Assembly (NCBI GenBank): GCA_947493535.1 | Contig: CANLRK010000002.1 | Location: forward strand, 248,001 to 312,000 | DNA length: 64,000 nt | Direction: 5' to 3' | Source of the DNA: an uncultured Flavobacteriaceae bacterium | Lineage (GTDB): Bacteria > Bacteroidota > Bacteroidia > Flavobacteriales > Flavobacteriaceae | Shown: one piece after another, positions 1-64,000 of the stretch | Position numbering within the stretch: the first letter of the stretch is position 1 | How the letters are laid out: each line of letters begins with the position of its first letter | The notes under the pieces: generated by a model | Database searches by the model: none | Seen by the model: the letters and a program-made list of their open reading frames with translations, nothing else | What the model was told of the DNA's origin: nothing | Translations under genes and position numbers: made by a program

Positions 1-1
1 T

Positions 2-1150
2 GAAAATGAATCAATTGCTAAGCAAACAATATTAACCGCTTTGAATGATGCGGTTAAAAGTGAATTGGTGGCCGATGTTCCTGTAGGATCCTTCTTGTCA
101 GGAGGTATAGATTCTCCGTTAATAACTTATTTTGCAAATAAGAATTTACCTCACATTAAATCCTATACCATTGGTAGTGATAGTAAATTATTAGATGAAA
201 CTCAAAAAGCTAAAGAGTATTCAGAATTAATAGGTTCACAACATTTTGTTGAACAGATGAAATCTAAACATGCTGCAAGTATTTTGGAAGATTGTATGAA
301 CAATTTACAAGAACCCTTTGCCGATTTTTCTTTAATACCTACATACTATGTGTCTAAAATAGCTAAAGATAATGGAAGTACAGTAGTACTTTCAGGTGAT
401 GGTGCCGATGAATTATTTTTTGGCTACAAGCGTTATGAGTCAATACTAAAAAATATACCGTATAATTTTATTCCTAAACCCTTACGTTACACTGCCTACG
501 GCATGGATAAAGTATTGTTTAAGAACAAACATATTAATAGTAATTTTTTAAAGGATACTTATGCAGAAGCACATAGAGCGCTACATTCTAGAATTGATGA
601 TACCACTTTAAAAAGAGTATTTAATACTAGTACAGTAGCCAGACTACCTATGCCAGCCTATACCTATGCTAATGGTGCTACAGAAACAGATATTTTGCAG
701 GCAATGCGTTATGGTGAGTTTTATGATATGATGCAAAAAACACTAGTTAAAGTTGATAGAATGAGCATGGCACACTCTATTGAAGTGCGTGTACCTTTTT
801 TGAAGAAATCGTTTATAGAAACTGCGCTTCAAATACATCCGTCATTATCATATAAAAACGGAGGTACAAAACTAATTTTAAAAGATGTCCTACGTACAGT
901 GTTACCAAAAGCTCCTATCGACAAAGTAAAAAAAGGCTTTGGTGTCCCTTTAGAAAAATGGTTGAGAGAACAACTTAAAGAACCTGTAGAGGATGCTCTT
1001 TTTAGTAAATCTTTTTTGACTAGTTTTAATATTTCTGAAACTGTATTGCAACAAATCTGGAAAACACATCAAACTAAACAGAAAGATCAGAAATGGGTTA
1101 TATTTACCTTATATTCATTAGCTAAATGGCACGAAAACTTAAAAAGATAA
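2..1150 (+). CDS. Asparagine synthase (glutamine-hydrolysing) family protein, 5' truncated by the window edge
   Basis: This is the C-terminal synthetase half of an AsnB-type amidotransferase. The family activates a carboxylate with ATP and amidates it with ammonia from glutamine. The pyrophosphatase P-loop motif SGGIDS is visible near base 100, followed by a typical asparagine-synthase fold (LSGDGADELFFGYKRYE, then KVDRMSMAHSIEVRVPFL). The frame stays open to base 2 without a convincing start, so the N-terminal glutaminase (Cys-2) domain must lie upstream of the window. Its 3' end overlaps the next glycosyltransferase by 25 bases, so it belongs to the polysaccharide operon. In such loci AsnB-like enzymes may amidate a uronic acid or amino-acid substituent instead of making asparagine; that role is inferred from context only. 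Confidence 0.9.
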   Translation, partial: ENESIAKQTILTALNDAVKSELVADVPVGSFLSGGIDSPLITYFANKNLPHIKSYTIGSDSKLLDETQKAKEYSELIGSQHFVEQMKSKHAASILEDCMNNLQEPFADFSLIPTYYVSKIAKDNGSTVVLSGDGADELFFGYKRYESILKNIPYNFIPKPLRYTAYGMDKVLFKNKHINSNFLKDTYAEAHRALHSRIDDTTLKRVFNTSTVARLPMPAYTYANGATETDILQAMRYGEFYDMMQKTLVKVDRMSMAHSIEVRVPFLKKSFIETALQIHPSLSYKNGGTKLILKDVLRTVLPKAPIDKVKKGFGVPLEKWLREQLKEPVEDALFSKSFLTSFNISETVLQQIWKTHQTKQKDQKWVIFTLYSLAKWHENLKR

Positions 1151-2250
1151 AAGTACTATTTACAATACCTGATTTTGACACAGCAGGTAGTGGTAAAGCT
1201 TTGCTAAAAATAGCAACAAGGTTAAATAAAGCGGTTTTTGAGCCACACATAGCTTGTATGCACAATAGAGGTGCTTTTTTTAAAGTGGTTGCAGATAGTG
1301 GTATACCTGTGCATGTTTTTCAGTATACAACCCCCATGAAACCATACCATAAAGGTATTTGGAATAGCTTAAAAATAGCAAAAAAATTTCGTGAAATAGC
1401 ACCAGATATAATACATAGTTTCCATTTTAGTGCAGATTATTCTGAGGCATTAGCAGCACGATTGGCTGGTGTTAAATGGATTTATAGTAAAAAAAACATG
1501 AGCTGGGGAGGCAGCTCTAAAAATAGTTGGCACATGAGAACATTTCTGGCTCATCACGTGATATATCAAAATACCGATATGAAAAAGCAGTTTTTTCCAA
1601 AGTTAAATAACACTAGCTTTATTCCTCGTGGCGTTGATGTAGGTGAGTTTAGTTATGGTGCTCCTAATAAAGAGTTATTAAAAAAGTATACGATAAGCGC
1701 TCAAGATAGAATTGTAATTGCGGTTGCTAATTTAGTACCCTTAAAAGGAGTTGATGTGTTGATAAAAGCATTTAATCAACAAGAATTAAAGGCGAATAAG
1801 TGGAAATTACTTATAGTGGGTGATGATAAGAATGCGTATGGAAAAGAATTAAAACAGCTAGTTAAAACACTTAAAATAGAAGGAAAAGTAATTTTTACGG
1901 GTAAAGTTCTTAATGTTAACGAACATTTAAATTTAGCTCAAATTTTTGTGCTTCCAACAATTTTTAAAGGTGAAGGGTCACCTGTAGCTATGTTAGAAGC
2001 TATGGCTACAGGTGTATGTGTGTTAGGGTCAAACTTACCTGGTATTAAAGATCAATTACAACAATACCCTAATCATATGGTTGAAGCCGGAAATATTGAA
2101 TTATGGAAATCTAAATTACTTGAGTTTACTAGTAAAACCCCAGAAGAGTTAAAAGCTTTAGGGCAATTATTCTACAATCAAGTACATGAAAAATATCAAA
2201 TTGCTAATGAAGTAGCAAAAACAGAACAAGTATATAAAAAAATAGTATAA
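1126..2250 (+). CDS. Glycosyltransferase family 4 protein
   Basis: A 374-residue cytoplasmic GT-B retaining glycosyltransferase. The N-terminal half has the acceptor-domain opening (TIPDFDTAGSGKALLKIATRL). The C-terminal half has the nucleotide-sugar site with the E-x7-E motif, E283 to E291, in GEGSPVAMLEAMATG, followed by a conserved proline-glycine stretch. It would transfer one sugar from a nucleotide donor during repeat-unit assembly; donor and linkage cannot be read from sequence. The ATG at 1126 overlaps the upstream asparagine synthase by 25 bases, which implies co-transcription and perhaps translational coupling. Family assignment is firm, specificity unknown. Confidence 0.9.
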   Translation: MARKLKKIKVLFTIPDFDTAGSGKALLKIATRLNKAVFEPHIACMHNRGAFFKVVADSGIPVHVFQYTTPMKPYHKGIWNSLKIAKKFREIAPDIIHSFHFSADYSEALAARLAGVKWIYSKKNMSWGGSSKNSWHMRTFLAHHVIYQNTDMKKQFFPKLNNTSFIPRGVDVGEFSYGAPNKELLKKYTISAQDRIVIAVANLVPLKGVDVLIKAFNQQELKANKWKLLIVGDDKNAYGKELKQLVKTLKIEGKVIFTGKVLNVNEHLNLAQIFVLPTIFKGEGSPVAMLEAMATGVCVLGSNLPGIKDQLQQYPNHMVEAGNIELWKSKLLEFTSKTPEELKALGQLFYNQVHEKYQIANEVAKTEQVYKKIV

Positions 2251-2275
2251 ACTTTAGGGCTATAAAATAGTAGTA

Positions 2276-3442
2276 ATGAAAATAGGCATTGTTTTATCAA
2301 ATACACCATCATATTCCGAAACATTTTTTAATGCTAAAATAGATAAGCTTAAAGAAAATGGTTTTGAGGTTATTCTGTTTTCAAAAAATAATAAAGACTA
2401 TAATAAAACAAAAGTAGTAGCACCATTAAAGCATACTTTTATTGGCTTATTGCAGTTTTTTTTAATAGTGCTAGTAAATTTTTCAAGCTTAAAGAAGTTT
2501 TATAAGTTAGAGTTATTGTGTAGAAACAGTAAAAAAAGAGCATTTAAAAACACATTTCTGAACGCTCATATGTTGCAAAAAAAACTAGATTGGCTACATT
2601 TTGGTTATGCTACCATAGCAATGAACAGAGAAAATGTAGCACAATGTATTAATGCGAAAATGTCGGTAAGTTTGCGAGGGTACGATATAAATGTATATCC
2701 TTTACAGCATGAAAATTGTTATGAACTATTATGGAGTCGCGTAGATAAGGTACATAGTGTTTCAGCATATTTATTAAAAAAAGCAAATAGTTTAGGTTTA
2801 GCTAAAGCAACACCAGCCGAAATTATTCATGATGCTGTTGCAAAAGAATATATAACTAGTAAAAAATCGATGCAGGTAACTAGTAAAAAAGAAAGTGCTT
2901 CTGATTTACAAATAGTAACCATTGCCCGTTTAAATTGGATAAAAGGAGTGCAATATGCAATTCAAGCAATGAGCTTGTTAAAAAAGCATATAAATAATTT
3001 CACCTACACTGTAGTTGGAGGTGGAACCAAGCAAGAGTTGGAATATATTATTTTTTTAGTTAAAGAATTTAATTTAGAAAATCATGTTATTTTAAAAGGA
3101 GAACTTTCTCATACAGAAACCTTGCAGTGTTTACAAAAAGCAGATATATATGTGCAACCGAGTATTGGTGAAGGTTTTTGTACTTCTGTTGTAGAAGCAC
3201 AAGCCATGGGTAAGGTATGTATTGTTACAGATGCAGGTGGGATGCCAGAAAATGTATTGCATAAACAAACAGGATGGGTAGTACCAAAAATGGATGCCAT
3301 TGCTTTAGGAAATAAAATTATGGAGTTTTATAGCACTGCAAGCGAAGTTAAAAAAACTATGGCTTTATCTGCTATAGAGAGGGTTGAAAATAACTTTACA
3401 ACGGAACAACAATTGGAACAATTTATAAAGTTTTATTCTTAA
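2276..3442 (+). CDS. Glycosyltransferase family 4 protein (colanic-acid/amylovoran-type)
   Basis: A 388-residue GT-B glycosyltransferase. It starts with the IGIVLSNTPSYSETFFNAKI opening seen in WcaL/AmsK-like enzymes. It has a middle segment VSLRGYDINVYP and the GT4 signature IGEGFCTSVVEAQAMG, with E299 and E307 forming the E-x7-E pair. It is probably a sugar transferase acting at the inner membrane face on the lipid-linked repeat unit. It begins 25 bases after the preceding gene and is followed 13 bases later by the MBOAT gene, consistent with one operon. The sugar transferred is not predictable. Confidence 0.88.
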   Translation: MKIGIVLSNTPSYSETFFNAKIDKLKENGFEVILFSKNNKDYNKTKVVAPLKHTFIGLLQFFLIVLVNFSSLKKFYKLELLCRNSKKRAFKNTFLNAHMLQKKLDWLHFGYATIAMNRENVAQCINAKMSVSLRGYDINVYPLQHENCYELLWSRVDKVHSVSAYLLKKANSLGLAKATPAEIIHDAVAKEYITSKKSMQVTSKKESASDLQIVTIARLNWIKGVQYAIQAMSLLKKHINNFTYTVVGGGTKQELEYIIFLVKEFNLENHVILKGELSHTETLQCLQKADIYVQPSIGEGFCTSVVEAQAMGKVCIVTDAGGMPENVLHKQTGWVVPKMDAIALGNKIMEFYSTASEVKKTMALSAIERVENNFTTEQQLEQFIKFYS

Positions 3443-3455
3443 ACAATAAGAAAAA

Positions 3456-4886
3456 ATGTTATTTAATTCAATTGATTTTGCTGTCTTTTTACCAATAATT
3501 TTTATACTATATTGGTTTGTATGCAATAAGAATTTAAAACTTCAAAATAGTTTAGTATTACTAGCCAGTTATGTGTTTTATGGTTGGTGGGATTGGCGCT
3601 TTCTATCTTTAATAGCTTTCAGCACTTTAGTGGATTATTGCATAGGTTTAGCGTTGAATAGTACTGCCTACTCAAAAAGAAAGAAGTTATTATTAAGCTT
3701 AAGTTTACTAATTAATCTAGGTTTTTTGGGTTTTTTCAAGTACTATAATTTTTTTGTTGAAAGCTTTATAGATGCCTTTTCGCTTTTTGGTAAAAGCATC
3801 AAACCAAACACGTTGGATATTATTTTACCTGTTGGAATTAGTTTTTATACATTCCAAACCTTAAGTTATACTATTGATGTGTACCGCAAAAAACTGAAAC
3901 CAACAAAAGATATTATTGCTTTTGCCGCTTTTGTAAGTTTTTTTCCGCAATTAGTAGCTGGCCCCATAGAAAGAGCCACTAAATTATTACCGCAGTTTTA
4001 CAAAAAAAGAACATTCAACTATAATTTGGCGGTTTTAGGAATGCGCCAAATATTGTGGGGGTTGTTTAAAAAGATAGTTATTGCTGATAATTGTGCTCAA
4101 TACGCTAATGAAATTTTTAATGATTATGGTAGCCAATCTGGCAGTACCTTGTTTCTAGGAGCATTGTTTTTTACATTTCAAATCTATGGGGATTTTTCAG
4201 GGTACTCAGATATAGCAATAGGTATTTCACGTTTATTTGGGTTTGATTTAATGAAGAATTTTGCTTTTCCATACTTTTCAAGAGATATTGCTGAATTTTG
4301 GCGCCGTTGGCACATTTCTTTATCTACTTGGTTTAGAGACTATTTGTATATTCCATTGGGTGGTAGCCGTGGAGGAACATGGATAAAAGTAAAAAACACA
4401 TTTATTATTTTTTTGGTTAGCGGGTTCTGGCATGGTGCTAATTGGACTTTTGTAGTTTGGGGTGGTTTAAATGCACTTTATTTTTTACCTATCATGCTTA
4501 GAAATAAGAATAGGAAACATATAGAAATTGTAGCCCTACATACATTTTTACCAACACTTAAAGAAACAGGGCAGATGTTAAGCACTTTTGTTATGACAGT
4601 TTTTGCTTGGATATTTTTTAGGTCTGATACTATAAAATCTGCCTTAGAGTATATTTCTATTCTATGTAGTAAGTCATTAATTAGCTTGCCAAATATAAAA
4701 TCTAAATCAATACTTATACTAATTGTCTTTTTTATGTTAATTGAGTGGTTAGGAAGAAGAAATGAATTTGCTATAGAGAAAATACAACTAAAACAACCAT
4801 TACGTTGGGGATTTTATTTATTTTTAGTACTATTACTTGTTATTTTTAACGGAAAAGAACAAGAATTTATTTATTTCCAGTTTTAA
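3456..4886 (+). CDS. MBOAT family O-acyltransferase (AlgI-like)
   Basis: A 476-residue polytopic membrane protein with about ten or more hydrophobic segments. It carries the membrane-bound O-acyltransferase signatures RRWHISLSTWFRDYLYIPLGG and GFWHGANWTFVVWG. The two conserved histidines are H286 and H326, the second being the usual catalytic candidate. AlgI-type enzymes carry acyl (usually acetyl) groups across the inner membrane for O-acylation of exported polysaccharide. Its position inside the glycosyltransferase operon, one gene away from an SGNH-like protein at 5946-6839, supports O-acylation of this polymer. Length is normal for AlgI/PatA-like proteins. It is unlikely to be a DltB for teichoic acid, because this is a Gram-negative-type genome. 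Confidence 0.93.
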   Translation: MLFNSIDFAVFLPIIFILYWFVCNKNLKLQNSLVLLASYVFYGWWDWRFLSLIAFSTLVDYCIGLALNSTAYSKRKKLLLSLSLLINLGFLGFFKYYNFFVESFIDAFSLFGKSIKPNTLDIILPVGISFYTFQTLSYTIDVYRKKLKPTKDIIAFAAFVSFFPQLVAGPIERATKLLPQFYKKRTFNYNLAVLGMRQILWGLFKKIVIADNCAQYANEIFNDYGSQSGSTLFLGALFFTFQIYGDFSGYSDIAIGISRLFGFDLMKNFAFPYFSRDIAEFWRRWHISLSTWFRDYLYIPLGGSRGGTWIKVKNTFIIFLVSGFWHGANWTFVVWGGLNALYFLPIMLRNKNRKHIEIVALHTFLPTLKETGQMLSTFVMTVFAWIFFRSDTIKSALEYISILCSKSLISLPNIKSKSILILIVFFMLIEWLGRRNEFAIEKIQLKQPLRWGFYLFLVLLLVIFNGKEQEFIYFQF

Positions 4887-4910
4887 AATTAAACTTCTGT
4901 ATTACTTTAT

Positions 4911-5942
4911 ATGAATATATATTATCCCAAACAATATTATGACGCAAATGAAAAAGGGCAGTTATTTCCGTTGATTGGGTTTTTAGAACGAAAAAAAGCA
5001 AATAATCTTGAAACCGATTTTCGTATTGTTGATTCATTAAATTATGCTGAGGTAATTATACTACCTATGTCTTGGAACTATTACCTATCCAAAAATAGAT
5101 TGACTGAAGTAATAGAATTTATTAAGCAAATTAATGTTTTAGGAAAAAAAGTATATACATATAATGCTGGAGATAATGGAGTTAAAGTACCTTCCGGTTT
5201 AAATATTGTAGTTTTTAGAACATGTGGTTATGCTTCTCAAAGAACTCCACAAGAAACTATCATGCCTTTTTTTCTCACTGATCCATTGCAAGTTATTTTT
5301 GATAGAAGAACAATTATTAAACGTGACCATTCTAACATGCCTACGGTTGGATTTTGTGGGCAAGTAAACGATTCATGGTTAAATGCAATTAAGGAAGCAA
5401 CTAAGGTTGCAGTTAAAAACATATTGTATTACATAGGTGTAAAAAATGATTTACCTCAAAAAATACAGTCAACAAGTTTTAACAGGGCTAAAGTGTTGTC
5501 TTTTATTGAAAATGTAAACACGATAAAAAGCAATTTTATACGAAGGGATAAATATAGAGCTGGTGCAATTACTGAAGCTGATAGAAAAAAAACAACTTTA
5601 GAGTACTACCAAAACATGATTGAGTCAGATTATATTATATGTATCAGAGGAGCTGGTAATTTCTCTGTACGTTTATACGAAACCTTAGCTATGGGAAGAA
5701 TACCTGTATTTATTAATACTGACTGTATGCTACCTATAGATGATATATTACCTTGGAAAAAACATATGGTTTGGGTAGAATATAACGAACTAAATAACCT
5801 AGAAAATTTAATTTTAAAGCATTATAATAGTTTAGACGATAAGAGGTTAAACACTCTTTTTCAGGAGAATAGAAATATGTGGTTAACACATATGGGAATG
5901 CTAGATTTTTTTAAAAATAATTTTATTAAAAACGAAGGTTAA
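4911..5942 (+). CDS. Exostosin-like (GT47-type) glycosyltransferase
   Basis: A 343-residue protein whose C-terminal third has the exostosin/GT47 pattern: YYQNMIESDYIICIRGAGN, then FSVRLYETLAMGRIPVFIN and a D-x-x-LPIDD segment. This resembles the nucleotide-sugar site of eukaryotic exostosins and their bacterial relatives. There is no signal peptide or clear membrane segment, so it should act in the cytoplasm. It sits 24 bases after the MBOAT gene and 3 bases before the SGNH-like gene in the same operon. Assignment to the exostosin-like superfamily is by motif only; donor sugar unknown. Confidence 0.75.
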   Translation: MNIYYPKQYYDANEKGQLFPLIGFLERKKANNLETDFRIVDSLNYAEVIILPMSWNYYLSKNRLTEVIEFIKQINVLGKKVYTYNAGDNGVKVPSGLNIVVFRTCGYASQRTPQETIMPFFLTDPLQVIFDRRTIIKRDHSNMPTVGFCGQVNDSWLNAIKEATKVAVKNILYYIGVKNDLPQKIQSTSFNRAKVLSFIENVNTIKSNFIRRDKYRAGAITEADRKKTTLEYYQNMIESDYIICIRGAGNFSVRLYETLAMGRIPVFINTDCMLPIDDILPWKKHMVWVEYNELNNLENLILKHYNSLDDKRLNTLFQENRNMWLTHMGMLDFFKNNFIKNEG

Positions 5943-5945
5943 GTA

Positions 5946-6839
5946 ATGAAAAGGTTTTTAACTAAGGTGTTTGTTTTTTTTATATTTCTTATTGTTACCG
6001 ATATAATTGTAGGGCAATATATAAAGCAATTGCCCAATTTTGAAGTTGATGATAGATTAGAAAAAATATTAGAAGGAAAAATCAATTCAAATATTATAAT
6101 TACTGGTTCATCTGTTGGAGCTAGAGGAATATTAGCAGAAAAAATAACTGATGAAACTTCATTCTCAGCATATAATTTATCTTACCCTGGTTCCGACATT
6201 ACTTTTCATGAGTTTATTATAAAAAATTATATAGCCAATAATACGGTGCCTCAAAAAATATTATTAACAGTAGATGAGGTAATTTTTAAAGCAGATAGGA
6301 GTTTAAAATTTAGATTAGATAGATGTTATCCTTTATTAAAATATCCAGTTATTAAGAAAATAGTAGCTCATAAAGAACAAAAAAATAAATACTTAGCCAA
6401 ATACAGTAATTTATATATGTTTAAAAGAGAAATGTTAAAGGGAGTAAAGAAAAGGTTTTCAAAATACGATACTATTTGGGAAAATGGCTCTATGCCTTTA
6501 ACTTTTCAAAAGAAAGCTATAACTCAAGAGTTAAAGCAAAGTAAGCCATATAGTATTAATAATGAACTTAAATATAAAATAAAAGCCTTTAAAAACATTA
6601 TTAGCTTAGCCAAGGCACATAATATAGAGTTAGTTTTGGTTTTTCCTCCACAATATAAAATAATTAATGCTAGCTTTGTGAGCAGGCTTAAAGAAATTTA
6701 TCAAGGAAAATATGTGTACGTAGATAATCAAACCAAAGATTTTCAAGATAAGAAGTTGTTTTCTGATAAAGCCCATTTAAATATAAAAGGAGCTGAATTA
6801 TTTACAAAGCACATAATTAACAATTTAAAATTAAGGTGA
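5946..6839 (+). CDS. SGNH-like membrane-anchored protein, probable partner of the MBOAT acyltransferase
   Basis: A 297-residue protein with one N-terminal membrane segment (about residues 4-25) and a periplasmic remainder. Two features fit an SGNH/GDSL-like fold. An ITGSSVGARG block around residues 52-61 is in the place of the nucleophile serine. A C-terminal DKAHLNIKGAELF block has D274 and H277 spaced as in the D-x-x-H catalytic motif. Proteins of this shape (AlgJ, AlgX, DltD, PatB) accept or transfer the acyl group delivered by an MBOAT protein, and one is encoded two genes upstream. The gene starts 3 bases after the exostosin-like gene and overlaps the next by 4 bases (GTGA). Overall similarity was judged by motif only, so the functional call is inference. 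Confidence 0.68.
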   Translation: MKRFLTKVFVFFIFLIVTDIIVGQYIKQLPNFEVDDRLEKILEGKINSNIIITGSSVGARGILAEKITDETSFSAYNLSYPGSDITFHEFIIKNYIANNTVPQKILLTVDEVIFKADRSLKFRLDRCYPLLKYPVIKKIVAHKEQKNKYLAKYSNLYMFKREMLKGVKKRFSKYDTIWENGSMPLTFQKKAITQELKQSKPYSINNELKYKIKAFKNIISLAKAHNIELVLVFPPQYKIINASFVSRLKEIYQGKYVYVDNQTKDFQDKKLFSDKAHLNIKGAELFTKHIINNLKLR

Positions 6840-8011
6840 GTAATCCAAAAACAATTATCCATTTTTCTCAAGATTTTACTAAAGGAAAGCCTCAATTAGG
6901 AGGGTATAGTAGGATATATAATATTTGTTCAGATGCTAATAGACACATTATTTATACTATTTCAACTGAAATAACTGCTGTTGAAGAGTATTTTATTGAT
7001 GCAATAAAGGTTGTTCAAATACCTGTTAAAGAGAGACCAAGCGGATTGTTTAATCAGTTTAAATTGTATAAACCTATTGGAAGACAAATTGTGAATCACC
7101 TTCAAATTACTCAAGTAATTCCTGATTTGTTTTTTGGGCATTCACATCAAGGAAATTTTTTGATTTTACAATATGTTAAAAACAAGTTATTTCCTAAAAA
7201 GAAAATTTTATGGGAAGCCAATGGAATTGGTGGCTGTCCTAAAGTAAATGGAACATTAAAACAACGGCTAGCTAATAAAATACAATATTTATTACAAGGC
7301 TATGTGTTTAAAAAGTGTGATGTAATTGTTGCGCAAACGCTTCAAAGCAAAGAGTTTATAAGCAAAGAGTTTAGTGTTAATGTAAAAAAAATTACCGTTA
7401 TACCTAATGCAATAGTTACAGTTAACAATAATAGAGAGGGAGTAAGGTTAAAAAGAGAGAATAAGAAACCTAAAATATTGTGTTTTGGTCTTTTTGATCA
7501 GTTAAACGGAATCCCATTTTTATTGGAAGTAATAAAAGAAAATAAACTTAGTGAAATTGAATTTGTTTTTGCGGGTTTTGGCAAGTATGTTAAGGAAGTT
7601 GAAAATTTAGCAAGTATGGCTTCTAATATTACTTTTTTAGGACAACTACCTTATAAAAAAATGATGGAAAAACTTCCTGAACATGATTTTTTAATTATAC
7701 CGCGATTAAATACATTAGGATCCCAATTGTATATACCAACTAAATTATTAGAAGGAATGTATTTAGGTGTTGTGCCTATATGTGCTGATGTAGAAGGAAT
7801 GACATGTGTAGTTACTAATAATGAAACGGGATTAGTTTTTAAAAGTGCTAGCAAAGAAGAATTAATTACTACCTTAAATAAGGTTAGAAAAATAAATCAA
7901 AGTACATATGCGAACTTGCAAAATAATGCAATAGAAAAAGTAGCTAAAGAGTATAATTGGATAAATAATTTTAAAAAATTGAATTTACTGTATTTAACTG
8001 CGTCTAATTAA
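6836..8011 (+). CDS. Glycosyltransferase family 4-like protein
   Basis: A 391-residue GT-B-type glycosyltransferase. Recognisable parts are the central FGHSHQGNFLILQYV and EANGIGG segments, an IPNAIV linker, and a C-terminal donor half with FAGFGKYVKEVE, FLGQLPYKKMMEKLPEHDFLIIPR and a K-LLEGMYLGVVPICADVEGM block in place of the classical E-x7-E loop. The only sensible start is a GTG whose last bases overlap the upstream stop (GTGA), a coupling often seen in operons. It probably adds one sugar of the repeat unit. Specificity is unknown. Confidence 0.82.
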   Translation: MSNPKTIIHFSQDFTKGKPQLGGYSRIYNICSDANRHIIYTISTEITAVEEYFIDAIKVVQIPVKERPSGLFNQFKLYKPIGRQIVNHLQITQVIPDLFFGHSHQGNFLILQYVKNKLFPKKKILWEANGIGGCPKVNGTLKQRLANKIQYLLQGYVFKKCDVIVAQTLQSKEFISKEFSVNVKKITVIPNAIVTVNNNREGVRLKRENKKPKILCFGLFDQLNGIPFLLEVIKENKLSEIEFVFAGFGKYVKEVENLASMASNITFLGQLPYKKMMEKLPEHDFLIIPRLNTLGSQLYIPTKLLEGMYLGVVPICADVEGMTCVVTNNETGLVFKSASKEELITTLNKVRKINQSTYANLQNNAIEKVAKEYNWINNFKKLNLLYLTASN

Positions 8012-8022
8012 AATAAAAACAA

Positions 8023-9075
8023 TTGAAAGTACTACAAGTAATTGATAAACTAAATGTAGGAGGAGCTGAAAAAGTATTGGTAAACACAGCCAATATTTTT
8101 AAGGAACATGAACATGATATATCTGTACTGTGCCTTTTATCATCATCAGTGTTAGATGAACAATTACATGCTAGTATTCCGAAATTATATCTTAACAGAG
8201 GGTTTAAGTATAATCCTATAAAGTTAGCAAAGCTTTATGCTATTTTAAATAAATATGATGTAGTGCATGTACACTGCAGACATGTGATGCGCTATGTAGG
8301 CTTGTTGTTGTTTTTACCACAATTTTTAATTAGGTTCAAAGTTGTGTTTCATGATCATTATGGTAAAATTAAGGATGATAAAACTATAGATGCATTATTA
8401 AAAAAGCAACTATGTTATATTAATGCTTACGTAGGGGTGAGTAATGAGTTGGTAAAATGGTTTAAAAGTATTAACAATAATGTAAAATCACACCTATTAA
8501 GTAATATTGTTAGAAACAATAAGACAACAATACCAATGGATATAGAAGAAGAATTTATAAACCTAGTAGCCATAGGAAATTTTAGAAAGCAAAAAAACTA
8601 TGAGTTCGCATTACTAGTATTGTCAGTTTTACCACAAAAATATACTCTAACAATTATTGGAGGTATAGTTGAAAGAGAATATTACACGGACATAATAAAA
8701 CTTGCCACTAAATTAAACCTTACTAGTAGGCTGAAAATAGAACATACAATTACTGATGTTACAGCTGAGTTAGTCAAATATCATTTAGCTATTCATACAG
8801 CATCTTCTGAAACAGGACCACTAGTAGCTATTGAGTACTTAGCAGCTCAGTTGCCGTTTGTGATGTTTAATACGGGAGAAGTGGCACAACAAATACAACC
8901 GGAACTTTCTGATTTTATAATGGAGGATGATAATGTTTTACTTTGGAAAGACAAAATAAACCACATCCTGTTACATAAACATAAGTATAGAAGTAAAATT
9001 AATAGTATATTTCAACAAAATTTTTCAGAAGAAAATTATTACCATAAATGCCTAACCATTTATCAAAATTTGTGA
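8023..9075 (+). CDS. Glycosyltransferase family 4 protein
   Basis: A 350-residue GT4 enzyme with a classic N-terminus, KVLQVIDKLNVGGAEKVL, in which the glycine-rich GGAE loop begins the acceptor domain. The C-terminal half has a degenerate donor site, ASSETGPLVAIEYLAAQLP, where the E-x7-E spacing is kept. This N-terminus is conserved in the family up to its first residue, so the start must be the TTG at 8023, an uncommon initiation codon. The 3' end overlaps the next gene by 28 bases. It probably acts on the lipid-linked oligosaccharide; substrate unknown. Confidence 0.85.
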   Translation: MKVLQVIDKLNVGGAEKVLVNTANIFKEHEHDISVLCLLSSSVLDEQLHASIPKLYLNRGFKYNPIKLAKLYAILNKYDVVHVHCRHVMRYVGLLLFLPQFLIRFKVVFHDHYGKIKDDKTIDALLKKQLCYINAYVGVSNELVKWFKSINNNVKSHLLSNIVRNNKTTIPMDIEEEFINLVAIGNFRKQKNYEFALLVLSVLPQKYTLTIIGGIVEREYYTDIIKLATKLNLTSRLKIEHTITDVTAELVKYHLAIHTASSETGPLVAIEYLAAQLPFVMFNTGEVAQQIQPELSDFIMEDDNVLLWKDKINHILLHKHKYRSKINSIFQQNFSEENYYHKCLTIYQNL

Positions 9076-10184
9076 CAAACTTTTTGGTGATATCCGACAC
9101 TGCTATGTCGGATGGTAAAGATGGTGTATATGCCTTTGGCCCTGTGGTTAAAGAATTAGAGTCGTTACAATTTCCTAATAAAATCACCTGGATTGGTTTT
9201 AGAAAAAAGAATAATGATTCGTTTGTGAAAATTAATGATAAACGCATACATACGGTAGCGTTACCTGCATCTGGAGGGAAAAGTTTTTTTGATAAAATAA
9301 TGATTTTGGTATATTACCCAATGTATTTTTTTATCATATTAAATCAATGCTGTAAAGCCGATAAAATTCATGTTAGAGCGCCTTCTAATCCAGCAGTAAT
9401 TGCAATGTTATTATCCTATTTATTTCCTGGGAAAAGGTTTTGGTTTAAGTATGCAGGAAACTGGAAGGGAAAAGCTTCACCATTTTATAAATTTCAGAGA
9501 AATTTATTAGCTAAGTTAGGTGACAATTCAAAAATTACGGTAAATGGAACATGGGATAATCAGCCTAAAAACGTTTATGGTTTTGAAAACCCTTGCTTAG
9601 ATGATAAGGACAGAAAATCTGGAGAATTAATTTGTAAAACTAAACAGTTAACTGAAAAAATAAATTACTGTTTTGTTGGAGGAATGAATGAGAACAAAGG
9701 GGTAGAGAAAATAATTAATGTTCTTGAAACACTTGAGATAGAGAAGATAGGTACATTTCATTTTGTAGGAGGAGGGCCTCTTTTAGAGCAAATTAAAAAA
9801 AGAGCAAGTAAAATAAACTGTACAACTAAATTTCATGGTTTTTTAGCAAAAGATGAAGTAGTTAAAGTATACAATGAAAGCCAATTTATTGTGTTGCCTT
9901 CAGAGAGTGAAGGTTTTCCTAAAGTAATAGGAGAAGCTATGAATTATGGATGTGTTCCTATAGTATCTAAAATTTCGTGTATAGATCAATATATAAAAGA
10001 TGGAGAGAACGGTTTTTTGATTTACCCTATAAATCAAACTGCTATTGCGAATATATTTAAAAAATCTTTTTGTATAGATAAAAAAAAATATCAGCAGATA
10101 ATTAGAGAAAATTATTTGTTGGCTGAAAAGTTTACATATAACTATTATGAGCAACAAATAACAACTAAAATATTTACAAGTTAA
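9048..10184 (+). CDS. Glycosyltransferase family 4 protein
   Basis: A 378-residue GT-B glycosyltransferase. The N-terminal half has a GKDGVYAFGPVVKELESL acceptor-side helix. The C-terminal half has FVGGMNENKGVEKIINVLE, HFVGGGPLLEQIKK and the donor-site signature SESEGFPKVIGEAMNYG with E-x7-E spacing. The ATG at 9048 lies within the last codons of the preceding glycosyltransferase (28-base overlap), so these two genes are translated from one message. Family call is strong; the sugar and linkage are not predictable. Confidence 0.87.
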   Translation: MPNHLSKFVTNFLVISDTAMSDGKDGVYAFGPVVKELESLQFPNKITWIGFRKKNNDSFVKINDKRIHTVALPASGGKSFFDKIMILVYYPMYFFIILNQCCKADKIHVRAPSNPAVIAMLLSYLFPGKRFWFKYAGNWKGKASPFYKFQRNLLAKLGDNSKITVNGTWDNQPKNVYGFENPCLDDKDRKSGELICKTKQLTEKINYCFVGGMNENKGVEKIINVLETLEIEKIGTFHFVGGGPLLEQIKKRASKINCTTKFHGFLAKDEVVKVYNESQFIVLPSESEGFPKVIGEAMNYGCVPIVSKISCIDQYIKDGENGFLIYPINQTAIANIFKKSFCIDKKKYQQIIRENYLLAEKFTYNYYEQQITTKIFTS

Positions 10185-10196
10185 TTATAGTACTAA

Positions 10197-11567
10197 GTGA
10201 GTTTCTTTAAAGATGATAATCAAAAAATAAAATTAATTCTATTACATATACTAATAGGATTAGTGGTTTTTTTAATAAAACCCACATCAGTATTGATTAA
10301 TTTATTAATGATTGCATTTTTTGTGTTGTTTGTTCTTAAAACAAAAGACAAAACTTATGCAATACTCATATCGTGTGCATATATAGCTATGAGTGATGTT
10401 TTTTTTCGAATGACCAAAGGGTTAGTTTTTTATGAACTACACAAGTATTTATTAATAGTTTTTGTTTTAATAGGTTTTGCATTTCAATTTAATAAAACAA
10501 GGGGGAAAATTTATTTGTTATATATTGGTTTATTGTTAATTGGAATCATTTTTACAAATTACGATTATGAAGATGAAGTAAGAAAAATGATTGCATTTAA
10601 TTTAGGAGGACCTGTTTCTTTAGGGATTGTAGCATTGTATTTTTATAAAAAGAAAATACCTTTATCTAAATTAGTTAATGTACTTTTTTATGGTTTATTG
10701 CCAGTAGTATCTTTAACAGTTTATTTATTTTTATTCACGCCAAGTGTAAAAGATGTTGTTACAGGAACACACTCAAATTTCACGACTTCAGGCGGGTTTG
10801 GTCCTAATCAAGTAGCTACAGTATTAGGAGCTGGAATGTTTATATTAATTAGTAGACTTGTTTTAAGTAAGCCCAGAAATCTCTTGTTTTTTATAGAATT
10901 GTTTCTATTAATATTGGTCACCTATCGTGGTTTAGTAACTTTTTCTAGAGGAGGAATTATTACGGGTATTATAGCTGGATTATTTTTCATATTATTTACA
11001 TATAATAAGGCCAAACTATCAATGCGAGTCAAGTTAATAAAAGCAATGTTTGTATTTGTGTTTTTAGGTGTTGTTATTTGGGGGTATGCATTAGTGACAA
11101 CTTCAGGGTTAATTGAAAACAGATACGCTAATAAGAATGCTATTGGTCAAGAGAAAAAAGATATTTCTACAGGTAGATCAACGTTAATACAAACAGAATT
11201 AGAAGCTTTTTTAGAGCACCCTTTTGTGGGGATAGGAGTTGGGAAAAATAAACAATACCGTTATGAAAATACTGGTATTGAGGCGGCATCTCATAATGAA
11301 ATTAGTAGATTGTTAGCGGAACATGGTACGTTAGGTATAATTGCTTTTTTTATTATATTTTTTACGCCTCTTATTTTCAGATTAGAAAATAAAAACAATA
11401 TATATTTCTATTCTTTCTTTTTATTATGGTTTTTAACTATAAACCATTCATCTATGCGTATCGCCTTTCCATCGTTTATTTATGGTTTAGCGTTATTAGA
11501 TGTAACTTATGAAACCAAAAATAAAAAAGTAGCTAAATCACAAATTCAATCAAAGCATTCAAGTTAA
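10197..11567 (+). CDS. O-antigen polymerase/ligase family membrane protein (Wzy/WaaL-like)
   Basis: A 456-residue protein with about ten to twelve hydrophobic segments. Its large extracytoplasmic loop near the C-terminus contains STGRSTLIQTELEAFLEHP, a GIGVG turn and ASHNEISRLLAEHGTLG. This arrangement (R-rich loop, then the HNE segment) is typical of the Wzy_C/WaaL domain. In a locus of this kind it most probably polymerises undecaprenyl-linked repeat units (Wzy), although a ligase role cannot be excluded. It starts with GTG 12 bases after the preceding gene and ends directly against the next ATG. No Wzx flippase or Wzz chain-length regulator is present in the visible part of the locus. Confidence 0.85.
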   Translation: MSFFKDDNQKIKLILLHILIGLVVFLIKPTSVLINLLMIAFFVLFVLKTKDKTYAILISCAYIAMSDVFFRMTKGLVFYELHKYLLIVFVLIGFAFQFNKTRGKIYLLYIGLLLIGIIFTNYDYEDEVRKMIAFNLGGPVSLGIVALYFYKKKIPLSKLVNVLFYGLLPVVSLTVYLFLFTPSVKDVVTGTHSNFTTSGGFGPNQVATVLGAGMFILISRLVLSKPRNLLFFIELFLLILVTYRGLVTFSRGGIITGIIAGLFFILFTYNKAKLSMRVKLIKAMFVFVFLGVVIWGYALVTTSGLIENRYANKNAIGQEKKDISTGRSTLIQTELEAFLEHPFVGIGVGKNKQYRYENTGIEAASHNEISRLLAEHGTLGIIAFFIIFFTPLIFRLENKNNIYFYSFFLLWFLTINHSSMRIAFPSFIYGLALLDVTYETKNKKVAKSQIQSKHSS

Positions 11568-12569
11568 ATGATTTTATATATTGGAAATAATATAAAATCT
11601 GAAAAAGCAAATGTAACTACATTACAGTTGTTAGCTTCGTTATTAAATAAAGAAAATTACGAAGTCGTTATAAGTTCTTCACAGAAAAACCAAATATTAA
11701 GGATGCTAGCAATGCTCTATAGTGTTATTAAGTATCGGAAAAAAGTCTCATACATTCTTATAGACACTTATAGTACAAAAAATTTTTACTACGCAATAGC
11801 TGTTAGCCAGTTGGCTAGGTTTTATAGTTTGCCATACATTCCTATCCTTCATGGAGGAAATTTACCGTATAGATTAATTCATTACCCCAATTTGTCTAAG
11901 TTGGTATTTGATTATGCCTATATTAATGTTGCACCTTCAAATTATTTAAAAAGTGCTTTTGAAAAACATGGTTACAATACTATTCATATTCCAAACATTA
12001 TTGAAATTGAAAAATATACATTTAAATCAAGAAAAATATTTAAGCCAAAACTATTGTATGTACGTTCTTTAAGTAAAATATATAATCCTTGTATGGCTAT
12101 TAAAGCACTTGCTGAACTAAACATACCGGAAGCAAAATTATGTATGGTAGGTCCATATAGTAATGAAGAACTACAGGAATGTGAAGAGTTGTCAAAAAAG
12201 CTTCAAGTTACTAATAAAGTAACTTTTAAAGGTAGGCTTACTAAGAAAGCATGGCATAAATTAGCAGAGGAATATGATATTTTTATCAATACTACCACTA
12301 TTGATAATACTCCTATAAGTGTAATGGAAGCTATGGCATTAGGTTTGCCAGTTATTTCAACTAATGTAGGAGGAATTCCTTTTTTGATTGATGACAATGA
12401 AACAGGTGTTTTGGTGTCGTCAAATAATCATGTAGCAATGGCTAATGCCGTGAAAAAAGTAATTGGAAATGCAAATGCTACAAGATCGATGTGTCATAAT
12501 GCATATACCAAAGTAGCTCAATATGACTGGGAAATTGTTAAAGAACAATGGAAAGCAATTTTGAAATGA
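11568..12569 (+). CDS. Glycosyltransferase family 4 protein
   Basis: A 333-residue GT4 enzyme that is short at the N-terminus but complete. It has the AVSQLARFYSLPYIPILHGG acceptor-side block, an IPNIIEIEKY linker, and the donor site TIDNTPISVMEAMALGLPV, where an aspartate replaces the first glutamate of the E-x7-E motif, followed by STNVGGIPFLI. The ATG immediately follows the stop codon of the polymerase-like gene. It is probably the last sugar transferase of the operon before the initiating transferase at 12628. Confidence 0.86.
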   Translation: MILYIGNNIKSEKANVTTLQLLASLLNKENYEVVISSSQKNQILRMLAMLYSVIKYRKKVSYILIDTYSTKNFYYAIAVSQLARFYSLPYIPILHGGNLPYRLIHYPNLSKLVFDYAYINVAPSNYLKSAFEKHGYNTIHIPNIIEIEKYTFKSRKIFKPKLLYVRSLSKIYNPCMAIKALAELNIPEAKLCMVGPYSNEELQECEELSKKLQVTNKVTFKGRLTKKAWHKLAEEYDIFINTTTIDNTPISVMEAMALGLPVISTNVGGIPFLIDDNETGVLVSSNNHVAMANAVKKVIGNANATRSMCHNAYTKVAQYDWEIVKEQWKAILK

Positions 12570-12593
12570 TATACACTTCATAATAAGAAATGT

Positions 12594-12601
12594 TATATTT
12601 G
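12594..12601 (+). promoter_or_regulatory. Candidate -7 promoter element (TATATTTG) before the sugar-phosphate transferase
   Basis: The octamer matches the Bacteroidota -7 consensus TAnnTTTG and lies 26 bases before the ATG at 12628, in the only noticeable gap (58 bases) in this part of the locus. No well-spaced -33 TTG is evident. It could let the initiating transferase be transcribed independently of the long operon. Confidence 0.4.
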
Positions 12602-12627
12602 TTCCTAACTAATCAGAACTTACTATA

Positions 12628-14007
12628 ATGTCAAGCAAGGCTAACATACATTTTGAATTGTCTGAAAGAAAACTTCTTTTACGTTTTTTAGACGTTACTT
12701 TAGTGTTATTAGGCCTACATTTGGTTGGATCTGTATTTGAATTTGATTATTTTATTATTAGTAAGGAGAAATGGGTTTGGTCTCTTTTACTAGCTTTTTA
12801 TATCCTGTTTTTTGGAACCATCTTTGAAATCTATAATTTAAAAAAGGCAAGTGATTTTTTTAATATTTTAAAAAGTATAGTTATTACTTGTTCTGTGGCG
12901 GTTTTAGTTTATTTACTAACACCTTTTTTTACCCCTGAATTACCAGTTAGTAGAATACAGATATTGTTTTTTTATCTGTCAATAGTATTCTCTATGGCTT
13001 TAGGAAGATTTGCATACATTTTCTTTATTAACTCTCCAATTTTTAAGAAAAATGTTATTTTAATTGCAGAAGGAACTCTTTTTGAAGAAATAGAAAAAGA
13101 GTTAGCAATAGCTGATGCTAATTACAAAATTAGGTATTTTATCAATACCGATGATACATCTCCTAAAACAAAAAACATAAAGGAAATTTCATCAGGTAAG
13201 TTAAAAGATATAGTACAGAAAGGCGTATATGAAATTGTGGTAACAACTAATTCAAAGTTTTCATCGGCAACATTATATGCTGATTTGCTTGATGTTTTTA
13301 ATAATGGTGCAGTTATAAAAGAATATGCACAAGTATATGAAAACCTAACAGGAAGAGTATATGTTAGTTTTAAAGACAACGAATACTATAAACAGTTTCC
13401 TTTTAGTGATCATAATGTAAAACCATTGTATCGCTTAATTCATAGATTTTTAGATATAATTATAAGTCTTCTTGGTCTAGTGGCATTATTGTTATTATTA
13501 CCCCTTATTTTGCCAATAAATTTTTTTGCTAATAAGGGACCTTTATTTTATACTCAAGAAAGAGTAGGGAAAAAAGGAAAGAGGTTTAAAATATTTAAAC
13601 TTCGTAGTATGGTGGTAAATGCTGAAAAAACTGGGGCGGTATGGGCAGTAGCAAATGATGCTAGGGTAACCAAGTTTGGTAAATTTTTAAGAAAGACTAG
13701 GTTAGATGAAGTACCTCAATTTATAAATATTCTAAAGGGAGAAATGAGTGTTATTGGTCCAAGACCTGAACGACCAATTTTTGTTGAACAATTAGCAAAA
13801 GAAATACCTTTTTACCCAACTAGACATGTTGTTAAACCTGGTTTAACAGGATGGGCACAAGTAAACACTTCGTATGGAGCATCAGTTGAAGATAGCTTAC
13901 TAAAGCTTCAATATGATTTATATTATATTAAGCACAGAAATATTTTCTTAGATTTAAATATTGCAATAAAGACTCTGAGTACGGTAATATTTTTTAGAGG
14001 ACAGTAG
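12628..14007 (+). CDS. Exopolysaccharide biosynthesis polyprenyl glycosylphosphotransferase (WcaJ/ExoY-type)
   Basis: A 459-residue protein of the PHPT family. Four N-terminal membrane segments (about residues 15-130) are followed by a Rossmann-like soluble region (about 140-255), a further hydrophobic hairpin near 275-300, and the C-terminal bacterial sugar transferase domain. The catalytic domain shows FKLRSMVVNAE, the TRLDEVPQFINIL motif with the D360-E361 pair, GEMSVIGPRPERP and KPGLTGWAQVN. Such enzymes move a sugar-1-phosphate from a UDP-sugar onto undecaprenyl phosphate, the first step of repeat-unit assembly. It is the last gene of the cluster and converges on the DUF4105 gene with only three bases between the stops. 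The sugar (glucose, galactose or an amino sugar) cannot be told. Confidence 0.93.
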   Translation: MSSKANIHFELSERKLLLRFLDVTLVLLGLHLVGSVFEFDYFIISKEKWVWSLLLAFYILFFGTIFEIYNLKKASDFFNILKSIVITCSVAVLVYLLTPFFTPELPVSRIQILFFYLSIVFSMALGRFAYIFFINSPIFKKNVILIAEGTLFEEIEKELAIADANYKIRYFINTDDTSPKTKNIKEISSGKLKDIVQKGVYEIVVTTNSKFSSATLYADLLDVFNNGAVIKEYAQVYENLTGRVYVSFKDNEYYKQFPFSDHNVKPLYRLIHRFLDIIISLLGLVALLLLLPLILPINFFANKGPLFYTQERVGKKGKRFKIFKLRSMVVNAEKTGAVWAVANDARVTKFGKFLRKTRLDEVPQFINILKGEMSVIGPRPERPIFVEQLAKEIPFYPTRHVVKPGLTGWAQVNTSYGASVEDSLLKLQYDLYYIKHRNIFLDLNIAIKTLSTVIFFRGQ

Positions 14008-14010
14008 TTC

Positions 14011-15180
14011 CTATTTGAAATAGGAAAACAAATAGCAATATCTTATAAATAATGCTATAAAAAATGGAAGCATAGCAAGTGGGAATTCTTCTATTTTAAA
14101 AATCCAGATAACAGCAAGCATAACCATAAAAAAAACTAAGCTAGTAACGTATCTTTTTAACCAGATACTAATTTTGTTACTTATTAGTATAAATGCTATT
14201 ATTAAATTGCTAGGAAAAGCCCATAGAATATTGTAGTTATTAGCTGTAGTTTGATGATTAGTAGCAAACCATAATAGCAGTAAAAGTACACCAGTAACTC
14301 CTGTACAGAAGAATAGTATAAAGTCTAAAATTTTTGTTCTTTTTGTTGATTTAAGATCATAATAAGTTATGAATATGATTATCATAGCTAATCCTAAAAA
14401 AACAAATATTGGACTAGTTATAAAATTTGAAGTAACAATGTTGTTTTGGTTTTTTGAGATAAGTGTGTTTTCTTTTAAAACAAGTTGGTTTTTATTAATC
14501 GTAGCATTATCAAAAGCTTTGTAAATATACTCTGGCAAAAACTGGTACTCATCTTTTGTGGCAGGTTTGTCAATAACTGAACCTAAGGCAATATTAATAC
14601 CTACATTACCCCAAGTATTGTAATGGACATTAGCGTTAATTAATTGGCGTAATGTGTAAGTACTAGTTATATGTTGATTGCTGTACCTAACCTGGCCAGG
14701 TAAGGCTTTATCAATAACATAACGTATTTTTGTAGCACAATTATTATAAAAAAAATCGTATTGATAGGATGCGTTTTCAGGTTGTGCATTAGTTTCTAAA
14801 AAAGCAATCAATTTCTTTTTTTGTTCATTATTGAGGTTTAAAACTTGTTCATGAACATTCCTGTTTTCATAAGTGTATTGTTGAAAAAAATAATCATAAC
14901 GTGTGCGACCGAGTTTATAGAGTAGTTTTCCCTTTGCGAAATTAGTATAAAAATTAGGGGCTGAAAAGTCGAAAACACCATAATTATAAACTATATCTGT
15001 ATGATTGTATATGTCGCGAATTCTAAAAGCACTATGACCAAATTTACTATAAAGCTCTTCTCCAGAACCGCAGGTTAAAACACTTATTTCAACATTATCT
15101 GAATAGCTAATATGTTGAGTAAAAGATAAATTACTGAATAATAACAGTAAACAAATGACAAATGCTTTAAGAAATTTCAA
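14011..15180 (-). CDS. DUF4105 domain protein, membrane-anchored
   Basis: A 389-residue envelope protein: signal peptide or first membrane segment (about 1-21), a periplasmic domain with the conserved LTCGSGEELYSKFGHSAFRIRD opening and a later NNCATKIRYVID block, then four to five C-terminal membrane helices (about 255-385). The conserved histidine and cysteine are the residues expected to matter in DUF4105, which has been linked to lipoprotein N-acyltransferase-like folds; the function here is unproven. The only in-frame start is TTG at 15180, because a stop lies three codons upstream. It starts 6 bases after the PorV2-like gene, so the two form an operon. Confidence 0.78.
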   Translation of the reverse strand: MKFLKAFVICLLLLFSNLSFTQHISYSDNVEISVLTCGSGEELYSKFGHSAFRIRDIYNHTDIVYNYGVFDFSAPNFYTNFAKGKLLYKLGRTRYDYFFQQYTYENRNVHEQVLNLNNEQKKKLIAFLETNAQPENASYQYDFFYNNCATKIRYVIDKALPGQVRYSNQHITSTYTLRQLINANVHYNTWGNVGINIALGSVIDKPATKDEYQFLPEYIYKAFDNATINKNQLVLKENTLISKNQNNIVTSNFITSPIFVFLGLAMIIIFITYYDLKSTKRTKILDFILFFCTGVTGVLLLLLWFATNHQTTANNYNILWAFPSNLIIAFILISNKISIWLKRYVTSLVFFMVMLAVIWIFKIEEFPLAMLPFFIALFIRYCYLFSYFK

Positions 15181-15186
15181 AATGTG

Positions 15187-16263
15187 TTACTGTTTTTTTT
15201 GAAAAATACTCCAGTCCAATTTTAAAGAGAAAATATTCGAGTAGAATACTTCGTCAGTCTTTCCTATATTGGTTAAGGAGTAATCTACGTAAATTCCTTT
15301 GTAATGAAAACCTAAACCTAGGTTTGGCTGAACATTAAGCTTTTCACCACCTTCTAACTGTGTTACATTTTGAAAATTACCTACACCACTGCGTAAAAAC
15401 ACGAGATTATTGTAGTCTAATTGTAATCCTAATGAAGGTGTAATACTAGCAAAAGAAGAGGCAATTAAATCGTTTGTTTCGGTAAAACGAATGTCAAAAT
15501 CTAATTCAGTAAGTAAAGTAAGTTTGTGTTTAAAAGTAAATGTGCGTGCAATACCAAGTTGTAATTTAGGTAAGGTAATTTCGGTTTCTTCTGGAGCTTC
15601 TTGATTTTCACCAGGAATAGCATTTTGGATGTCTTCTAGTTTTTCTTGATCAATATCCCAAGTGTTAAAGGTTGTGGTAATGTCTCTAGCCATTAAGCCA
15701 AAGGTCCATTTTTTATAATCATATTGTAATCCAACATCAAAACCAAAGCCCCATGAGTTCGCAAAATCACCTATAATTCGTCTAATAATTTTAGCATTTG
15801 CCCCAAAGCGTAAGTTCTCAATCCCTAAGTTACGCGCATAGGAAAAGGTAAAAGCATAGTCAGCTGCAGAAAACAAATTAATATTATTATAATTAATGTT
15901 TCCATCAGCATCAATAAGTTTAGTTGTATCTAAAATATCATCTACTCCAAAACGAATTAATGATAATGAAAAAGCACTTTTTTCATCAATAGGCATAGCA
16001 AAAGCTGCATAATCATAATTGGCAATGTTAGCAAAGTAATTGGCATGCATTAAAGATATCTGTTTCCCTTTTAAGTTTAAAAGCCCTGCAGGGTTCCAAT
16101 ATCCAGAATTGACATCTGAACTACTAGCAACAACAGCGTTAGACATTCCAAAAGCGGCAGCATCGACCCCTATATTTAAAAATTCATTTGAATATTTACG
16201 TGCAACTTGAGCTTGTAATGAAACAACAAAAAATAGAAGTATTACAGCAATTAATTTATTCAT
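15187..16263 (-). CDS. PorV/PorQ family outer-membrane protein (PorV2-like)
   Basis: A 358-residue protein with a signal peptide ending at about residue 18 (LQAQ). The mature start, FLNIGVDAAAFGMSNAVVASSSDVNSGYWNPAGL, is the hallmark of the PorV/PorQ (UPF0164) beta-barrel family. The rest shows alternating amphipathic strands and ends in a barrel-like strand. PorV is the shuttle protein of the type IX secretion system; this version resembles the paralogue often called PorV2 in Flavobacteriia, so a role in T9SS or general outer-membrane traffic is plausible but unproven. It is first in a two-gene operon with the DUF4105 gene. An acidic loop near residues 215-230 is a variable insertion. Confidence 0.83.
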   Translation of the reverse strand: MNKLIAVILLFFVVSLQAQVARKYSNEFLNIGVDAAAFGMSNAVVASSSDVNSGYWNPAGLLNLKGKQISLMHANYFANIANYDYAAFAMPIDEKSAFSLSLIRFGVDDILDTTKLIDADGNINYNNINLFSAADYAFTFSYARNLGIENLRFGANAKIIRRIIGDFANSWGFGFDVGLQYDYKKWTFGLMARDITTTFNTWDIDQEKLEDIQNAIPGENQEAPEETEITLPKLQLGIARTFTFKHKLTLLTELDFDIRFTETNDLIASSFASITPSLGLQLDYNNLVFLRSGVGNFQNVTQLEGGEKLNVQPNLGLGFHYKGIYVDYSLTNIGKTDEVFYSNIFSLKLDWSIFQKKQ

Positions 16264-16282
16264 ACTACAGTATATTGAAGAA

Positions 16283-16290
16283 CAAAAATA
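16283..16290 (-). promoter_or_regulatory. Candidate -7 element (TATTTTTG) for the PorV2-like operon
   Basis: On the minus strand the octamer matches TAnnTTTG and lies about 19 bases upstream of the ATG at 16263. No clear -33 TTG was found at the usual distance. It faces away from the T9SS cargo gene promoter, so the gap 16264-16508 is a divergent promoter region. Confidence 0.4.
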
Positions 16291-16447
16291 GCAGATTATA
16301 CGAGTAATAAAAAATTTAAGGTAGCATTTGCTATATGCTATACCTTAAAGTAGGTTAACATAGGTTAAAAAACGTGTTTTAACAGGTCTGATTACCGAAT
16401 AAAACAACGGTTAAACGAGTATTTTATTAGTACTGTATTAATTACAG

Positions 16448-16455
16448 TAATTTTG
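16448..16455 (+). promoter_or_regulatory. Candidate -7 element (TAATTTTG) for the T9SS cargo gene
   Basis: The octamer fits TAnnTTTG exactly and would give a leader of roughly 50 bases before the ATG at 16509. It sits just inside a local inverted pair, TACTGTATTA/ATTACAGTAA, which might be a regulator site; that is speculative. Confidence 0.45.
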
Positions 16456-16508
16456 TACTATCCCGAATTAACACCAATAGTTAAATTAATAACATTAAAT
16501 CTTTTTTT

Positions 16509-18911
16509 ATGAAAAAAATTACATTATTACTTGCTATGCTATTTTTTAGTACAGTAGGTTTCTCTCAGTTTACTGAGGATTTTGAATCAGGTGTACCTGG
16601 TAACTTCATTGAAACTCAAGATGCCGAAGCTGTAGCTTGGGGTTCTTGTGGAGGAAGTTTAGGTTCTCAAACATGTCCTATTTCTGGATCAACATCAGCT
16701 ACTTTTTATAGGGCTTCTACAACTCCAGCGTTAACTTCATTAGAAACTCCTGTTATGGATTTATCAGCGGGTGGGTATCAATTAACTTTTGATCATTCAC
16801 AAGAAGATTGGTTAGGAGATCAAAATACATTGTTAGTAGAGGTGTCGGTTGATGGCGGAGGTTCATATACCACTATAGAAGATTTTACTGCCGACATGCC
16901 TAGCGTAGTTTCTGAGAGTTATACATTAGATTCTTTTGTAGCTTTAACTGCAACAACGGTAGTTCGTTTTACTGGTACTAGTGTTTACGGTTATTCTATT
17001 GTGTTAGACAATGTTGTTGTTCAACCTGTACCAGCATGTTTAGCGCCTAATTCATTAACAGCAACAAATATTACAGCCACAAGTGCTGACTTAGGTTGGA
17101 CTTCTGGAGGTAGTGGAGAAGCAGATTGGGAAATTGTTGTGCAAGCTGCTGGTTCAGGAGTGCCTGGAGGAGCTGGAACTTCTACAGGAGGAGCAAACCC
17201 ATATACTGATAATACATTATCACCATCTACTGATTATGAATTTTATGTGCGAGCAGATTGTGGTGGTAGTGGTTTTAGTACTTGGGCTGGACCTTACCCG
17301 TTTACAACTGCCTGTGCAACTTTTACACCAGATTATTCAGAAGACTTTACTACTTTTTTACCTAATTGTTGGGAAGAAGGTAATAATACAGATGTAGCTA
17401 CAGGTCCAGACGGTAATAACGGAGAATGGTTGTCAGATGATTATTTAAATAATGCTGCTAACGGTAGTGCCGCAAGAATTAATTTATGGAATACGGGAGA
17501 TCAAGATTGGTTAGTATCACCAATTTTTGACTTATCTGCCGATGGTTATGAGTTAAAATTTGATGTAGGGGTAACTGTTTTTGGAGGTACTGGAGCAAGT
17601 GCTATGGGAAGTGATGACGAGGTGCAAGTACTTATCTCTAATGATAACGGTGCTACATGGATTAATTTAGATACATTTAATGCAGCTAATACGCCTTCTA
17701 ATACAGGAGATGTAATGACGTATGACTTAACTGGTTATACATCTACTACTACAAAGTTTGCTTTTTGGGGGTCTGAAGGTGCAATAGATGATACCGAAGA
17801 TTATGACTTTTTTATAGATAATTTTATAGTTAGAACTCCACCGGCTTGTTTAGAGCCAACTGTTTTAACAGCAACAAATATTACAGCAACAAGCGCCGAT
17901 TTAGGTTGGACTTCTGGAGGTAGTGGAGAAGCAGATTGGGAAATTGTTGTACAAGCTGCTGGTTCAGGAATGCCAGGAGGCGCTGGAACTTCAACAGGAG
18001 GGTTAAACCCGTACACAGATAATAGTTTGTCTCCAGCTACAAATTATGAGTTTTATGTGCGTGCTGATTGTGGAGGAAGTGGATTTAGTGCTTGGTCTGG
18101 CCCTTTTCCTTTTACAACTTTATGCGGTACTGTTGTACCAAGCTATGTAAATGATTTCTCTGCATTTCCTGGAGCTTGCTGGGAAGAAGGAAATAATACA
18201 GATATAGCTACAGGTCCTGATGGAAATGATGGAGCGTGGACGACAGATGATTACTTAAATAATGCCGCAAATGGACAAGCAGCAAAAATTAATCTATGGA
18301 ATACAGGAGATCAAGATTGGATAGTGTCGCCTACGTTTGATTTATCAGCAGGTGGTTACGGAATGAAAGTAGATGTAGGAGTAACTGTTTTTGCTGGTAC
18401 TGGAGCTTCAGCAATGGGAAGTGACGATGAGGTACAAGTATTAATATCTAACGATGACGGTGCTACATGGATTAATTTAGAAACATTTAATGCTGGTAAT
18501 ACTCCATCTAATACAGGTGATGAAAAAATTTATGACTTGTCAGCTTACACTTCTGCAACTACAAAGTTTGCTTTTTGGGGAACTGAAGGAACAACAGATG
18601 ATGCTGAAGATTATGATTTCTATGTTGATAACTTTACAGTAGATGCTTTAGCTACATTAGGAGTAGAGCAGTTAAATGTTTTAGAAGATTTCAAATATTA
18701 CCCTAACCCAGTAAAAAATGAGTTAACGGTTGAAGCTAAAAATAATATAGAGCAGTTACAGCTAGTAAATATGTTAGGACAAACAGTAAAATCTGTTACG
18801 CCAAATAGCAAAACGTATCAATTAAATATAGCAGATTTACCATCAGGTATTTATTTTGTTAAAGCTAGCATAAACAATACTGAAGGAACCTTTAGAATTG
18901 TTAAACAATAA
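16509..18911 (+). CDS. T9SS type A sorting-domain protein with duplicated fibronectin III and choice-of-anchor-like modules
   Basis: An 800-residue secreted protein. Signal peptide 1-20 (ends GFSQ). A first beta-rich module (about 21-175) is of the MAM/choice-of-anchor type (FTEDFESG start, LDNVVVQ end). Then come two consecutive 270-residue units (about 177-446 and 447-716), each made of a fibronectin III domain (TNITATSADLGWTSGGSGEA) plus an anchor-like module (CWEEGNNTD ... DNF). A type A T9SS sorting domain follows (about 717-800) with FKYYPNPVKNELTVE, LVNMLGQTV and LPSGIYFVKA. It should be exported by Sec, passed through T9SS and attached at the cell surface or released. No catalytic motif is seen, so adhesion or glycan binding is more likely than enzyme activity. 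Confidence 0.9.
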   Translation: MKKITLLLAMLFFSTVGFSQFTEDFESGVPGNFIETQDAEAVAWGSCGGSLGSQTCPISGSTSATFYRASTTPALTSLETPVMDLSAGGYQLTFDHSQEDWLGDQNTLLVEVSVDGGGSYTTIEDFTADMPSVVSESYTLDSFVALTATTVVRFTGTSVYGYSIVLDNVVVQPVPACLAPNSLTATNITATSADLGWTSGGSGEADWEIVVQAAGSGVPGGAGTSTGGANPYTDNTLSPSTDYEFYVRADCGGSGFSTWAGPYPFTTACATFTPDYSEDFTTFLPNCWEEGNNTDVATGPDGNNGEWLSDDYLNNAANGSAARINLWNTGDQDWLVSPIFDLSADGYELKFDVGVTVFGGTGASAMGSDDEVQVLISNDNGATWINLDTFNAANTPSNTGDVMTYDLTGYTSTTTKFAFWGSEGAIDDTEDYDFFIDNFIVRTPPACLEPTVLTATNITATSADLGWTSGGSGEADWEIVVQAAGSGMPGGAGTSTGGLNPYTDNSLSPATNYEFYVRADCGGSGFSAWSGPFPFTTLCGTVVPSYVNDFSAFPGACWEEGNNTDIATGPDGNDGAWTTDDYLNNAANGQAAKINLWNTGDQDWIVSPTFDLSAGGYGMKVDVGVTVFAGTGASAMGSDDEVQVLISNDDGATWINLETFNAGNTPSNTGDEKIYDLSAYTSATTKFAFWGTEGTTDDAEDYDFYVDNFTVDALATLGVEQLNVLEDFKYYPNPVKNELTVEAKNNIEQLQLVNMLGQTVKSVTPNSKTYQLNIADLPSGIYFVKASINNTEGTFRIVKQ
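17032..17841 (+). repeat. Tandem 810-bp coding repeat, copy 1
   Basis: Copy 1 of a direct repeat with exact 810-base periodicity. For example, the segment starting ACAGCAACAAATATTACAGC at 17058 recurs at 17868, and GGGAAGAAGG at 17371 recurs at 18181. The unit encodes one fibronectin III domain plus one anchor-like module. Synonymous differences between copies show the duplication is not brand new. Confidence 0.85.
17842..18651 (+). repeat. Tandem 810-bp coding repeat, copy 2
   Basis: Copy 2 of the in-frame repeat described at 17032-17841, with no insertion or deletion relative to copy 1 at the landmarks checked. The fibronectin III part is the best conserved at the DNA level. Confidence 0.85.
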
Positions 18912-18943
18912 CCTATAAATAATACACCCTTATTATTTAAACT

Positions 18944-18976
18944 AAAGCTCGTGTTTTTTTAACACGAGCTTTTTAA
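18944..18976 (+). terminator. Rho-independent terminator after the T9SS cargo gene
   Basis: A perfect 12-bp stem, AAAGCTCGTGTT paired with AACACGAGCTTT, with a five-T loop and a downstream T-rich tail. It separates the cargo gene from the GT2 gene. Confidence 0.85.
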
Positions 18977-18982
18977 TTTTAT

Positions 18983-18990
18983 TACATTTG
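18983..18990 (+). promoter_or_regulatory. -7 element (TACATTTG) directly before the GT2 start codon
   Basis: Exact TAnnTTTG match. It ends 6 bases before the ATG at 18997, so a start site 4-7 bases downstream would give an almost leaderless message. It follows a strong terminator, so this gene needs its own promoter. Confidence 0.5.
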
Positions 18991-18996
18991 TGTTTT

Positions 18997-19998
18997 ATGA
19001 ATGTATTGTATTCTTTTATAATTCCTGTATATAATAGACCAGAAGAAATAGATGAACTTTTGGCTAGCTTACTGCACCAAAATTTTAATAAACCCTTTGA
19101 AATTGTTATTGTAGAAGATGGCTCTTCAAAACCATCTAAAAGTATAGTTAAAAACTATGCAAGTAAACTAAATATTAGCTACTATTTTAAAGAGAATTCA
19201 GGTCCAGGAGATTCTCGAAATTATGGAATGAAAAGAGCTAAAGGAAACTATTTCCTGATATTAGATTCAGATTGTATATTACCGCAGCACTATTTAAAAG
19301 AGGTAGATACAGCGTTAAACGAGCAATATGTAGATTGTTTTGGAGGGCCAGATGCAGCGCATGAATCGTTTACAAATTTGCAAAAAGCAATTAATTATAC
19401 AATGACCTCTTTTATTACAACAGGAGGAATTCGTGGAGGTAAAAAAAGTGTGGATAAATTTCAACCGAGAAGTTTTAACATGGGCTTGTCTAAAAATGCT
19501 TTTGAAGCTACAGGAGGTTTTGGGAAAATTCACCCAGGTGAAGATCCTGACTTGACAATTAGATTATGGAAGTTGGGTTTCAATACAATGCTAATACCTA
19601 AGGCTTTTGTTTATCATAAACGTAGAATATCATGGAAGAAATTTTACCAACAAGTATTGAAGTTTGGTAAATGCCGACCAATACTTAATCATTGGCATCC
19701 AGATACTAAAAAAATAACCTATTGGTTTCCTACGTTATTCGTATTGTTTTTTTTAGCATCTATAATTACGGCAATTGCAGGGGTTTATATTTTTAGTGTT
19801 TTCTTGTTAGGTTATATTGTATTAGTGTTTGTGCATTCTAGTTTAAGTAACCGCAGTATTAGTATAGGCTTTCAATCAGTTATAGCCTTGTTTATTCAGT
19901 TTTTTGGTTATGGTATTGGTTTTTTTCTAGCTACCATGAAAGTAAACTGGAGAAAACAACAACCAGAAAAAGCATTTCCGCGCTTATTTTTTAAATAA
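18997..19998 (+). CDS. Glycosyltransferase family 2 protein, membrane-associated
   Basis: A 333-residue GT-A enzyme. N-terminal nucleotide-binding half: YSFIIPVYNRPEEIDELLASL, VEDGSS, and the metal-binding D-x-D as LDSDCILP (about residue 87). A later HPGEDPDLTIRLWKLGF block matches the ED/RLW catalytic region. Two to three C-terminal membrane helices (about 240-310) anchor it. Such enzymes extend or transfer sugars on lipid carriers or surface glycans. Earlier in-frame TTG codons exist, but they fall inside the -7 promoter element, so the ATG at 18997 is preferred. It is followed 20 bases later by the YbbR-like gene. Its acceptor is unknown. Confidence 0.9.
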   Translation: MNVLYSFIIPVYNRPEEIDELLASLLHQNFNKPFEIVIVEDGSSKPSKSIVKNYASKLNISYYFKENSGPGDSRNYGMKRAKGNYFLILDSDCILPQHYLKEVDTALNEQYVDCFGGPDAAHESFTNLQKAINYTMTSFITTGGIRGGKKSVDKFQPRSFNMGLSKNAFEATGGFGKIHPGEDPDLTIRLWKLGFNTMLIPKAFVYHKRRISWKKFYQQVLKFGKCRPILNHWHPDTKKITYWFPTLFVLFFLASIITAIAGVYIFSVFLLGYIVLVFVHSSLSNRSISIGFQSVIALFIQFFGYGIGFFLATMKVNWRKQQPEKAFPRLFFK

Positions 19999-20018
19999 GT
20001 TTTGTTATTATAGAATAT

Positions 20019-20942
20019 ATGAAACTAACCAAAGGTTTTTTATTTATCCAAAAGAAGAGCTCTAAAATGTTTTTAGTAGCTATTTTAGTGTCACTGGCTG
20101 TATGGTTACTAATTAACTTGTCAAAAGTATACGAAAAATCTGTTTCCGTTCACCTTAGTTTTATAAACACAGATAAAGGGACATTTGTTACTCCTTCCGA
20201 TTCTGTCTTAACTGTAAGTGTAAAAGGTACAGGGTTTTCATTGTTAGGAAATAAAATGAGGAACCTTAATTACGCAATTGATACTAAAAAAATACAGCGT
20301 AATTGGACATGGAATGCAGAAGAATATAATTTTAAAAAGATTTTCCCAAATAATGTTTCACTGATTAATGTATCTCCAAGAATAGTTACTTTTCAGGTAA
20401 ATAAACTTGAACAAAAAAGAATACCAATTCAAATACAAATAACGGTTAAGCCTAAATTGGGCTATGGAGTTACATCTACCCATTACGAAAACACACACAC
20501 AACAATTTATGGTGCTAAATCTATAATTGATACTATTAAAAGTGTGAAAACAAAACATTTATTGTTTGAAGATGTTACCGACTCTATTTCAGGTGTTGTA
20601 AAATTAGACGTCATAGATAAACAAATAAAACTTTCGGATTCTGAAATTGAATTTTCATATGGGATAGAAAGGTTTACTCAAGGAAGTTTTCAGGTGCCTA
20701 TTCAGATTGTAAATAAGCCCTTAAACAAAGAAATTGTTCTTTTTCCAAAAGAAACACATGTACAGTTTCAAGCTCCTATATCTACATTTAGTTCTTATAA
20801 AGCAGAAAACTTTAGAGTGTTTGTAGATTTTAATGAAGCAAATGAAACAAATAAATTACCATTACATTTTGATACTTTTCCTAAAGAAGTAAAAAATGCA
20901 AAAATTGTAAAACAGCATATAACATATTTAATTGTAGAATAA
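20019..20942 (+). CDS. YbbR-like domain-containing protein
   Basis: A 307-residue protein with one N-terminal membrane segment (about 17-36, FLVAILVSLAVWLLINL) followed by tandem beta-rich YbbR-like repeats (PSDSVLTVSVKGTGF, KRIPIQIQITVKPKLGYG, TTIYGAKSIIDTIKSVKT, FQVPIQIVNKP). YbbR domains in Firmicutes CdaR regulate diadenylate cyclase, but no cyclase is adjacent here, so that role should not be assumed. Its stop codon shares one base with the coaE start, and the pair is a common arrangement in Flavobacteriia. The protein is probably exposed to the periplasm. Confidence 0.8.
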   Translation: MKLTKGFLFIQKKSSKMFLVAILVSLAVWLLINLSKVYEKSVSVHLSFINTDKGTFVTPSDSVLTVSVKGTGFSLLGNKMRNLNYAIDTKKIQRNWTWNAEEYNFKKIFPNNVSLINVSPRIVTFQVNKLEQKRIPIQIQITVKPKLGYGVTSTHYENTHTTIYGAKSIIDTIKSVKTKHLLFEDVTDSISGVVKLDVIDKQIKLSDSEIEFSYGIERFTQGSFQVPIQIVNKPLNKEIVLFPKETHVQFQAPISTFSSYKAENFRVFVDFNEANETNKLPLHFDTFPKEVKNAKIVKQHITYLIVE

Positions 20943-21541
20943 TGATTGTAGGTTTAACAGGAGGTATAGGAAGCGGAAAAACAACTGTATCAAAGATGTT
21001 TTATGACTTAGGAGTACCAATTTATGTATCAGACATTGAAGCAAAAAAATTAATGGTTACCCATTCAGAATTGATAAAAAACATAAAGGCTTTGTTAGGC
21101 GATGAAGCTTATGAAAATGATAAGTTAAATAGGTCATATATTTCTGATAAAATATTTAAGAACAAGAAATTGTTAAATGCAATGAATAATTTAGTGCACC
21201 CAATAGTGGCTAAAGATTTTCAAGAGTGGTATAAAGCACAATCATATCCATATGTAATTAAAGAGTCTGCTATTTTATTTGAATCTGGGACTTATAAAAA
21301 ATGTGATGCAATAATTACAGTAACCGCTCCTATAGAAGAGCGCATAAACCGTGTGATTTTACGTGATAATGTAACTAAAAAGCAAGTGCTGCACAGGGTA
21401 ATGAACCAAATGAGTGATGAAGAGAAAATAGATCGTTCTAATTACATTATAGTAAATAAAACATTGTTAACAACAGAGGAGCAAGTAGCTAAAATACATG
21501 AATTAATTATCAATAAAACTCAGGAAAAACAATCATTTTAA
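20942..21541 (+). CDS. coaE: Dephospho-CoA kinase
   Basis: A 199-residue P-loop kinase that phosphorylates the 3'-hydroxyl of dephospho-CoA, the last step of coenzyme A synthesis. The Walker A loop GGIGSGKT (K13) is at the very start, followed by the conserved YVSDIEAKKLM CoA-binding segment, a VVHP-like LVHPIV helix and RVILRDN lid region. Length is standard for the family. It overlaps the stop of the YbbR-like gene by one base. Confidence 0.95.
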   Translation: MIVGLTGGIGSGKTTVSKMFYDLGVPIYVSDIEAKKLMVTHSELIKNIKALLGDEAYENDKLNRSYISDKIFKNKKLLNAMNNLVHPIVAKDFQEWYKAQSYPYVIKESAILFESGTYKKCDAIITVTAPIEERINRVILRDNVTKKQVLHRVMNQMSDEEKIDRSNYIIVNKTLLTTEEQVAKIHELIINKTQEKQSF

Positions 21542-21592
21542 CATTTCTGTTAAGTTTTGGTTAAAATTTCCTTCTACTCATTTTGAAACAAC

Positions 21593-21600
21593 TATTTTTG
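21593..21600 (+). promoter_or_regulatory. -7 element (TATTTTTG) abutting the histidine kinase start
   Basis: Exact TAnnTTTG match ending 4 bases before the ATG at 21605. A start site at the normal distance would fall on or next to the ATG, implying a leaderless message. No well-spaced -33 TTG was found. Confidence 0.45.
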
Positions 21601-21604
21601 AGTA

Positions 21605-23179
21605 ATGAATAAAAAATTATTTGTTTCACTAGTTACGTTAATGTCTATCTCATTGATAGGTATTATTTTTGTGCAAAGCTATTGGATTAATACTTCGATT
21701 AATAATAAAGAAGAACAATTTGCTTTAAATGTAAAACAAATACTAGCCTCAAGTTCTGAAAAAATTCAGAAACAAGAACGTAAAAGTTACTTTTTTAAAC
21801 TTCAAAAATTAATAGATAGTTTAGGTCAATTACCAAACCAAACAGTAATTTCTGAGTTAAATGTAGTTCAAAAAGATGGCCAAACAAATGAAACATTTAT
21901 TTTTAAAAGTGGTATAGTTGAACTAAACCATAAAATACCTAGTAATGATTTTTTTTCAGATTCAGAAAATGATACCATTACTGTAAAACGTTATTTTAGT
22001 AATAGCGAAACTACGTTCTTTGATGAGATGGGGCTTGACGAATCAACAATAACCTTGCAAGAACGTATTGAACGGGTAAACCAATTGCCAGAGTATAATA
22101 TCATGCAATTGGAAGAAATTTATAAAACGCTAGCTAAAAAAAGACCTATACATAAGCGGTTATCGAAAAATCAGGTCAACTTAATTTTAGCACAAGAGTT
22201 ATATGATAAAGGGTTAGAGCTGGATTATGAGTTTGCTGTGTATAGTAATGATTTGGCTACATCAGTACATTCTGATGATTATGAATTACTTAAAAACATT
22301 GAATATTCAACAACATTGTTTCATGAAAACTCACAAGGTAATTTTAACTTACGAATAACCTTTCCTAATAAAAAAAGATACTTACTATCGTCAATACTTT
22401 ATATGGTAGCATTATCCATTGGGTTTACGGTAATTATAGTTTTAGTATTTGCATTTGCGTTATATCAGTTGTTAAAGCAACGCAAAATATCACAGATAAA
22501 AACAGATTTTATCAATAATATGACGCATGAATTTAAAACGCCGATAGCAACTATTAATTTAGCGTTAGATGCAATAAGAAATCCTAAAGTAATGAGTGAT
22601 GATGTAAAAATGAAGCGTTATTTAGGAATGATTAATGAGGAGAATAAACGAATGCACGCTCAAGTTGAAAATGTGTTAAGAATTTCTAAATTAGAAAAGA
22701 AACAATTAAATATAAATAAAGAAAAGCACGAGTTGCACGATTTAATAGAAGATGCTATACCGCATGTAGAGTTAATGGTAGAAGATAGAAACGGATATGT
22801 AAAAACTCATTTGTCAGCTAAATCATCAACGGTATTGGTTAACGATTCACATTTTACAAACGTTATAGTAAATATTTTAGATAATGCCATTAAATATTCA
22901 CCTAAGGCTCCTGAAATAGATGTATATACAGAAAACGTAAAAAACTTTATTGTGTTAAAAATAGCAGATAAAGGTAGTGGAATGTCAAAATCAGTACAAA
23001 AACGAATATTTGAAAAATTTTATAGAGAACATACAGGTAATGTACACAATGTAAAAGGGCATGGTTTGGGCTTAGCCTACGTAAAACAAATTATTGATGA
23101 TCATCAAGGTGAGATTTACGTAGAAAGTGAAAAAGGTTCAGGAAGTACTTTTATTATTAAATTACCATTAATCGCATAA
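21605..23179 (+). CDS. Two-component sensor histidine kinase (RprX-like)
   Basis: A 524-residue sensor kinase. TM1 (about 8-27), periplasmic sensor region (28-260) with no recognised domain, TM2 (about 261-290), then the HisKA dimerisation helix with the phospho-acceptor H308 in NNMTHEFKTPIATI. The ATPase domain has the N box (NILDNAIKYS), G1 box (DKGSGMS), F box (FEKFYR) and G2 box (GHGLGLAYV). It should autophosphorylate and pass phosphate to the regulator 3 bases downstream. The architecture resembles RprX of Bacteroides. The stimulus is unknown. No clear HAMP domain is present between TM2 and the kinase core. Confidence 0.93.
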   Translation: MNKKLFVSLVTLMSISLIGIIFVQSYWINTSINNKEEQFALNVKQILASSSEKIQKQERKSYFFKLQKLIDSLGQLPNQTVISELNVVQKDGQTNETFIFKSGIVELNHKIPSNDFFSDSENDTITVKRYFSNSETTFFDEMGLDESTITLQERIERVNQLPEYNIMQLEEIYKTLAKKRPIHKRLSKNQVNLILAQELYDKGLELDYEFAVYSNDLATSVHSDDYELLKNIEYSTTLFHENSQGNFNLRITFPNKKRYLLSSILYMVALSIGFTVIIVLVFAFALYQLLKQRKISQIKTDFINNMTHEFKTPIATINLALDAIRNPKVMSDDVKMKRYLGMINEENKRMHAQVENVLRISKLEKKQLNINKEKHELHDLIEDAIPHVELMVEDRNGYVKTHLSAKSSTVLVNDSHFTNVIVNILDNAIKYSPKAPEIDVYTENVKNFIVLKIADKGSGMSKSVQKRIFEKFYREHTGNVHNVKGHGLGLAYVKQIIDDHQGEIYVESEKGSGSTFIIKLPLIA

Positions 23180-23182
23180 ACT

Positions 23183-23887
23183 ATGGAACAAGTACAGAAA
23201 AAAATACTATTAGTAGAAGATGATCCAAATTTTGGATCTGTATTAAAAGATTATTTATCACTTAATGAGTATGATGTAACCCTTGCCAAAAACGGTATGG
23301 AAGGTTTTGAAAAATTTAAAAAGGATAATTATCACCTATGCATACTAGATGTTATGATGCCTTATAAAGACGGATTTACCTTAGCAAAAGAAATACGCGA
23401 ACGTAATAAAGAAGTACCAATTATCTTTTTAACAGCAAAAGCTATGAAAGAAGATGTGCTTAAAGGGTATAAAGTAGGAGCTGATGATTATTTAAACAAA
23501 CCGTTTGACTCAGAAGTTTTGTTAATGAAAATAAATGCTATTATGCTAAGAAAAGTGAAAGACTCCATAGCAGATAGCGCAGAATTTGAATTTAAAATAG
23601 GGGAGTTTGAGTTAAACTCTAAACTACGTTTTTTATCATATAAAGGAGAAGAACCGATTAAATTATCCCCTAAAGAAAACGAACTGCTGCGTTTATTAGC
23701 ATTGCATGAAAATGATTTAATGTCTCGGGAATTGGCTTTAACAAAAATATGGAGGGATGATAATTACTTTACCTCACGCTCTATGGATGTATATATAGCC
23801 AAATTGCGTAAGTATTTAAAGAAAGATGAAAAAGTAGAAATTTTAAATATTCACGGAGAAGGATTTAGATTAGTAGTAAACCAGTAA
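23183..23887 (+). CDS. OmpR-family response regulator (RprY-like)
   Basis: A 234-residue regulator with an N-terminal receiver domain (acidic pocket E12-D13-D14, phospho-acceptor D56 in CILDVMMP, conserved lysine in LNKPF) and a C-terminal winged-helix DNA-binding domain (KLSPKENELLRLLALHEND ... SMDVYIAKLRKYL). It is almost certainly phosphorylated by the kinase encoded immediately upstream, with which it forms an operon. Its targets are unknown. Confidence 0.95.
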   Translation: MEQVQKKILLVEDDPNFGSVLKDYLSLNEYDVTLAKNGMEGFEKFKKDNYHLCILDVMMPYKDGFTLAKEIRERNKEVPIIFLTAKAMKEDVLKGYKVGADDYLNKPFDSEVLLMKINAIMLRKVKDSIADSAEFEFKIGEFELNSKLRFLSYKGEEPIKLSPKENELLRLLALHENDLMSRELALTKIWRDDNYFTSRSMDVYIAKLRKYLKKDEKVEILNIHGEGFRLVVNQ

Positions 23888-23909
23888 TAGTTTTAAAATA
23901 GGTCAACCT

Positions 23910-23944
23910 AAAAGCCAAGTAATTTTTTTACTTAGCTTTTGTTA
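23910..23944 (+). terminator. Rho-independent terminator after the two-component operon
   Basis: Stem of 13 bp with one mismatch (AAAAGCCAAGTAA against TTACTTAGCTTTT) around a five-T loop, followed by T-rich sequence. Because the left arm begins with A residues, it may also serve the convergent gene ending at 23956. Confidence 0.7.
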
Positions 23945-23955
23945 ATTCCTGACGT

Positions 23956-24432
23956 TTATTTTTTCTTTATTGGGATCCAAATCTCTTCTTCTGAATTTGG
24001 GTCATTGTTTTTATAATTTTTACCTAAGATTTCAAAATGAGGTCTATCATCTATTTGATAAGGTGATTTTGGTAACCATTCCAAAAAGATGTACTCAAAA
24101 ATAGAATTGTCAGAGCTAGAACCTTTGTAATCAAATACTGCATACATTCCTTCTTTCAATGTGAATGTCTTCATTTCATTTGGAATATTATTAAAATTTT
24201 CGACTTCAACCATTGCCCATTTTTCAAATTCGTTATCAGGACTGAAGCTTGTATAATATGAAGAATCATAGATTTGCATTGAAATCTTATCTTCTGTCAC
24301 CCTGTTTTGAATCTCTTTAATTCGTGGTCCAAATAGCCCCCATAGCTGACCGGTTTTATTGTTGGTTAAACTCATGTTTAAATTATAACCAATTAATTTC
24401 TTTTCTTCTAATCTTTCAATCCTTGGTTGCAT
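23956..24432 (-). CDS. GyrI-like / AraC effector-binding domain protein
   Basis: A 158-residue cytoplasmic protein made up only of a GyrI-like small-molecule-binding fold (also called the SOUL/AraC effector-binding superfamily): RIERLEEKKLIGYNLNMSL opening, a LWGLFGPRI helix, FTLKEGMYAVFDYKG strand and a FEYIFLEWLPKSPYQIDDRPHFEIL C-terminal block. There is no DNA-binding domain. It may bind a small hydrophobic ligand, possibly as a cyclopropanoid hydrolase or sensor, but no ligand can be named. It is monocistronic and converges on the two-component operon. Confidence 0.75.
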   Translation of the reverse strand: MQPRIERLEEKKLIGYNLNMSLTNNKTGQLWGLFGPRIKEIQNRVTEDKISMQIYDSSYYTSFSPDNEFEKWAMVEVENFNNIPNEMKTFTLKEGMYAVFDYKGSSSDNSIFEYIFLEWLPKSPYQIDDRPHFEILGKNYKNNDPNSEEEIWIPIKKK

Positions 24433-24587
24433 TTATGCGTTTATTTTTTTCACGTCTGCTTGTACCTAACTAGTCTATAAGCACAATTGTGTTTTATTGT
24501 TAATTTAACACGCTAATGTAAGAAAAACAAATACGTTCTTTAATTAAGTGTGTTGAAAATGAAATTATACTTATAATATAGCTAAAT

Positions 24588-24624
24588 AAAAAAGTCTTAA
24601 CTATATTAGTTAAGACTTTTTTTA
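24588..24624 (-). terminator. Terminator of the tRNA-Arg gene
   Basis: A perfect 14-bp stem (AAAAAAGTCTTAAC with GTTAAGACTTTTTT) around a 7-base loop, immediately downstream of the tRNA on the minus strand. Its arms provide A/T runs on both sides, so it could work in both directions. Confidence 0.75.
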
Positions 24625-24625
24625 G

Positions 24626-24699
24626 TGACCTCGACAGGATTCAAACCTGTAACCTTCTGAGCCGTAATCAGATGCGCTATTCAGTTGCGCCACGAGGCC
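24626..24699 (-). tRNA. tRNA-Arg (anticodon ACG)
   Basis: The reverse complement folds as a full cloverleaf of 74 nt. The 7-bp acceptor stem is GGCCTCG with CGAGGTC (one G-U) and discriminator A. The anticodon stem is TCTGA/TCAGA with loop TTACGGC, so the anticodon is ACG, which is read as ICG after deamination and decodes CGU/CGC/CGA. The T arm contains the usual GTTTGAATC loop (ACAGG stem). The CCA end is not encoded. Confidence 0.95.
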
Positions 24700-24758
24700 T
24701 TTTGCGTGTGCAAATATATTCTTAATTCTTAATTTAGAAAATAAATTTGAAGGTTTTT

Positions 24759-24992
24759 TTAATCTTTTTTTGCTAAAAAATTGGCAAGTATAATTTTGGC
24801 TTTTTCTGCATCTTCTTCAAAAACAAAAAGATCATTATCATTATCGCCAGCAATAAAACCAGCTAAGCGTGCTGAGTCAGTATTATTTTTAATAATACAA
24901 CTAATATTTTCCTGCTCTAATTGATATTTTAATGCATTTAAAACAATATTAGAATTTTGGTATAACTTAATGTGTTTAGCGTCTACATCCAT
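24759..24992 (-). CDS. DUF2007 domain protein
   Basis: A 77-residue small cytoplasmic protein with the DUF2007 (putative signal-transducing) pattern: KLYQNSNIVLNALKYQLEQENI, then CIIKNNT and a C-terminal LFVFEEDAEKAKIILANFL. The fold resembles a ferredoxin-like alpha/beta sandwich of the PII type, but no partner is known. It lies downstream of no other gene in its direction and is probably monocistronic. Confidence 0.8.
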   Translation of the reverse strand: MDVDAKHIKLYQNSNIVLNALKYQLEQENISCIIKNNTDSARLAGFIAGDNDNDLFVFEEDAEKAKIILANFLAKKD

Positions 24993-25077
24993 AATACAAT
25001 TGATTTCTATTAAAGATACAAAAAATACACGAATTTTAAAGTTCTATCCATTAGGTTATTATTCTGATAAGTGCTAG

Positions 25078-25230
25078 CTAATCTAATGCTCTTTTAGTAA
25101 CGTAAATACGCCAACCAATAATAGCTAATTGTAGTTTTGATGCCTTACTTAAATCTAATCTGCGTTTAGAAAAACTAGGTAATAAGGCTTTGTTAAGTTT
25201 TGCTAGGGTTTTAAAAAAAGTTTTTTTCAC
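25078..25230 (-). CDS. Small basic conserved-looking protein of 50 residues, GTG start
   Basis: A short gene on the minus strand: GTG at 25230, stop TAG at 25078. The product is strongly basic (13 Lys/Arg against 2 Asp), with a KTLAKLNKALLPSFSKRRLD helix and a QLAIIGWRIYVTKRALD hydrophobic-to-basic tail. A TAA lies four codons upstream in frame and there is no ATG, so GTG is the only usable start. The pattern KxNKxLLPS...LDLSKASKxQxAIIGWxxYVTxxALD agrees with my recollection of a short protein seen in many Flavobacteriia, sometimes labelled SsrA-binding protein although it lacks an SmpB fold. Function unknown; a nucleic-acid or membrane-surface role would fit its charge. Confidence 0.65.
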   Translation of the reverse strand: MKKTFFKTLAKLNKALLPSFSKRRLDLSKASKLQLAIIGWRIYVTKRALD

Positions 25231-25255
25231 AGTAAAAAATTAAAAAAGCAAATGT

Positions 25256-25285
25256 ATAAAAAAACTCGCTCTATTTGAGCGAGTT
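25256..25285 (-). terminator. Terminator of the BlaR1-like secreted protein gene
   Basis: A 9-bp GC-containing stem (AACTCGCTC with GAGCGAGTT) around a TATTT loop, followed on the minus strand by a run of T residues. It lies 30 bases past the stop at 25316. Confidence 0.8.
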
Positions 25286-25315
25286 AATTATTATAACATG
25301 TTTGTTTGTTGTGGG

Positions 25316-26164
25316 CTATTTTGTTGTGGCTATAATTGCTCCGTCTTGAGCTTTTTTACCATAAAGACTCATGGCGGTATCAGGTTTTAGAAAATCTACC
25401 GATTGTAATTTATTGGCTTTGGCTAGTTCGTCTAATTTTTTAAAGTCAGCTTTTTTACCATCTATCATTATTAGTTTTTCAATATTAGGATCATCTATAA
25501 AGCGAAATTTCTGAGTTGTTTTTTCGTCTTTGTCTTCTTCTACAACCCATTCCAATTCTTCTTCTATATCAGTATCTTCATCAAAATCAAAGTCAAAATC
25601 ATTTAATTTAATAATCATTCGTTTACCGTCACCATCTTCTTCAAAAACAAAAGCATTTTTAACTTTGTTTTTAATGTCTTTGAAGTCAAACTTTTTACCA
25701 TTAATAAACATTACTTCGTCTTCATCATCAAAAGAGAAATCGAAGTGTTTTGATAAAGAGTGTCTGCCATTAAAACTAAAATTATTTTCGCTAGATGAAG
25801 TTATATATAACGAATCATTTTCTGCTCCTAGTGTAATTACATCTATTGGGTTACTGCTTGATATAGAAGTATTAGACTCATTACCTTTATTGTCTTCTAA
25901 TTGAATCTTTATTGCAATAATTTCGTTGTTTTTATTTCTTTTTATTCCGGAAAATTTTGCTTCAATATTATGTTCTTTTAAAGTTTTTGTAATGGCTTTA
26001 AATTCACTGTCTTTGGTATTCTTGTCAATGGTAATTTTAATTTCATTAGTAAGCGCTATATGCTTTTCTGTAATTGGTGTAAAATTAGTAGCGAAAACAG
26101 GGCTTACAAGTGCAGTACTTAGCGATAAAGCTAAAAGTCCGTTTTTTAAAATTGATGTGTTCAT
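25316..26164 (-). CDS. Secreted protein resembling the periplasmic region of BlaR1/M56-family receptors
   Basis: A 282-residue protein with a signal peptide (about 1-25, ends VFATN). The N-terminal part (KITIDKNTKDSEFKAITKTLKEHNIEAKFSGIKRN then EIIAIKIQLEDNKGN) matches the pattern seen in the C-terminal periplasmic region of Bacteroidota BlaR1-type M56 peptidases. A middle acidic region (DFSFDDEDE, DFDFDFDEDTDIEEE) follows. The last 25 residues, LYGKKAQDGAIIATTK, look like the segment found at TonB-receptor plug domains. No M56 zinc motif (HExxH) and no membrane helices are present, so it is not a protease. It may be a soluble sensor or interaction protein; function unknown. Confidence 0.6.
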   Translation of the reverse strand: MNTSILKNGLLALSLSTALVSPVFATNFTPITEKHIALTNEIKITIDKNTKDSEFKAITKTLKEHNIEAKFSGIKRNKNNEIIAIKIQLEDNKGNESNTSISSSNPIDVITLGAENDSLYITSSSENNFSFNGRHSLSKHFDFSFDDEDEVMFINGKKFDFKDIKNKVKNAFVFEEDGDGKRMIIKLNDFDFDFDEDTDIEEELEWVVEEDKDEKTTQKFRFIDDPNIEKLIMIDGKKADFKKLDELAKANKLQSVDFLKPDTAMSLYGKKAQDGAIIATTK

Positions 26165-26294
26165 AATGTTATTCTATTTAATTAAGTTGTTGATTGCTAT
26201 AAAAATACATTAAATGAAATTTCTTTTTTGTTAAAAAAAACTTGTTTAGCATAGTTTTAACATTTGTTAGTATTTAAATTATCTTAAGGCACAA

Positions 26295-26328
26295 TTGTAC
26301 CAATTCTAAATTCTTAATAGTATCTTCG
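26295..26328 (+). promoter_or_regulatory. Promoter of the Ca2+/Na+ antiporter gene (TTG-N23-TATCTTCG)
   Basis: A -33 TTG at 26295-26297 and a -7 element TATCTTCG at 26321-26328, separated by 23 bases, precede the ATG at 26344 by 15 bases. The -7 box differs from TAnnTTTG only at the seventh position (C for T), a variant that recurs at 35110 and 43037. Confidence 0.55.
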
Positions 26329-26343
26329 CTAAAAAATAAGTAC

Positions 26344-27279
26344 ATGAATTTAGTATTAATTATTACAGGTTTAGTATTGTTGATTTTAGGTGGTGATTGG
26401 CTGTTAAAAGCAGCGGTAGGACTATCATTAAAGCTTGAAATTCCGAAAATTGTTATTGGGATGACTGTAGTATCTTTTGCTACTTCTGCACCAGAACTTA
26501 TTGTTAGTATAAAGTCTGCTTTAGATGGTTTTCCTGATTTGGCTTTGGGAAATGTAGTTGGGTCTAACATAGCAAACCTTGGGCTTGTGCTTGGTGTTAC
26601 CGTTTGTTTAGGGAGTATGGAAATACAAAAGAGTTTTTATAAAACTGATTGGCCTGTAATGATGGTAGCATCGGCGTTATTGTATGTGTTTATAGCGCAT
26701 GATGAAGTGATTGTTTTTTATGAAGGTGTAATATTGTTTTCATTTTTGATTGTTTTTTTAATATATCTACTTCGTTTTCAAAAGCAAGCTGTTGTTGATG
26801 AAATGCCTGAAGATGATGAGTTGTTACCTTTGTATAAAGTAGTATTGTATTTGGCTATTGGTGGGGTAGCGCTTTGGGGAGGTTCAGAATTGTTGATTGA
26901 TGGGGCAGTAGGTATGGCAAAGCATTTTGGTATTAGTGAGCGTATTATTGCAGTTACTGTGGTTTCTGTTGGAACAAGTATACCAGAATTAGCGGCGTCT
27001 ATTATTGCGGTTTTAAAGAAAGAAAAGGCAATTTCATTAGGAAACTTAATAGGTTCTAATGTGTTTAATATTTTAGCAGTATTAGGAATTACTTCTGTGA
27101 TAACACCAGTAAAAATTATGGATAAAGGCTTGTTGACGAATGATATTTTTTGGATGCTAGGAATTTCATTTTTGATTTTACCATTAGTTTTTATACCTAA
27201 ACGGTTACGTTTAGATTGGAAAGACGGAATTGTACTACTAGGCTTGTACGTTACATTTGTATATATTACGCTAACTTAA
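26344..27279 (+). CDS. Calcium/sodium antiporter (CaCA family, YrbG-like)
   Basis: A 311-residue inner-membrane protein with about ten helices in two inverted halves. Each half carries an alpha-repeat: GMTVVSFATSAPELIVSIKSA near residue 40 and AVTVVSVGTSIPELAASIIAV near residue 203, both with the ion-binding P-E-L core, followed by GNVVGSNIANLGLVLG and GNLIGSNVFNILAVLG. A short acidic linker (DEMPEDDELLP) joins the halves. It should exchange Ca2+ for Na+ or H+. It is monocistronic, flanked by its own promoter and terminator. Confidence 0.92.
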   Translation: MNLVLIITGLVLLILGGDWLLKAAVGLSLKLEIPKIVIGMTVVSFATSAPELIVSIKSALDGFPDLALGNVVGSNIANLGLVLGVTVCLGSMEIQKSFYKTDWPVMMVASALLYVFIAHDEVIVFYEGVILFSFLIVFLIYLLRFQKQAVVDEMPEDDELLPLYKVVLYLAIGGVALWGGSELLIDGAVGMAKHFGISERIIAVTVVSVGTSIPELAASIIAVLKKEKAISLGNLIGSNVFNILAVLGITSVITPVKIMDKGLLTNDIFWMLGISFLILPLVFIPKRLRLDWKDGIVLLGLYVTFVYITLT

Positions 27280-27305
27280 AACGTATTAGCAAAAAATAAA
27301 GTATA

Positions 27306-27337
27306 AAAAAAGAGAAGCTACTTAGCTTCTCTTTTTT
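27306..27337. terminator. Bidirectional terminator between the antiporter and glutamine synthetase genes
   Basis: Perfect 14-bp stem (AAAAAAGAGAAGCT with AGCTTCTCTTTTTT) around an ACTT loop. A/T runs on both sides let it end both convergent transcripts. Confidence 0.85.
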
Positions 27338-27365
27338 ATTAATGACATGTGTGATATATTTTATA

Positions 27366-28394
27366 TTACACAGTTAACTTTTCACAAACAGGTTTTACTG
27401 TTTTTATAATTCTTGACGCGATTTTATAAGGATCTCCGTTTGAAGCAGGACGTCTATCTTCTAAATATCCTTTCCATCCGTTATCTACAGTATAAATAGG
27501 AATACGTATTGAAGCACCTCTATCTGATATACCATAACTAAAGTCATTGATAGATGCGGTTTCGTGTAAGCCTGTTAAGCGCTCATCATTATGAGCTCCA
27601 TATAAATCAATGTGTTCTTTAGCAACAGGTCTAAAAGCCTCACAAACTTCCATAAATATTTCTTTAGAACCGCAAGTTCTTAATACTTCATTAGAGAAGT
27701 TGGCATGCATACCAGAACCATTCCAGTCTCCTTTTACAGGTTTTGGGTGGTATTCAATATAGTAACCGTATTGCTCTGTTAAACGATCTAGTAAATAACG
27801 TGCAATCCAAATTTCATCCCCAGCTTTACGGGCTCCTTTAGCAAATAATTGAAACTCCCATTGTCCGCAAGCAACTTCTTGGTTTATTCCTTCAAAGTTT
27901 AAACCAGCTTCTATACATAAATCTGCATGTTCTTCAACAATTTCCCTTCCGTGAGTGTTTTTACCTCCTACAGAGCAGTAGTATAATCCTTGAGGACCAG
28001 GGTAACCACCAACAGGGAAACCTAAAGGAAGGTCTGTTTTGGTATCCATAATAAAATACTCCTGTTCAAAACCAAACCAAAAATCATTGTCCTGATCGTC
28101 AATAGTAGCACGTGCATTAGATGCGTGTGGGGTACCATCAGGGTTTAAAACTTCGGTCATAACTAAATAACCGTTAATTCGAGCAGGATCTGGGTAAATA
28201 GCCACGGGCTTTAAAATACAATCAGATGAATCTCCCGAAGCTTGTCGTGTAGAAGAACCGTCAAAAGACCAATTTTTTAATTCTTCAAGTGTTCCTTTAA
28301 AGTCTTCATGTTCTTCGACTTTAGTTTTGCTTCTTAAGTTTTGAGTTGGTTTGTAACCGTCTAACCAAATGTACTCTAATTTAATTTTAGCCAT
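27366..28394 (-). CDS. Glutamine synthetase, beta-grasp GSII-type
   Basis: A 342-residue enzyme joining ammonia and glutamate with ATP. Length and motifs are those of the eukaryote-like GSII class rather than the about 470-residue GSI: LEYIWLDGY opening, NWSFDGSSTRQASGDSSDC, FGFEQEYFIMD with the metal-binding glutamates, GGYPGPQGLYYC, GKNTHGREIVEEHADLC, GINQEVACGQWEFQLF and KGDWNGSGMHANFS, then the DRGASIRIP arginine site. It lacks the adenylylation site of GSI enzymes, so regulation should be transcriptional or by feedback. It is monocistronic with a promoter at 28430-28464. Confidence 0.94.
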   Translation of the reverse strand: MAKIKLEYIWLDGYKPTQNLRSKTKVEEHEDFKGTLEELKNWSFDGSSTRQASGDSSDCILKPVAIYPDPARINGYLVMTEVLNPDGTPHASNARATIDDQDNDFWFGFEQEYFIMDTKTDLPLGFPVGGYPGPQGLYYCSVGGKNTHGREIVEEHADLCIEAGLNFEGINQEVACGQWEFQLFAKGARKAGDEIWIARYLLDRLTEQYGYYIEYHPKPVKGDWNGSGMHANFSNEVLRTCGSKEIFMEVCEAFRPVAKEHIDLYGAHNDERLTGLHETASINDFSYGISDRGASIRIPIYTVDNGWKGYLEDRRPASNGDPYKIASRIIKTVKPVCEKLTV

Positions 28395-28429
28395 AAAATA
28401 GTTGTGTGTGTTGTGTTATAAATAAGGCG

Positions 28430-28464
28430 CAAATATATAATTTTTGTTTTAAGAAATCTAACAA
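28430..28464 (-). promoter_or_regulatory. Promoter of glutamine synthetase (TTG-N24-TATATTTG)
   Basis: On the minus strand the -7 element TATATTTG occupies 28430-28437 and a -33 TTG lies at 28462-28464. The leader to the ATG at 28394 would be about 30 bases. The spacer is at the long end of the usual range. The rest of the 28395-28600 gap holds nothing recognisable. Confidence 0.5.
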
Positions 28465-28600
28465 AATGTAAAGAGTGTAAAAATACTTTTTTATGAGTTT
28501 GTATGGTTGAATAGCATGAGCCTTTTAGTGTTAAAGTGTCTGAGTGATAGTTACTTACTGTAAGTGTTATGAAATTAATGGTTTTGCTAATTATTTATAG

Positions 28601-28630
28601 TTGTTAAATAAGTTTATATTCTTACTTTTG
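28601..28630 (+). promoter_or_regulatory. Promoter of the parvulin/MoxR operon (TTG-N19-TACTTTTG)
   Basis: -33 TTG at 28601-28603, 19-base spacer, -7 TACTTTTG at 28623-28630; both elements match the Bacteroidota consensus and spacing. The leader to the ATG at 28664 would be about 28 bases. The TTG at 28601 could be mistaken for a start codon, but it is part of the promoter. Confidence 0.65.
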
Positions 28631-28663
28631 TTTGGTTACATAACTGTTAATTTTAATACTACT

Positions 28664-30580
28664 ATGAAATTAAATGTCCTTACATTTTTCTCATTATTAT
28701 TTATAAGTACATCATTTTCTCAAACTCAAGAGGTGCTTTTCACGGTAAATAAAACTCCAGTTACTTCAGAGGAGTTTGTTAGAGTGTATAATAAAAATAT
28801 TGACTTAGTTCAAGATGAAAAACAAAAAGATGTAGATGAATATTTAAAACTATACATTAATTATAAGCTTAAACTTGAAGAAGCTATGGCTTTAGGTTTA
28901 GATAAAGATTCTAAGTATTTAAATGAATTAGCGTCATATAGAAAACAATTGTCTAAAAAGTATTTAACTGATAGTGAAGTAAATCAAAAGTTACTTGAAG
29001 AGGCTTATGCACGTACAGCAACTATGGTTAATGTAAACCATATATTAGTGAGAGTAGAAGAAAATGCTACTCCGCTAGATAGTATAAAAGCTTATAAAGA
29101 TTTGATGGCTATACGTGAAAAAGCTGTAACAAACGGGTTTGAAACTACAATGAAAGCTGTGCATAATGGTAAAACAGTTTATGGAGAATCTTTAGGTTAT
29201 TTTAATGCGTTTAAAATGGTGTATCCTTTTGAAAATGCATCATATACTACTCCGGTAGGAGAAATATCAATGCCTTTTAGAACAAAATTTGGATTTCATA
29301 TTATAAATGTATTAGACAAGCAGAAATCTAAAGGAGAGGTAACCGTAGCTCATATCATGATAGCTAATAACAATGAAAACTTAACAACAACACCTAAAGA
29401 AAGAATAGAACAGTTACATCAAAAAATAATAGAAGGAGCAGATTTTGCCAATTTAGCAAGACAATTTTCTGATGATAAAAATTCAGCCAGAAATGGTGGT
29501 AAGTTAACTCGTTTTGGTACAGGTAAATTAAATGCTAAAAACTTTGAAGATGCTGCTTTTGCTCTAGCTAAAGAAGGGGATGTTTCTGAGCCTATTAAAA
29601 CAAAGTACGGGTGGCATATTATAAAGTTATTAAAAAAACATCCCGTTGGAAGTATTGATGAATTAAAACCTGCATTAGAACAGCAAATAAAAAACGATTC
29701 TCGTTCACAAATTGTTAATGAAAAACTATACAAGCGTCTAAAGAAGCGTTATAATTATAAAGAAACTCCTGAAGCAAAGTCGATAGCTTTAAAAACGGTT
29801 AACGGAAGTTTTATGAAGGGAGAGTGGACCCCAACTAAAGGAAAAGATCAAGAGGTGATGGCTACATTTGGAACCGAAAAAGTAGCGTATATTGAGTATT
29901 ATAGATATTTAAAATCAAAACTTCGTGCCTATCAAAATATAAAGGAGTTAGATAAAATTGTTGCTAAAAGTTTTAATAGTTTTATAAATCAACGTTTATA
30001 TCAGTATCATGATGATAATTTAGAAAAAGAATACCCTGAATTTGGATATGTAGTACAGGAGTATCGTGAAGGGTTACTGTTGTTTGAATTAATGGAAAAA
30101 GAGATTTGGAAAAAATCGAAATCTGATACAATTGCTTTGAAAAACTTTTATGAATCCAATAAGGCAAATTATTTTTGGAATGATAGAGTAGAAGCTGTAA
30201 TAGCATCAAGTGACAAAAGATGTACTGCCAGAAAAGTGCGAAAACTATTTAAAAACGGCTCAAGCATTGATGTTATAAAAAAGCAAGAGGAAAATGTCTT
30301 ATTATCTAAAGGTATGTTTGAGTTAGATGATAAAGAACTACCAGAAAAATATGCTTATAAACAAGGTGTTTCAAAAATTTACAAGCACAATAAACAATAT
30401 GTAGTTGTAAAAGCTATAGACAAGAAAGTGCCTACGCAACAGATGTACGAAGAAGTTAAAGGGCGTATAATAAATGATTATCAGGCGCAGTTAGAAAAAG
30501 AATGGCTAGAACAATTGAAACAGAAATATCAGGTAAGTATAAACAAGGAAGTGTTAAAAGAAATAAAGCAAAACTTATAA
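28664..30580 (+). CDS. Periplasmic peptidylprolyl isomerase with two parvulin domains (SurA-like)
   Basis: A 638-residue secreted foldase. Signal peptide 1-19/20 (FISTSFSQ). An N-terminal SurA-like chaperone helix region (about 21-115) contains the INYKLKLEEAMALGLDKDS helix. The first parvulin domain (about 121-220) starts VNHILVRVEE; the second (about 226-325) starts VAHIMIAN and contains DDKNSARNGGKLTRFG and FGFHII/YGWHIIKL ends. A long C-terminal region (about 330-638) may bind substrates. It should help fold outer-membrane proteins in the periplasm. Start at 28664 because it gives the signal peptide and lies downstream of the promoter. First gene of a five-gene run. Confidence 0.9.
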   Translation: MKLNVLTFFSLLFISTSFSQTQEVLFTVNKTPVTSEEFVRVYNKNIDLVQDEKQKDVDEYLKLYINYKLKLEEAMALGLDKDSKYLNELASYRKQLSKKYLTDSEVNQKLLEEAYARTATMVNVNHILVRVEENATPLDSIKAYKDLMAIREKAVTNGFETTMKAVHNGKTVYGESLGYFNAFKMVYPFENASYTTPVGEISMPFRTKFGFHIINVLDKQKSKGEVTVAHIMIANNNENLTTTPKERIEQLHQKIIEGADFANLARQFSDDKNSARNGGKLTRFGTGKLNAKNFEDAAFALAKEGDVSEPIKTKYGWHIIKLLKKHPVGSIDELKPALEQQIKNDSRSQIVNEKLYKRLKKRYNYKETPEAKSIALKTVNGSFMKGEWTPTKGKDQEVMATFGTEKVAYIEYYRYLKSKLRAYQNIKELDKIVAKSFNSFINQRLYQYHDDNLEKEYPEFGYVVQEYREGLLLFELMEKEIWKKSKSDTIALKNFYESNKANYFWNDRVEAVIASSDKRCTARKVRKLFKNGSSIDVIKKQEENVLLSKGMFELDDKELPEKYAYKQGVSKIYKHNKQYVVVKAIDKKVPTQQMYEEVKGRIINDYQAQLEKEWLEQLKQKYQVSINKEVLKEIKQNL

Positions 30581-30585
30581 TTAGC

Positions 30586-31449
30586 TTGAATAATTTTAAA
30601 ACATACAAATTATTATGTTTACTAATATCATTATTAGTCGTATCGTGTGATTTTTTTGCTCCTAAAGAGCAAAAAAAAACAATAGCTAGGGTTAATGATG
30701 TTTATTTATACGAATCAGATTTTAAAGAAGATTTCCCGAAAAATATTTCAAAAGATGATAGTGTATTGTTTTTTAATCAATATGTAAATAATTGGGCAAC
30801 AAAACAACTGTTAAAACATCGTGCAGAATTAAACTTTGAAGCAGATAAGCTTGCGGCTTTTGATCAACTTGCTGAAGATTATAAATTAGATTTATATACC
30901 AATGCTTATTTAAATGCTTTAATTGCTAAAAAGATTGATACTATAATTACTCAATCAGAATTTGATACCTTGTACAAATATTCAAAGCAAAATTTTAAAT
31001 TAAATGAAGAGCTTTTAAAATATAGATATATTACATTAAGCAAGGAGTACAAAAACTTGAAAGATGTAAAACAGAAATTTATCCGCTTTGATAGTATAGA
31101 TAAAATAGCACTTGATTCACTATCAATACAATTCCATTCTTTTATGTTGAATGATACGGTTTGGGGAAAAAAAACACAATTATTAAATCAACTGCCTGCC
31201 TTAGATGCAAACGAAAATAGTCAACTGTTAAAAAAATCTAATTTTATACAGTTTGAAGATTCAATAAGAGTATATTTGGTGCAAATTAATGATTTGTTAA
31301 ACCGTAACGAACAAGCCCCTATAGAATACATGGAGCAAACGTTAACACAAATTATTCTTAATAAAAGAAAATTAAAGCTAATAAAGCAATTAGAAATTGA
31401 AGTTAGAAAAGATGCAATACAGAATAATGAATTTGAAATTTACGATTAG
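30586..31449 (+). CDS. Lipoprotein related to SurA-type peptidylprolyl isomerases, lacking a clear parvulin domain
   Basis: A 287-residue lipoprotein. With the TTG at 30586 as start it has a basic N-terminus, a hydrophobic stretch and the lipobox LLVVSC (Cys about residue 21). The body starts with a SurA/PpiD-like segment, IARVNDVYLYESDFKEDFP, then NQYVNNWATKQLLKHRAELNF, as in chaperone N-domains, but no parvulin motif follows. A longer frame back to 30502 would overlap the preceding gene by 79 bases and bury the signal peptide, so it is rejected. The gene begins 5 bases after the first isomerase and overlaps the next by 23 bases. It is probably a chaperone partner anchored to a membrane. Confidence 0.72.
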   Translation: MNNFKTYKLLCLLISLLVVSCDFFAPKEQKKTIARVNDVYLYESDFKEDFPKNISKDDSVLFFNQYVNNWATKQLLKHRAELNFEADKLAAFDQLAEDYKLDLYTNAYLNALIAKKIDTIITQSEFDTLYKYSKQNFKLNEELLKYRYITLSKEYKNLKDVKQKFIRFDSIDKIALDSLSIQFHSFMLNDTVWGKKTQLLNQLPALDANENSQLLKKSNFIQFEDSIRVYLVQINDLLNRNEQAPIEYMEQTLTQIILNKRKLKLIKQLEIEVRKDAIQNNEFEIYD

Positions 31450-32797
31450 AACCATAGCTTTTTTAATAGCCTGTACAAGTACAGTATTTGCACAAGAGTC
31501 AAAAAACAGAGAAAAAATAGATGGCGTTTCTGCAGTTGTGGGTGATTATGTGGTGTTAGATTCTGATGTAGATAAAATGTATATTGAACTAAAAAGTCAA
31601 GGGGTTTCTACTGCAGATTTTACTCGTTGTAATGTAATGGGTAAATTATTAGAAGATAAACTATATGCACACCATGCCGTACAAGATAGTATTGTGGTTT
31701 CAGATGATGAAGTAGAAAGTACGGTAAACCAACAAATAGATTATATGAAATCGCAAGTTGGAGGTGATATGGAGAAAGTATTAGCTTTTTATAAGAAAGA
31801 TGATGAAGTAGCCTTTAGAAAAGAATTGTTCGATTTAATTAAGACTAATAAATTAGCGGGGAAGATGACCCGTAAAATTGTTGAAGATATTGAGGTTAGT
31901 CCTGAAGAGGTGTATTCTTTTTTTAATGAAATACCAGAAGAAGATAGACCAATGTTTGGAGCAGAGTTAAAAATTGCTCAAATAATACTAAAACCTAAAA
32001 CTCCACAAGCAGCTATAGATAAAGTAGTAGATAGGCTAAATCAGTTTAAAGCTGATGTGTTAGAAAATGGGGCAAGTTTTGCATCTAAAGCAGTTTTGTA
32101 TTCTAAAGATGAACCTTCACGTTCTACTGGAGGTAAGTATACTCTACACCGTAAAAAGCCACGTATGGTAAAAGAGTTTAGAGAAGCTGCGTTTAGTTTA
32201 GATGAAGGTGAAATTTCTGAGCCTTTTGCAACCGAATTTGGATACCATATTTTAATGGTAGATAAAATTAGAGGACAAGAGGTAGATGTGCGCCATATAT
32301 TGTTAATGCCAGAAGTTTCTAATGAGAATTTAGAAGAGGCTAAAAAGCTAGCCGATACGCTTCGTCAAAGAATTTTAGATAAAGAAATTTCTTTTGATAA
32401 AGCGGCATTAGAATTTTCAGATGAAAAAGAAACTAAGTTCGATGGTGGGAAGTTAAGAAATCCAGAGACTTTTGATCATAGTTTTGAGTTAACAAAAATG
32501 GATCCTTCTCTGTATTCTCAAGTTATTAATTTACAAGAAGGTGTGGTTTCTAACCCTATATTGGAGTATGATAGAACAGGAAAAGCTTTTTATAAATTGT
32601 TAATGGTAACCGATAAGAAAGAAGAGCATGTTGCTGAGTATGGAAAAGACTTTTTAAAAATAAAAGAGCTGGCATTAAAAGAAAAACAAATAGAGGCCAT
32701 TGCTAAATGGCAAGAAGAAAAAATAAAAGATACTTATATTAGAATCACAGGAGAATATAGAGACTGTGAGTATACTAATAACTGGTTAAAAAAGTAA
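31427..32797 (+). CDS. surA: Periplasmic peptidylprolyl isomerase SurA
   Basis: A 456-residue SurA family foldase. Signal peptide about 1-23 (IACTSTVFAQ), SurA N-domain (VSAVVGDYVVLDSDVDKMY, then DKLYAHHAVQDSIVVSDDEVE), first parvulin domain (about 165-275; KIAQIILKP, GGKYTLHRK, FGYHILMVD) and second parvulin domain (about 278-385; DVRHILLMPE, DGGKLRNP). It should guide outer-membrane proteins through the periplasm. The ATG at 31427 is chosen because it directly precedes the signal peptide; an upstream TTG adds ten unlikely residues. It overlaps the lipoprotein gene by 23 bases and is followed 6 bases later by moxR. Confidence 0.9.
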   Translation: MNLKFTIRTIAFLIACTSTVFAQESKNREKIDGVSAVVGDYVVLDSDVDKMYIELKSQGVSTADFTRCNVMGKLLEDKLYAHHAVQDSIVVSDDEVESTVNQQIDYMKSQVGGDMEKVLAFYKKDDEVAFRKELFDLIKTNKLAGKMTRKIVEDIEVSPEEVYSFFNEIPEEDRPMFGAELKIAQIILKPKTPQAAIDKVVDRLNQFKADVLENGASFASKAVLYSKDEPSRSTGGKYTLHRKKPRMVKEFREAAFSLDEGEISEPFATEFGYHILMVDKIRGQEVDVRHILLMPEVSNENLEEAKKLADTLRQRILDKEISFDKAALEFSDEKETKFDGGKLRNPETFDHSFELTKMDPSLYSQVINLQEGVVSNPILEYDRTGKAFYKLLMVTDKKEEHVAEYGKDFLKIKELALKEKQIEAIAKWQEEKIKDTYIRITGEYRDCEYTNNWLKK

Positions 32798-32803
32798 GAT
32801 GCT

Positions 32804-33757
32804 ATGTCAGATGTAACAGCAATTAATCAACTTGTAGAAAAACACAAATTACTAAAGCAAGAAATAGCAAAAGTAATAGTTGGTCAAGAGGCTGTTATTG
32901 AGCAAATATTACTTTCAATTTTTGCTGGCGGACACGCTTTGTTAGTAGGGGTGCCTGGTTTAGCAAAAACGTTAATGGTCAACACATTAGCTCAGGCTTT
33001 AGGTTTAGATTTTAAACGAATTCAGTTTACACCAGATTTAATGCCTTCTGATATTTTGGGTAGTGAAATACTAGATAATAATCGTGAGTTTAAATTCGTA
33101 AAAGGGCCAGTTTTTGCAAATATTATTCTAGCAGACGAAATTAACCGTACACCGCCTAAAACTCAGGCAGCGCTACTTGAAGCTATGCAAGAAAAATCAG
33201 TTACTGTAGCTGGTAACCATTATAAATTAAACTTACCTTACTTTGTTTTAGCTACCCAAAACCCTATAGAACAGGAGGGAACATATCCGTTGCCAGAAGC
33301 ACAATTAGACCGTTTTATGTTTGCTGTAGAGCTAACCTATCCTACTTTTGAGGAAGAAGTTAATGTTGTTAAAAATACTACTACTGATGTAACCATTAAG
33401 GTGAACAAATTGTTTACAGCTGAAGAAATAATTGCATTTCAACAATTAATACGTCGTATTCCTGTAGCTGATAATGTTATAGAGTATGCTGTAAATTTGG
33501 TAAGTAAAACACGTCCTAATAACCCAAACGCATCTGAAGAAGTAAAACAATATATTGATTGGGGTGCAGGACCTAGAGCTTCTCAAAATTTAATTTTAGC
33601 AGCTAAAACTCATGCGGCTATTCAAGGTAAATATTCCCCAGATATAGAGAATGTTCAAGCGGTAGCCTTAGGTATATTGCAACATCGTATCATAAAAAAT
33701 TATAAAGCGGAGGCTGAAGGTGTAACAAAAGCACAAATCATTAAAAATTTATTTTAG
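32804..33757 (+). CDS. MoxR family AAA+ ATPase
   Basis: A 317-residue cytoplasmic ATPase: VIVGQEAVIEQILLSIFAGGHALL, Walker A GVPGLAKT (49-56), Walker B IILADEINRTPPKTQAALLEAM, sensor-1 region FVLATQNPIEQEGTYPLPEAQLDRF and the sensor-2 GAGPRASQNL block. MoxR ATPases act as chaperones that activate partner proteins, commonly with DUF58 and von Willebrand A proteins, but none of these partners is next to it here. It sits in the SurA operon, and an acyltransferase gene follows. Confidence 0.94.
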   Translation: MSDVTAINQLVEKHKLLKQEIAKVIVGQEAVIEQILLSIFAGGHALLVGVPGLAKTLMVNTLAQALGLDFKRIQFTPDLMPSDILGSEILDNNREFKFVKGPVFANIILADEINRTPPKTQAALLEAMQEKSVTVAGNHYKLNLPYFVLATQNPIEQEGTYPLPEAQLDRFMFAVELTYPTFEEEVNVVKNTTTDVTIKVNKLFTAEEIIAFQQLIRRIPVADNVIEYAVNLVSKTRPNNPNASEEVKQYIDWGAGPRASQNLILAAKTHAAIQGKYSPDIENVQAVALGILQHRIIKNYKAEAEGVTKAQIIKNLF

Positions 33758-33781
33758 TAAGTTGCGTAATATCATTTTAGA

Positions 33782-34906
33782 ATGAAAACCTCGCAACAAG
33801 ATAGAATTTTAGGGTTAGACTTAATTAGAACTATCGCCATTAGTTTAGTAGTCTTTTCGCATGCCACTTACATTATATTTCCAAATTCAGAACAATCTTT
33901 AGCAACTTTAATTAGAGTTTTTGGAGCTATAGGTGTAGACCTGTTTTTTGTGTTAAGCGGTTATTTAATAGGAGGGATTTTATTAAATAACATAAGAGAT
34001 AATAAAATAAGTTTTTCAGATTTAGTGTTGTTCTGGAAACGTAGGTGGTTACGTACGTTACCTAACTATTTTCTTATACTGTGTTGTAATGTAATTGTGC
34101 TGTTGTTGTTAGGTGTAGCTTTGCCTAATGAACTTATGAGCTATTTTTTGTTTCTTCAAAATTTTGTAGTGCCACACCCTGACTTTTTTACTGAAGCATG
34201 GAGTTTATCTGTGGAAGAATATGCTTATCTTTTTTTGCCGTTTCTTTTGTATTTAGGGTTGAATTACTGTAAGCCTATCAACCAAGTAAAGTATTTTTTT
34301 AAAATTGTTTTAGTAATTATTTTTTTATTAACGTTAGTTAAAATAAGTTATTATTCAACAGTTCAAATAGATTCATATAAACAATGGAGTGCCTCATTTA
34401 GAAAAGTTGTACTTTATAGGGTAGATGCAATTTATATTGGTTTTTTAATGGTTTATATAACAAGAAATTATAAAAAGTCAATTCAACCATATAATAAGTT
34501 ATTTGCTTTAATAGGTTTGTTGTTGTTACTAGGCGTGCATCTACTTATTTTTTGGAAAAATTTGTTACCTCAAACACATTTAGCATTTTATGTATTTGTT
34601 TATTTACAAGTAGTTTTATGTAGTTTAGCATTATTACTTCCTTATTTTTCAATACTTAAAAAAGTAAAATTCGGAAGTAAAACAATTGAATTTATAAGTA
34701 AGTGTTCGTATTCAATATATCTAATTAATTACTCCCTTGTATTATTGGTTTTAGATTATTTTTTTCAGTTTGAAAATCAAAGTATGATAAGTAGAGTTGC
34801 ACTTACACTAGTGTTTTTTATGATAACTCTTATTGTTTCTGGTATAATGTACAAGTACTTTGAATTACCAATCTTAGCATACAGAAACAAAAAATACCCT
34901 TCTTAG
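33782..34906 (+). CDS. Acyltransferase family 3 membrane protein (OafA/NodX-like)
   Basis: A 374-residue inner-membrane protein with about ten helices. The conserved R16-x10-H27 pair is in LDLIRTIAISLVVFSHA, followed by GVDLFFVLSGYLIGGIL and FTEAWSLSVEEYAYLFLP with the family SxSVEE motif. It should O-acylate a surface glycan or lipid using cytoplasmic acyl-CoA. It follows moxR by 24 bases but is functionally unrelated to it, and it has no obvious promoter of its own. The substrate is unknown. Confidence 0.92.
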   Translation: MKTSQQDRILGLDLIRTIAISLVVFSHATYIIFPNSEQSLATLIRVFGAIGVDLFFVLSGYLIGGILLNNIRDNKISFSDLVLFWKRRWLRTLPNYFLILCCNVIVLLLLGVALPNELMSYFLFLQNFVVPHPDFFTEAWSLSVEEYAYLFLPFLLYLGLNYCKPINQVKYFFKIVLVIIFLLTLVKISYYSTVQIDSYKQWSASFRKVVLYRVDAIYIGFLMVYITRNYKKSIQPYNKLFALIGLLLLLGVHLLIFWKNLLPQTHLAFYVFVYLQVVLCSLALLLPYFSILKKVKFGSKTIEFISKCSYSIYLINYSLVLLVLDYFFQFENQSMISRVALTLVFFMITLIVSGIMYKYFELPILAYRNKKYPS

Positions 34907-35109
34907 AGTTAATGAAAATAATTTATGTTTAAATGTTATTATAAAAACATCGTTAAAAACTAATGAAATGATGTTGAGGATATAATAATTTGAAAGCATT
35001 GTTGTTTGTGATTTTGTGAAAATACGAAACCAATTTTGCGTTATCAATAAAAATAATTTGTCAAAATGCTTTAGAGATTGAATATCTTCTAATTACAGTA
35101 TTTTTTTTG

Positions 35110-35117
35110 TAATTTCG
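35110..35117 (+). promoter_or_regulatory. Candidate -7 element (TAATTTCG) of aconitase
   Basis: Differs from TAnnTTTG by one base. The context TTTTGTAATTTCG is repeated upstream of uvrB at 43033-43044. A transcript starting here would have a leader of about 38 bases. The rest of the 253-base gap 34907-35159 shows no other recognisable element. Confidence 0.4.
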
Positions 35118-35159
35118 CAAGACTTCAAACTAAATAATTAATTTAATTTAAACATAAAT

Positions 35160-37427
35160 ATGGCTTTTGATATAGATATGATTAAAGGGATTTATAGTAA
35201 ATTCGAAGAGCGTGTTACTGCTGCTAGAGAATTGACAGGTAAACCTTTAACACTTGCTGAGAAAATTTTATACACACACCTTTGGGATGGTAAAGCAACT
35301 ACCGCATTTAAAAGAGGAGTTGATTATGTAGATTTTGCTCCTGACAGAATAGCTTGTCAAGACGCAACAGCACAAATGGCTTTATTACAGTTTATGCAAG
35401 CTGGTAAGAAAAAAGTAGCTGTACCTACAACGGTTCACTGCGATCACTTAATTCAAGCAAGGATAGGAGCTTCAGAAGATTTACAGTATGCTTTAAATAA
35501 TTCAAACGAAGTATTTAATTTCTTAGAATCAGTATCAAATAAATACGGAATTGGATTCTGGAAACCAGGAGCAGGAATTATTCATCAAGTAGTTTTAGAA
35601 AACTATGCATTTCCAGGAGGGATGATGATAGGAACCGACTCACATACAGTAAATGCAGGAGGATTAGGAATGGTAGCAATTGGTGTTGGTGGAGCTGACG
35701 CTGTTGATGTAATGGCAGGAATGCCATGGGAATTAAAATTTCCTAAATTAATAGGAGTGAAGCTAACTGGTAAATTGTCAGGTTGGACAGCACCTAAAGA
35801 TGTAATTTTAAAAGTAGCTGATATCCTTACTGTAAAAGGAGGTACTGGTGCTATAGTTGAATATTTCGGGCCAGGAGCAACAGGAATGTCATGTACTGGT
35901 AAAGGTACTATTTGTAACATGGGTGCTGAAATTGGAGCAACTACTTCAACTTTTGGATATGACGAATCAATGGAGCGTTATTTACGTGCTACAGACAGAA
36001 GTGATGTTGCAGATGCAGCTAACCAAATAAAAGACCACTTAACAGGAGATGCGGAGGTTTATGCAAATCCAGAGCAGTATTTTGATCAAGTAATCGAAAT
36101 TAATTTATCTGAATTAAATCCATTATTAAACGGACCTTTTACTCCAGACTTATCTACTGAAGCAGGTAAAGCTATGACAACTAGAGCTAATGAAAATGAT
36201 TGGCCATTAAAAGTTGAGTGGGGATTAATAGGGTCATGTACCAACTCGTCGTATGAAGATTTATCACGAGCTGCCTCTATAGCACAGCAAGCAATAGATA
36301 AAGGGTTAAAAACTAAAGCTGAGTTTGGTATTAATCCAGGTTCTGAAAAAGTACGTTACACTGCAGATAGAGACGGTATTTTAGAAGTGTTTGAAAACTT
36401 AGATGCAAAAATATTTACTAATGCATGTGGACCATGTATTGGACAATGGGCTCGTTATGAAGATCCTAAAAACGCACCTAAAAACTCTATCATTCACTCG
36501 TTTAACAGAAACTTTGCAAAACGAGCAGATGGTAACCCAAATACACATGCCTTTGTAGCATCGCCAGAAATGGTTGCTGCAATAGCAATTGCAGGTAGAT
36601 TAGACTTTAATCCAATGACGGATAAGCTAATTAACCAAAATGGAGAAGAGGTAATGTTAGATGAGCCTACAGGATGGGAGTTGCCACCAAAAGGCTTTGA
36701 GGTTAAAGATGATGGTTATTTAGCGCCAGTAGCAGATGGTAGTGGAGTAGAAGTAAAAGTTGCAGAAGATTCTGAGCGTTTACAATTACTAACGCCATTT
36801 GAGCCTATTGGGAATGAAATTAAAGGAGCTAAATTATTAATAAAGGCTCATGGTAAGTGTACTACCGACCATATTTCAATGGCTGGGCCATGGTTACGTT
36901 ACCGCGGACATTTAGATAATATTTCTAATAACTGTTTAATTGGTGCTGTTAATGCTTACAACATGAAAACTAACTTTGTGAAAAGTCAGTTAGATGGGGA
37001 GTATGATGCTGTTCCAAAAACACAAAGAGCTTATAAAGCTGCTGGTATTAAAACAGTAGTTGTTGGAGATCATAACTACGGTGAAGGTTCTTCGCGTGAG
37101 CATGCTGCAATGGAGCCACGTCATTTAGGGGTAGCTGCGGTTATTGTAAAGTCGTTTGCTCGTATTCATGAAACAAACTTGAAAAAACAAGGGATGCTCG
37201 GGTTAACGTTTGCTAATGAGGCAGATTACGATTTAATTCAAGAAGATGATACGTTTAACTTCTTAGATTTAAATGAGTTTGCGCCAGGTAAACCATTAAC
37301 TATAGAGGTGGTTCATGCTGAGGGATCAAAAGATACAATTAAAGTGAATCATACATATAATCAAGGTCAAATAGATTGGTATAATGAAGGTTCTGCTTTA
37401 AATTTAATTAAAAAACAAAACGCATAA
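35160..37427 (+). CDS. Aconitate hydratase (mitochondrial/AcnA-type)
   Basis: A 755-residue iron-sulfur enzyme of the TCA cycle that isomerises citrate to isocitrate. The [4Fe-4S] ligands are C360 ([11 protein letters not shown]) and C423/C426 ([11 protein letters not shown]). Other signatures are [31 protein letters not shown], the swivel domain [20 protein letters not shown] and the [17 protein letters not shown] substrate loop. Length and motifs match the mitochondrial-like aconitase found in Bacteroidota, not the longer bacterial AcnA or AcnB. Monocistronic. Confidence 0.96.
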
Positions 37428-37451
37428 TTAAGGATGTTAACTAAGTTAAAG

Positions 37452-37482
37452 AAGCTAGTAATTTAAATTACTGGCTTTTTTA
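37452..37482. terminator. Terminator between aconitase and the convergent GT2 gene
   Basis: An 11-bp stem with one wobble (AAGCTAGTAAT with ATTACTGGCTT), a TTAA loop and a T run on the plus strand. Its end touches the stop codon of the minus-strand GT2 gene. Confidence 0.75.
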
Positions 37483-38466
37483 GCTATATGTCTCTTTACT
37501 TTTAATAAAATAATCCCATACAATACTTTTAGTATGGTAATAGTTTTCTTTTTTAGCAAATCGACTTCTCTTTTTAAGCATACTATTTAGCTGTAAATAA
37601 AAGCTTAAATGCGCTTTTATTATGGCTAAAGTATGCAAAGGTTTTCCTTTAAAAATATATTGTACACCAGCAAGACCATCAAGGCATAGTCGAGTAAAAA
37701 CTAAATGTAAACCTTTGTTCTTAGGGCTGTTTTTCACTAAATTAAACAATGAATTTCTAAAATTTAAAAAAGTTTTTTTTGGGTTTTGAGTAGCTAGTGT
37801 TGCTCCTCCAACATGATAAACTGTTGATGTGCCAACATAAACTATTTTTAAGCCTATGTTTTGAATACGCCAGCATAAATCTATTTCTTCTTGGTGAGCA
37901 AAATAGTCCTCATCAAAACCTTTTAACTCATGAAAAACAGAGCTCTTTACAAATAAGCAAGCTCCTGAAGCCCAGAAAATAGGAGTGGTGTTGTTGTATT
38001 GTCCGTTATCTGTTTCTATAGCGGTAAAAATACGCCCTCTACAATACGGATATCCATATTTATCAATAAAACCACCACCAGCACCTGCGTATTCAAACTT
38101 AGATTTATCTTTAAAGTCTAATATTTTTGGTTGTATTGCAGCTATGTTTTTATCAGATTTAAATGTATCAATAATTGGAGGTAGCCAATTATCAGTAACT
38201 TCAATATCGGAGTTTAATAAGCAATACACGTCAGCAGTAATATGTGTAAGTGCATCATTGTAGCCTTTGGCATAGCCACCGTTTTTATTGTTTTTGATAA
38301 TGGTTACTTCTGGGTATTCTTCTTCAATAAATAAGATAGAATCATCAGTGGATGCATTGTCTGCAACATATATTTTTGCTTGTTTTGAAAAATTAACAAC
38401 GCTAGGTAAAAACTGCTGTAATAGTTTTTTACCATTCCAGTTTAAAATGACAATGGCTATTTTCAT
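37480..38466 (-). CDS. Glycosyltransferase family 2 protein (rhamnosyltransferase-like)
   Basis: A 328-residue GT-A enzyme: AIVILNWNGKKLLQQFLPSV opening with the N-W-N-G motif, VADNASTDDS, CLLNSDIEVTDNWLPP metal-binding block, and a DEDYFAHQEEIDLCWRIQ catalytic region. No strong membrane helices. Enzymes with ILNWNG openings often add rhamnose or similar sugars to surface glycans. It is the last gene of the folE-cysS-yidD run, 65 bases after yidD, yet has no link to those functions. Confidence 0.9.
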   Translation of the reverse strand: MKIAIVILNWNGKKLLQQFLPSVVNFSKQAKIYVADNASTDDSILFIEEEYPEVTIIKNNKNGGYAKGYNDALTHITADVYCLLNSDIEVTDNWLPPIIDTFKSDKNIAAIQPKILDFKDKSKFEYAGAGGGFIDKYGYPYCRGRIFTAIETDNGQYNNTTPIFWASGACLFVKSSVFHELKGFDEDYFAHQEEIDLCWRIQNIGLKIVYVGTSTVYHVGGATLATQNPKKTFLNFRNSLFNLVKNSPKNKGLHLVFTRLCLDGLAGVQYIFKGKPLHTLAIIKAHLSFYLQLNSMLKKRSRFAKKENYYHTKSIVWDYFIKSKETYS

Positions 38467-38531
38467 AATACGAATATACTAATTTGAGTTTCGGTGTGAA
38501 ACATTACTGCTGCCTTTACATATATAGGTAA

Positions 38532-38771
38532 TTATTTATCGGTGTTTTTGGGCACAGGGTCATAACCAGAATCACCCCAAGGATGACATTTGCTAATTCG
38601 TTTTAGCGCTAGCCAACTTCCTTTAAGTAATCCATGAACTTGTAAAGCTTCTAAGGAATAACTAGAGCAAGTAGGAGTAAAGCGGCATGTAGCTGGTGTA
38701 TAGGGAGAAATTGCCGCTTGATAAAACCGTATAATTAATATAAAGGGATATGTTGCTAACTTTTTTAACAC
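38532..38771 (-). CDS. yidD: Membrane protein insertion efficiency factor YidD
   Basis: A 79-residue protein with the YidD signature [30 protein letters not shown] and a [13 protein letters not shown]-terminal motif. The N-terminal amphipathic helix (about 1-15) associates with the inner membrane, where the protein assists YidC-dependent insertion. A GTG at 38798 would add nine residues, but it lies within the terminator hairpin of cysS. The second GTG at 38771 gives the family's usual [17 protein letters not shown] start and is preferred. YidD is usually next to rnpA/yidC; here it lies after cysS. Confidence 0.88.
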
Positions 38772-38775
38772 GTAA

Positions 38776-38804
38776 AAGAAAAGCCAGTGCTTATACACTG
38801 ACTT
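38776..38804 (-). terminator. Hairpin after cysS, possible terminator or attenuator before yidD
   Basis: Arms AAGCCAGTG (38781-38789) and CACTGACTT (38796-38804) pair over 9 bp with one wobble, loop of 6, followed on the minus strand by TTCTTTT. It lies 9 bases past the cysS stop and ends just upstream of the preferred yidD start. Confidence 0.65.
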
Positions 38805-38813
38805 TATTATATT

Positions 38814-40292
38814 TTAGTTTAATGAGAAGGTTGTACCTTCTCTTCCGTCTTTTAGTTGTACGCCTAAAGCAAGTAGTTCATCTCTAATCTGATCAGATAA
38901 AGCATAATCTTTATTCGCTTTTGCTTCAGCACGCAACTTAATTAACAATTCAATGGTTCCTGAAAGTTTGTCAGTATTTGCGCTATCAGAATCTGATTCA
39001 TTCATCAAACCTAAAATATCAAATACAAAGGTTTTTATTGTAGTTGTTAATGTAGTCAAGTCATCAACTGTAATACTTGCGTTATCATCTTTTAACTGAT
39101 TAATATATTTTACAGCTTCAAATAAATGAGCTATTAACACAGGGGTGTTAAAGTCATCATTCATAGCATCATAACATTTCTTTTTCCAGGCAGTAACATC
39201 AAAAGTAGACATATTACTAGTTTTAATGTTGTGTAAAGCATCTATAGCTTCCATTAATTTATTATGTCCTTTCTCTGAAGCGAGTAAGGCATCATTCGAT
39301 AAATCAAGTATGCTAGAGTAGTGTGCCTGCATGTTAAAAAATCGAGTTACACTTGGAGAAAATGCTTTTGATAAAATGGTGTTATCGCCCGTGTAAATTT
39401 CTTGTGGTAATAGATGGTTTCCAGTAGATTTAGACATCTTTTTACCATTTAAATTTAGCATGTTAGTGTGCATCCAATAGTTAACAGGTGCTTGATGATT
39501 GCACGCTTCTGCTTGTGCTATTTCACACTCGTGATGTGGGAATTTTAAATCCATTCCTCCACCGTGAATATCAAATTGATCTCCTAGGTATTTTGTACTC
39601 ATTACAGTACACTCAAGGTGCCAGCCAGGAAAACCAACAGACCAAGGTGAATTCCAACGTTGTATATGTTCAGGTTCAGCTCGTTTCCATAAGGCAAAGT
39701 CTTGCGGATTTTTCTTATCAGATTGACCATCTAAACTTCTGGTATTTTCAATAGCATCTTCAATTACTCGTTTCGAAAGAATCCCATAGTGTTTTGTTTC
39801 ATTGTATTTTAATACATCAAAATAGACAGATCCATTTGATACATAGGCTAAGCCATTATCAAGTATTTTCTGAATGGCTTCAATTTGCTCAACGATATGG
39901 CCAGTTGCTGTAGGCTCAATACTTGGAGGAAGAAAATTATAGCGTCTTAAAATTTCATGGAAATCGACAGTGTATTTTTGTACAATTTCCATTGGTTCAA
40001 GCTTTTCTAAACGCGCTTTGGTAGATATTTTATCTTCGGTATTATCATCGGTTAAATGCCCAGCGTCAGTAATATTTCTTACATAACGCACTTTGTAGCC
40101 TAAATGTAATAAGTAACGATAAATCATATCAAAACTCATAAAAGTTCTAATATTACCCAAATGCACATTGCTATATACGGTAGGTCCACATACGTACATA
40201 CCCACAAACCCTTCGGTAATAGGTTTAAAAAGTTCTTTTTTTCCGGTTAAAGAATTTTGAATTTTTAATTGTTGATTTTTGTACGTGTACAT
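38814..40292 (-). CDS. cysS: Cysteine--tRNA ligase
   Basis: A 492-residue class I aminoacyl-tRNA synthetase that charges tRNA-Cys. The Cys-binding zinc site begins [20 protein letters not shown], where HLGN is the HIGH box. Further zinc ligands are [10 protein letters not shown] and [13 protein letters not shown]. The KMSKS loop appears as [12 protein letters not shown]-terminal DALR-type helical domain follows, ending in a short tail. Length is normal. It starts 23 bases after the folE stop, so the two are probably co-transcribed. Confidence 0.97.
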
Positions 40293-40315
40293 TGTTGTTA
40301 TAACTTAAAAGTTGA

Positions 40316-41017
40316 TTAAAATTGTGTGTCGAGTTTTATATAATCAAGAAATTCTCTTCGTACTTTTTCTTCTTGAAATGCTCCTCCAAACTCAGAGGTT
40401 ACTGTACTGCTTTCAATATCTCTAATTCCTCTTGAATTTACACAAAGGTGTTTAGCGTCTATTACGCAAGCAACATCATCTGTACCAAGGGCTTTTTGTA
40501 ATTCACGAACTACTTGTATGGTTAATCGCTCTTGTACTTGAGGTCTTTTAGCAAAATAATCTACTATTCTGTTCATTTTTGATAAACCTATAACTTTTCC
40601 ATTAGAGATATACGCTACGTGGGCTCTACCTACAATTGGTAATAAATGATGCTCACAAGTAGAATATAAAGTTATATTTTTTTCAACTAACATTTCGCCA
40701 TACTTATACTTATTATCAAAAGTTGATGGGTTGGGTTTATTATTAGGGTGTAAGCCTCCAAAAAGTTCTTGTACAAACATTTTGGCTACTCTTTTAGGGG
40801 TGCCTTTTAAACTATCATCGGTAAGGTCTAGCCCTAAAGTATTCATAATGTTAGCCACGTCTTTTTGAATAGCTTCAATTTTAGAGTTATCATCTAATTT
40901 AAAAGCATCTTTACGTAATGGTGTGTCAAATGAAGTTCCTATATGGTTGTCACCAATCTCGTCTATTTCTTTCACAGTAATCACTAATTTGTTAGTATTG
41001 TCATTTTCTATGTACAT
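40316..41017 (-). CDS. folE: GTP cyclohydrolase I
   Basis: A 233-residue enzyme that converts GTP to 7,8-dihydroneopterin triphosphate, the first step of folate and pterin synthesis. The active-site/zinc block LYSTCEHHLLPIVGRAHVAYI, the GLSKMNRIVDYFAKRPQVQERLT block and CVIDAKHLCVNSRGI with the second zinc cysteine are all present. The N-terminal about 50 residues are a variable extension. The ATG at 41017 is chosen because the alternative TTG at 41032 overlaps the promoter -7 element. First gene of the folE-cysS-yidD run. Confidence 0.96.
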   Translation of the reverse strand: MYIENDNTNKLVITVKEIDEIGDNHIGTSFDTPLRKDAFKLDDNSKIEAIQKDVANIMNTLGLDLTDDSLKGTPKRVAKMFVQELFGGLHPNNKPNPSTFDNKYKYGEMLVEKNITLYSTCEHHLLPIVGRAHVAYISNGKVIGLSKMNRIVDYFAKRPQVQERLTIQVVRELQKALGTDDVACVIDAKHLCVNSRGIRDIESSTVTSEFGGAFQEEKVRREFLDYIKLDTQF

Positions 41018-41029
41018 AGAATAAGTCTG

Positions 41030-41037
41030 CAAAGATA
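41030..41037 (-). promoter_or_regulatory. -7 element (TATCTTTG) of folE
   Basis: Exact TAnnTTTG match on the minus strand, 12 bases upstream of the ATG at 41017, giving a leader of only about 5-8 bases. No clear -33 TTG. Confidence 0.5.
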
Positions 41038-41179
41038 CTAAAACTTACATGATTTTAATGGTTGTGTATGGGTAAATAATATAGGGTGCGTTTAAACTAG
41101 CTGTAATCAAATATTGTTTAAACTTAGGTAAAGTTAATTCAATTATTATCATTACATTAGAGGAGAAAAATTTCAGTTA

Positions 41180-43012
41180 ATGAAAAGAATTTTACCCTTT
41201 TTTCTTTTACTTTTTTCACTAATTACCTCTGCACAAGATATTGATGTGTTTCAGCAGTATTACGGACGGTATAGTTATACTGCTATAGGAAATACATTAA
41301 ATCCAGCTGAAAATAATTTGGTGTGGTTTTGTGAAACACTGCCTTCTTCTTCGGCAGATCTTACATTAAATACTAATCAAGATATTATAGCTGCATATAT
41401 TTATTGGGCAGGCTCAGGAGAAGGAGATACAGAAGTAACATTAAATGGGACTGATTTAATAGCTGATGAAACCTTATTGGTTGAATATGATGATCCTAAC
41501 AATGGATTATTACCTTATTTTTCTTGTTTTAAGGATATTACACCGTTAATTAAAACTTCAGGCAATGGCACATATACGCTTACAAATTTAGATATATCTG
41601 ATGTTTTAGCTACCAACCCTGGATATTGTGCTAATAGGACAAATTTTGCCGGCTGGTCAATTTTTGTAGTGTATGAAGATTTGTCTTTGCCCTTAAATCA
41701 AGTAAGTGTATATCATGGTTTGGAGATAATTAATAGAAATGAACAAGAAATAAATATCACTATAGATAATTTGAATGTATTAGATAATGACGGTGCTAAA
41801 ATTGGTTTTTTAGCTTGGGAAGGAGATAATGCATTAAACTATGGAGAATCACTAATTTTTAATGGAAATACTTTACAAAGTTTACCCTTAAACCCTGGTG
41901 ATAATGCTTTTAATGGTACCAACACTTTTACAGGAAGTACAACATCTTATAATATGGATTTGGATGTGTATAACATAGAAAACTATATTGGTATAGGTGA
42001 TGATTCTGCAACAATAACATTAACCACTGGAGAAATAGTTTTCGGACAAATGCGTGCCGATTTAATAATAATTAACAACATTGTAACAGTATTAAATAGT
42101 CAATTACCCGATGCTACTACACAAATTGATCAGGTTTTACTGGCTTGCGATAACCAAACAATTCAGGTAGACTATACTATTTTTAATATAAATTCTACAG
42201 AGATATTACCCGCAAATACGCCTATAGCTTTTTATGCTTCAGGACAGTTGGTAGGAACTTCTTTTACAGTTAATGATATTTTAATAGGAGATAGTGAAGC
42301 AAATACTATTGAGTTAACAATACCAGATAACATTTCTAGCCCATTTGATTTACTTATTGTGGCCGATGATGATGGTTTTGGAAACAGTACAGTTCAAGAA
42401 ACTAACGAAACTAATAATAGTAGTGCCCTATCAGTAACAATGCTTCAAGCACCAGTATTATTAAACCTTCCAGCTATAGAAGCTTGTGATGTTGGGTATA
42501 ATACAGCAACGTTTGATTTAACTGAAAACGAACACTTACTAACTATTGGAACCAATACCATTGGATATTATGAAACTTATAGTGATGCAGTAGTGCAGCA
42601 AAATGAAATTAATACGCCAACTAGTTATCAAAATACTCAATCACCTCAATTGATATATATAAGAGTTGATAATGATGATTGTTATCAAGTAACTTCGTTT
42701 GGCTTATTGGTTAAAAATTGTCCGCCTTGGATACCTTCTGGGTTTTCACCTAATGATGATGGAGTAAATGATGAGTTTGAAATAACGGGATTGTTAACAA
42801 TATTTGAAGCTTTTGAACTGAAAATTTATAATCGCTACGGCACATTAATTTATCAAGGTGGTGATAAATTAGGTTTTTGGGATGGGATTTCTAACCGAGG
42901 AATTAACAACAAAGGGCAACTTATGCCAGTTGGAACCTATTATTATGTATTACATTTAAATGACCCTAACTATTCAGACCCTTTACTCGGTTGGGTTTAT
43001 GTAAACTATTAA
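41180..43012 (+). CDS. T9SS type B (gliding-motility C-terminal) sorting-domain protein
   Basis: A 610-residue secreted protein. Signal peptide 1-19 (LITSAQ). The N-terminal half (about 20-300) resembles a DUF3344-type beta-sandwich: AAYIYWAGSGEGDTEVTLNG and NRTNFAGWSIFVVYED. A CARDB-like segment follows (about 310-440; NSTEILPANTPIAFYASG, VQETNETNNSS). The type B sorting domain is at the C-terminus (about 520-610; PSGFSPNDDGVNDEFEI, LKIYNRYGTLIYQG, GTYYYVLHL). It would be exported by T9SS and stay cell-associated. No enzyme motif. Preceded by a purine-rich GAGGAGAAAA stretch at 41159, unusual in this window. Confidence 0.9.
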   Translation: MKRILPFFLLLFSLITSAQDIDVFQQYYGRYSYTAIGNTLNPAENNLVWFCETLPSSSADLTLNTNQDIIAAYIYWAGSGEGDTEVTLNGTDLIADETLLVEYDDPNNGLLPYFSCFKDITPLIKTSGNGTYTLTNLDISDVLATNPGYCANRTNFAGWSIFVVYEDLSLPLNQVSVYHGLEIINRNEQEINITIDNLNVLDNDGAKIGFLAWEGDNALNYGESLIFNGNTLQSLPLNPGDNAFNGTNTFTGSTTSYNMDLDVYNIENYIGIGDDSATITLTTGEIVFGQMRADLIIINNIVTVLNSQLPDATTQIDQVLLACDNQTIQVDYTIFNINSTEILPANTPIAFYASGQLVGTSFTVNDILIGDSEANTIELTIPDNISSPFDLLIVADDDGFGNSTVQETNETNNSSALSVTMLQAPVLLNLPAIEACDVGYNTATFDLTENEHLLTIGTNTIGYYETYSDAVVQQNEINTPTSYQNTQSPQLIYIRVDNDDCYQVTSFGLLVKNCPPWIPSGFSPNDDGVNDEFEITGLLTIFEAFELKIYNRYGTLIYQGGDKLGFWDGISNRGINNKGQLMPVGTYYYVLHLNDPNYSDPLLGWVYVNY

Positions 43013-43036
43013 CGGTATATTCTACTAATGATTTTG

Positions 43037-43044
43037 TAATTTCG
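43037..43044 (+). promoter_or_regulatory. Candidate -7 element (TAATTTCG) of uvrB
   Basis: Identical octamer and similar flank (TTTTGTAATTTCG) to the aconitase element at 35110, 20 bases before the ATG at 43065. One mismatch to TAnnTTTG. Confidence 0.4.
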
Positions 43045-43064
43045 TACGTAATAATAACTAGTGA

Positions 43065-45050
43065 ATGAAATTCAATATAAAATCAGAGTTTGCACCAACA
43101 GGTGATCAACCACAAGCTATAAAGCAATTAGTAAAAGGGGTAAATCAAAATGAAAAGTACCAAACTTTACTTGGGGTTACAGGTTCAGGAAAAACATTTA
43201 CTGTAGCGAACGTTATTAATCAGGTTCAAAAGCCAACATTGGTTTTAGCACATAATAAAACTTTGGCAGCACAATTATATGCAGAGTTTAAAGAGTTTTT
43301 TCCTGAGAATGCAGTAGAATACTTCGTGTCATATTATGATTATTATCAGCCAGAGGCTTATATTCCAACATCTGGAGTATATATTGAAAAAGACTTATCT
43401 ATAAATGATGAAATAGAAAAATTGCGTTTAAGTGCAACATCATCCCTATTATCTGGTAGGAGAGATGTAATTGTGGTTGCTTCTGTGTCATGTTTATACG
43501 GTATAGGTAACCCTGTTGAATTTCAGAAAAATGTAATAGCATTAGAAAGAGATCAGGTAATTTCTAGAACAAAATTATTGCACCGTTTAGTACAAAGTTT
43601 GTATGCAAGAACAGAAGCTGAATTTACTAGAGGAACTTTTAGAATAAAAGGTGATACTTTAGATGTTTTTCCTGGTTATGAAGATAATGCATTCAGAATT
43701 CATTTTTTTGGTGATGAAATTGAAGAAATTGAAGCGTTTAATGTACAAACCAATGAGGTTCTTAGTAAATATGATAGACTAAATATTTATCCGGCAAACA
43801 TGTTTGTTACTTCGCCAGATGTCTTACAAAATGCCATACACAGTATTCAAGAGGATATGGTAAAACAAGTAGATTATTTTAAAGAAATAGGAAAACATTT
43901 GGAGGCAAAACGATTAAAAGAACGTACAGAATTTGATTTGGAAATGATTCGTGAATTAGGTTATTGCTCCGGAATTGAAAATTACTCAAGGTATTTAGAT
44001 GGTAGAGCTCCTGGGACAAGACCATTCTGTTTGTTAGATTATTTTCCAGATGACTATTTAATGGTAGTTGATGAAAGTCACGTAACAATTTCACAAGTTC
44101 ATGCCATGTATGGAGGGGATAGGAGTAGAAAAGAAAATTTAGTTGAATATGGTTTTCGTTTGCCAGCGGCAATGGATAATCGTCCATTAAAGTTTGAAGA
44201 GTTTGAAGCTATTCAAAATCAAGTGTTATATGTAAGTGCAACACCTTCAGATTATGAATTGCATAAAACAGATGGTATTTATGTAGAACAAGTTATTAGG
44301 CCAACAGGTTTGTTAGATCCTGAAATAGAAATACGTCCGAGTTTAAATCAAATAGATGATTTAGTGGAAGAAATTCAATTACGTGTAGAGAAAGATGAAC
44401 GTGTGTTGGTAACCACACTTACTAAACGAATGGCTGAAGAACTGACAAAGTATTTAACACGTATACAAATTCGTTGTAGATACATACATTCTGATGTTGA
44501 TACCTTAGAACGCGTTGAAATTATGCGTGATTTACGTTTAGGTTTGTTTGATGTACTAATAGGAGTAAACTTACTTCGTGAAGGGTTAGATTTGCCTGAG
44601 GTATCTTTAGTGGCTATTTTAGACGCTGATAAAGAAGGTTTTTTACGTAGTCATCGTTCTTTAACCCAAACCATAGGTAGGGCAGCCCGTAATATTAATG
44701 GTAAAGCCATTATGTATGCAGATAAAATTACGGGAAGTATGCAAAAAACCATTGATGAAACTAGCTACAGACGTAGCAAACAAATTAATTACAATACAGA
44801 AAACAATATTGTGCCAAAACCGTTAAACAAAAAAATAGCAAATACTTTAGCTAAAGACGAAGTTGAAACTTTTTATGATAACAATATAAAACAAGTAGCA
44901 GAGGAAGAAGCTGCTTATATGACAAAAACTGAATTAGAAAAGAAAATACGAGAAACTAAAAAGGCAATGGAAGCTGCCGCCAAAGAATTGGATTTTATGA
45001 AAGCAGCTCAATTACGTGATAAAATAAAAGCTTTAGAGGCTAATAGATAA
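43065..45050 (+). CDS. uvrB: Excinuclease ABC subunit B
   Basis: A 661-residue nucleotide-excision-repair helicase-like ATPase. Walker A is LGVTGSGKT (K43), the damage-probing beta-hairpin lies in YYDYYQPEAYIPTSGVYIEKD, the DEAD-like box is MVVDESHVTISQVHAMY, and motifs V-VI appear as GVNLLREGLDLPEVSLVAILDADKEG and QTIGRAARN. The C-terminal UVR domain (about 620-661; LEKKIRETKKAMEAAAKELDFMKAAQLRDKI) contacts UvrC and UvrA. Full length. Confidence 0.97.
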   Translation: MKFNIKSEFAPTGDQPQAIKQLVKGVNQNEKYQTLLGVTGSGKTFTVANVINQVQKPTLVLAHNKTLAAQLYAEFKEFFPENAVEYFVSYYDYYQPEAYIPTSGVYIEKDLSINDEIEKLRLSATSSLLSGRRDVIVVASVSCLYGIGNPVEFQKNVIALERDQVISRTKLLHRLVQSLYARTEAEFTRGTFRIKGDTLDVFPGYEDNAFRIHFFGDEIEEIEAFNVQTNEVLSKYDRLNIYPANMFVTSPDVLQNAIHSIQEDMVKQVDYFKEIGKHLEAKRLKERTEFDLEMIRELGYCSGIENYSRYLDGRAPGTRPFCLLDYFPDDYLMVVDESHVTISQVHAMYGGDRSRKENLVEYGFRLPAAMDNRPLKFEEFEAIQNQVLYVSATPSDYELHKTDGIYVEQVIRPTGLLDPEIEIRPSLNQIDDLVEEIQLRVEKDERVLVTTLTKRMAEELTKYLTRIQIRCRYIHSDVDTLERVEIMRDLRLGLFDVLIGVNLLREGLDLPEVSLVAILDADKEGFLRSHRSLTQTIGRAARNINGKAIMYADKITGSMQKTIDETSYRRSKQINYNTENNIVPKPLNKKIANTLAKDEVETFYDNNIKQVAEEEAAYMTKTELEKKIRETKKAMEAAAKELDFMKAAQLRDKIKALEANR

Positions 45051-45060
45051 TACGCTTCTT

Positions 45061-45597
45061 TTAATGTTCAGGTAATGCATATTTATCTTTAAGTGTTTGA
45101 TGTCTTTTATTTATTTTTTGCTCAAGTGTTTGTTCTTTTTCTAGCATATCTAATTTTAATTGTTGACTTCTATAAAACGCCTCTCTTTTATTTTGAGCTC
45201 TAAGTATATCAAGTTTGCGTTTGTTTTCAATACTATCTATAGCTCTACTAACACGACGGAATCCAATTTCATTTCTCAACTCATCTTCCTTATTGCTTCT
45301 AGCTTTTTTTATTTGAAACTGTTTATTGCTCTTTAATCGTGTTCTGTAAATACTATCTTTTCTATACAATTCATCAGCAAGCTCACGCTTATCTTCAAAT
45401 TTTTTATAAATATAACCGGATCGTTGCTCATTAATAGAAAGTATTCTGGCATCTTGCTTTTCCTGTAATGCTTGGTAATACTCTTTTTTGAGTTTTTTAA
45501 TCTCTTGATTATTGTTCTCTTTTAATTCGGTAATTGTTTGTCCTTGCACACTAAAGCATAAGAGTGCTAATAAGGAAAATAAGGCATAATTTTTCAT
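45061..45597 (-). CDS. Secreted coiled-coil-rich protein, function unknown
   Basis: A 178-residue protein with a signal peptide (about 1-19, ends VQGQ). The remainder is almost entirely charged heptad-like helix (ELKENNNQEIKKLKKEYYQ, KEQTLEQKINKRHQTLKD), so it is probably an elongated periplasmic coiled coil. No family was recognised. It converges on uvrB with ten bases between stops, and no terminator hairpin is evident there. Single gene. Confidence 0.6.
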   Translation of the reverse strand: MKNYALFSLLALLCFSVQGQTITELKENNNQEIKKLKKEYYQALQEKQDARILSINEQRSGYIYKKFEDKRELADELYRKDSIYRTRLKSNKQFQIKKARSNKEDELRNEIGFRRVSRAIDSIENKRKLDILRAQNKREAFYRSQQLKLDMLEKEQTLEQKINKRHQTLKDKYALPEH

Positions 45598-45788
45598 TGT
45601 ACTAGCGTAAAAGATTAATAATAGAAGTATTTATAATCTTTTTGAGGTAAGTAAGGTATTAAATAGCTTTTAGTGTTTTTACTAAAAAAATAAACTCAAT
45701 ACCTTATCAAATATAGCCAATTTTTTATAGAATTAAAAGTTAAACTTCATCTTAAGTATATAACAATCAGGTTTTTAATTTTAAAAAA

Positions 45789-45821
45789 AGAAGCCTAGTA
45801 TGTTTAGGTACTAGGCTTATG
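45789..45821 (-). terminator. Terminator of the MetA-type outer-membrane protein gene
   Basis: Perfect 10-bp stem (AAGCCTAGTA with TACTAGGCTT) around an 8-base loop, followed on the minus strand by CTTTTTTT. The rest of the gap 45598-45788 shows nothing recognisable. Confidence 0.82.
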
Positions 45822-45835
45822 AAGAAAAAAGCTAT

Positions 45836-46873
45836 TTATCCTTCGAAATCAATTTCATCTTTTTTGTTTTTCTTTTCTTTTTCACCGCTACCGTCTTTCT
45901 TTTTCTTTTTTCGATTTTTTCCTGCAGCATTTTCCTTTCTTTCAAGTTCATCTTCAGCACTGTTTTCATTTTCTGGATCTTTATGAAAATCTAATCGATA
46001 GGAGAAACCAACATTGAAACCAAATACAGACGGGGTATTTTTAGTGTTTAATGTTAGCCCCGCATCTAACTGAATATCTTTAGATAATAAATAGGCTCCA
46101 CCAAAACGAAAAAGCGAGTCAGCATAAATGTCGTTGAAGATACCTTGATGCTCGGCAAATAAGGCGGTTTTTTCGCTTAAAGCATGTGTTAATGTTAATA
46201 TGTAAGAATAAATTGGATAGTCAGTCATAAAAACTCTATCACCAATAAAGTTCATTGTAAACACCCATCCGCCAGACCAGTTATTTTGGGTAATAAGCAT
46301 TATTTTAGGGGAAATGGTAGGTTCTTCTAAATTGTAAAAATTAAAATTACTACCATAAACAAAAGGAGTATTAGTTAAGTTAAAATTCATGCCTGCATAA
46401 ACAGCAATAGAAGGAATAAGTGTTTTCCATTGAAATTTGTGGTTGGCATGGTAACTGTATAAATTCGGCTTTTCAGCTTCCTCACCATCTTTGGTTTTAT
46501 ATGGGTCAAAAAATAAATACTTAGCTCCAATAGTATTTATTTTAAAGTTTCCTAAAGACTCGGAATTTCCGTCAAGTTGATTTGTAAGTTTTCCAAATTG
46601 AAAACTACCACTTAAGTTAACTTCTAAGGCTTCTTTCCATATACCATACCTAAATTCATAAGCTAAACCACCACCTCCAAAATCGAATTTCCTAAGGTCA
46701 TGTTTATTTTTGTTATAAAAAATTCCGCCTTCTGCTTGAATGACATTTATACCTACAGAATAAGCTCCAGAGGAAGCACCTGGTCTGTTTGAATTAATAG
46801 TTTCTGTATATTGTGCTTGCACGCTATAGCTTAGTAAAAAGCATATTGCGAGTATAGTTCTGAAAAATGTCAT
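45836..46873 (-). CDS. Outer-membrane transporter-like protein (phenol MetA/DUF-type barrel) with a lysine-rich tail
   Basis: A 345-residue protein with a signal peptide (about 1-21, ends VQAQ). The mature start TETINSNRPGASSGAYSVG and the following alternating strands (VIQAEGGIFYN, LEVNLSGSFQFGKL, FGFNVGFSYRLDF) match the MetA-pathway/transporter barrel family. About 45 residues of tail follow the last strand and are extremely Lys/Glu rich (GKNRKKKKKDGSGEKEKKNKKDE), ending in IDFEG. A tail after the final barrel strand is unusual and would face the periplasm. ATG at 46873 is chosen for the signal peptide; an upstream start adds 13 hydrophilic residues. Substrate unknown. Confidence 0.75.
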   Translation of the reverse strand: MTFFRTILAICFLLSYSVQAQYTETINSNRPGASSGAYSVGINVIQAEGGIFYNKNKHDLRKFDFGGGGLAYEFRYGIWKEALEVNLSGSFQFGKLTNQLDGNSESLGNFKINTIGAKYLFFDPYKTKDGEEAEKPNLYSYHANHKFQWKTLIPSIAVYAGMNFNLTNTPFVYGSNFNFYNLEEPTISPKIMLITQNNWSGGWVFTMNFIGDRVFMTDYPIYSYILTLTHALSEKTALFAEHQGIFNDIYADSLFRFGGAYLLSKDIQLDAGLTLNTKNTPSVFGFNVGFSYRLDFHKDPENENSAEDELERKENAAGKNRKKKKKDGSGEKEKKNKKDEIDFEG

Positions 46874-46960
46874 AGACTTGTTTTTTTGTGTAATGTGGAT
46901 ATAAAAATACATTTTCTTTTAAAATATATCCGCTCTCTAGTTAAAAAAGTGTTATCATCC

Positions 46961-46989
46961 TTGTGCATACTTATTTTTGTGTAGTTTTG
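46961..46989 (+). promoter_or_regulatory. Promoter of the DUF4834-YfhO-GT4 operon (TTG-N18-TAGTTTTG)
   Basis: -33 TTG at 46961-46963, 18-base spacer, -7 TAGTTTTG at 46982-46989. Leader to the ATG at 47041 is about 45 bases. Spacing and both boxes fit the Bacteroidota consensus. Confidence 0.62.
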
Positions 46990-47040
46990 TAAGGCAAACA
47001 CTAAAGATTATAGTGTTTTTTAGATTAAAAAGAAGAAAAT

Positions 47041-47286
47041 ATGATTTATCAGTTATTAAGAACTATTGTAATTATTTTAGCAGTATATTACATAGGTAAA
47101 TTCTTAATGAGAATTTTTGCCCCAGTATTAATGAGGTATGCAGCAGGAAAAATGGAACAAAAGGTAAAAGAACAGTTTCAGCAACAATACCAACAACAAA
47201 ATACCGAACAAACTACTTCAAAAACAAAAATGAAATCCTCTTCTAAAAAAGTAGGAGAATATATTGATTTTGAAGAAATTGACTAG
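47041..47286 (+). CDS. DUF4834 family small membrane protein
   Basis: An 81-residue protein with one membrane helix near the N-terminus (about 4-24, LLRTIVIILAVYYIGKFLM) and a Gln/Lys-rich tail ending in the family's typical VGEYIDFEEID motif. Function unknown. It precedes the YfhO gene by 11 bases, an arrangement common in Flavobacteriia, suggesting a shared envelope role. Confidence 0.85.
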   Translation: MIYQLLRTIVIILAVYYIGKFLMRIFAPVLMRYAAGKMEQKVKEQFQQQYQQQNTEQTTSKTKMKSSSKKVGEYIDFEEID

Positions 47287-47297
47287 CCTTTAAATTT

Positions 47298-49724
47298 ATG
47301 AACCTTACGTTTAAAAAAGCACTTCCGCATATTATAGTAGTGTTGTTATTTATAATAGCAGCAGTATTTTATTTTTCTCCTGTATTACAGGGAAAACAAA
47401 TAAAACAATCAGACATTACACAATTTATAGGAATGTCTAAACAGCAAAAGGATTTTAAAGCTGTTGAAGGCGAAGAAACTTATTGGACTGATGCAGCCTT
47501 TGGAGGAATGCCAACGTATCAGTTAGGTGCTAATTATCCGCATAATTACATAAAAAAACTAGATAGGTTTTTACGATTTTTACCTCGCCCAGCGGATTAT
47601 GTCTTTCTTTATTTTACTTGCTTTTATGTGTTATTGTTAGTACTCAAGGTAGATTGGCGTTTTGCTCTTTTAGGTAGTTTTGCTTTTGGTTTTTCTACGT
47701 ATTACATTATAATATTGGGGGTAGGTCATAATGCAAAAGCTCATGCTATTGCATATATGCCATTAGTTTTATCAGGTATTTTTTTGGTGTTTAGAAAAAA
47801 GTATTTACTCGGATTCATAACTACAGCTATAGCTATGGGACTTGAGTTGAGTGCTAATCATTTTCAAATGACGTATTATTTGCTACTATTAGTACTTATA
47901 ATAGGCTTAGTATATTTAGTTGATGCATTTAAAAAGAAAGAGTTAAAACATTTCTTTAAAGCAGTAGGAATTATGTCTGTAGCTGTAATGTTTTCTTTAG
48001 CATTAAACGCTACTAATTTATTAGCTACTTCAGAATATGCCAAGGAAAGTACACGTAGTAAAAGCGAATTAACCATAAACCCTGACGGCTCTTTAAAAGA
48101 AAGTACTAATGGTTTAAGTAAAGAGTATATAACTGAATACAGTTATGGAATAGCTGAGAGTTTTAATTTATTTGTCCCTCGCTTATTTGGTGGGTCAAAT
48201 AATGAACCAATTGATAAGAAAGCTGAAGTTGTAACAAAAATGCAACGAATGTTTGGTATATCTAGTAAAGAGTCTCAAGAGTTTGCAGGAAAGTTAATGT
48301 ATTGGGCAGACCAAACTTATGTTGCAGCTCCTGCATATTTAGGGGCCGTTGTGTTATTTTTATTTGTATTAGGTTTGTTTTTAGTAAAAGGACGTTTACG
48401 CTATTGGGTAGTTATAGCAGCAGTGTTTACGCTGTTACTTTCTTGGGGTAAAAACTTTAGTTTTTTAACTAACTTTTTTATTGATTATGTTCCTTTGTAT
48501 GATAAATTTAGAGCTGTTTCTTCTATTCAGGTTATTATAGAGTTAATAGTACCTATCTTGGCAGTTTTTGGTTTGTATAAATTTTTAAATAAGTATGAAC
48601 AAACTGAAAATAAATTTAAAGCATTAAAATTTACTGTAGCTATTACTTCAGGATTAGCATTAATGTTCTATTTGTTTAAAGGTAGTTTGTTCGATTTTGT
48701 AAGTAATCGTGATGGAATGTTGTTAGAAAATTATGGGCCAGATTTTTTAGCTGCTATAAAGAATCAACGAGAAGCACTATTTGCTGCAGATGTTTTTAGA
48801 AGTTTAGCATTTGTATTAGTTACAGGTGTTGTTCTGTTTCTATATTTAAAAGATAAACTTAAAGAAAACGTTGTACTCTTGCTAATCGGGCTATTGATAG
48901 TGTTAGACTTGGTAGTTGTAGATAGGCGTTATGTAAATTCAGATAATTTTGTTGCTGCTAGAGAAATAAATAACCCTTTTTATAAAACACAAGCCGATGC
49001 ACAAATATTAAAAGATACATCACATTATCGTGTATTAGATTTCAGTAATAACCCGTTTAATACGGCACGTACTTCTTATTTTCATAAGGCGTTTGGTGGT
49101 TATCATGCGGCTAAACCAAAACGCGCATCTGATATTTTTGATTTCTACATCAGTAAAAATAAAATGGAAGTAGTTAATATGTTAAATATTAAATACATCA
49201 TACAAGAAAAAGAAGGTAGGTTAGTAGCCCTTAACAATCCTTATGCAAACGGAAATGCATGGTTTGTAAATAAAATTGAAACAGTAAAAAATGCAAATGA
49301 GGAAATATTAGCATTAGACACCTTACCATTAAGAACAGCTGCTGTAGTTTTAAAGGATGAAGTTCAGTTAGAATCTAATTATAGACTTGATTCTTTAGCA
49401 AATATAAAACTAACTAGTTACAAGCCTAATCATTTAGTATATGAAACTACAAATGCAAACGATGGCGTAGCTATATTTTCTGAAATGTATTATAAAAACG
49501 GTTGGAAAGCAAGTATAGATGGCGTAGTACAACCACATTTTAAAGCAAACTATTTATTACGTGGTTTAGTTATACCAAAAGGGACTCATAAAATAGAGTT
49601 TACATTTGAGCCAAAGGTAATTGAAACAGGAAGCAGAATTGCATTGGCCTCTTCTATAGGTTTTTTATTATTAGTTTTAGGTGGTCTTTTTTATACAATT
49701 AAACAACGCAAAAGTAACGCTTAG
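47298..49724 (+). CDS. YfhO family membrane protein (GT-C-like)
   Basis: An 808-residue polytopic membrane protein with about thirteen helices (residues 10-540 and a last helix near 780-800) and a large extracytoplasmic C-terminal domain (about 555-780). The first loop has SDITQFIGMSKQQKDF, and later blocks ANHFQMTYY and YWADQTYVAAPAYLG are typical of YfhO. YfhO-type proteins are GT-C-like transferases thought to glycosylate surface polymers or lipoteichoic acid in Firmicutes; in Bacteroidota the substrate is unknown. It forms an operon with DUF4834 and the GT4 gene 5 bases downstream. Confidence 0.88.
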   Translation: MNLTFKKALPHIIVVLLFIIAAVFYFSPVLQGKQIKQSDITQFIGMSKQQKDFKAVEGEETYWTDAAFGGMPTYQLGANYPHNYIKKLDRFLRFLPRPADYVFLYFTCFYVLLLVLKVDWRFALLGSFAFGFSTYYIIILGVGHNAKAHAIAYMPLVLSGIFLVFRKKYLLGFITTAIAMGLELSANHFQMTYYLLLLVLIIGLVYLVDAFKKKELKHFFKAVGIMSVAVMFSLALNATNLLATSEYAKESTRSKSELTINPDGSLKESTNGLSKEYITEYSYGIAESFNLFVPRLFGGSNNEPIDKKAEVVTKMQRMFGISSKESQEFAGKLMYWADQTYVAAPAYLGAVVLFLFVLGLFLVKGRLRYWVVIAAVFTLLLSWGKNFSFLTNFFIDYVPLYDKFRAVSSIQVIIELIVPILAVFGLYKFLNKYEQTENKFKALKFTVAITSGLALMFYLFKGSLFDFVSNRDGMLLENYGPDFLAAIKNQREALFAADVFRSLAFVLVTGVVLFLYLKDKLKENVVLLLIGLLIVLDLVVVDRRYVNSDNFVAAREINNPFYKTQADAQILKDTSHYRVLDFSNNPFNTARTSYFHKAFGGYHAAKPKRASDIFDFYISKNKMEVVNMLNIKYIIQEKEGRLVALNNPYANGNAWFVNKIETVKNANEEILALDTLPLRTAAVVLKDEVQLESNYRLDSLANIKLTSYKPNHLVYETTNANDGVAIFSEMYYKNGWKASIDGVVQPHFKANYLLRGLVIPKGTHKIEFTFEPKVIETGSRIALASSIGFLLLVLGGLFYTIKQRKSNA

Positions 49725-49729
49725 TTAAA

Positions 49730-51013
49730 ATGTCAAAAAAGGTATTAATCATCACGTATTATTGGCCTCCATCAGGAGGCCCAGGTGTACAACGATGGTT
49801 GAAATTTGTTAAATATTTACCGGAATTTGATATTGAACCCATAGTTTATATTCCTGAAAACCCTAATTATCCTCTGTTAGACGAAGCTTTAACAAGAGAG
49901 GTTTCTGATACGGTTACTATTATAAAACAACCAATTTTTGAACCCTATAAAATCGCTTCGTTGTTTTCAAAAACGAAAACCAAATCAATTGCTTCTGGTT
50001 TAATTAATGCTAAAAAACAATCTGTTGTAGAAAAATTGTTGTTATATATAAGAGGTAATTTTTTTATCCCGGATGCAAGAAAATTTTGGGTAAAACCTTC
50101 TGTAAACTATTTAAGAAAATATATTGAAACCCATCAAATAGAAACTATAATCACAACAGGGCCTCCGCATAGTTTGCATTTAATTGGTTTAGCACTAAAA
50201 GAACAATTGCCTATAAAGTGGTATGCTGATTTTCGTGATCCTTGGACAACTATTGGTTATCATCATAAAATGAAACTAACAAAAGCTTCTCAGAAAAAGC
50301 ATCAATTGTTAGAGCGAGAAGTTTTACAAAAAGCAAATCATGTTATAACTACGAGTGAAACCACAAAACAAGAATTTTCAAGGTTAACCAAACAACCAAT
50401 TACTGTTATCACTAATGGTTATGACGATAGAAGCATTACAACACCTGTAATTTTAGATAGTAAGTTTAGTTTAGCTCATATAGGCTCGTTGTTAACAGGA
50501 AGAAACCCTGAAGTATTATGGAAAGCTATAGCTGAATTGTTAGAGGAACTACCTAACTTTAAAAATGATTTTGAATTAAAATTAATAGGAGCTGTAAGTG
50601 AAGATGTTTTAGCTACGATTAATCTATATGGTTTAGAAAAATATGTTCATTTAAAAGGATATTTACCTCATTTAGAAGCACAACAAGAACAACGAAAATC
50701 TCAGGTATTATTATTAATAGAAATAGATTCAGAAGTAACAAAATGTATTATACCTGGTAAGTTATTTGAGTATATGCAATCTCATCGTCCAATTTTAGCT
50801 TTTGGCCCTGAGAATTCTGATTTTAAAACAATAATAAAAGAAACAAATACGGGAAGTTGTTTTACTTATGCCATGAGTTCAAAAGCACTTGTAAAAGAAA
50901 AAATTAAAAGTCATTACGAGGCTTATCAAAACAATAGGTTAACCTCTTCAGGCATCGGAATAAATAAATATCATCGGAAATCATTAACTGAAGCTCTTTC
51001 AAAATTATTATAG
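49730..51013 (+). CDS. Glycosyltransferase family 4-like protein
   Basis: A 427-residue GT-B enzyme. N-terminal acceptor domain starts VLIITYYWPPSGGPGVQRWLKFVKYL, with the GGPG loop and the TTGPPHSLHLIGLAL helix. The YADFRDPW block follows, and the donor half has IGSLLTGRNPEVLWKAI and IPGKLFEYMQSHRPILAFGPENSD. The glutamate in KLFEYM replaces the usual E-x7-E pair. It is translationally linked to the YfhO gene (5-base gap). Substrate unknown. Confidence 0.9.
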   Translation: MSKKVLIITYYWPPSGGPGVQRWLKFVKYLPEFDIEPIVYIPENPNYPLLDEALTREVSDTVTIIKQPIFEPYKIASLFSKTKTKSIASGLINAKKQSVVEKLLLYIRGNFFIPDARKFWVKPSVNYLRKYIETHQIETIITTGPPHSLHLIGLALKEQLPIKWYADFRDPWTTIGYHHKMKLTKASQKKHQLLEREVLQKANHVITTSETTKQEFSRLTKQPITVITNGYDDRSITTPVILDSKFSLAHIGSLLTGRNPEVLWKAIAELLEELPNFKNDFELKLIGAVSEDVLATINLYGLEKYVHLKGYLPHLEAQQEQRKSQVLLLIEIDSEVTKCIIPGKLFEYMQSHRPILAFGPENSDFKTIIKETNTGSCFTYAMSSKALVKEKIKSHYEAYQNNRLTSSGIGINKYHRKSLTEALSKLL

Positions 51014-51128
51014 TTTTTTACGATATATACATAAAAATAACAGTTCACAGAAAAAAAGAGCTGTTTGACAAATTTTTTATGTAAGTTTTAAAAAAATATA
51101 GTTACTTGTCTCGCCCCAAAAAATTAAT

Positions 51129-52238
51129 ATGACAATAAAACTACCCAAAAAAACTACCCAAATATTCAAAACAGCCAATCATTTACTGTTTTTTATACTG
51201 TTGTTACCAGTTACATTAGTAGCTCAAATACCAGCAGGTTATTACTTATCTGCAGAGGGTTACGCAGATGATGCTTTAAAATATCAGCTAAACCAAATAA
51301 TTGATTACCATACAGAGTTTGAGTATACAAGTTCTACTACAGATGTGTGGGATATTTTAAAGGAAACCGATAAAGATCCAAACAACCCTGATAATGTAAT
51401 TTTAATTTATTCAGGAGTTTCCGTAAATGGCGCTCAAGAGTACAACAATACTAATGGTTGGACCCGCGAACATGTTTGGGCTAAATCGCGAGGTGATTTT
51501 GGAACTGCTTTAGGACCGGGTACAGATGTGCATGCATTAAGACCGTTAGATGCTAATACAAATTCAACAAGAAGTAATAGGGGCTTTGATAACTGTAATG
51601 ACTGTTCTTTTGTATATGATAAATGGTCAAACAACACAAATTCAATGAAGGATAATGTTGAATGGACTTTTGAACCTAGACCAGAAGTGAAGGGAGATGT
51701 AGCTAGAATGTTGTTTTATATGGCAGTACGTTATGAAGGGTATGACGGATATCCTGATTTAGAGCTTTCAGAAAGTATACTTCCATCTAACGACAATTCT
51801 CCATTTCATGGAAAGTTATCTACATTATTAGAATGGCATAGGAATGATCCTGTTGATGAATGGGAGGAAAATAGAAATGATATTATTTATTATGATTTTC
51901 AAGATAATAGAAATCCGTTTATAGATCATCCTGAAATTGCAGAGCATTTATGGGGAACTAAAACAGGAATTAATTGGCCAGAAATGCCTTTAGATATTGC
52001 TGGCTTTAATCAAGAAAATATTAAAATGTATCCTAATCCAGCACAAAATTTTATTACAATATCTGGTGTAAAAGGAGAAGCTACTTTAGAAATATTTGAT
52101 ACAGTAGGTAGAGTTGTTTATACTAATGTTATTACAACAAATAATCAAGTAATTAATGTTAATCAATTACATGGGGTTTACCTTATGCGTTTAACAAAAG
52201 GAGATGCTGCTATTGTACAAAGAATGGTTATTCAATAA
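51129..52238 (+). CDS. Secreted endonuclease I family nuclease with T9SS type A sorting domain
   Basis: A 369-residue secreted nuclease. Signal peptide about 1-32 (LLLPVTLVAQ). The endonuclease I (EndA/Vvn-like His-Me finger) domain spans about 35-275 with TREHVWAKS (H115), DVHALRPLDANTNSTRSN (H135, N143, N150) and the DNCNDCSF cysteine pair for a disulfide. The C-terminal type A sorting domain (about 290-369) has IKMYPNPAQNFITISG, LEIFDTVGRVV and LHGVYLMRLTKG. It probably degrades extracellular DNA for nutrients or biofilm turnover. Monocistronic. Confidence 0.93.
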   Translation: MTIKLPKKTTQIFKTANHLLFFILLLPVTLVAQIPAGYYLSAEGYADDALKYQLNQIIDYHTEFEYTSSTTDVWDILKETDKDPNNPDNVILIYSGVSVNGAQEYNNTNGWTREHVWAKSRGDFGTALGPGTDVHALRPLDANTNSTRSNRGFDNCNDCSFVYDKWSNNTNSMKDNVEWTFEPRPEVKGDVARMLFYMAVRYEGYDGYPDLELSESILPSNDNSPFHGKLSTLLEWHRNDPVDEWEENRNDIIYYDFQDNRNPFIDHPEIAEHLWGTKTGINWPEMPLDIAGFNQENIKMYPNPAQNFITISGVKGEATLEIFDTVGRVVYTNVITTNNQVINVNQLHGVYLMRLTKGDAAIVQRMVIQ

Positions 52239-52294
52239 TATATTTATATAAAGTGTGAAGTAAGTAGTCAGTGGTTAATTTAACTTCACTTAAT

Positions 52295-52322
52295 AGGCAG
52301 CCTAATGGGCTGTCTTTTTTAT
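52295..52322 (+). terminator. Rho-independent terminator after the endonuclease gene
   Basis: A 9-bp stem with two wobbles (AGGCAGCCT with GGGCTGTCT) and an AAT loop followed by six or more T residues, 56 bases past the stop. Confidence 0.8.
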
Positions 52323-52373
52323 TAAATTATTGTTAAATTAAATATGACACCTTAAAAATATAGAATTGTTTTA

Positions 52374-52381
52374 TATATTTG
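52374..52381 (+). promoter_or_regulatory. -7 element (TATATTTG) of the marR-yceI operon
   Basis: Exact TAnnTTTG match 22 bases before the ATG at 52404. It overlaps a short palindrome (52377-52392) described separately. Confidence 0.5.
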
Positions 52382-52392
52382 TGTATACAAAT
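52377..52392. promoter_or_regulatory. Candidate MarR operator palindrome overlapping the promoter
   Basis: ATTTGT-GTAT-ACAAAT: perfect 6-bp arms around four central bases. The left arm covers the end of the -7 box and the right arm the likely start site. MarR proteins bind palindromes of about this size and commonly repress their own operon, so autoregulation is a reasonable inference. Confidence 0.45.
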
Positions 52393-52403
52393 GTTGTCTG
52401 TAC

Positions 52404-52859
52404 ATGAGTAAATTGTCTGAAATATTAAAAACATCTAAATCAATGCCAATAGAAAAGGAAGTGGTATTAAATTTGTTTTGTACAAATAACTTTGTTTCAG
52501 AAAAGTTTGAGCTTTTTTTTAAATCTCATGATTTAACAGGAGCGCAATATAACGTTTTACGTATTTTACGCGGTCAGAAAGGTGTGCCTGCAAATTTATC
52601 TACCATACAAGAGCGTATGGTGCATAAAAATAGTAATGCAGGTAGGTTGATTGACAAATTAATAGTTAAAGGGTTTGTTAAGCGCAATATTTGCGAAAAT
52701 AACAGAAGAAAAATTGAGGTTACAATCACTTCTGAAGGGCTAGATAAACTTACATTTGTAGATCCTTACGTACAACAATTGGAAGAGGAACTAATACATG
52801 GATTAACAGAAGAAGAATTAATTTTGTTAAATAAATTATTAGAAAAATTAAGAGAATAA
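52404..52859 (+). CDS. MarR family transcriptional regulator
   Basis: A 151-residue winged-helix regulator: LFFKSHDLTGAQYNVLRILRG helices, recognition region STIQERMVHKNSNAGRLIDKLIVKGFVKR and wing RRKIEVTITSEGLDKL, then a C-terminal dimer helix. It is expected to act as a dimer, often inhibited by a phenolic or oxidant ligand; it contains two cysteines (about residues 23 and 95). It is followed 20 bases later by a YceI gene, so it may control it and itself. Confidence 0.94.
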   Translation: MSKLSEILKTSKSMPIEKEVVLNLFCTNNFVSEKFELFFKSHDLTGAQYNVLRILRGQKGVPANLSTIQERMVHKNSNAGRLIDKLIVKGFVKRNICENNRRKIEVTITSEGLDKLTFVDPYVQQLEEELIHGLTEEELILLNKLLEKLRE

Positions 52860-52879
52860 ATAACAACTAAATAAATAAC

Positions 52880-53452
52880 ATGAAAACAAAAAACGTATTA
52901 CAAATTGGATTAGTAGCAATAATTGCTTTTGCATCAGTTGCATTTACTTCATTAATTACTAAAGAAGTAAAAATTAAAGAAAGTACAATTAACTGGAAAG
53001 GTTATAAAGTTACTGGAGAGCACTTCGGAACTATAAACTTAAAAGAAGGGGTTTTAAATTTTGACAATAATAAACTAACAGGAGGTAATGTAGTAATTGA
53101 TATGAACTCAATTAAGGTTACTGATATGGAAGGGGAGTATGCTACAAAATTAGAAAACCATTTAAAAGCAGATGATTTTTTTGGTGTAGAAAAATTTCCT
53201 GCTGCGACATTGAAATTTACAAAAGTAAGTGGTCATGATGCTCATTACCATGTAACTGCAGATTTGACAATTAAAGGTATAACTGCACCTATTAATTTTG
53301 AAATGCATGTTGAAGCTAATTCAGCTAAAGCAAAAATTAAGATAGATAGAACTAAGTATGGTATAAAATATGGTTCAGCAAGCTTTTTTGACAACTTAAA
53401 AGATAGAGCAATTTCTGATGAGTTTGATGTAGATGTAGCTATTAAGTTTTAA
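52880..53452 (+). CDS. YceI family periplasmic lipocalin-like protein
   Basis: A 190-residue protein with a signal peptide (about 1-23) and the YceI barrel: ESTINWKGYKVTGEHFGTINLKEG, GGNVVIDMNSIKVTD, FPAATLKFTKVSG and KIDRTKYGIKYGSASFFDNLKDRAISDEFDVDV. YceI proteins hold isoprenoid-like molecules in a central tunnel. Co-transcribed with the marR gene and ended by a strong terminator. Ligand unknown. Confidence 0.94.
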   Translation: MKTKNVLQIGLVAIIAFASVAFTSLITKEVKIKESTINWKGYKVTGEHFGTINLKEGVLNFDNNKLTGGNVVIDMNSIKVTDMEGEYATKLENHLKADDFFGVEKFPAATLKFTKVSGHDAHYHVTADLTIKGITAPINFEMHVEANSAKAKIKIDRTKYGIKYGSASFFDNLKDRAISDEFDVDVAIKF

Positions 53453-53464
53453 TGTGAATTAAAT

Positions 53465-53506
53465 AAAGCAAAAAAGCCATACTAATTAGTATGGCTTTTT
53501 TGCTTT
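53465..53506 (+). terminator. Strong Rho-independent terminator after yceI
   Basis: A perfect 20-bp stem (left arm 53465-53484, right arm 53487-53506) with only two loop bases and a TTTTTT run within the right arm. Both arms contain A/T runs, so it could work in both directions. Confidence 0.85.
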
Positions 53507-53548
53507 AAAAATAATTAGTTAACTTGTTAAGATAAATATACCTATTTA

Positions 53549-54280
53549 ATGCAATCAAAAATACTTTTATTAGGGTTTATTATAATGCTTTTACAAGGAT
53601 GCAAGCATAATAAAAAAACGCAGTTACCAGCGCAACAAGTAAATATTGCAAAGAAAAAGCCACTTGACACAGTTGTTAAGAAAGACACTAGTTTAATTAA
53701 GTATACTGATAAGGTTTTGGAAGACCTTTCTGACTCAGAATTCGTGCAATTAAGTAGAATAGATACCACATTCTATTATGACATGAAATATGCTACTGAG
53801 GACAATTTTTTAAAAGAAAAAGTATACGATTGTGCCAATTGTTTATTGCGTTATCAAACAGTAAAACAACTAATAAAAGCAAATAACGACTTTAAAAAAG
53901 CTGGTTATAGGATCAAGTTTTTTGATTGTTACCGACCTTTATCCATTCAAAAAAAAATGTGGAAAATTTTCCCTGATAAAAGGTATGTTGCAGACCCTAA
54001 CAAAGGATCTAATCATAATAGAGGTACTGCTGTAGATATTACACTAGTAGATAGCTTAGGAAACGAATTAGCTATGGGAACAGCTTTTGATCACTTTGGT
54101 AAAGAGGCACACCATGCTTACCAAAAGCTTCCAGAAGACGTTTTATCCAACAGAAAATTTTTAAAAAATATAATGGAAGCTAATGGTTTTTGGAGTATTA
54201 CCTCTGAATGGTGGCATTATAACTTAAATCAGTCATATAAGTATGAAGTGTCTGATTTTAAAACTGAATGTGATAATTAG
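53549..54280 (+). CDS. D-alanyl-D-alanine dipeptidase family lipoprotein (VanX-like, M15)
   Basis: A 243-residue lipoprotein: hydrophobic leader and lipobox LLQGC (C18). The M15D zinc peptidase domain (about 70-240) shows YDMKYATEDNF, FDCYRP, the HNRGTAVDITLVD motif (H156, D163) and EWWHYN (E220 catalytic, H223 zinc ligand). Such enzymes cleave D-Ala-D-Ala; in Gram-negatives they recycle cell-wall dipeptides and do not signal vancomycin resistance. No vanH/vanA genes are nearby. Its stop overlaps the convergent hutG-like gene by four bases. Confidence 0.9.
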   Translation: MQSKILLLGFIIMLLQGCKHNKKTQLPAQQVNIAKKKPLDTVVKKDTSLIKYTDKVLEDLSDSEFVQLSRIDTTFYYDMKYATEDNFLKEKVYDCANCLLRYQTVKQLIKANNDFKKAGYRIKFFDCYRPLSIQKKMWKIFPDKRYVADPNKGSNHNRGTAVDITLVDSLGNELAMGTAFDHFGKEAHHAYQKLPEDVLSNRKFLKNIMEANGFWSITSEWWHYNLNQSYKYEVSDFKTECDN

Positions 54281-55299
54281 TTTGCTCGTAAAAAATCAGT
54301 TATTAAATATGAAATTAACTTGCCAGTTTGGTTAGAGTTAGTGTTTTCAAGTGAAGGAGCAGCTTCACACAAATGTAGGTATGCTACATTTTTTGAGCTT
54401 CCAAAGTAAGCTATAAACTCTCTAGCATCGTTTGCATTAAAACCAGACGGAGTCATGGCGCTTGAGGCAATATTTTGGATAGCATCTAAATCTATTTCAA
54501 TACCAAACTTATCTTTTTTTATAAAATTAAGCGCATATTGCATTTCATGTTTGTATTCAGTTTCTTTACGAATAGCAATAGCTTCAAAAGTATTGTAATT
54601 TATGTATTTGTTATGTGAACTTAATTCTTTCAAGATATTTTTAGAGGTGTAATTTTCATGTATTCCGAAAATAAAATACCTATTTAAAAAACCTTCATGA
54701 AAAGCGTAAGAAAAACCATTTCCAGAGTGCCTACCTTCTAAAGCTCTAAAATCAGTATGCGCATCAAAATTTATAGCATTAATAGGCTTATTTAAGGCTA
54801 AAGAAGTTCCTTTAATATTACCATACGCATTATTGTGCCCTCCACCAATAATTATAGGTGTTTTTCCTGCTTTAACGATATTGAAAATAAGATTGGTAAC
54901 TTCTTGATCAATTTCATCAACTAATGCATATAATTTTTGTAAATCATCTGTTGAATTTAAAGATAAACTTTCGGCCTTTTTCATTTGTTCAGGAAAACTT
55001 AAAGCACCTAAAACAAGCACTTTTTTTGCTTTGTTTATTGAAGAATGTTGTGTGTTTAAAAGACTTTTTAACGCACTTTTCCAAGCAGTTTCTGTACCTT
55101 GATTTCCTCTGTTAGCTTTAACACCTATCGATTCTTCAATTCCTACCAATACGTAATTAGCAGTAGAGTTTTTTAAAGCTTCCTGAACAGTGGTGTTAGC
55201 AGGAATAAAAGTTACTTTTTCACCAAACTTTTTTTCTCCTTTACGCTTATTAACATAAGAAAGAATGTCTACCTCAGTATAAACATTTAAATGTGTCAT
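54277..55299 (-). CDS. hutG: Formimidoylglutamase (arginase/ureohydrolase family)
   Basis: A 340-residue binuclear manganese hydrolase. Metal ligands are in IIIGGGHNNAYGN (His), NFDAHTDFR (D-x-H-x-D) and GIEIDLDAIQ (D-x-D). Bacteroidota proteins of this length and pattern are usually formimidoylglutamases, which release formamide from N-formimidoyl-glutamate in histidine breakdown. The other hut genes (hutH, hutU, hutI) are not in the window, so an agmatinase-like alternative substrate is possible. Single gene. Confidence 0.8.
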   Translation of the reverse strand: MTHLNVYTEVDILSYVNKRKGEKKFGEKVTFIPANTTVQEALKNSTANYVLVGIEESIGVKANRGNQGTETAWKSALKSLLNTQHSSINKAKKVLVLGALSFPEQMKKAESLSLNSTDDLQKLYALVDEIDQEVTNLIFNIVKAGKTPIIIGGGHNNAYGNIKGTSLALNKPINAINFDAHTDFRALEGRHSGNGFSYAFHEGFLNRYFIFGIHENYTSKNILKELSSHNKYINYNTFEAIAIRKETEYKHEMQYALNFIKKDKFGIEIDLDAIQNIASSAMTPSGFNANDAREFIAYFGSSKNVAYLHLCEAAPSLENTNSNQTGKLISYLITDFLRAN

Positions 55300-55397
55300 A
55301 TTCTAGTATCAAAAATATACACACGAAAGTACAGTTATTTTTTTTTGATTCTTAATCTTTTTAGTAGTTTTAACACACAAAAATATATTTTAAAATT

Positions 55398-56279
55398 ATG
55401 GCTGAAGAAAACAAGAATAACGGATTGAAAATAGGGATAGGGATATTAGCAGTTTTACTTATAGGTGCATCGGTATTATTCTTTCTTAAAAACAATGAGT
55501 TGAATGACACTAAAAAGGCACTTAACTCTGAAATTTCTGTATTAGAAGAAAACTTAGATGGAGAAATTGAAAAATTAAACGCTAAAATTGCCGAAAATGC
55601 AGTGTTAAATGAAAGTTTAATAGCTAAAAGAGATAGTTTAAATGCAACACTTAATGAACTTAAAGCATCACAAGCAACTATTGAAACTTTAACAAAATAT
55701 AAGAATAGTTATTTTAAACTTAAAAAGGACATTAATAAACTACTTAAAGAAAACGAAGTTTTACAGTTAAAGAATGAGCAGTTAACTATGGAGAAAGACT
55801 CTATAGTAAATGAGTTGGACTCGCAATTAAAATTATCAGATTCGTTAACTACACAAGTAACAGATGCCTTTAAAGTAATTGAGAATGCCTCAGCATTGTC
55901 AGTTGCAGCTTTAAAAGGAACTGCACTTATTCAGAAATCTTCAGGGAAACAAGTACCAACAACTAAAGCTAGAAGAGCGGATAAGGTTAAAGTATGTTTT
56001 TCAGTAGCAGAAAATAGAATAGCAACAAAAGGTGATAAGGTGTTGTATGTACAAGTATTAGATGCTAAAAATAATGTTTTAGGAGAAAATGCTACAAAAA
56101 CATTTGAAGAAAAAACGTTGAATTATAGTTTTACAACTGAATTTAATTATAACAATAAAGCATTGGATATTTGTGAGTATTTAAATGCGCCTAAAGATGG
56201 ATTTGAAAAAGGAAACTATTTTGTGAATGTATTTAGAGGTAGTGAGATGATTGCAAATAGTTCGTTTGTTTTAGAATAA
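55398..56279 (+). CDS. Membrane-anchored coiled-coil protein, function unknown
   Basis: A 293-residue protein: short acidic N-terminus, one membrane helix (about 10-30), a long coiled coil (about 31-160; EISVLEENLDGEIEKLNAKI and repeats of Leu heptads), then a beta-rich C-terminal domain (about 185-293; KVKVCFSVAENRIATKGDKVLYVQVLD). Such proteins are frequent in Flavobacteriia without an assigned role, and labels as chromosome-partitioning proteins derive only from the coiled coil. It is probably periplasmic with an N-terminal anchor. Confidence 0.65.
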   Translation: MAEENKNNGLKIGIGILAVLLIGASVLFFLKNNELNDTKKALNSEISVLEENLDGEIEKLNAKIAENAVLNESLIAKRDSLNATLNELKASQATIETLTKYKNSYFKLKKDINKLLKENEVLQLKNEQLTMEKDSIVNELDSQLKLSDSLTTQVTDAFKVIENASALSVAALKGTALIQKSSGKQVPTTKARRADKVKVCFSVAENRIATKGDKVLYVQVLDAKNNVLGENATKTFEEKTLNYSFTTEFNYNNKALDICEYLNAPKDGFEKGNYFVNVFRGSEMIANSSFVLE

Positions 56280-56300
56280 TAATAACAAAAATAACATTAA

Positions 56301-56330
56301 AACGCTCAATTATTAATTGAGTGTTTTTTT
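56301..56330 (+). terminator. Rho-independent terminator before the TruA-like gene
   Basis: An 11-bp stem with one wobble (AACGCTCAATT with AATTGAGTGTT), ATT loop and seven T residues. The first possible start of the next gene lies directly at the end of the T run. Confidence 0.8.
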
Positions 56331-56339
56331 ATGCATGAT

Positions 56340-57125
56340 ATGCAACGAAAGTATTACATTATAAAAATTCAGTATTTAGGATTTCGTTTTCATGGTTGGC
56401 AAAAACAACCCAATGTAAATACGGTACAGCGTATGGTAGATAGGACCTTAGCTTATGTACTTGGACATAAAAAGTTTAAAACCTTAGCAGCAGGCCGTAC
56501 AGATGCAAAAGTATCGGTTAATGAAACTTATATAGAATTGTTTTTAGATGAAGGAGTGTTACATAAGGAAGAATTTTTGCCAGTGTTTAATTTAAACTTA
56601 CCGCAAGATATTCGTGCTTTATGTATAGATGAAACGGATGAAAAGTTTAATATTATTCAACATACTAAAGAAAAAGAGTATTTGTATCTTTTTACTTATG
56701 GCGAAAAAATACACCCTTTTGCAGCCCCATTTATGGTAGCGTTCCCAGAGCAACTCAATATAGCACTAATGCAACAAGCAGCAACACAGTTTATAGGAAC
56801 AAAAAACTTTAAAAATTATACCTATAAGCCAACACCAACAACTAATACTATAGGAACAATAACTACCTGTGAACTTATTGAAAACAAAGTGTATCAAGCA
56901 AATTTTTTTCCAGAAAAAAGTTATTTACTTCGAGTTATAGGTGAAGGGTTTAAACGTAACCAAATACGAATAATGATGGCTAGATTAATGCAATTAGGGA
57001 GTGGAGTACTAAGTTTGGAACAATTTAAAAAGTCATTGGAAGTGCCTGAAGAAAATTTGCCAATTACTTATATAGCTCCTGCATCGGGGTTAATATTACA
57101 ATCGGTTAAATTTCTAGAGGAGTAA
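56340..57125 (+). CDS. TruA-family tRNA pseudouridine synthase, divergent paralogue
   Basis: A 261-residue pseudouridine synthase of the TruA fold. It opens with YYIIKIQYLGFRFHGWQKQP and the N-V-N-T-V-Q helix. The catalytic aspartate lies in AAGRTDAKVSVNETYIEL, where canonical TruA has GRTD-x-GVHA, so the residues after the aspartate are altered. Two-lobed length and the RIMMARLMQLGSG C-terminal helix are normal. Bacteroidota commonly have a canonical TruA plus this divergent relative, so its target uridine may not be position 38-40. ATG 56340 is preferred over 56331, which touches the terminator tail. Confidence 0.8.
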   Translation: MQRKYYIIKIQYLGFRFHGWQKQPNVNTVQRMVDRTLAYVLGHKKFKTLAAGRTDAKVSVNETYIELFLDEGVLHKEEFLPVFNLNLPQDIRALCIDETDEKFNIIQHTKEKEYLYLFTYGEKIHPFAAPFMVAFPEQLNIALMQQAATQFIGTKNFKNYTYKPTPTTNTIGTITTCELIENKVYQANFFPEKSYLLRVIGEGFKRNQIRIMMARLMQLGSGVLSLEQFKKSLEVPEENLPITYIAPASGLILQSVKFLEE

Positions 57126-57198
57126 ACTTTTTCGTACACTATTTATAATGCAAAGCATTATTTAGGAAAATAATTTAGTAGCAATAAAATTGTTTTAT

Positions 57199-57206
57199 TA
57201 CTTTTG
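57199..57206 (+). promoter_or_regulatory. -7 element (TACTTTTG) of fabI
   Basis: Exact TAnnTTTG match 21 bases before the ATG at 57228; no well-spaced -33 TTG. The gene thus probably has its own promoter. Confidence 0.45.
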
Positions 57207-57227
57207 AACTCATAAAAACTAACAATT

Positions 57228-58040
57228 ATGTACAATTTACTAAAAGGTAAAAGAGGAATTATATTTGGAGCGTTAGATGAAAACTCTATTGCTTGGAAAA
57301 CAGCAGAAAGAGTACATGCTGAAGGTGGTACTTTTGTATTAACTAATGCACCTATTGCTATGCGTATGGGAAAAATTAATGAATTAGCAGAAAAAACTGG
57401 TTCAGAAATTATTCCTGCTGATGCTACAAGTATTGAAGACTTAGATAATTTGGTAACCAAGGCTCAAGAAATTTTAGGAGGAAAATTAGACTTTGTATTA
57501 CACTCCATAGGAATGTCTATTAATGTACGTAAAAAGCGCCATTATACAGATCAGAATTACGACTTTACTCATAAAGGATGGGATGTTTCTGCAGTGTCTT
57601 TTCATAAAGTAATGCAAACATTATACAAGCAAGATGCCATGAATGAATGGGGAAGTATAGTTGCTTTAACCTATATGGCAGCGCAACGTTCTTTTCCTGA
57701 TTATAATGATATGGCTGATAATAAAGCGTATTTAGAATCTATAGCACGTAGCTTTGGGTATTTCTTCGGAGCCGATAAAAAAGTACGTGTAAATACAATT
57801 TCGCAATCACCAACACCAACTACAGCAGGTTCTGGAGTAAAAGGATTTGATGGGTTTATTTCTTATGCAGAAAAGATGTCCCCATTAGGAAATGCAACAG
57901 CTCAAGATTGTGCAGATTATACTGTAAGCCTATTTTCTGATTTAACCAGAAAAGTCACTATGCAAAATTTATTTCACGATGGAGGATTCTCTAATGTAGG
58001 GGTAAGTAATGCCGTGATGGAAAAATTTATGGAAGAATAA
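57228..58040 (+). CDS. fabI: Enoyl-[acyl-carrier-protein] reductase (NADH), FabI
   Basis: A 270-residue short-chain dehydrogenase performing the last reduction of the fatty-acid elongation cycle. Nucleotide-binding start GKRGIIFGALDENSIAWKTAE, VLHSIGMS strand, active-site YNDMADNK with the FabI-type Y-x6-K spacing, and RVNTISQSPTPTTAGSGVKGF. This Y-x6-K distinguishes it from FabG (Y-x3-K). Length is standard. Monocistronic. Confidence 0.93.
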   Translation: MYNLLKGKRGIIFGALDENSIAWKTAERVHAEGGTFVLTNAPIAMRMGKINELAEKTGSEIIPADATSIEDLDNLVTKAQEILGGKLDFVLHSIGMSINVRKKRHYTDQNYDFTHKGWDVSAVSFHKVMQTLYKQDAMNEWGSIVALTYMAAQRSFPDYNDMADNKAYLESIARSFGYFFGADKKVRVNTISQSPTPTTAGSGVKGFDGFISYAEKMSPLGNATAQDCADYTVSLFSDLTRKVTMQNLFHDGGFSNVGVSNAVMEKFMEE

Positions 58041-58065
58041 GTCTTTAAGGCAAAATAAAAATAGA

Positions 58066-58098
58066 GGGGATTGGCTATTGTAGCTAATTCCCTTTTTT
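58066..58098 (+). terminator. Rho-independent terminator after fabI
   Basis: A 12-bp stem with two wobbles (GGGGATTGGCTA with TAGCTAATTCCC), a TTG loop and a T6 run, 26 bases past the stop. Confidence 0.8.
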
Positions 58099-58110
58099 AT
58101 TAAAACTAAC

Positions 58111-58695
58111 ATGATGAAAAGTATAGCTGTTTTCTGTGGTTCAGGATTAAGTAAGGATGATGCTCATAATGAAGAAGCGTATCGTTTAGGAGAGGTTTTT
58201 GCTAAGCAATCTATAACATTGGTGTATGGAGGTGCTAAAATTGGCTTAATGGGAAAAGTAGCTGATGGGGTTTTAGAAAATGAAGGAGAAGCTATTGGTG
58301 TTATTCCTGATTTTTTAACCACAAAAGAAGTGGTGCATACTCAATTATCTGAGCTAATTATTACTGAGACTATGCACGAGCGTAAATTAAAAATGCACTA
58401 TCTATCTGATGGTATTATTGCTTTACCAGGAGGTTTTGGTACTTTAGAGGAATTGTTCGAAATGTTAACCTGGGCTCAATTAGGCCTGCATAAAAAGCCA
58501 ATAGGCTTGTTGAATACTAATGGTTTTTATAACCACTTAATGAGTTTTATAGAAACAATGATTGATTCGGGCTTATTAAAACCAGAATACAGAAAGTTGG
58601 TATTGATTTCTGATTCTATAGATGATTTATTAGAACAGATGGAACATTTTGAACCAATGCCAGTACCTAGATGGATGAATAAAAATCAGACTTAA
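58111..58695 (+). CDS. LOG family protein (TIGR00730), cytokinin riboside 5'-monophosphate phosphoribohydrolase-like
   Basis: A 194-residue Rossmann-fold protein: AVFCGSGLSKDDAHNEEA, YGGAKIGLMGKVADGVL, MHERKLKMHYLSDG and the LOG signature PGGFGTLEELFEMLTWAQLG. Family members hydrolyse nucleoside 5'-monophosphates to base and ribose-5-phosphate. In bacteria the role is usually purine nucleotide metabolism. The start could also be the ATG at 58114. Its stop overlaps the convergent DUF72 gene by four bases. Confidence 0.92.
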   Translation: MMKSIAVFCGSGLSKDDAHNEEAYRLGEVFAKQSITLVYGGAKIGLMGKVADGVLENEGEAIGVIPDFLTTKEVVHTQLSELIITETMHERKLKMHYLSDGIIALPGGFGTLEELFEMLTWAQLGLHKKPIGLLNTNGFYNHLMSFIETMIDSGLLKPEYRKLVLISDSIDDLLEQMEHFEPMPVPRWMNKNQT

Positions 58696-59591
58696 AATAA
58701 AGTCAAATTATCACCTCCTTTTTTGGGTTTAGGAAAACTCGGTACTAATAAATTATAGCCTAATTCATTATTAAACTTTTCTATAAAGTATTTAGATAAC
58801 AAAGGTGAAGCCTGCTCTATATTTTGGTGAACAAAAAAGTATAGGTTTTCTAGTCCGTTATCCATCCATATTTTAATACGCTCAAACCATTCATCTAATC
58901 TAGAATAATCACTTGGATGATTCGCTCCGTTATAACGAACAAATGCATCTTTGTTGGTTAGTTTCATATGTAATAAGTCACGCCTTCCAGCGGTGTCTAC
59001 TATAATATTAGAGACATTATTTTCTTCAAAAAGCTGGTATAAGTCATTAGCTATTACTTTATCATTATACCAATCGGTATGACGGAGTTCTATAGCTAGA
59101 GAAAAACCTTTTGGCCATGCTTGAACAAACAGAGTTAATACATCAAAACTTTTAGGAGCAAAAGTTGGGTGCATTTGTAAAAAGATGGTTCCTAACTTTT
59201 CTTGTAGGTTAGAAATACTATCTAAGTAAGCGTTTATTTCTGCATCACAATTTTTTAAGCGTTTAAACTGACTAATGCTTTGAGGGACTTTAGGAAAGAA
59301 CTTAAAGTCTGATGTTACTTTATTATACCAGTTTTCTACAGTTGAATTAGGAAAAATTCTATAGAAGGTTGCATTTAATTCAATACTGTTAAACTGAGTA
59401 GCGTAGTACGTTAACTCGTCTTTAGTCCCTCTTGGATAAAACCCTTTTAAATCTTGTCTGTTCCATTTAGCGCAACCAATATATACCTTACACTCAGACT
59501 TGTTTCTACCTAGAATAGATTGATTAGTTGGATGATCAGGAGGTAAAATAAAATCAATTAATTCTGGGTTTTCTACTTTTCCGAATTTCAT
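58692..59591 (-). CDS. DUF72 domain protein
   Basis: A 299-residue TIM-barrel-like DUF72 protein: VYIGCAKWNRQDLKGFYP, TYYATQFNSIELNATFYRIP-like block, FKFFPKVPQSISQFKRL, QMHPTFAPKSFDVL, AIELRHTDWYND and FVHQNIEQASPLLSKYF. Active-site function is unknown; the fold resembles xylose isomerase-type barrels. Single gene. Confidence 0.88.
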   Translation of the reverse strand: MKFGKVENPELIDFILPPDHPTNQSILGRNKSECKVYIGCAKWNRQDLKGFYPRGTKDELTYYATQFNSIELNATFYRIFPNSTVENWYNKVTSDFKFFPKVPQSISQFKRLKNCDAEINAYLDSISNLQEKLGTIFLQMHPTFAPKSFDVLTLFVQAWPKGFSLAIELRHTDWYNDKVIANDLYQLFEENNVSNIIVDTAGRRDLLHMKLTNKDAFVRYNGANHPSDYSRLDEWFERIKIWMDNGLENLYFFVHQNIEQASPLLSKYFIEKFNNELGYNLLVPSFPKPKKGGDNLTLF

Positions 59592-59649
59592 ATTGCTTAA
59601 GCGCTTTTAAAAAGCTAAATTTACAACATTCAGTTAAGAAAGCATATAA

Positions 59650-61641
<1,992 letters not shown>

Positions 61642-61651
61642 AAATCATTTT

Positions 61652-62701
61652 TTAAAAGAAATCATTAATTTCTTTTCTAGAGCTTATGTTAAGTTTAGCA
61701 TAAATATTATTGATATGTGTTTTTACAGTGCTAACACTAATAAATAGTGTTTCAGCAATGGCTTTATTACTCATTTTTTGATGCATTAATTCAAAAACAT
61801 TTTGTTCTTGTGGAGTAAGAACATTTTTATAGTCAATAACTTCATTACTAGTTTTTTTTACTTTTTTTAGCAACACAAAGTTTACGAGTAAAGAAATTAC
61901 TAAAAGCGCACCTAACAAATAGGCTATATAACTAGCATTACTATTAGGATTTTCAAGTAACTGGTACCCGTCATTATTTAAATCAGTTTTATACTGCTGT
62001 ACATAAGAAGCTTTTGGGTATTGTGTTGTTAGTGAATTTAATAAGTTTAAATAATAATCATTTTGTTTTAAATCGTTTAAATAGAATTCTCTACTATAAG
62101 AGTTCTTATTTGCGTATAGGTAATAAGCGTACAATTCAACTAATGGATCGTTAAATGTTTTGCTGTGTTTTTGTAGTTTTTTAAAACAATTTTTAAAAAT
62201 AATATCGCGTTGCGCATCACTTTTAGTACGATGTAAATTGCTTAACAACTCTTCTTGCAAATTAGTTAATTCTAATACCGCTATGTTTTGCGGTGTGCTA
62301 CTTTCTATTTCACAAAAGGATTGCGATAAATCATTTAAAGGGAAATGAATAGAATCGTTGTTTTTAGCAATGAATATTATGGTGTTGCTATTTTCGCAAT
62401 GCTTTATAGTGTGCTTATAGTCGGTTATTGAAGTGTTACAGTTATCTAAGTATATTTTATAAAGGCTGTTTTTTGAGTTTAAAAAATCACCAGAAAAATG
62501 AAACTGATTTAAGGAATCAATTTTATATTCTTGAATAATATTTTCTGTAATGAGTAAGTCACTTTTTTGATATTCATCTATTCGAATTAAGTAAGCAGTA
62601 GCATTGTTGAAATTTTGGTTTACTTGTCCCGTAAATTGAAACTGTGCATAAGTAAACAAACTACTGAAAAGAAATGAGTAAAAAAGAATAACTTGTCGCA
62701 T
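61652..62701 (-). CDS. Membrane-anchored LuxR-type transcriptional regulator
   Basis: A 349-residue regulator with unusual layout: signal peptide (about 1-20, FTYAQ), a periplasmic region (about 21-257) whose start FQFTGQVNQNFNNATAYLIRIDEYQK resembles DUF4369-type beta modules, one membrane helix (258-278), and a cytoplasmic LuxR/GerE helix-turn-helix (about 290-349; LTPQEQNVFELMHQKMSNKAIAETLFISVSTVKTHINNIYAKL). It would sense an envelope signal and bind DNA directly. Start at ATG 62701; the longer TTG start at 62722 overlaps the -7 promoter element. Confidence 0.85.
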   Translation of the reverse strand: MRQVILFYSFLFSSLFTYAQFQFTGQVNQNFNNATAYLIRIDEYQKSDLLITENIIQEYKIDSLNQFHFSGDFLNSKNSLYKIYLDNCNTSITDYKHTIKHCENSNTIIFIAKNNDSIHFPLNDLSQSFCEIESSTPQNIAVLELTNLQEELLSNLHRTKSDAQRDIIFKNCFKKLQKHSKTFNDPLVELYAYYLYANKNSYSREFYLNDLKQNDYYLNLLNSLTTQYPKASYVQQYKTDLNNDGYQLLENPNSNASYIAYLLGALLVISLLVNFVLLKKVKKTSNEVIDYKNVLTPQEQNVFELMHQKMSNKAIAETLFISVSTVKTHINNIYAKLNISSRKEINDFF

Positions 62702-62719
62702 GTAAAATAGTGTTACTAA

Positions 62720-62727
62720 CAAATATA
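62720..62727 (-). promoter_or_regulatory. -7 element (TATATTTG) of the LuxR-type regulator
   Basis: Exact TAnnTTTG match on the minus strand, 18 bases upstream of the ATG at 62701. No clear -33 element. Confidence 0.45.
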
Positions 62728-62756
62728 AGTTTTCTGGCGTTAATATTATTGTATAT

Positions 62757-62802
62757 AAAACAAGCTCATAAGTAGTATATTACTTATGAGCTTGTTTTTT
62801 TT
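62757..62802. terminator. Terminator after the DUF1573 gene, possibly bidirectional
   Basis: A perfect 18-bp stem (arms 62757-62774 and 62781-62798) around a GTATAT loop, with A/T runs at both ends. It separates the DUF1573 gene from the LuxR regulator promoter on the minus strand. Confidence 0.85.
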
Positions 62803-62808
62803 AGTTAT

Positions 62809-63210
62809 TTACTTGCTTGCTAGTTGTGCACTTAATACATTACCTTTTATTCTGAGTATTTTTTTTGTTTCATTAGCGTTTGAACTAACAGTGATAGTTT
62901 TTGAAAATACACCCAAACGTTTGGTGTCATATTTCACGCCTATCTTTGCGGTTTCGTTAGGCATAATAGGTTTATTAGGTTTAGTGGCTACAGTACAACC
63001 ACAACTTCCTTTAACACTAGTTATTACTATGGGTTTTTTTCCGGTGTTGGTAAATACAAATGAGCGGTTGCCATCAGTATTTTTTTCAACAGAACCATAA
63101 TCTATGGTTTCGGTTACAAATGTTAATACACCTTTGTCTGATGAATTGTTGTTTTGTGCAAATGCTGTTGCTATAAATAGCATACAGGTAATAAAAATTA
63201 ACTTTTTCAT
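62809..63210 (-). CDS. DUF1573 domain-containing secreted protein
   Basis: A 133-residue protein with a signal peptide (about 1-19, ends ATAFAQ) and one DUF1573 domain: FVTETIDYGSVEKNTDGNRSFVFTNTGKKPIVI, SVKGSCGCTVATKPNKPI and KIGVKYDTKRLGVFSKTITVSSNA. DUF1573 has an Ig/ASPM-Hydin-like fold common in Bacteroidota exported proteins. The CGC motif could form a redox or metal site. Start at 63210 because it gives the signal peptide. Function unknown. Confidence 0.85.
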   Translation of the reverse strand: MKKLIFITCMLFIATAFAQNNNSSDKGVLTFVTETIDYGSVEKNTDGNRSFVFTNTGKKPIVITSVKGSCGCTVATKPNKPIMPNETAKIGVKYDTKRLGVFSKTITVSSNANETKKILRIKGNVLSAQLASK

Positions 63211-63315
63211 AATATAATTGTTTTTGATTATTGTTGTCACAAATATCATTACAGTTCATGAAAAAGACCTAAAATGTAGGGTTGAAAAAGGGACTAGACC
63301 CCGTATGAAATAAAA

Positions 63316-63339
63316 AAGCACCTTGATTTTAAGGTGCTT
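63316..63339 (-). terminator. Terminator of the Bax inhibitor-1 family gene
   Basis: A perfect 9-bp stem (AAGCACCTT with AAGGTGCTT) around GATTTT, followed on the minus strand by TTTTTATTT. Confidence 0.82.
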
Positions 63340-63366
63340 ATGTTTTATAGTGATGTTGGATCTGCT

Positions 63367-64000
63367 TTAATCTCTTGACATAAATAATTGTATTACATAC
63401 CAAAACAGTAACATTAATGAAGCAAATAAACCAATAGCGGCAGGTATATATTGCTCGTTAGTGTATTTATGAATTAGGTTTGAGGTTTGGTATAAAATTG
63501 AACCTGCAGCCAGTACACACATTCCTACGGAAAACCAAAGCCCTAAATCAAACCCAAATAAGGCCCCTGCTATAATTAATCCAACAGCAATAAAAAATCC
63601 AATGGTTAGTATGGAACGTAAAAAAGAAAAATCTTTTTTAGTAACAAATACCACGGCGGTTAATCCTCCAAATAATGATAAGGTAACAATAGCCGCTTGA
63701 TTAATAAGTTCCATTCCGCCAGAATACATCATAGCGATATAGATAAGTGGTATAAAAATAATTGCTTCGGCTAAAATATAGATCCCATAGGCTAAATACT
63801 GTTTGTTTTTATCGCTTGTTTTTAACGCAGTACTTTCAGCGTAATTAGTCATTAACATAAAACCACCCAACATAATGAGCCAACGCCAACCCTGAGTCAT
63901 GGATAGCATAAAATCAATTATAGTATTTGATTGCAACAGAATAAATTCTGCTATAAAAAAGGCAAGTACGCCTCCAGCTACATGTGCATAGGTTTTTTTG
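63367..64000 (-). CDS. Bax inhibitor-1 (YccA/YbhL) family membrane protein, 5' truncated by the window edge
   Basis: At least 211 residues of a seven-helix membrane protein of the BI-1/TMBIM family: WRWLIMLGGFMLMTNYAES, YGIYILAEAIIFIPLIYIA, AAIVTLSLFGGLTAVVFVTKKDFSFL, FGFDLGLWFSVGMCVLAAGSILYQTSNLI and a final helix. The frame is open to the window end and the extra upstream residues (TYAHVAGGVLAFFIAEFIL) are clearly family sequence, so the TTG at 63936 is not the start. Family members leak protons or Ca2+ or interact with FtsH; the role here is unknown. Confidence 0.87.
   Translation of the reverse strand, partial: KKTYAHVAGGVLAFFIAEFILLQSNTIIDFMLSMTQGWRWLIMLGGFMLMTNYAESTALKTSDKNKQYLAYGIYILAEAIIFIPLIYIAMMYSGGMELINQAAIVTLSLFGGLTAVVFVTKKDFSFLRSILTIGFFIAVGLIIAGALFGFDLGLWFSVGMCVLAAGSILYQTSNLIHKYTNEQYIPAAIGLFASLMLLFWYVIQLFMSRD

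Follow-up and report, generated by a model that had tools for sequence, protein, structure and literature searches.

A pair of genes within a polysaccharide cluster of an uncultured Flavobacteriaceae bacterium very probably encodes an MBOAT–SGNH O-acyltransferase that acts on the surface polysaccharide produced by that cluster. The pair lies in a stretch of 64,000 nucleotides, which was analysed as a whole and is called the window here. It joins members of two families: an MBOAT protein with conserved catalytic histidines and an acyl-shuttle motif, and a partner with a predicted SGNH fold and conserved catalytic residues, and the two genes are paired across genomes. A first-pass annotation of this DNA had compared them to AlgI/AlgJ-X, PatA/PatB and DltB/DltD and suggested that they O-acylate the polymer, a reading now supported by the SGNH fold of the partner, the register of its triad and the presence of an MBOAT gene in 60 of the 60 loci checked, mostly directly beside the partner gene. 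The pair almost certainly belongs to this known MBOAT–SGNH kind, with the partner as a divergent member. The acyl group transferred is probably acetyl, by analogy with PatA/PatB, and the likeliest acceptor is the cluster's own polysaccharide, the position of the genes being what points to it.

Gene order and the MBOAT protein

Three open reading frames were found on the plus strand where they had been placed before, encoding proteins of 476, 343 and 297 amino acids. They are closely packed, with 24 bases between the MBOAT gene and the GT47-like gene and 3 bases between the GT47-like gene and the SGNH gene, whose 3' end overlaps by 4 bases the gene starting at 6836. The same gene run contains an asparagine-synthase gene, six additional glycosyltransferase genes, a Wzy_C protein and a sugar phosphotransferase. 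The gene described as exostosin-like, between the MBOAT and its partner, indeed matches the GT47 family. The features used below are as follows; row counts refer to the 64-row alignment of partner proteins.

3456–4886, plus strand: MBOAT O-acyltransferase, 476 aa (PF03062, E 2.7e-27; 96.4 bits against a curated cut-off of 27)
4311–4313, plus strand: codon of H286, which aligns with DltB His289 (DltB residue number counted along the alignment)
4431–4433, plus strand: codon of H326, which aligns with DltB His336 (DltB residue number again counted along the alignment)
4866–4883, plus strand: C-terminal FIYFQF, residues 471–476 with Y473, corresponding to the FXYXXF acyl-shuttle motif described in PMC12148441
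4911–5942, plus strand: GT47-like (exostosin) glycosyltransferase, which splits the pair (PF03016, E 6.6e-11)
5946–6839, plus strand: membrane-anchored SGNH-fold partner, 297 aa (predicted model, fold matches and profile match to DltD)
6105–6113, plus strand: block I GSS, residues 54–56, with S56 the likely nucleophile (S56 in 64 of 64 rows, S55 in 52 of 64)
6765–6776, plus strand: block V D274-x-x-H277 (H277 in every one of the 64 rows; at position 274, 43 rows have D, 19 have N and 2 have S)
10197–11567, plus strand: Wzy_C-type polymerase/ligase gene, cluster context (PF04932, E 1.8e-18)
12628–14007, plus strand: initiating sugar phosphotransferase gene, cluster context (PF02397, E 3.7e-63)

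The window also contains, on the minus strand at 14011–15180, a gene whose product resembles the lipoprotein N-acyltransferase Lnb (E 3.8e-85), although its score of 286 bits is short of the cut-off of 550.

The identification of the first protein as an AlgI-type MBOAT with H286 and H326 was upheld by the PF03062 match and by reading both histidines back from the DNA. Its closest solved sequence is DltB (PDB sequence search, E 2e-24), which also provides its best NCBIfam model (E 2.7e-41), yet at 142 bits the score is well short of the cut-off of 375. His289 and His336 of DltB are named as active residues (PMC11035591), and the corresponding H286 and H326 are invariant across 12 aligned MBOATs. 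The C-terminal FIYFQF shuttle motif, a feature absent from the first-pass annotation, is kept in all 12 of these proteins, in 20 of 20 MBOATs beside the weaker loci described below, and in 13 of 13 MBOAT open reading frames at the named-record loci. PatA is reported to acetylate the tyrosine of its C-terminal FXYXXF motif, and PatB to take the acetyl group from such a peptide (PMC12148441).

Fold and family of the partner protein

The partner had been thought divergent enough to remain hypothetical in annotation pipelines, and sequence searches agreed. Its best match in a Pfam scan reached only E 0.57, a PDB sequence search with the protein alone gave no match up to E 10, and the best NCBIfam match (TIGR02171) scored 23 bits where the cut-off is 544. 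A single-sequence scan of the genome contig collection returned no relative, nor did the plasmid collection. Matches were obtained in 11 of the 59 genomes covered by the first search, which included the source genome, and a profile of the relatives, applied at E 1e-5, matched 101 of 249 genomes of the bacterial family (source genome counted). Nine of the ten named records with relatives of the partner are, we assume, from Flavobacteriaceae, and the tenth is a metagenome bin named Thalassovita. Two further places, L010 (E 0.0014) and L014 (E 0.006), were dropped as relatives, their open reading frames encoding what we take to be ferrochelatase-like proteins.

An AlphaFold model of the partner, built from 12 sequences, had a pLDDT of 84.2 and a pTM of 0.80 and begins with an N-terminal helix (residues 2–28). 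When the model was compared with the PDB using Foldseek, 15 matches were found at E 0.001 or better; 12 were named GDSL/SGNH-type enzymes, C. jejuni PatB included, and the remaining three were rows of one designed scaffold. The predominance of GDSL/SGNH-type matches is in agreement with the SGNH-like fold that had been proposed for 5946–6839. The top VIA match was the designed scaffold 9hi5 (Z 14.5), and the VIA matches included TesA (5tic; Z 13.7, 156 aligned, 2.7 Å), NgPatB (7tjb; Z 13.3, 171 aligned, 3.9 Å) and CjPatB (8tlb; Z 13.0, 168 aligned, 4.0 Å); DltD, AlgJ and AlgX were absent among the 50 VIA matches listed, which does not count against any of them. The end points of the 8tlb alignment (46 with 128, and 295 with 328) put S56, D274 and H277 on CjPatB positions 138, 307 and 310, a register that is taken from end points, not distances, and that assumes a gap-free stretch between ends and motifs and an entry numbered as in the paper. 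The catalytic residues of CjPatB are Ser138, Asp307 and His310 (PMC12148441). The suggested grouping of S55/S56 with D274 and H277 is retained as a triad register for S56; S55 is not invariant.

Searching PDB sequences with the relatives' profile retrieved two DltD entries (E 1.5e-5 and 0.0012), making DltD the closest solved structure to the partner by sequence profile, and the alignment shows both the GSS block and the D-x-x-H order. The DltD model itself (PF04914) was not matched by the partner, and two relatives reached 21.8 and 19.7 bits, below the cut-off of 22.7. DUF459, the PatB family, was matched by neither the partner nor its relatives, and the ALGX model was touched by one of 12 relatives, at 0.019. 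The model matched by more relatives than any other was DUF1574 (PF07611; four of 11); in a second set it was matched by three of 12, tied with PF19040, and when 10 relatives were scanned singly three matched, one of them above the cut-off (41.8 against 29.1 bits). The window's own partner had no DUF1574 match. When PF07611 was searched at E 1e-10, none of 198 genomes from the phylum gave a match, and the model was silent in all 14 controls as well. DUF1574 is listed in PMC9487903 without a known activity or structure.

With DltB and DltD as the closest solved relatives of the two proteins, and the MBOAT matching DltB best among NCBIfam models, the pair might be a Dlt-like system that carries D-alanine from a DltC-type carrier onto the polymer. 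However, no DltC was found at E 0.01 in the source genome, a draft that is 99.63% complete, whereas DltC was found in 5 of 14 control genomes; the three DltA matches in the source genome are all far below the cut-off of 559.85, the best scoring 58.7 bits; and the DltB score of the MBOAT falls short as noted above. The shuttle motif is, moreover, fused to the MBOAT, whereas Dlt systems have a separate DltX (PMC12148441). With no DltC match, low DltA scores and a fused motif, we consider D-alanylation extremely unlikely.

The fold matches also bear on whether the partner is a transferase at all, since esterases and lipases make up many of the best of them: the SGNH protein could be an esterase, removing acyl groups that the MBOAT has put in place. 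Against this stand its pairing throughout with a shuttle-motif MBOAT (see below), the DltD profile match, and the recognition of no second SGNH-family gene, able to supply the transferase instead, among the Pfam-scanned cluster genes in the window. We regard a trimming esterase as very unlikely indeed, and treat the partner in what follows as the transferase of the MBOAT–SGNH pair.

Conserved residues and gene pairing in relatives

Reading the DNA again confirmed both motifs noted earlier in the partner, GSS at 54–56 and D274-x-x-H277. In the 64-row alignment, the window row counted, G54, S56, P235 and H277 are present in all rows and N77 in 62. Since these four residues are kept throughout although some relatives are merely 19–25% identical, the motifs are more than chance. 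An 11-protein alignment gave G54, S56, N77, P235, F272, H277, L278, N279 and G282 as invariants. The active serine had been left as either S55 or S56; the invariance of S56 favours the latter, while S55 varies. Left out of the 64 rows were the duplicate copies L002, L003, L007, L008, L011, L012 and L013, the window copies L001 and L021, the rejected places L010 and L014, and L045, which is 100% identical to L040. L054 is represented by the open reading frame at 8856–9737, the scan's own match being that at 7890–8789, directly after the MBOAT gene.

The aspartate is less constant. Scored as D or not D, position 274 requires a minimum of five changes on a quick tree of the 64 rows. This tree leaves 20 of its 61 inner branches open and brings long branches together. 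As the tree is poorly resolved, we limit the conclusion to position 274 having probably changed more than once. A Streptomyces SGNH lipase has Asn in place of the block V Asp and keeps its activity when this residue is changed to Ala (PMC10779480), and for many CE2 esterases a Ser-His dyad has been proposed (PMC9487903). In the light of these precedents, the variation at position 274 is not evidence against catalysis. Position 110, to which we infer block III to correspond, is D in 41 of the 64 rows and N in one; the Asn that is usual for block III seems to have been substituted there.

The co-occurrence with MBOAT genes expected in related genomes was found at every locus checked. In the first search, which was blind to MBOATs, 10 distinct SGNH-like open reading frames outside the window, in nine genomes, all stood beside an MBOAT gene. 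Likewise, 30 of 30 profile-search loci (one per genome, the window's own included, six of them repeating first-search places) had an MBOAT gene inside their 1.5-kb flanks. Among weaker loci, hand-picked from profile matches (E 5e-25 to 4e-8) and not drawn at random, all 20 had the MBOAT gene immediately upstream, separated by -41 to 6 bases, and at the named-record loci the matched gene followed an MBOAT gene in 10 of 10. The SGNH gene precedes the MBOAT gene in L015, L019 and L031. An extra copy of the family, L048:15647–16606, has no MBOAT gene beside it in view, the locus ending soon after; at another, L054:8856–9737, a second SGNH-like gene stands between the copy and the MBOAT gene. None of the other 59 loci examined has a match to the window's GT47-like gene. 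The points that speak against reading the two genes as an O-acyltransferase pair are the GT47-like gene between them, the L048 copy, the N or S at position 274 in 21 of 64 rows and the seeming replacement of the block III Asn.

Two loci, L051:6561–11281 and L054:4055–9737, each hold one cluster with two MBOAT genes and SGNH-like genes between or after them. Such clusters perhaps serve two acylations of one polymer.

Proposed acyl transfer and its acceptor

The order of acyl transfers can be inferred from PatA/PatB and DltB/DltX/DltD. On the PatA/PatB route the acyl group passes from acyl-CoA to the MBOAT tyrosine, then to the SGNH serine and finally to the polymer (PMC12148441), and residues for every step are present in the window's pair. 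By analogy, the MBOAT would take an acyl group, probably acetyl, from cytoplasmic acyl-CoA, and H326 (and H286) would load it on Y473 of the FIYFQF motif on the periplasmic side. S56 in the membrane-anchored partner would then receive the group from the motif, with H277, helped by D274, activating this serine, and would transfer it to a hydroxyl of the polysaccharide.

The pair resembles PatA/PatB in having an MBOAT with a fused C-terminal FXYXXF motif and a separate membrane-anchored SGNH protein (PMC12148441), with Ser, Asp and His in matching order and register. Unlike PatB, the partner has no DUF459 match, lies in a polysaccharide cluster and belongs to a family in which the Asp varies. 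DltB and DltD are the closest solved sequences for both proteins and share the GSS block and D-x-x-H order, but here the MBOAT itself carries the shuttle motif that DltX would supply, no DltC was found and no DltA match exceeded the cut-off. AlgI with AlgJ/AlgX is likewise an MBOAT alongside a periplasmic SGNH protein, encoded within a polysaccharide cluster (PMC9487903), whereas the ALGX model is touched by a single relative of the partner among the 12 compared. Finally, some relatives match DUF1574, a member of the SGNH clan, but the window's own partner does not.

Sharing its shuttle motif and fold with PatA/PatB, the pair could be a PatA/PatB system that acylates peptidoglycan and whose place in the polysaccharide cluster is accidental. 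However, the source genome encodes elsewhere (contig C3, L059:4973–9406) a second MBOAT ending in FIYFQF, with two GDSL-like proteins before it, one of which matches DUF459 (33.8 bits against a cut-off of 27.2). The window's partner has no such match, and its gene and that of the MBOAT are tightly spaced within the polysaccharide cluster. The presence of this second MBOAT with two GDSL-like proteins, one of the DUF459 family, makes peptidoglycan a less likely acceptor for the window's pair; the L059 proteins are the likelier peptidoglycan system, and we think it very unlikely that the window's pair fills this role. Acylation of the cluster's own polysaccharide is preferred on the position of the genes, and an ester decoration on the surface polysaccharide is predicted.

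More tentatively, the partners may make up an unrecognised DUF1574-like SGNH acyltransferase family, common in the bacterial family, that works with shuttle-motif MBOATs and relies on Ser and His for catalysis, with the block V Asp optional and the block III Asn replaced; we hold this to be possible, if somewhat short of probable. If true, this would be the first function assigned to the DUF1574 group within the SGNH clan. The assignment of the pair to the MBOAT–SGNH kind allows annotation to name a widespread 'hypothetical' partner protein, and the natural Asp-to-Asn variants provide a means to ask whether a complete triad is required for SGNH acyl transfer. The literature searched contained no paper joining MBOAT, DltD and polysaccharide in Bacteroidetes, and a sulfotransferase search gave nothing on the pair among the papers listed.

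Upstream of the window in the source genome, at L055:9127–12964 and L055:138–1664 (L055 base 18001 being window base 1), are genes for an inositol-phosphatase-like protein, an APS kinase, a PAPS-reductase-domain protein, an EF-Tu-type GTPase and two sulfotransferases, among glycosyltransferase-like genes. We take the first four to be a CysQ/C/D/N-like set, and the polysaccharide of the cluster may be sulfated in addition to being acylated.
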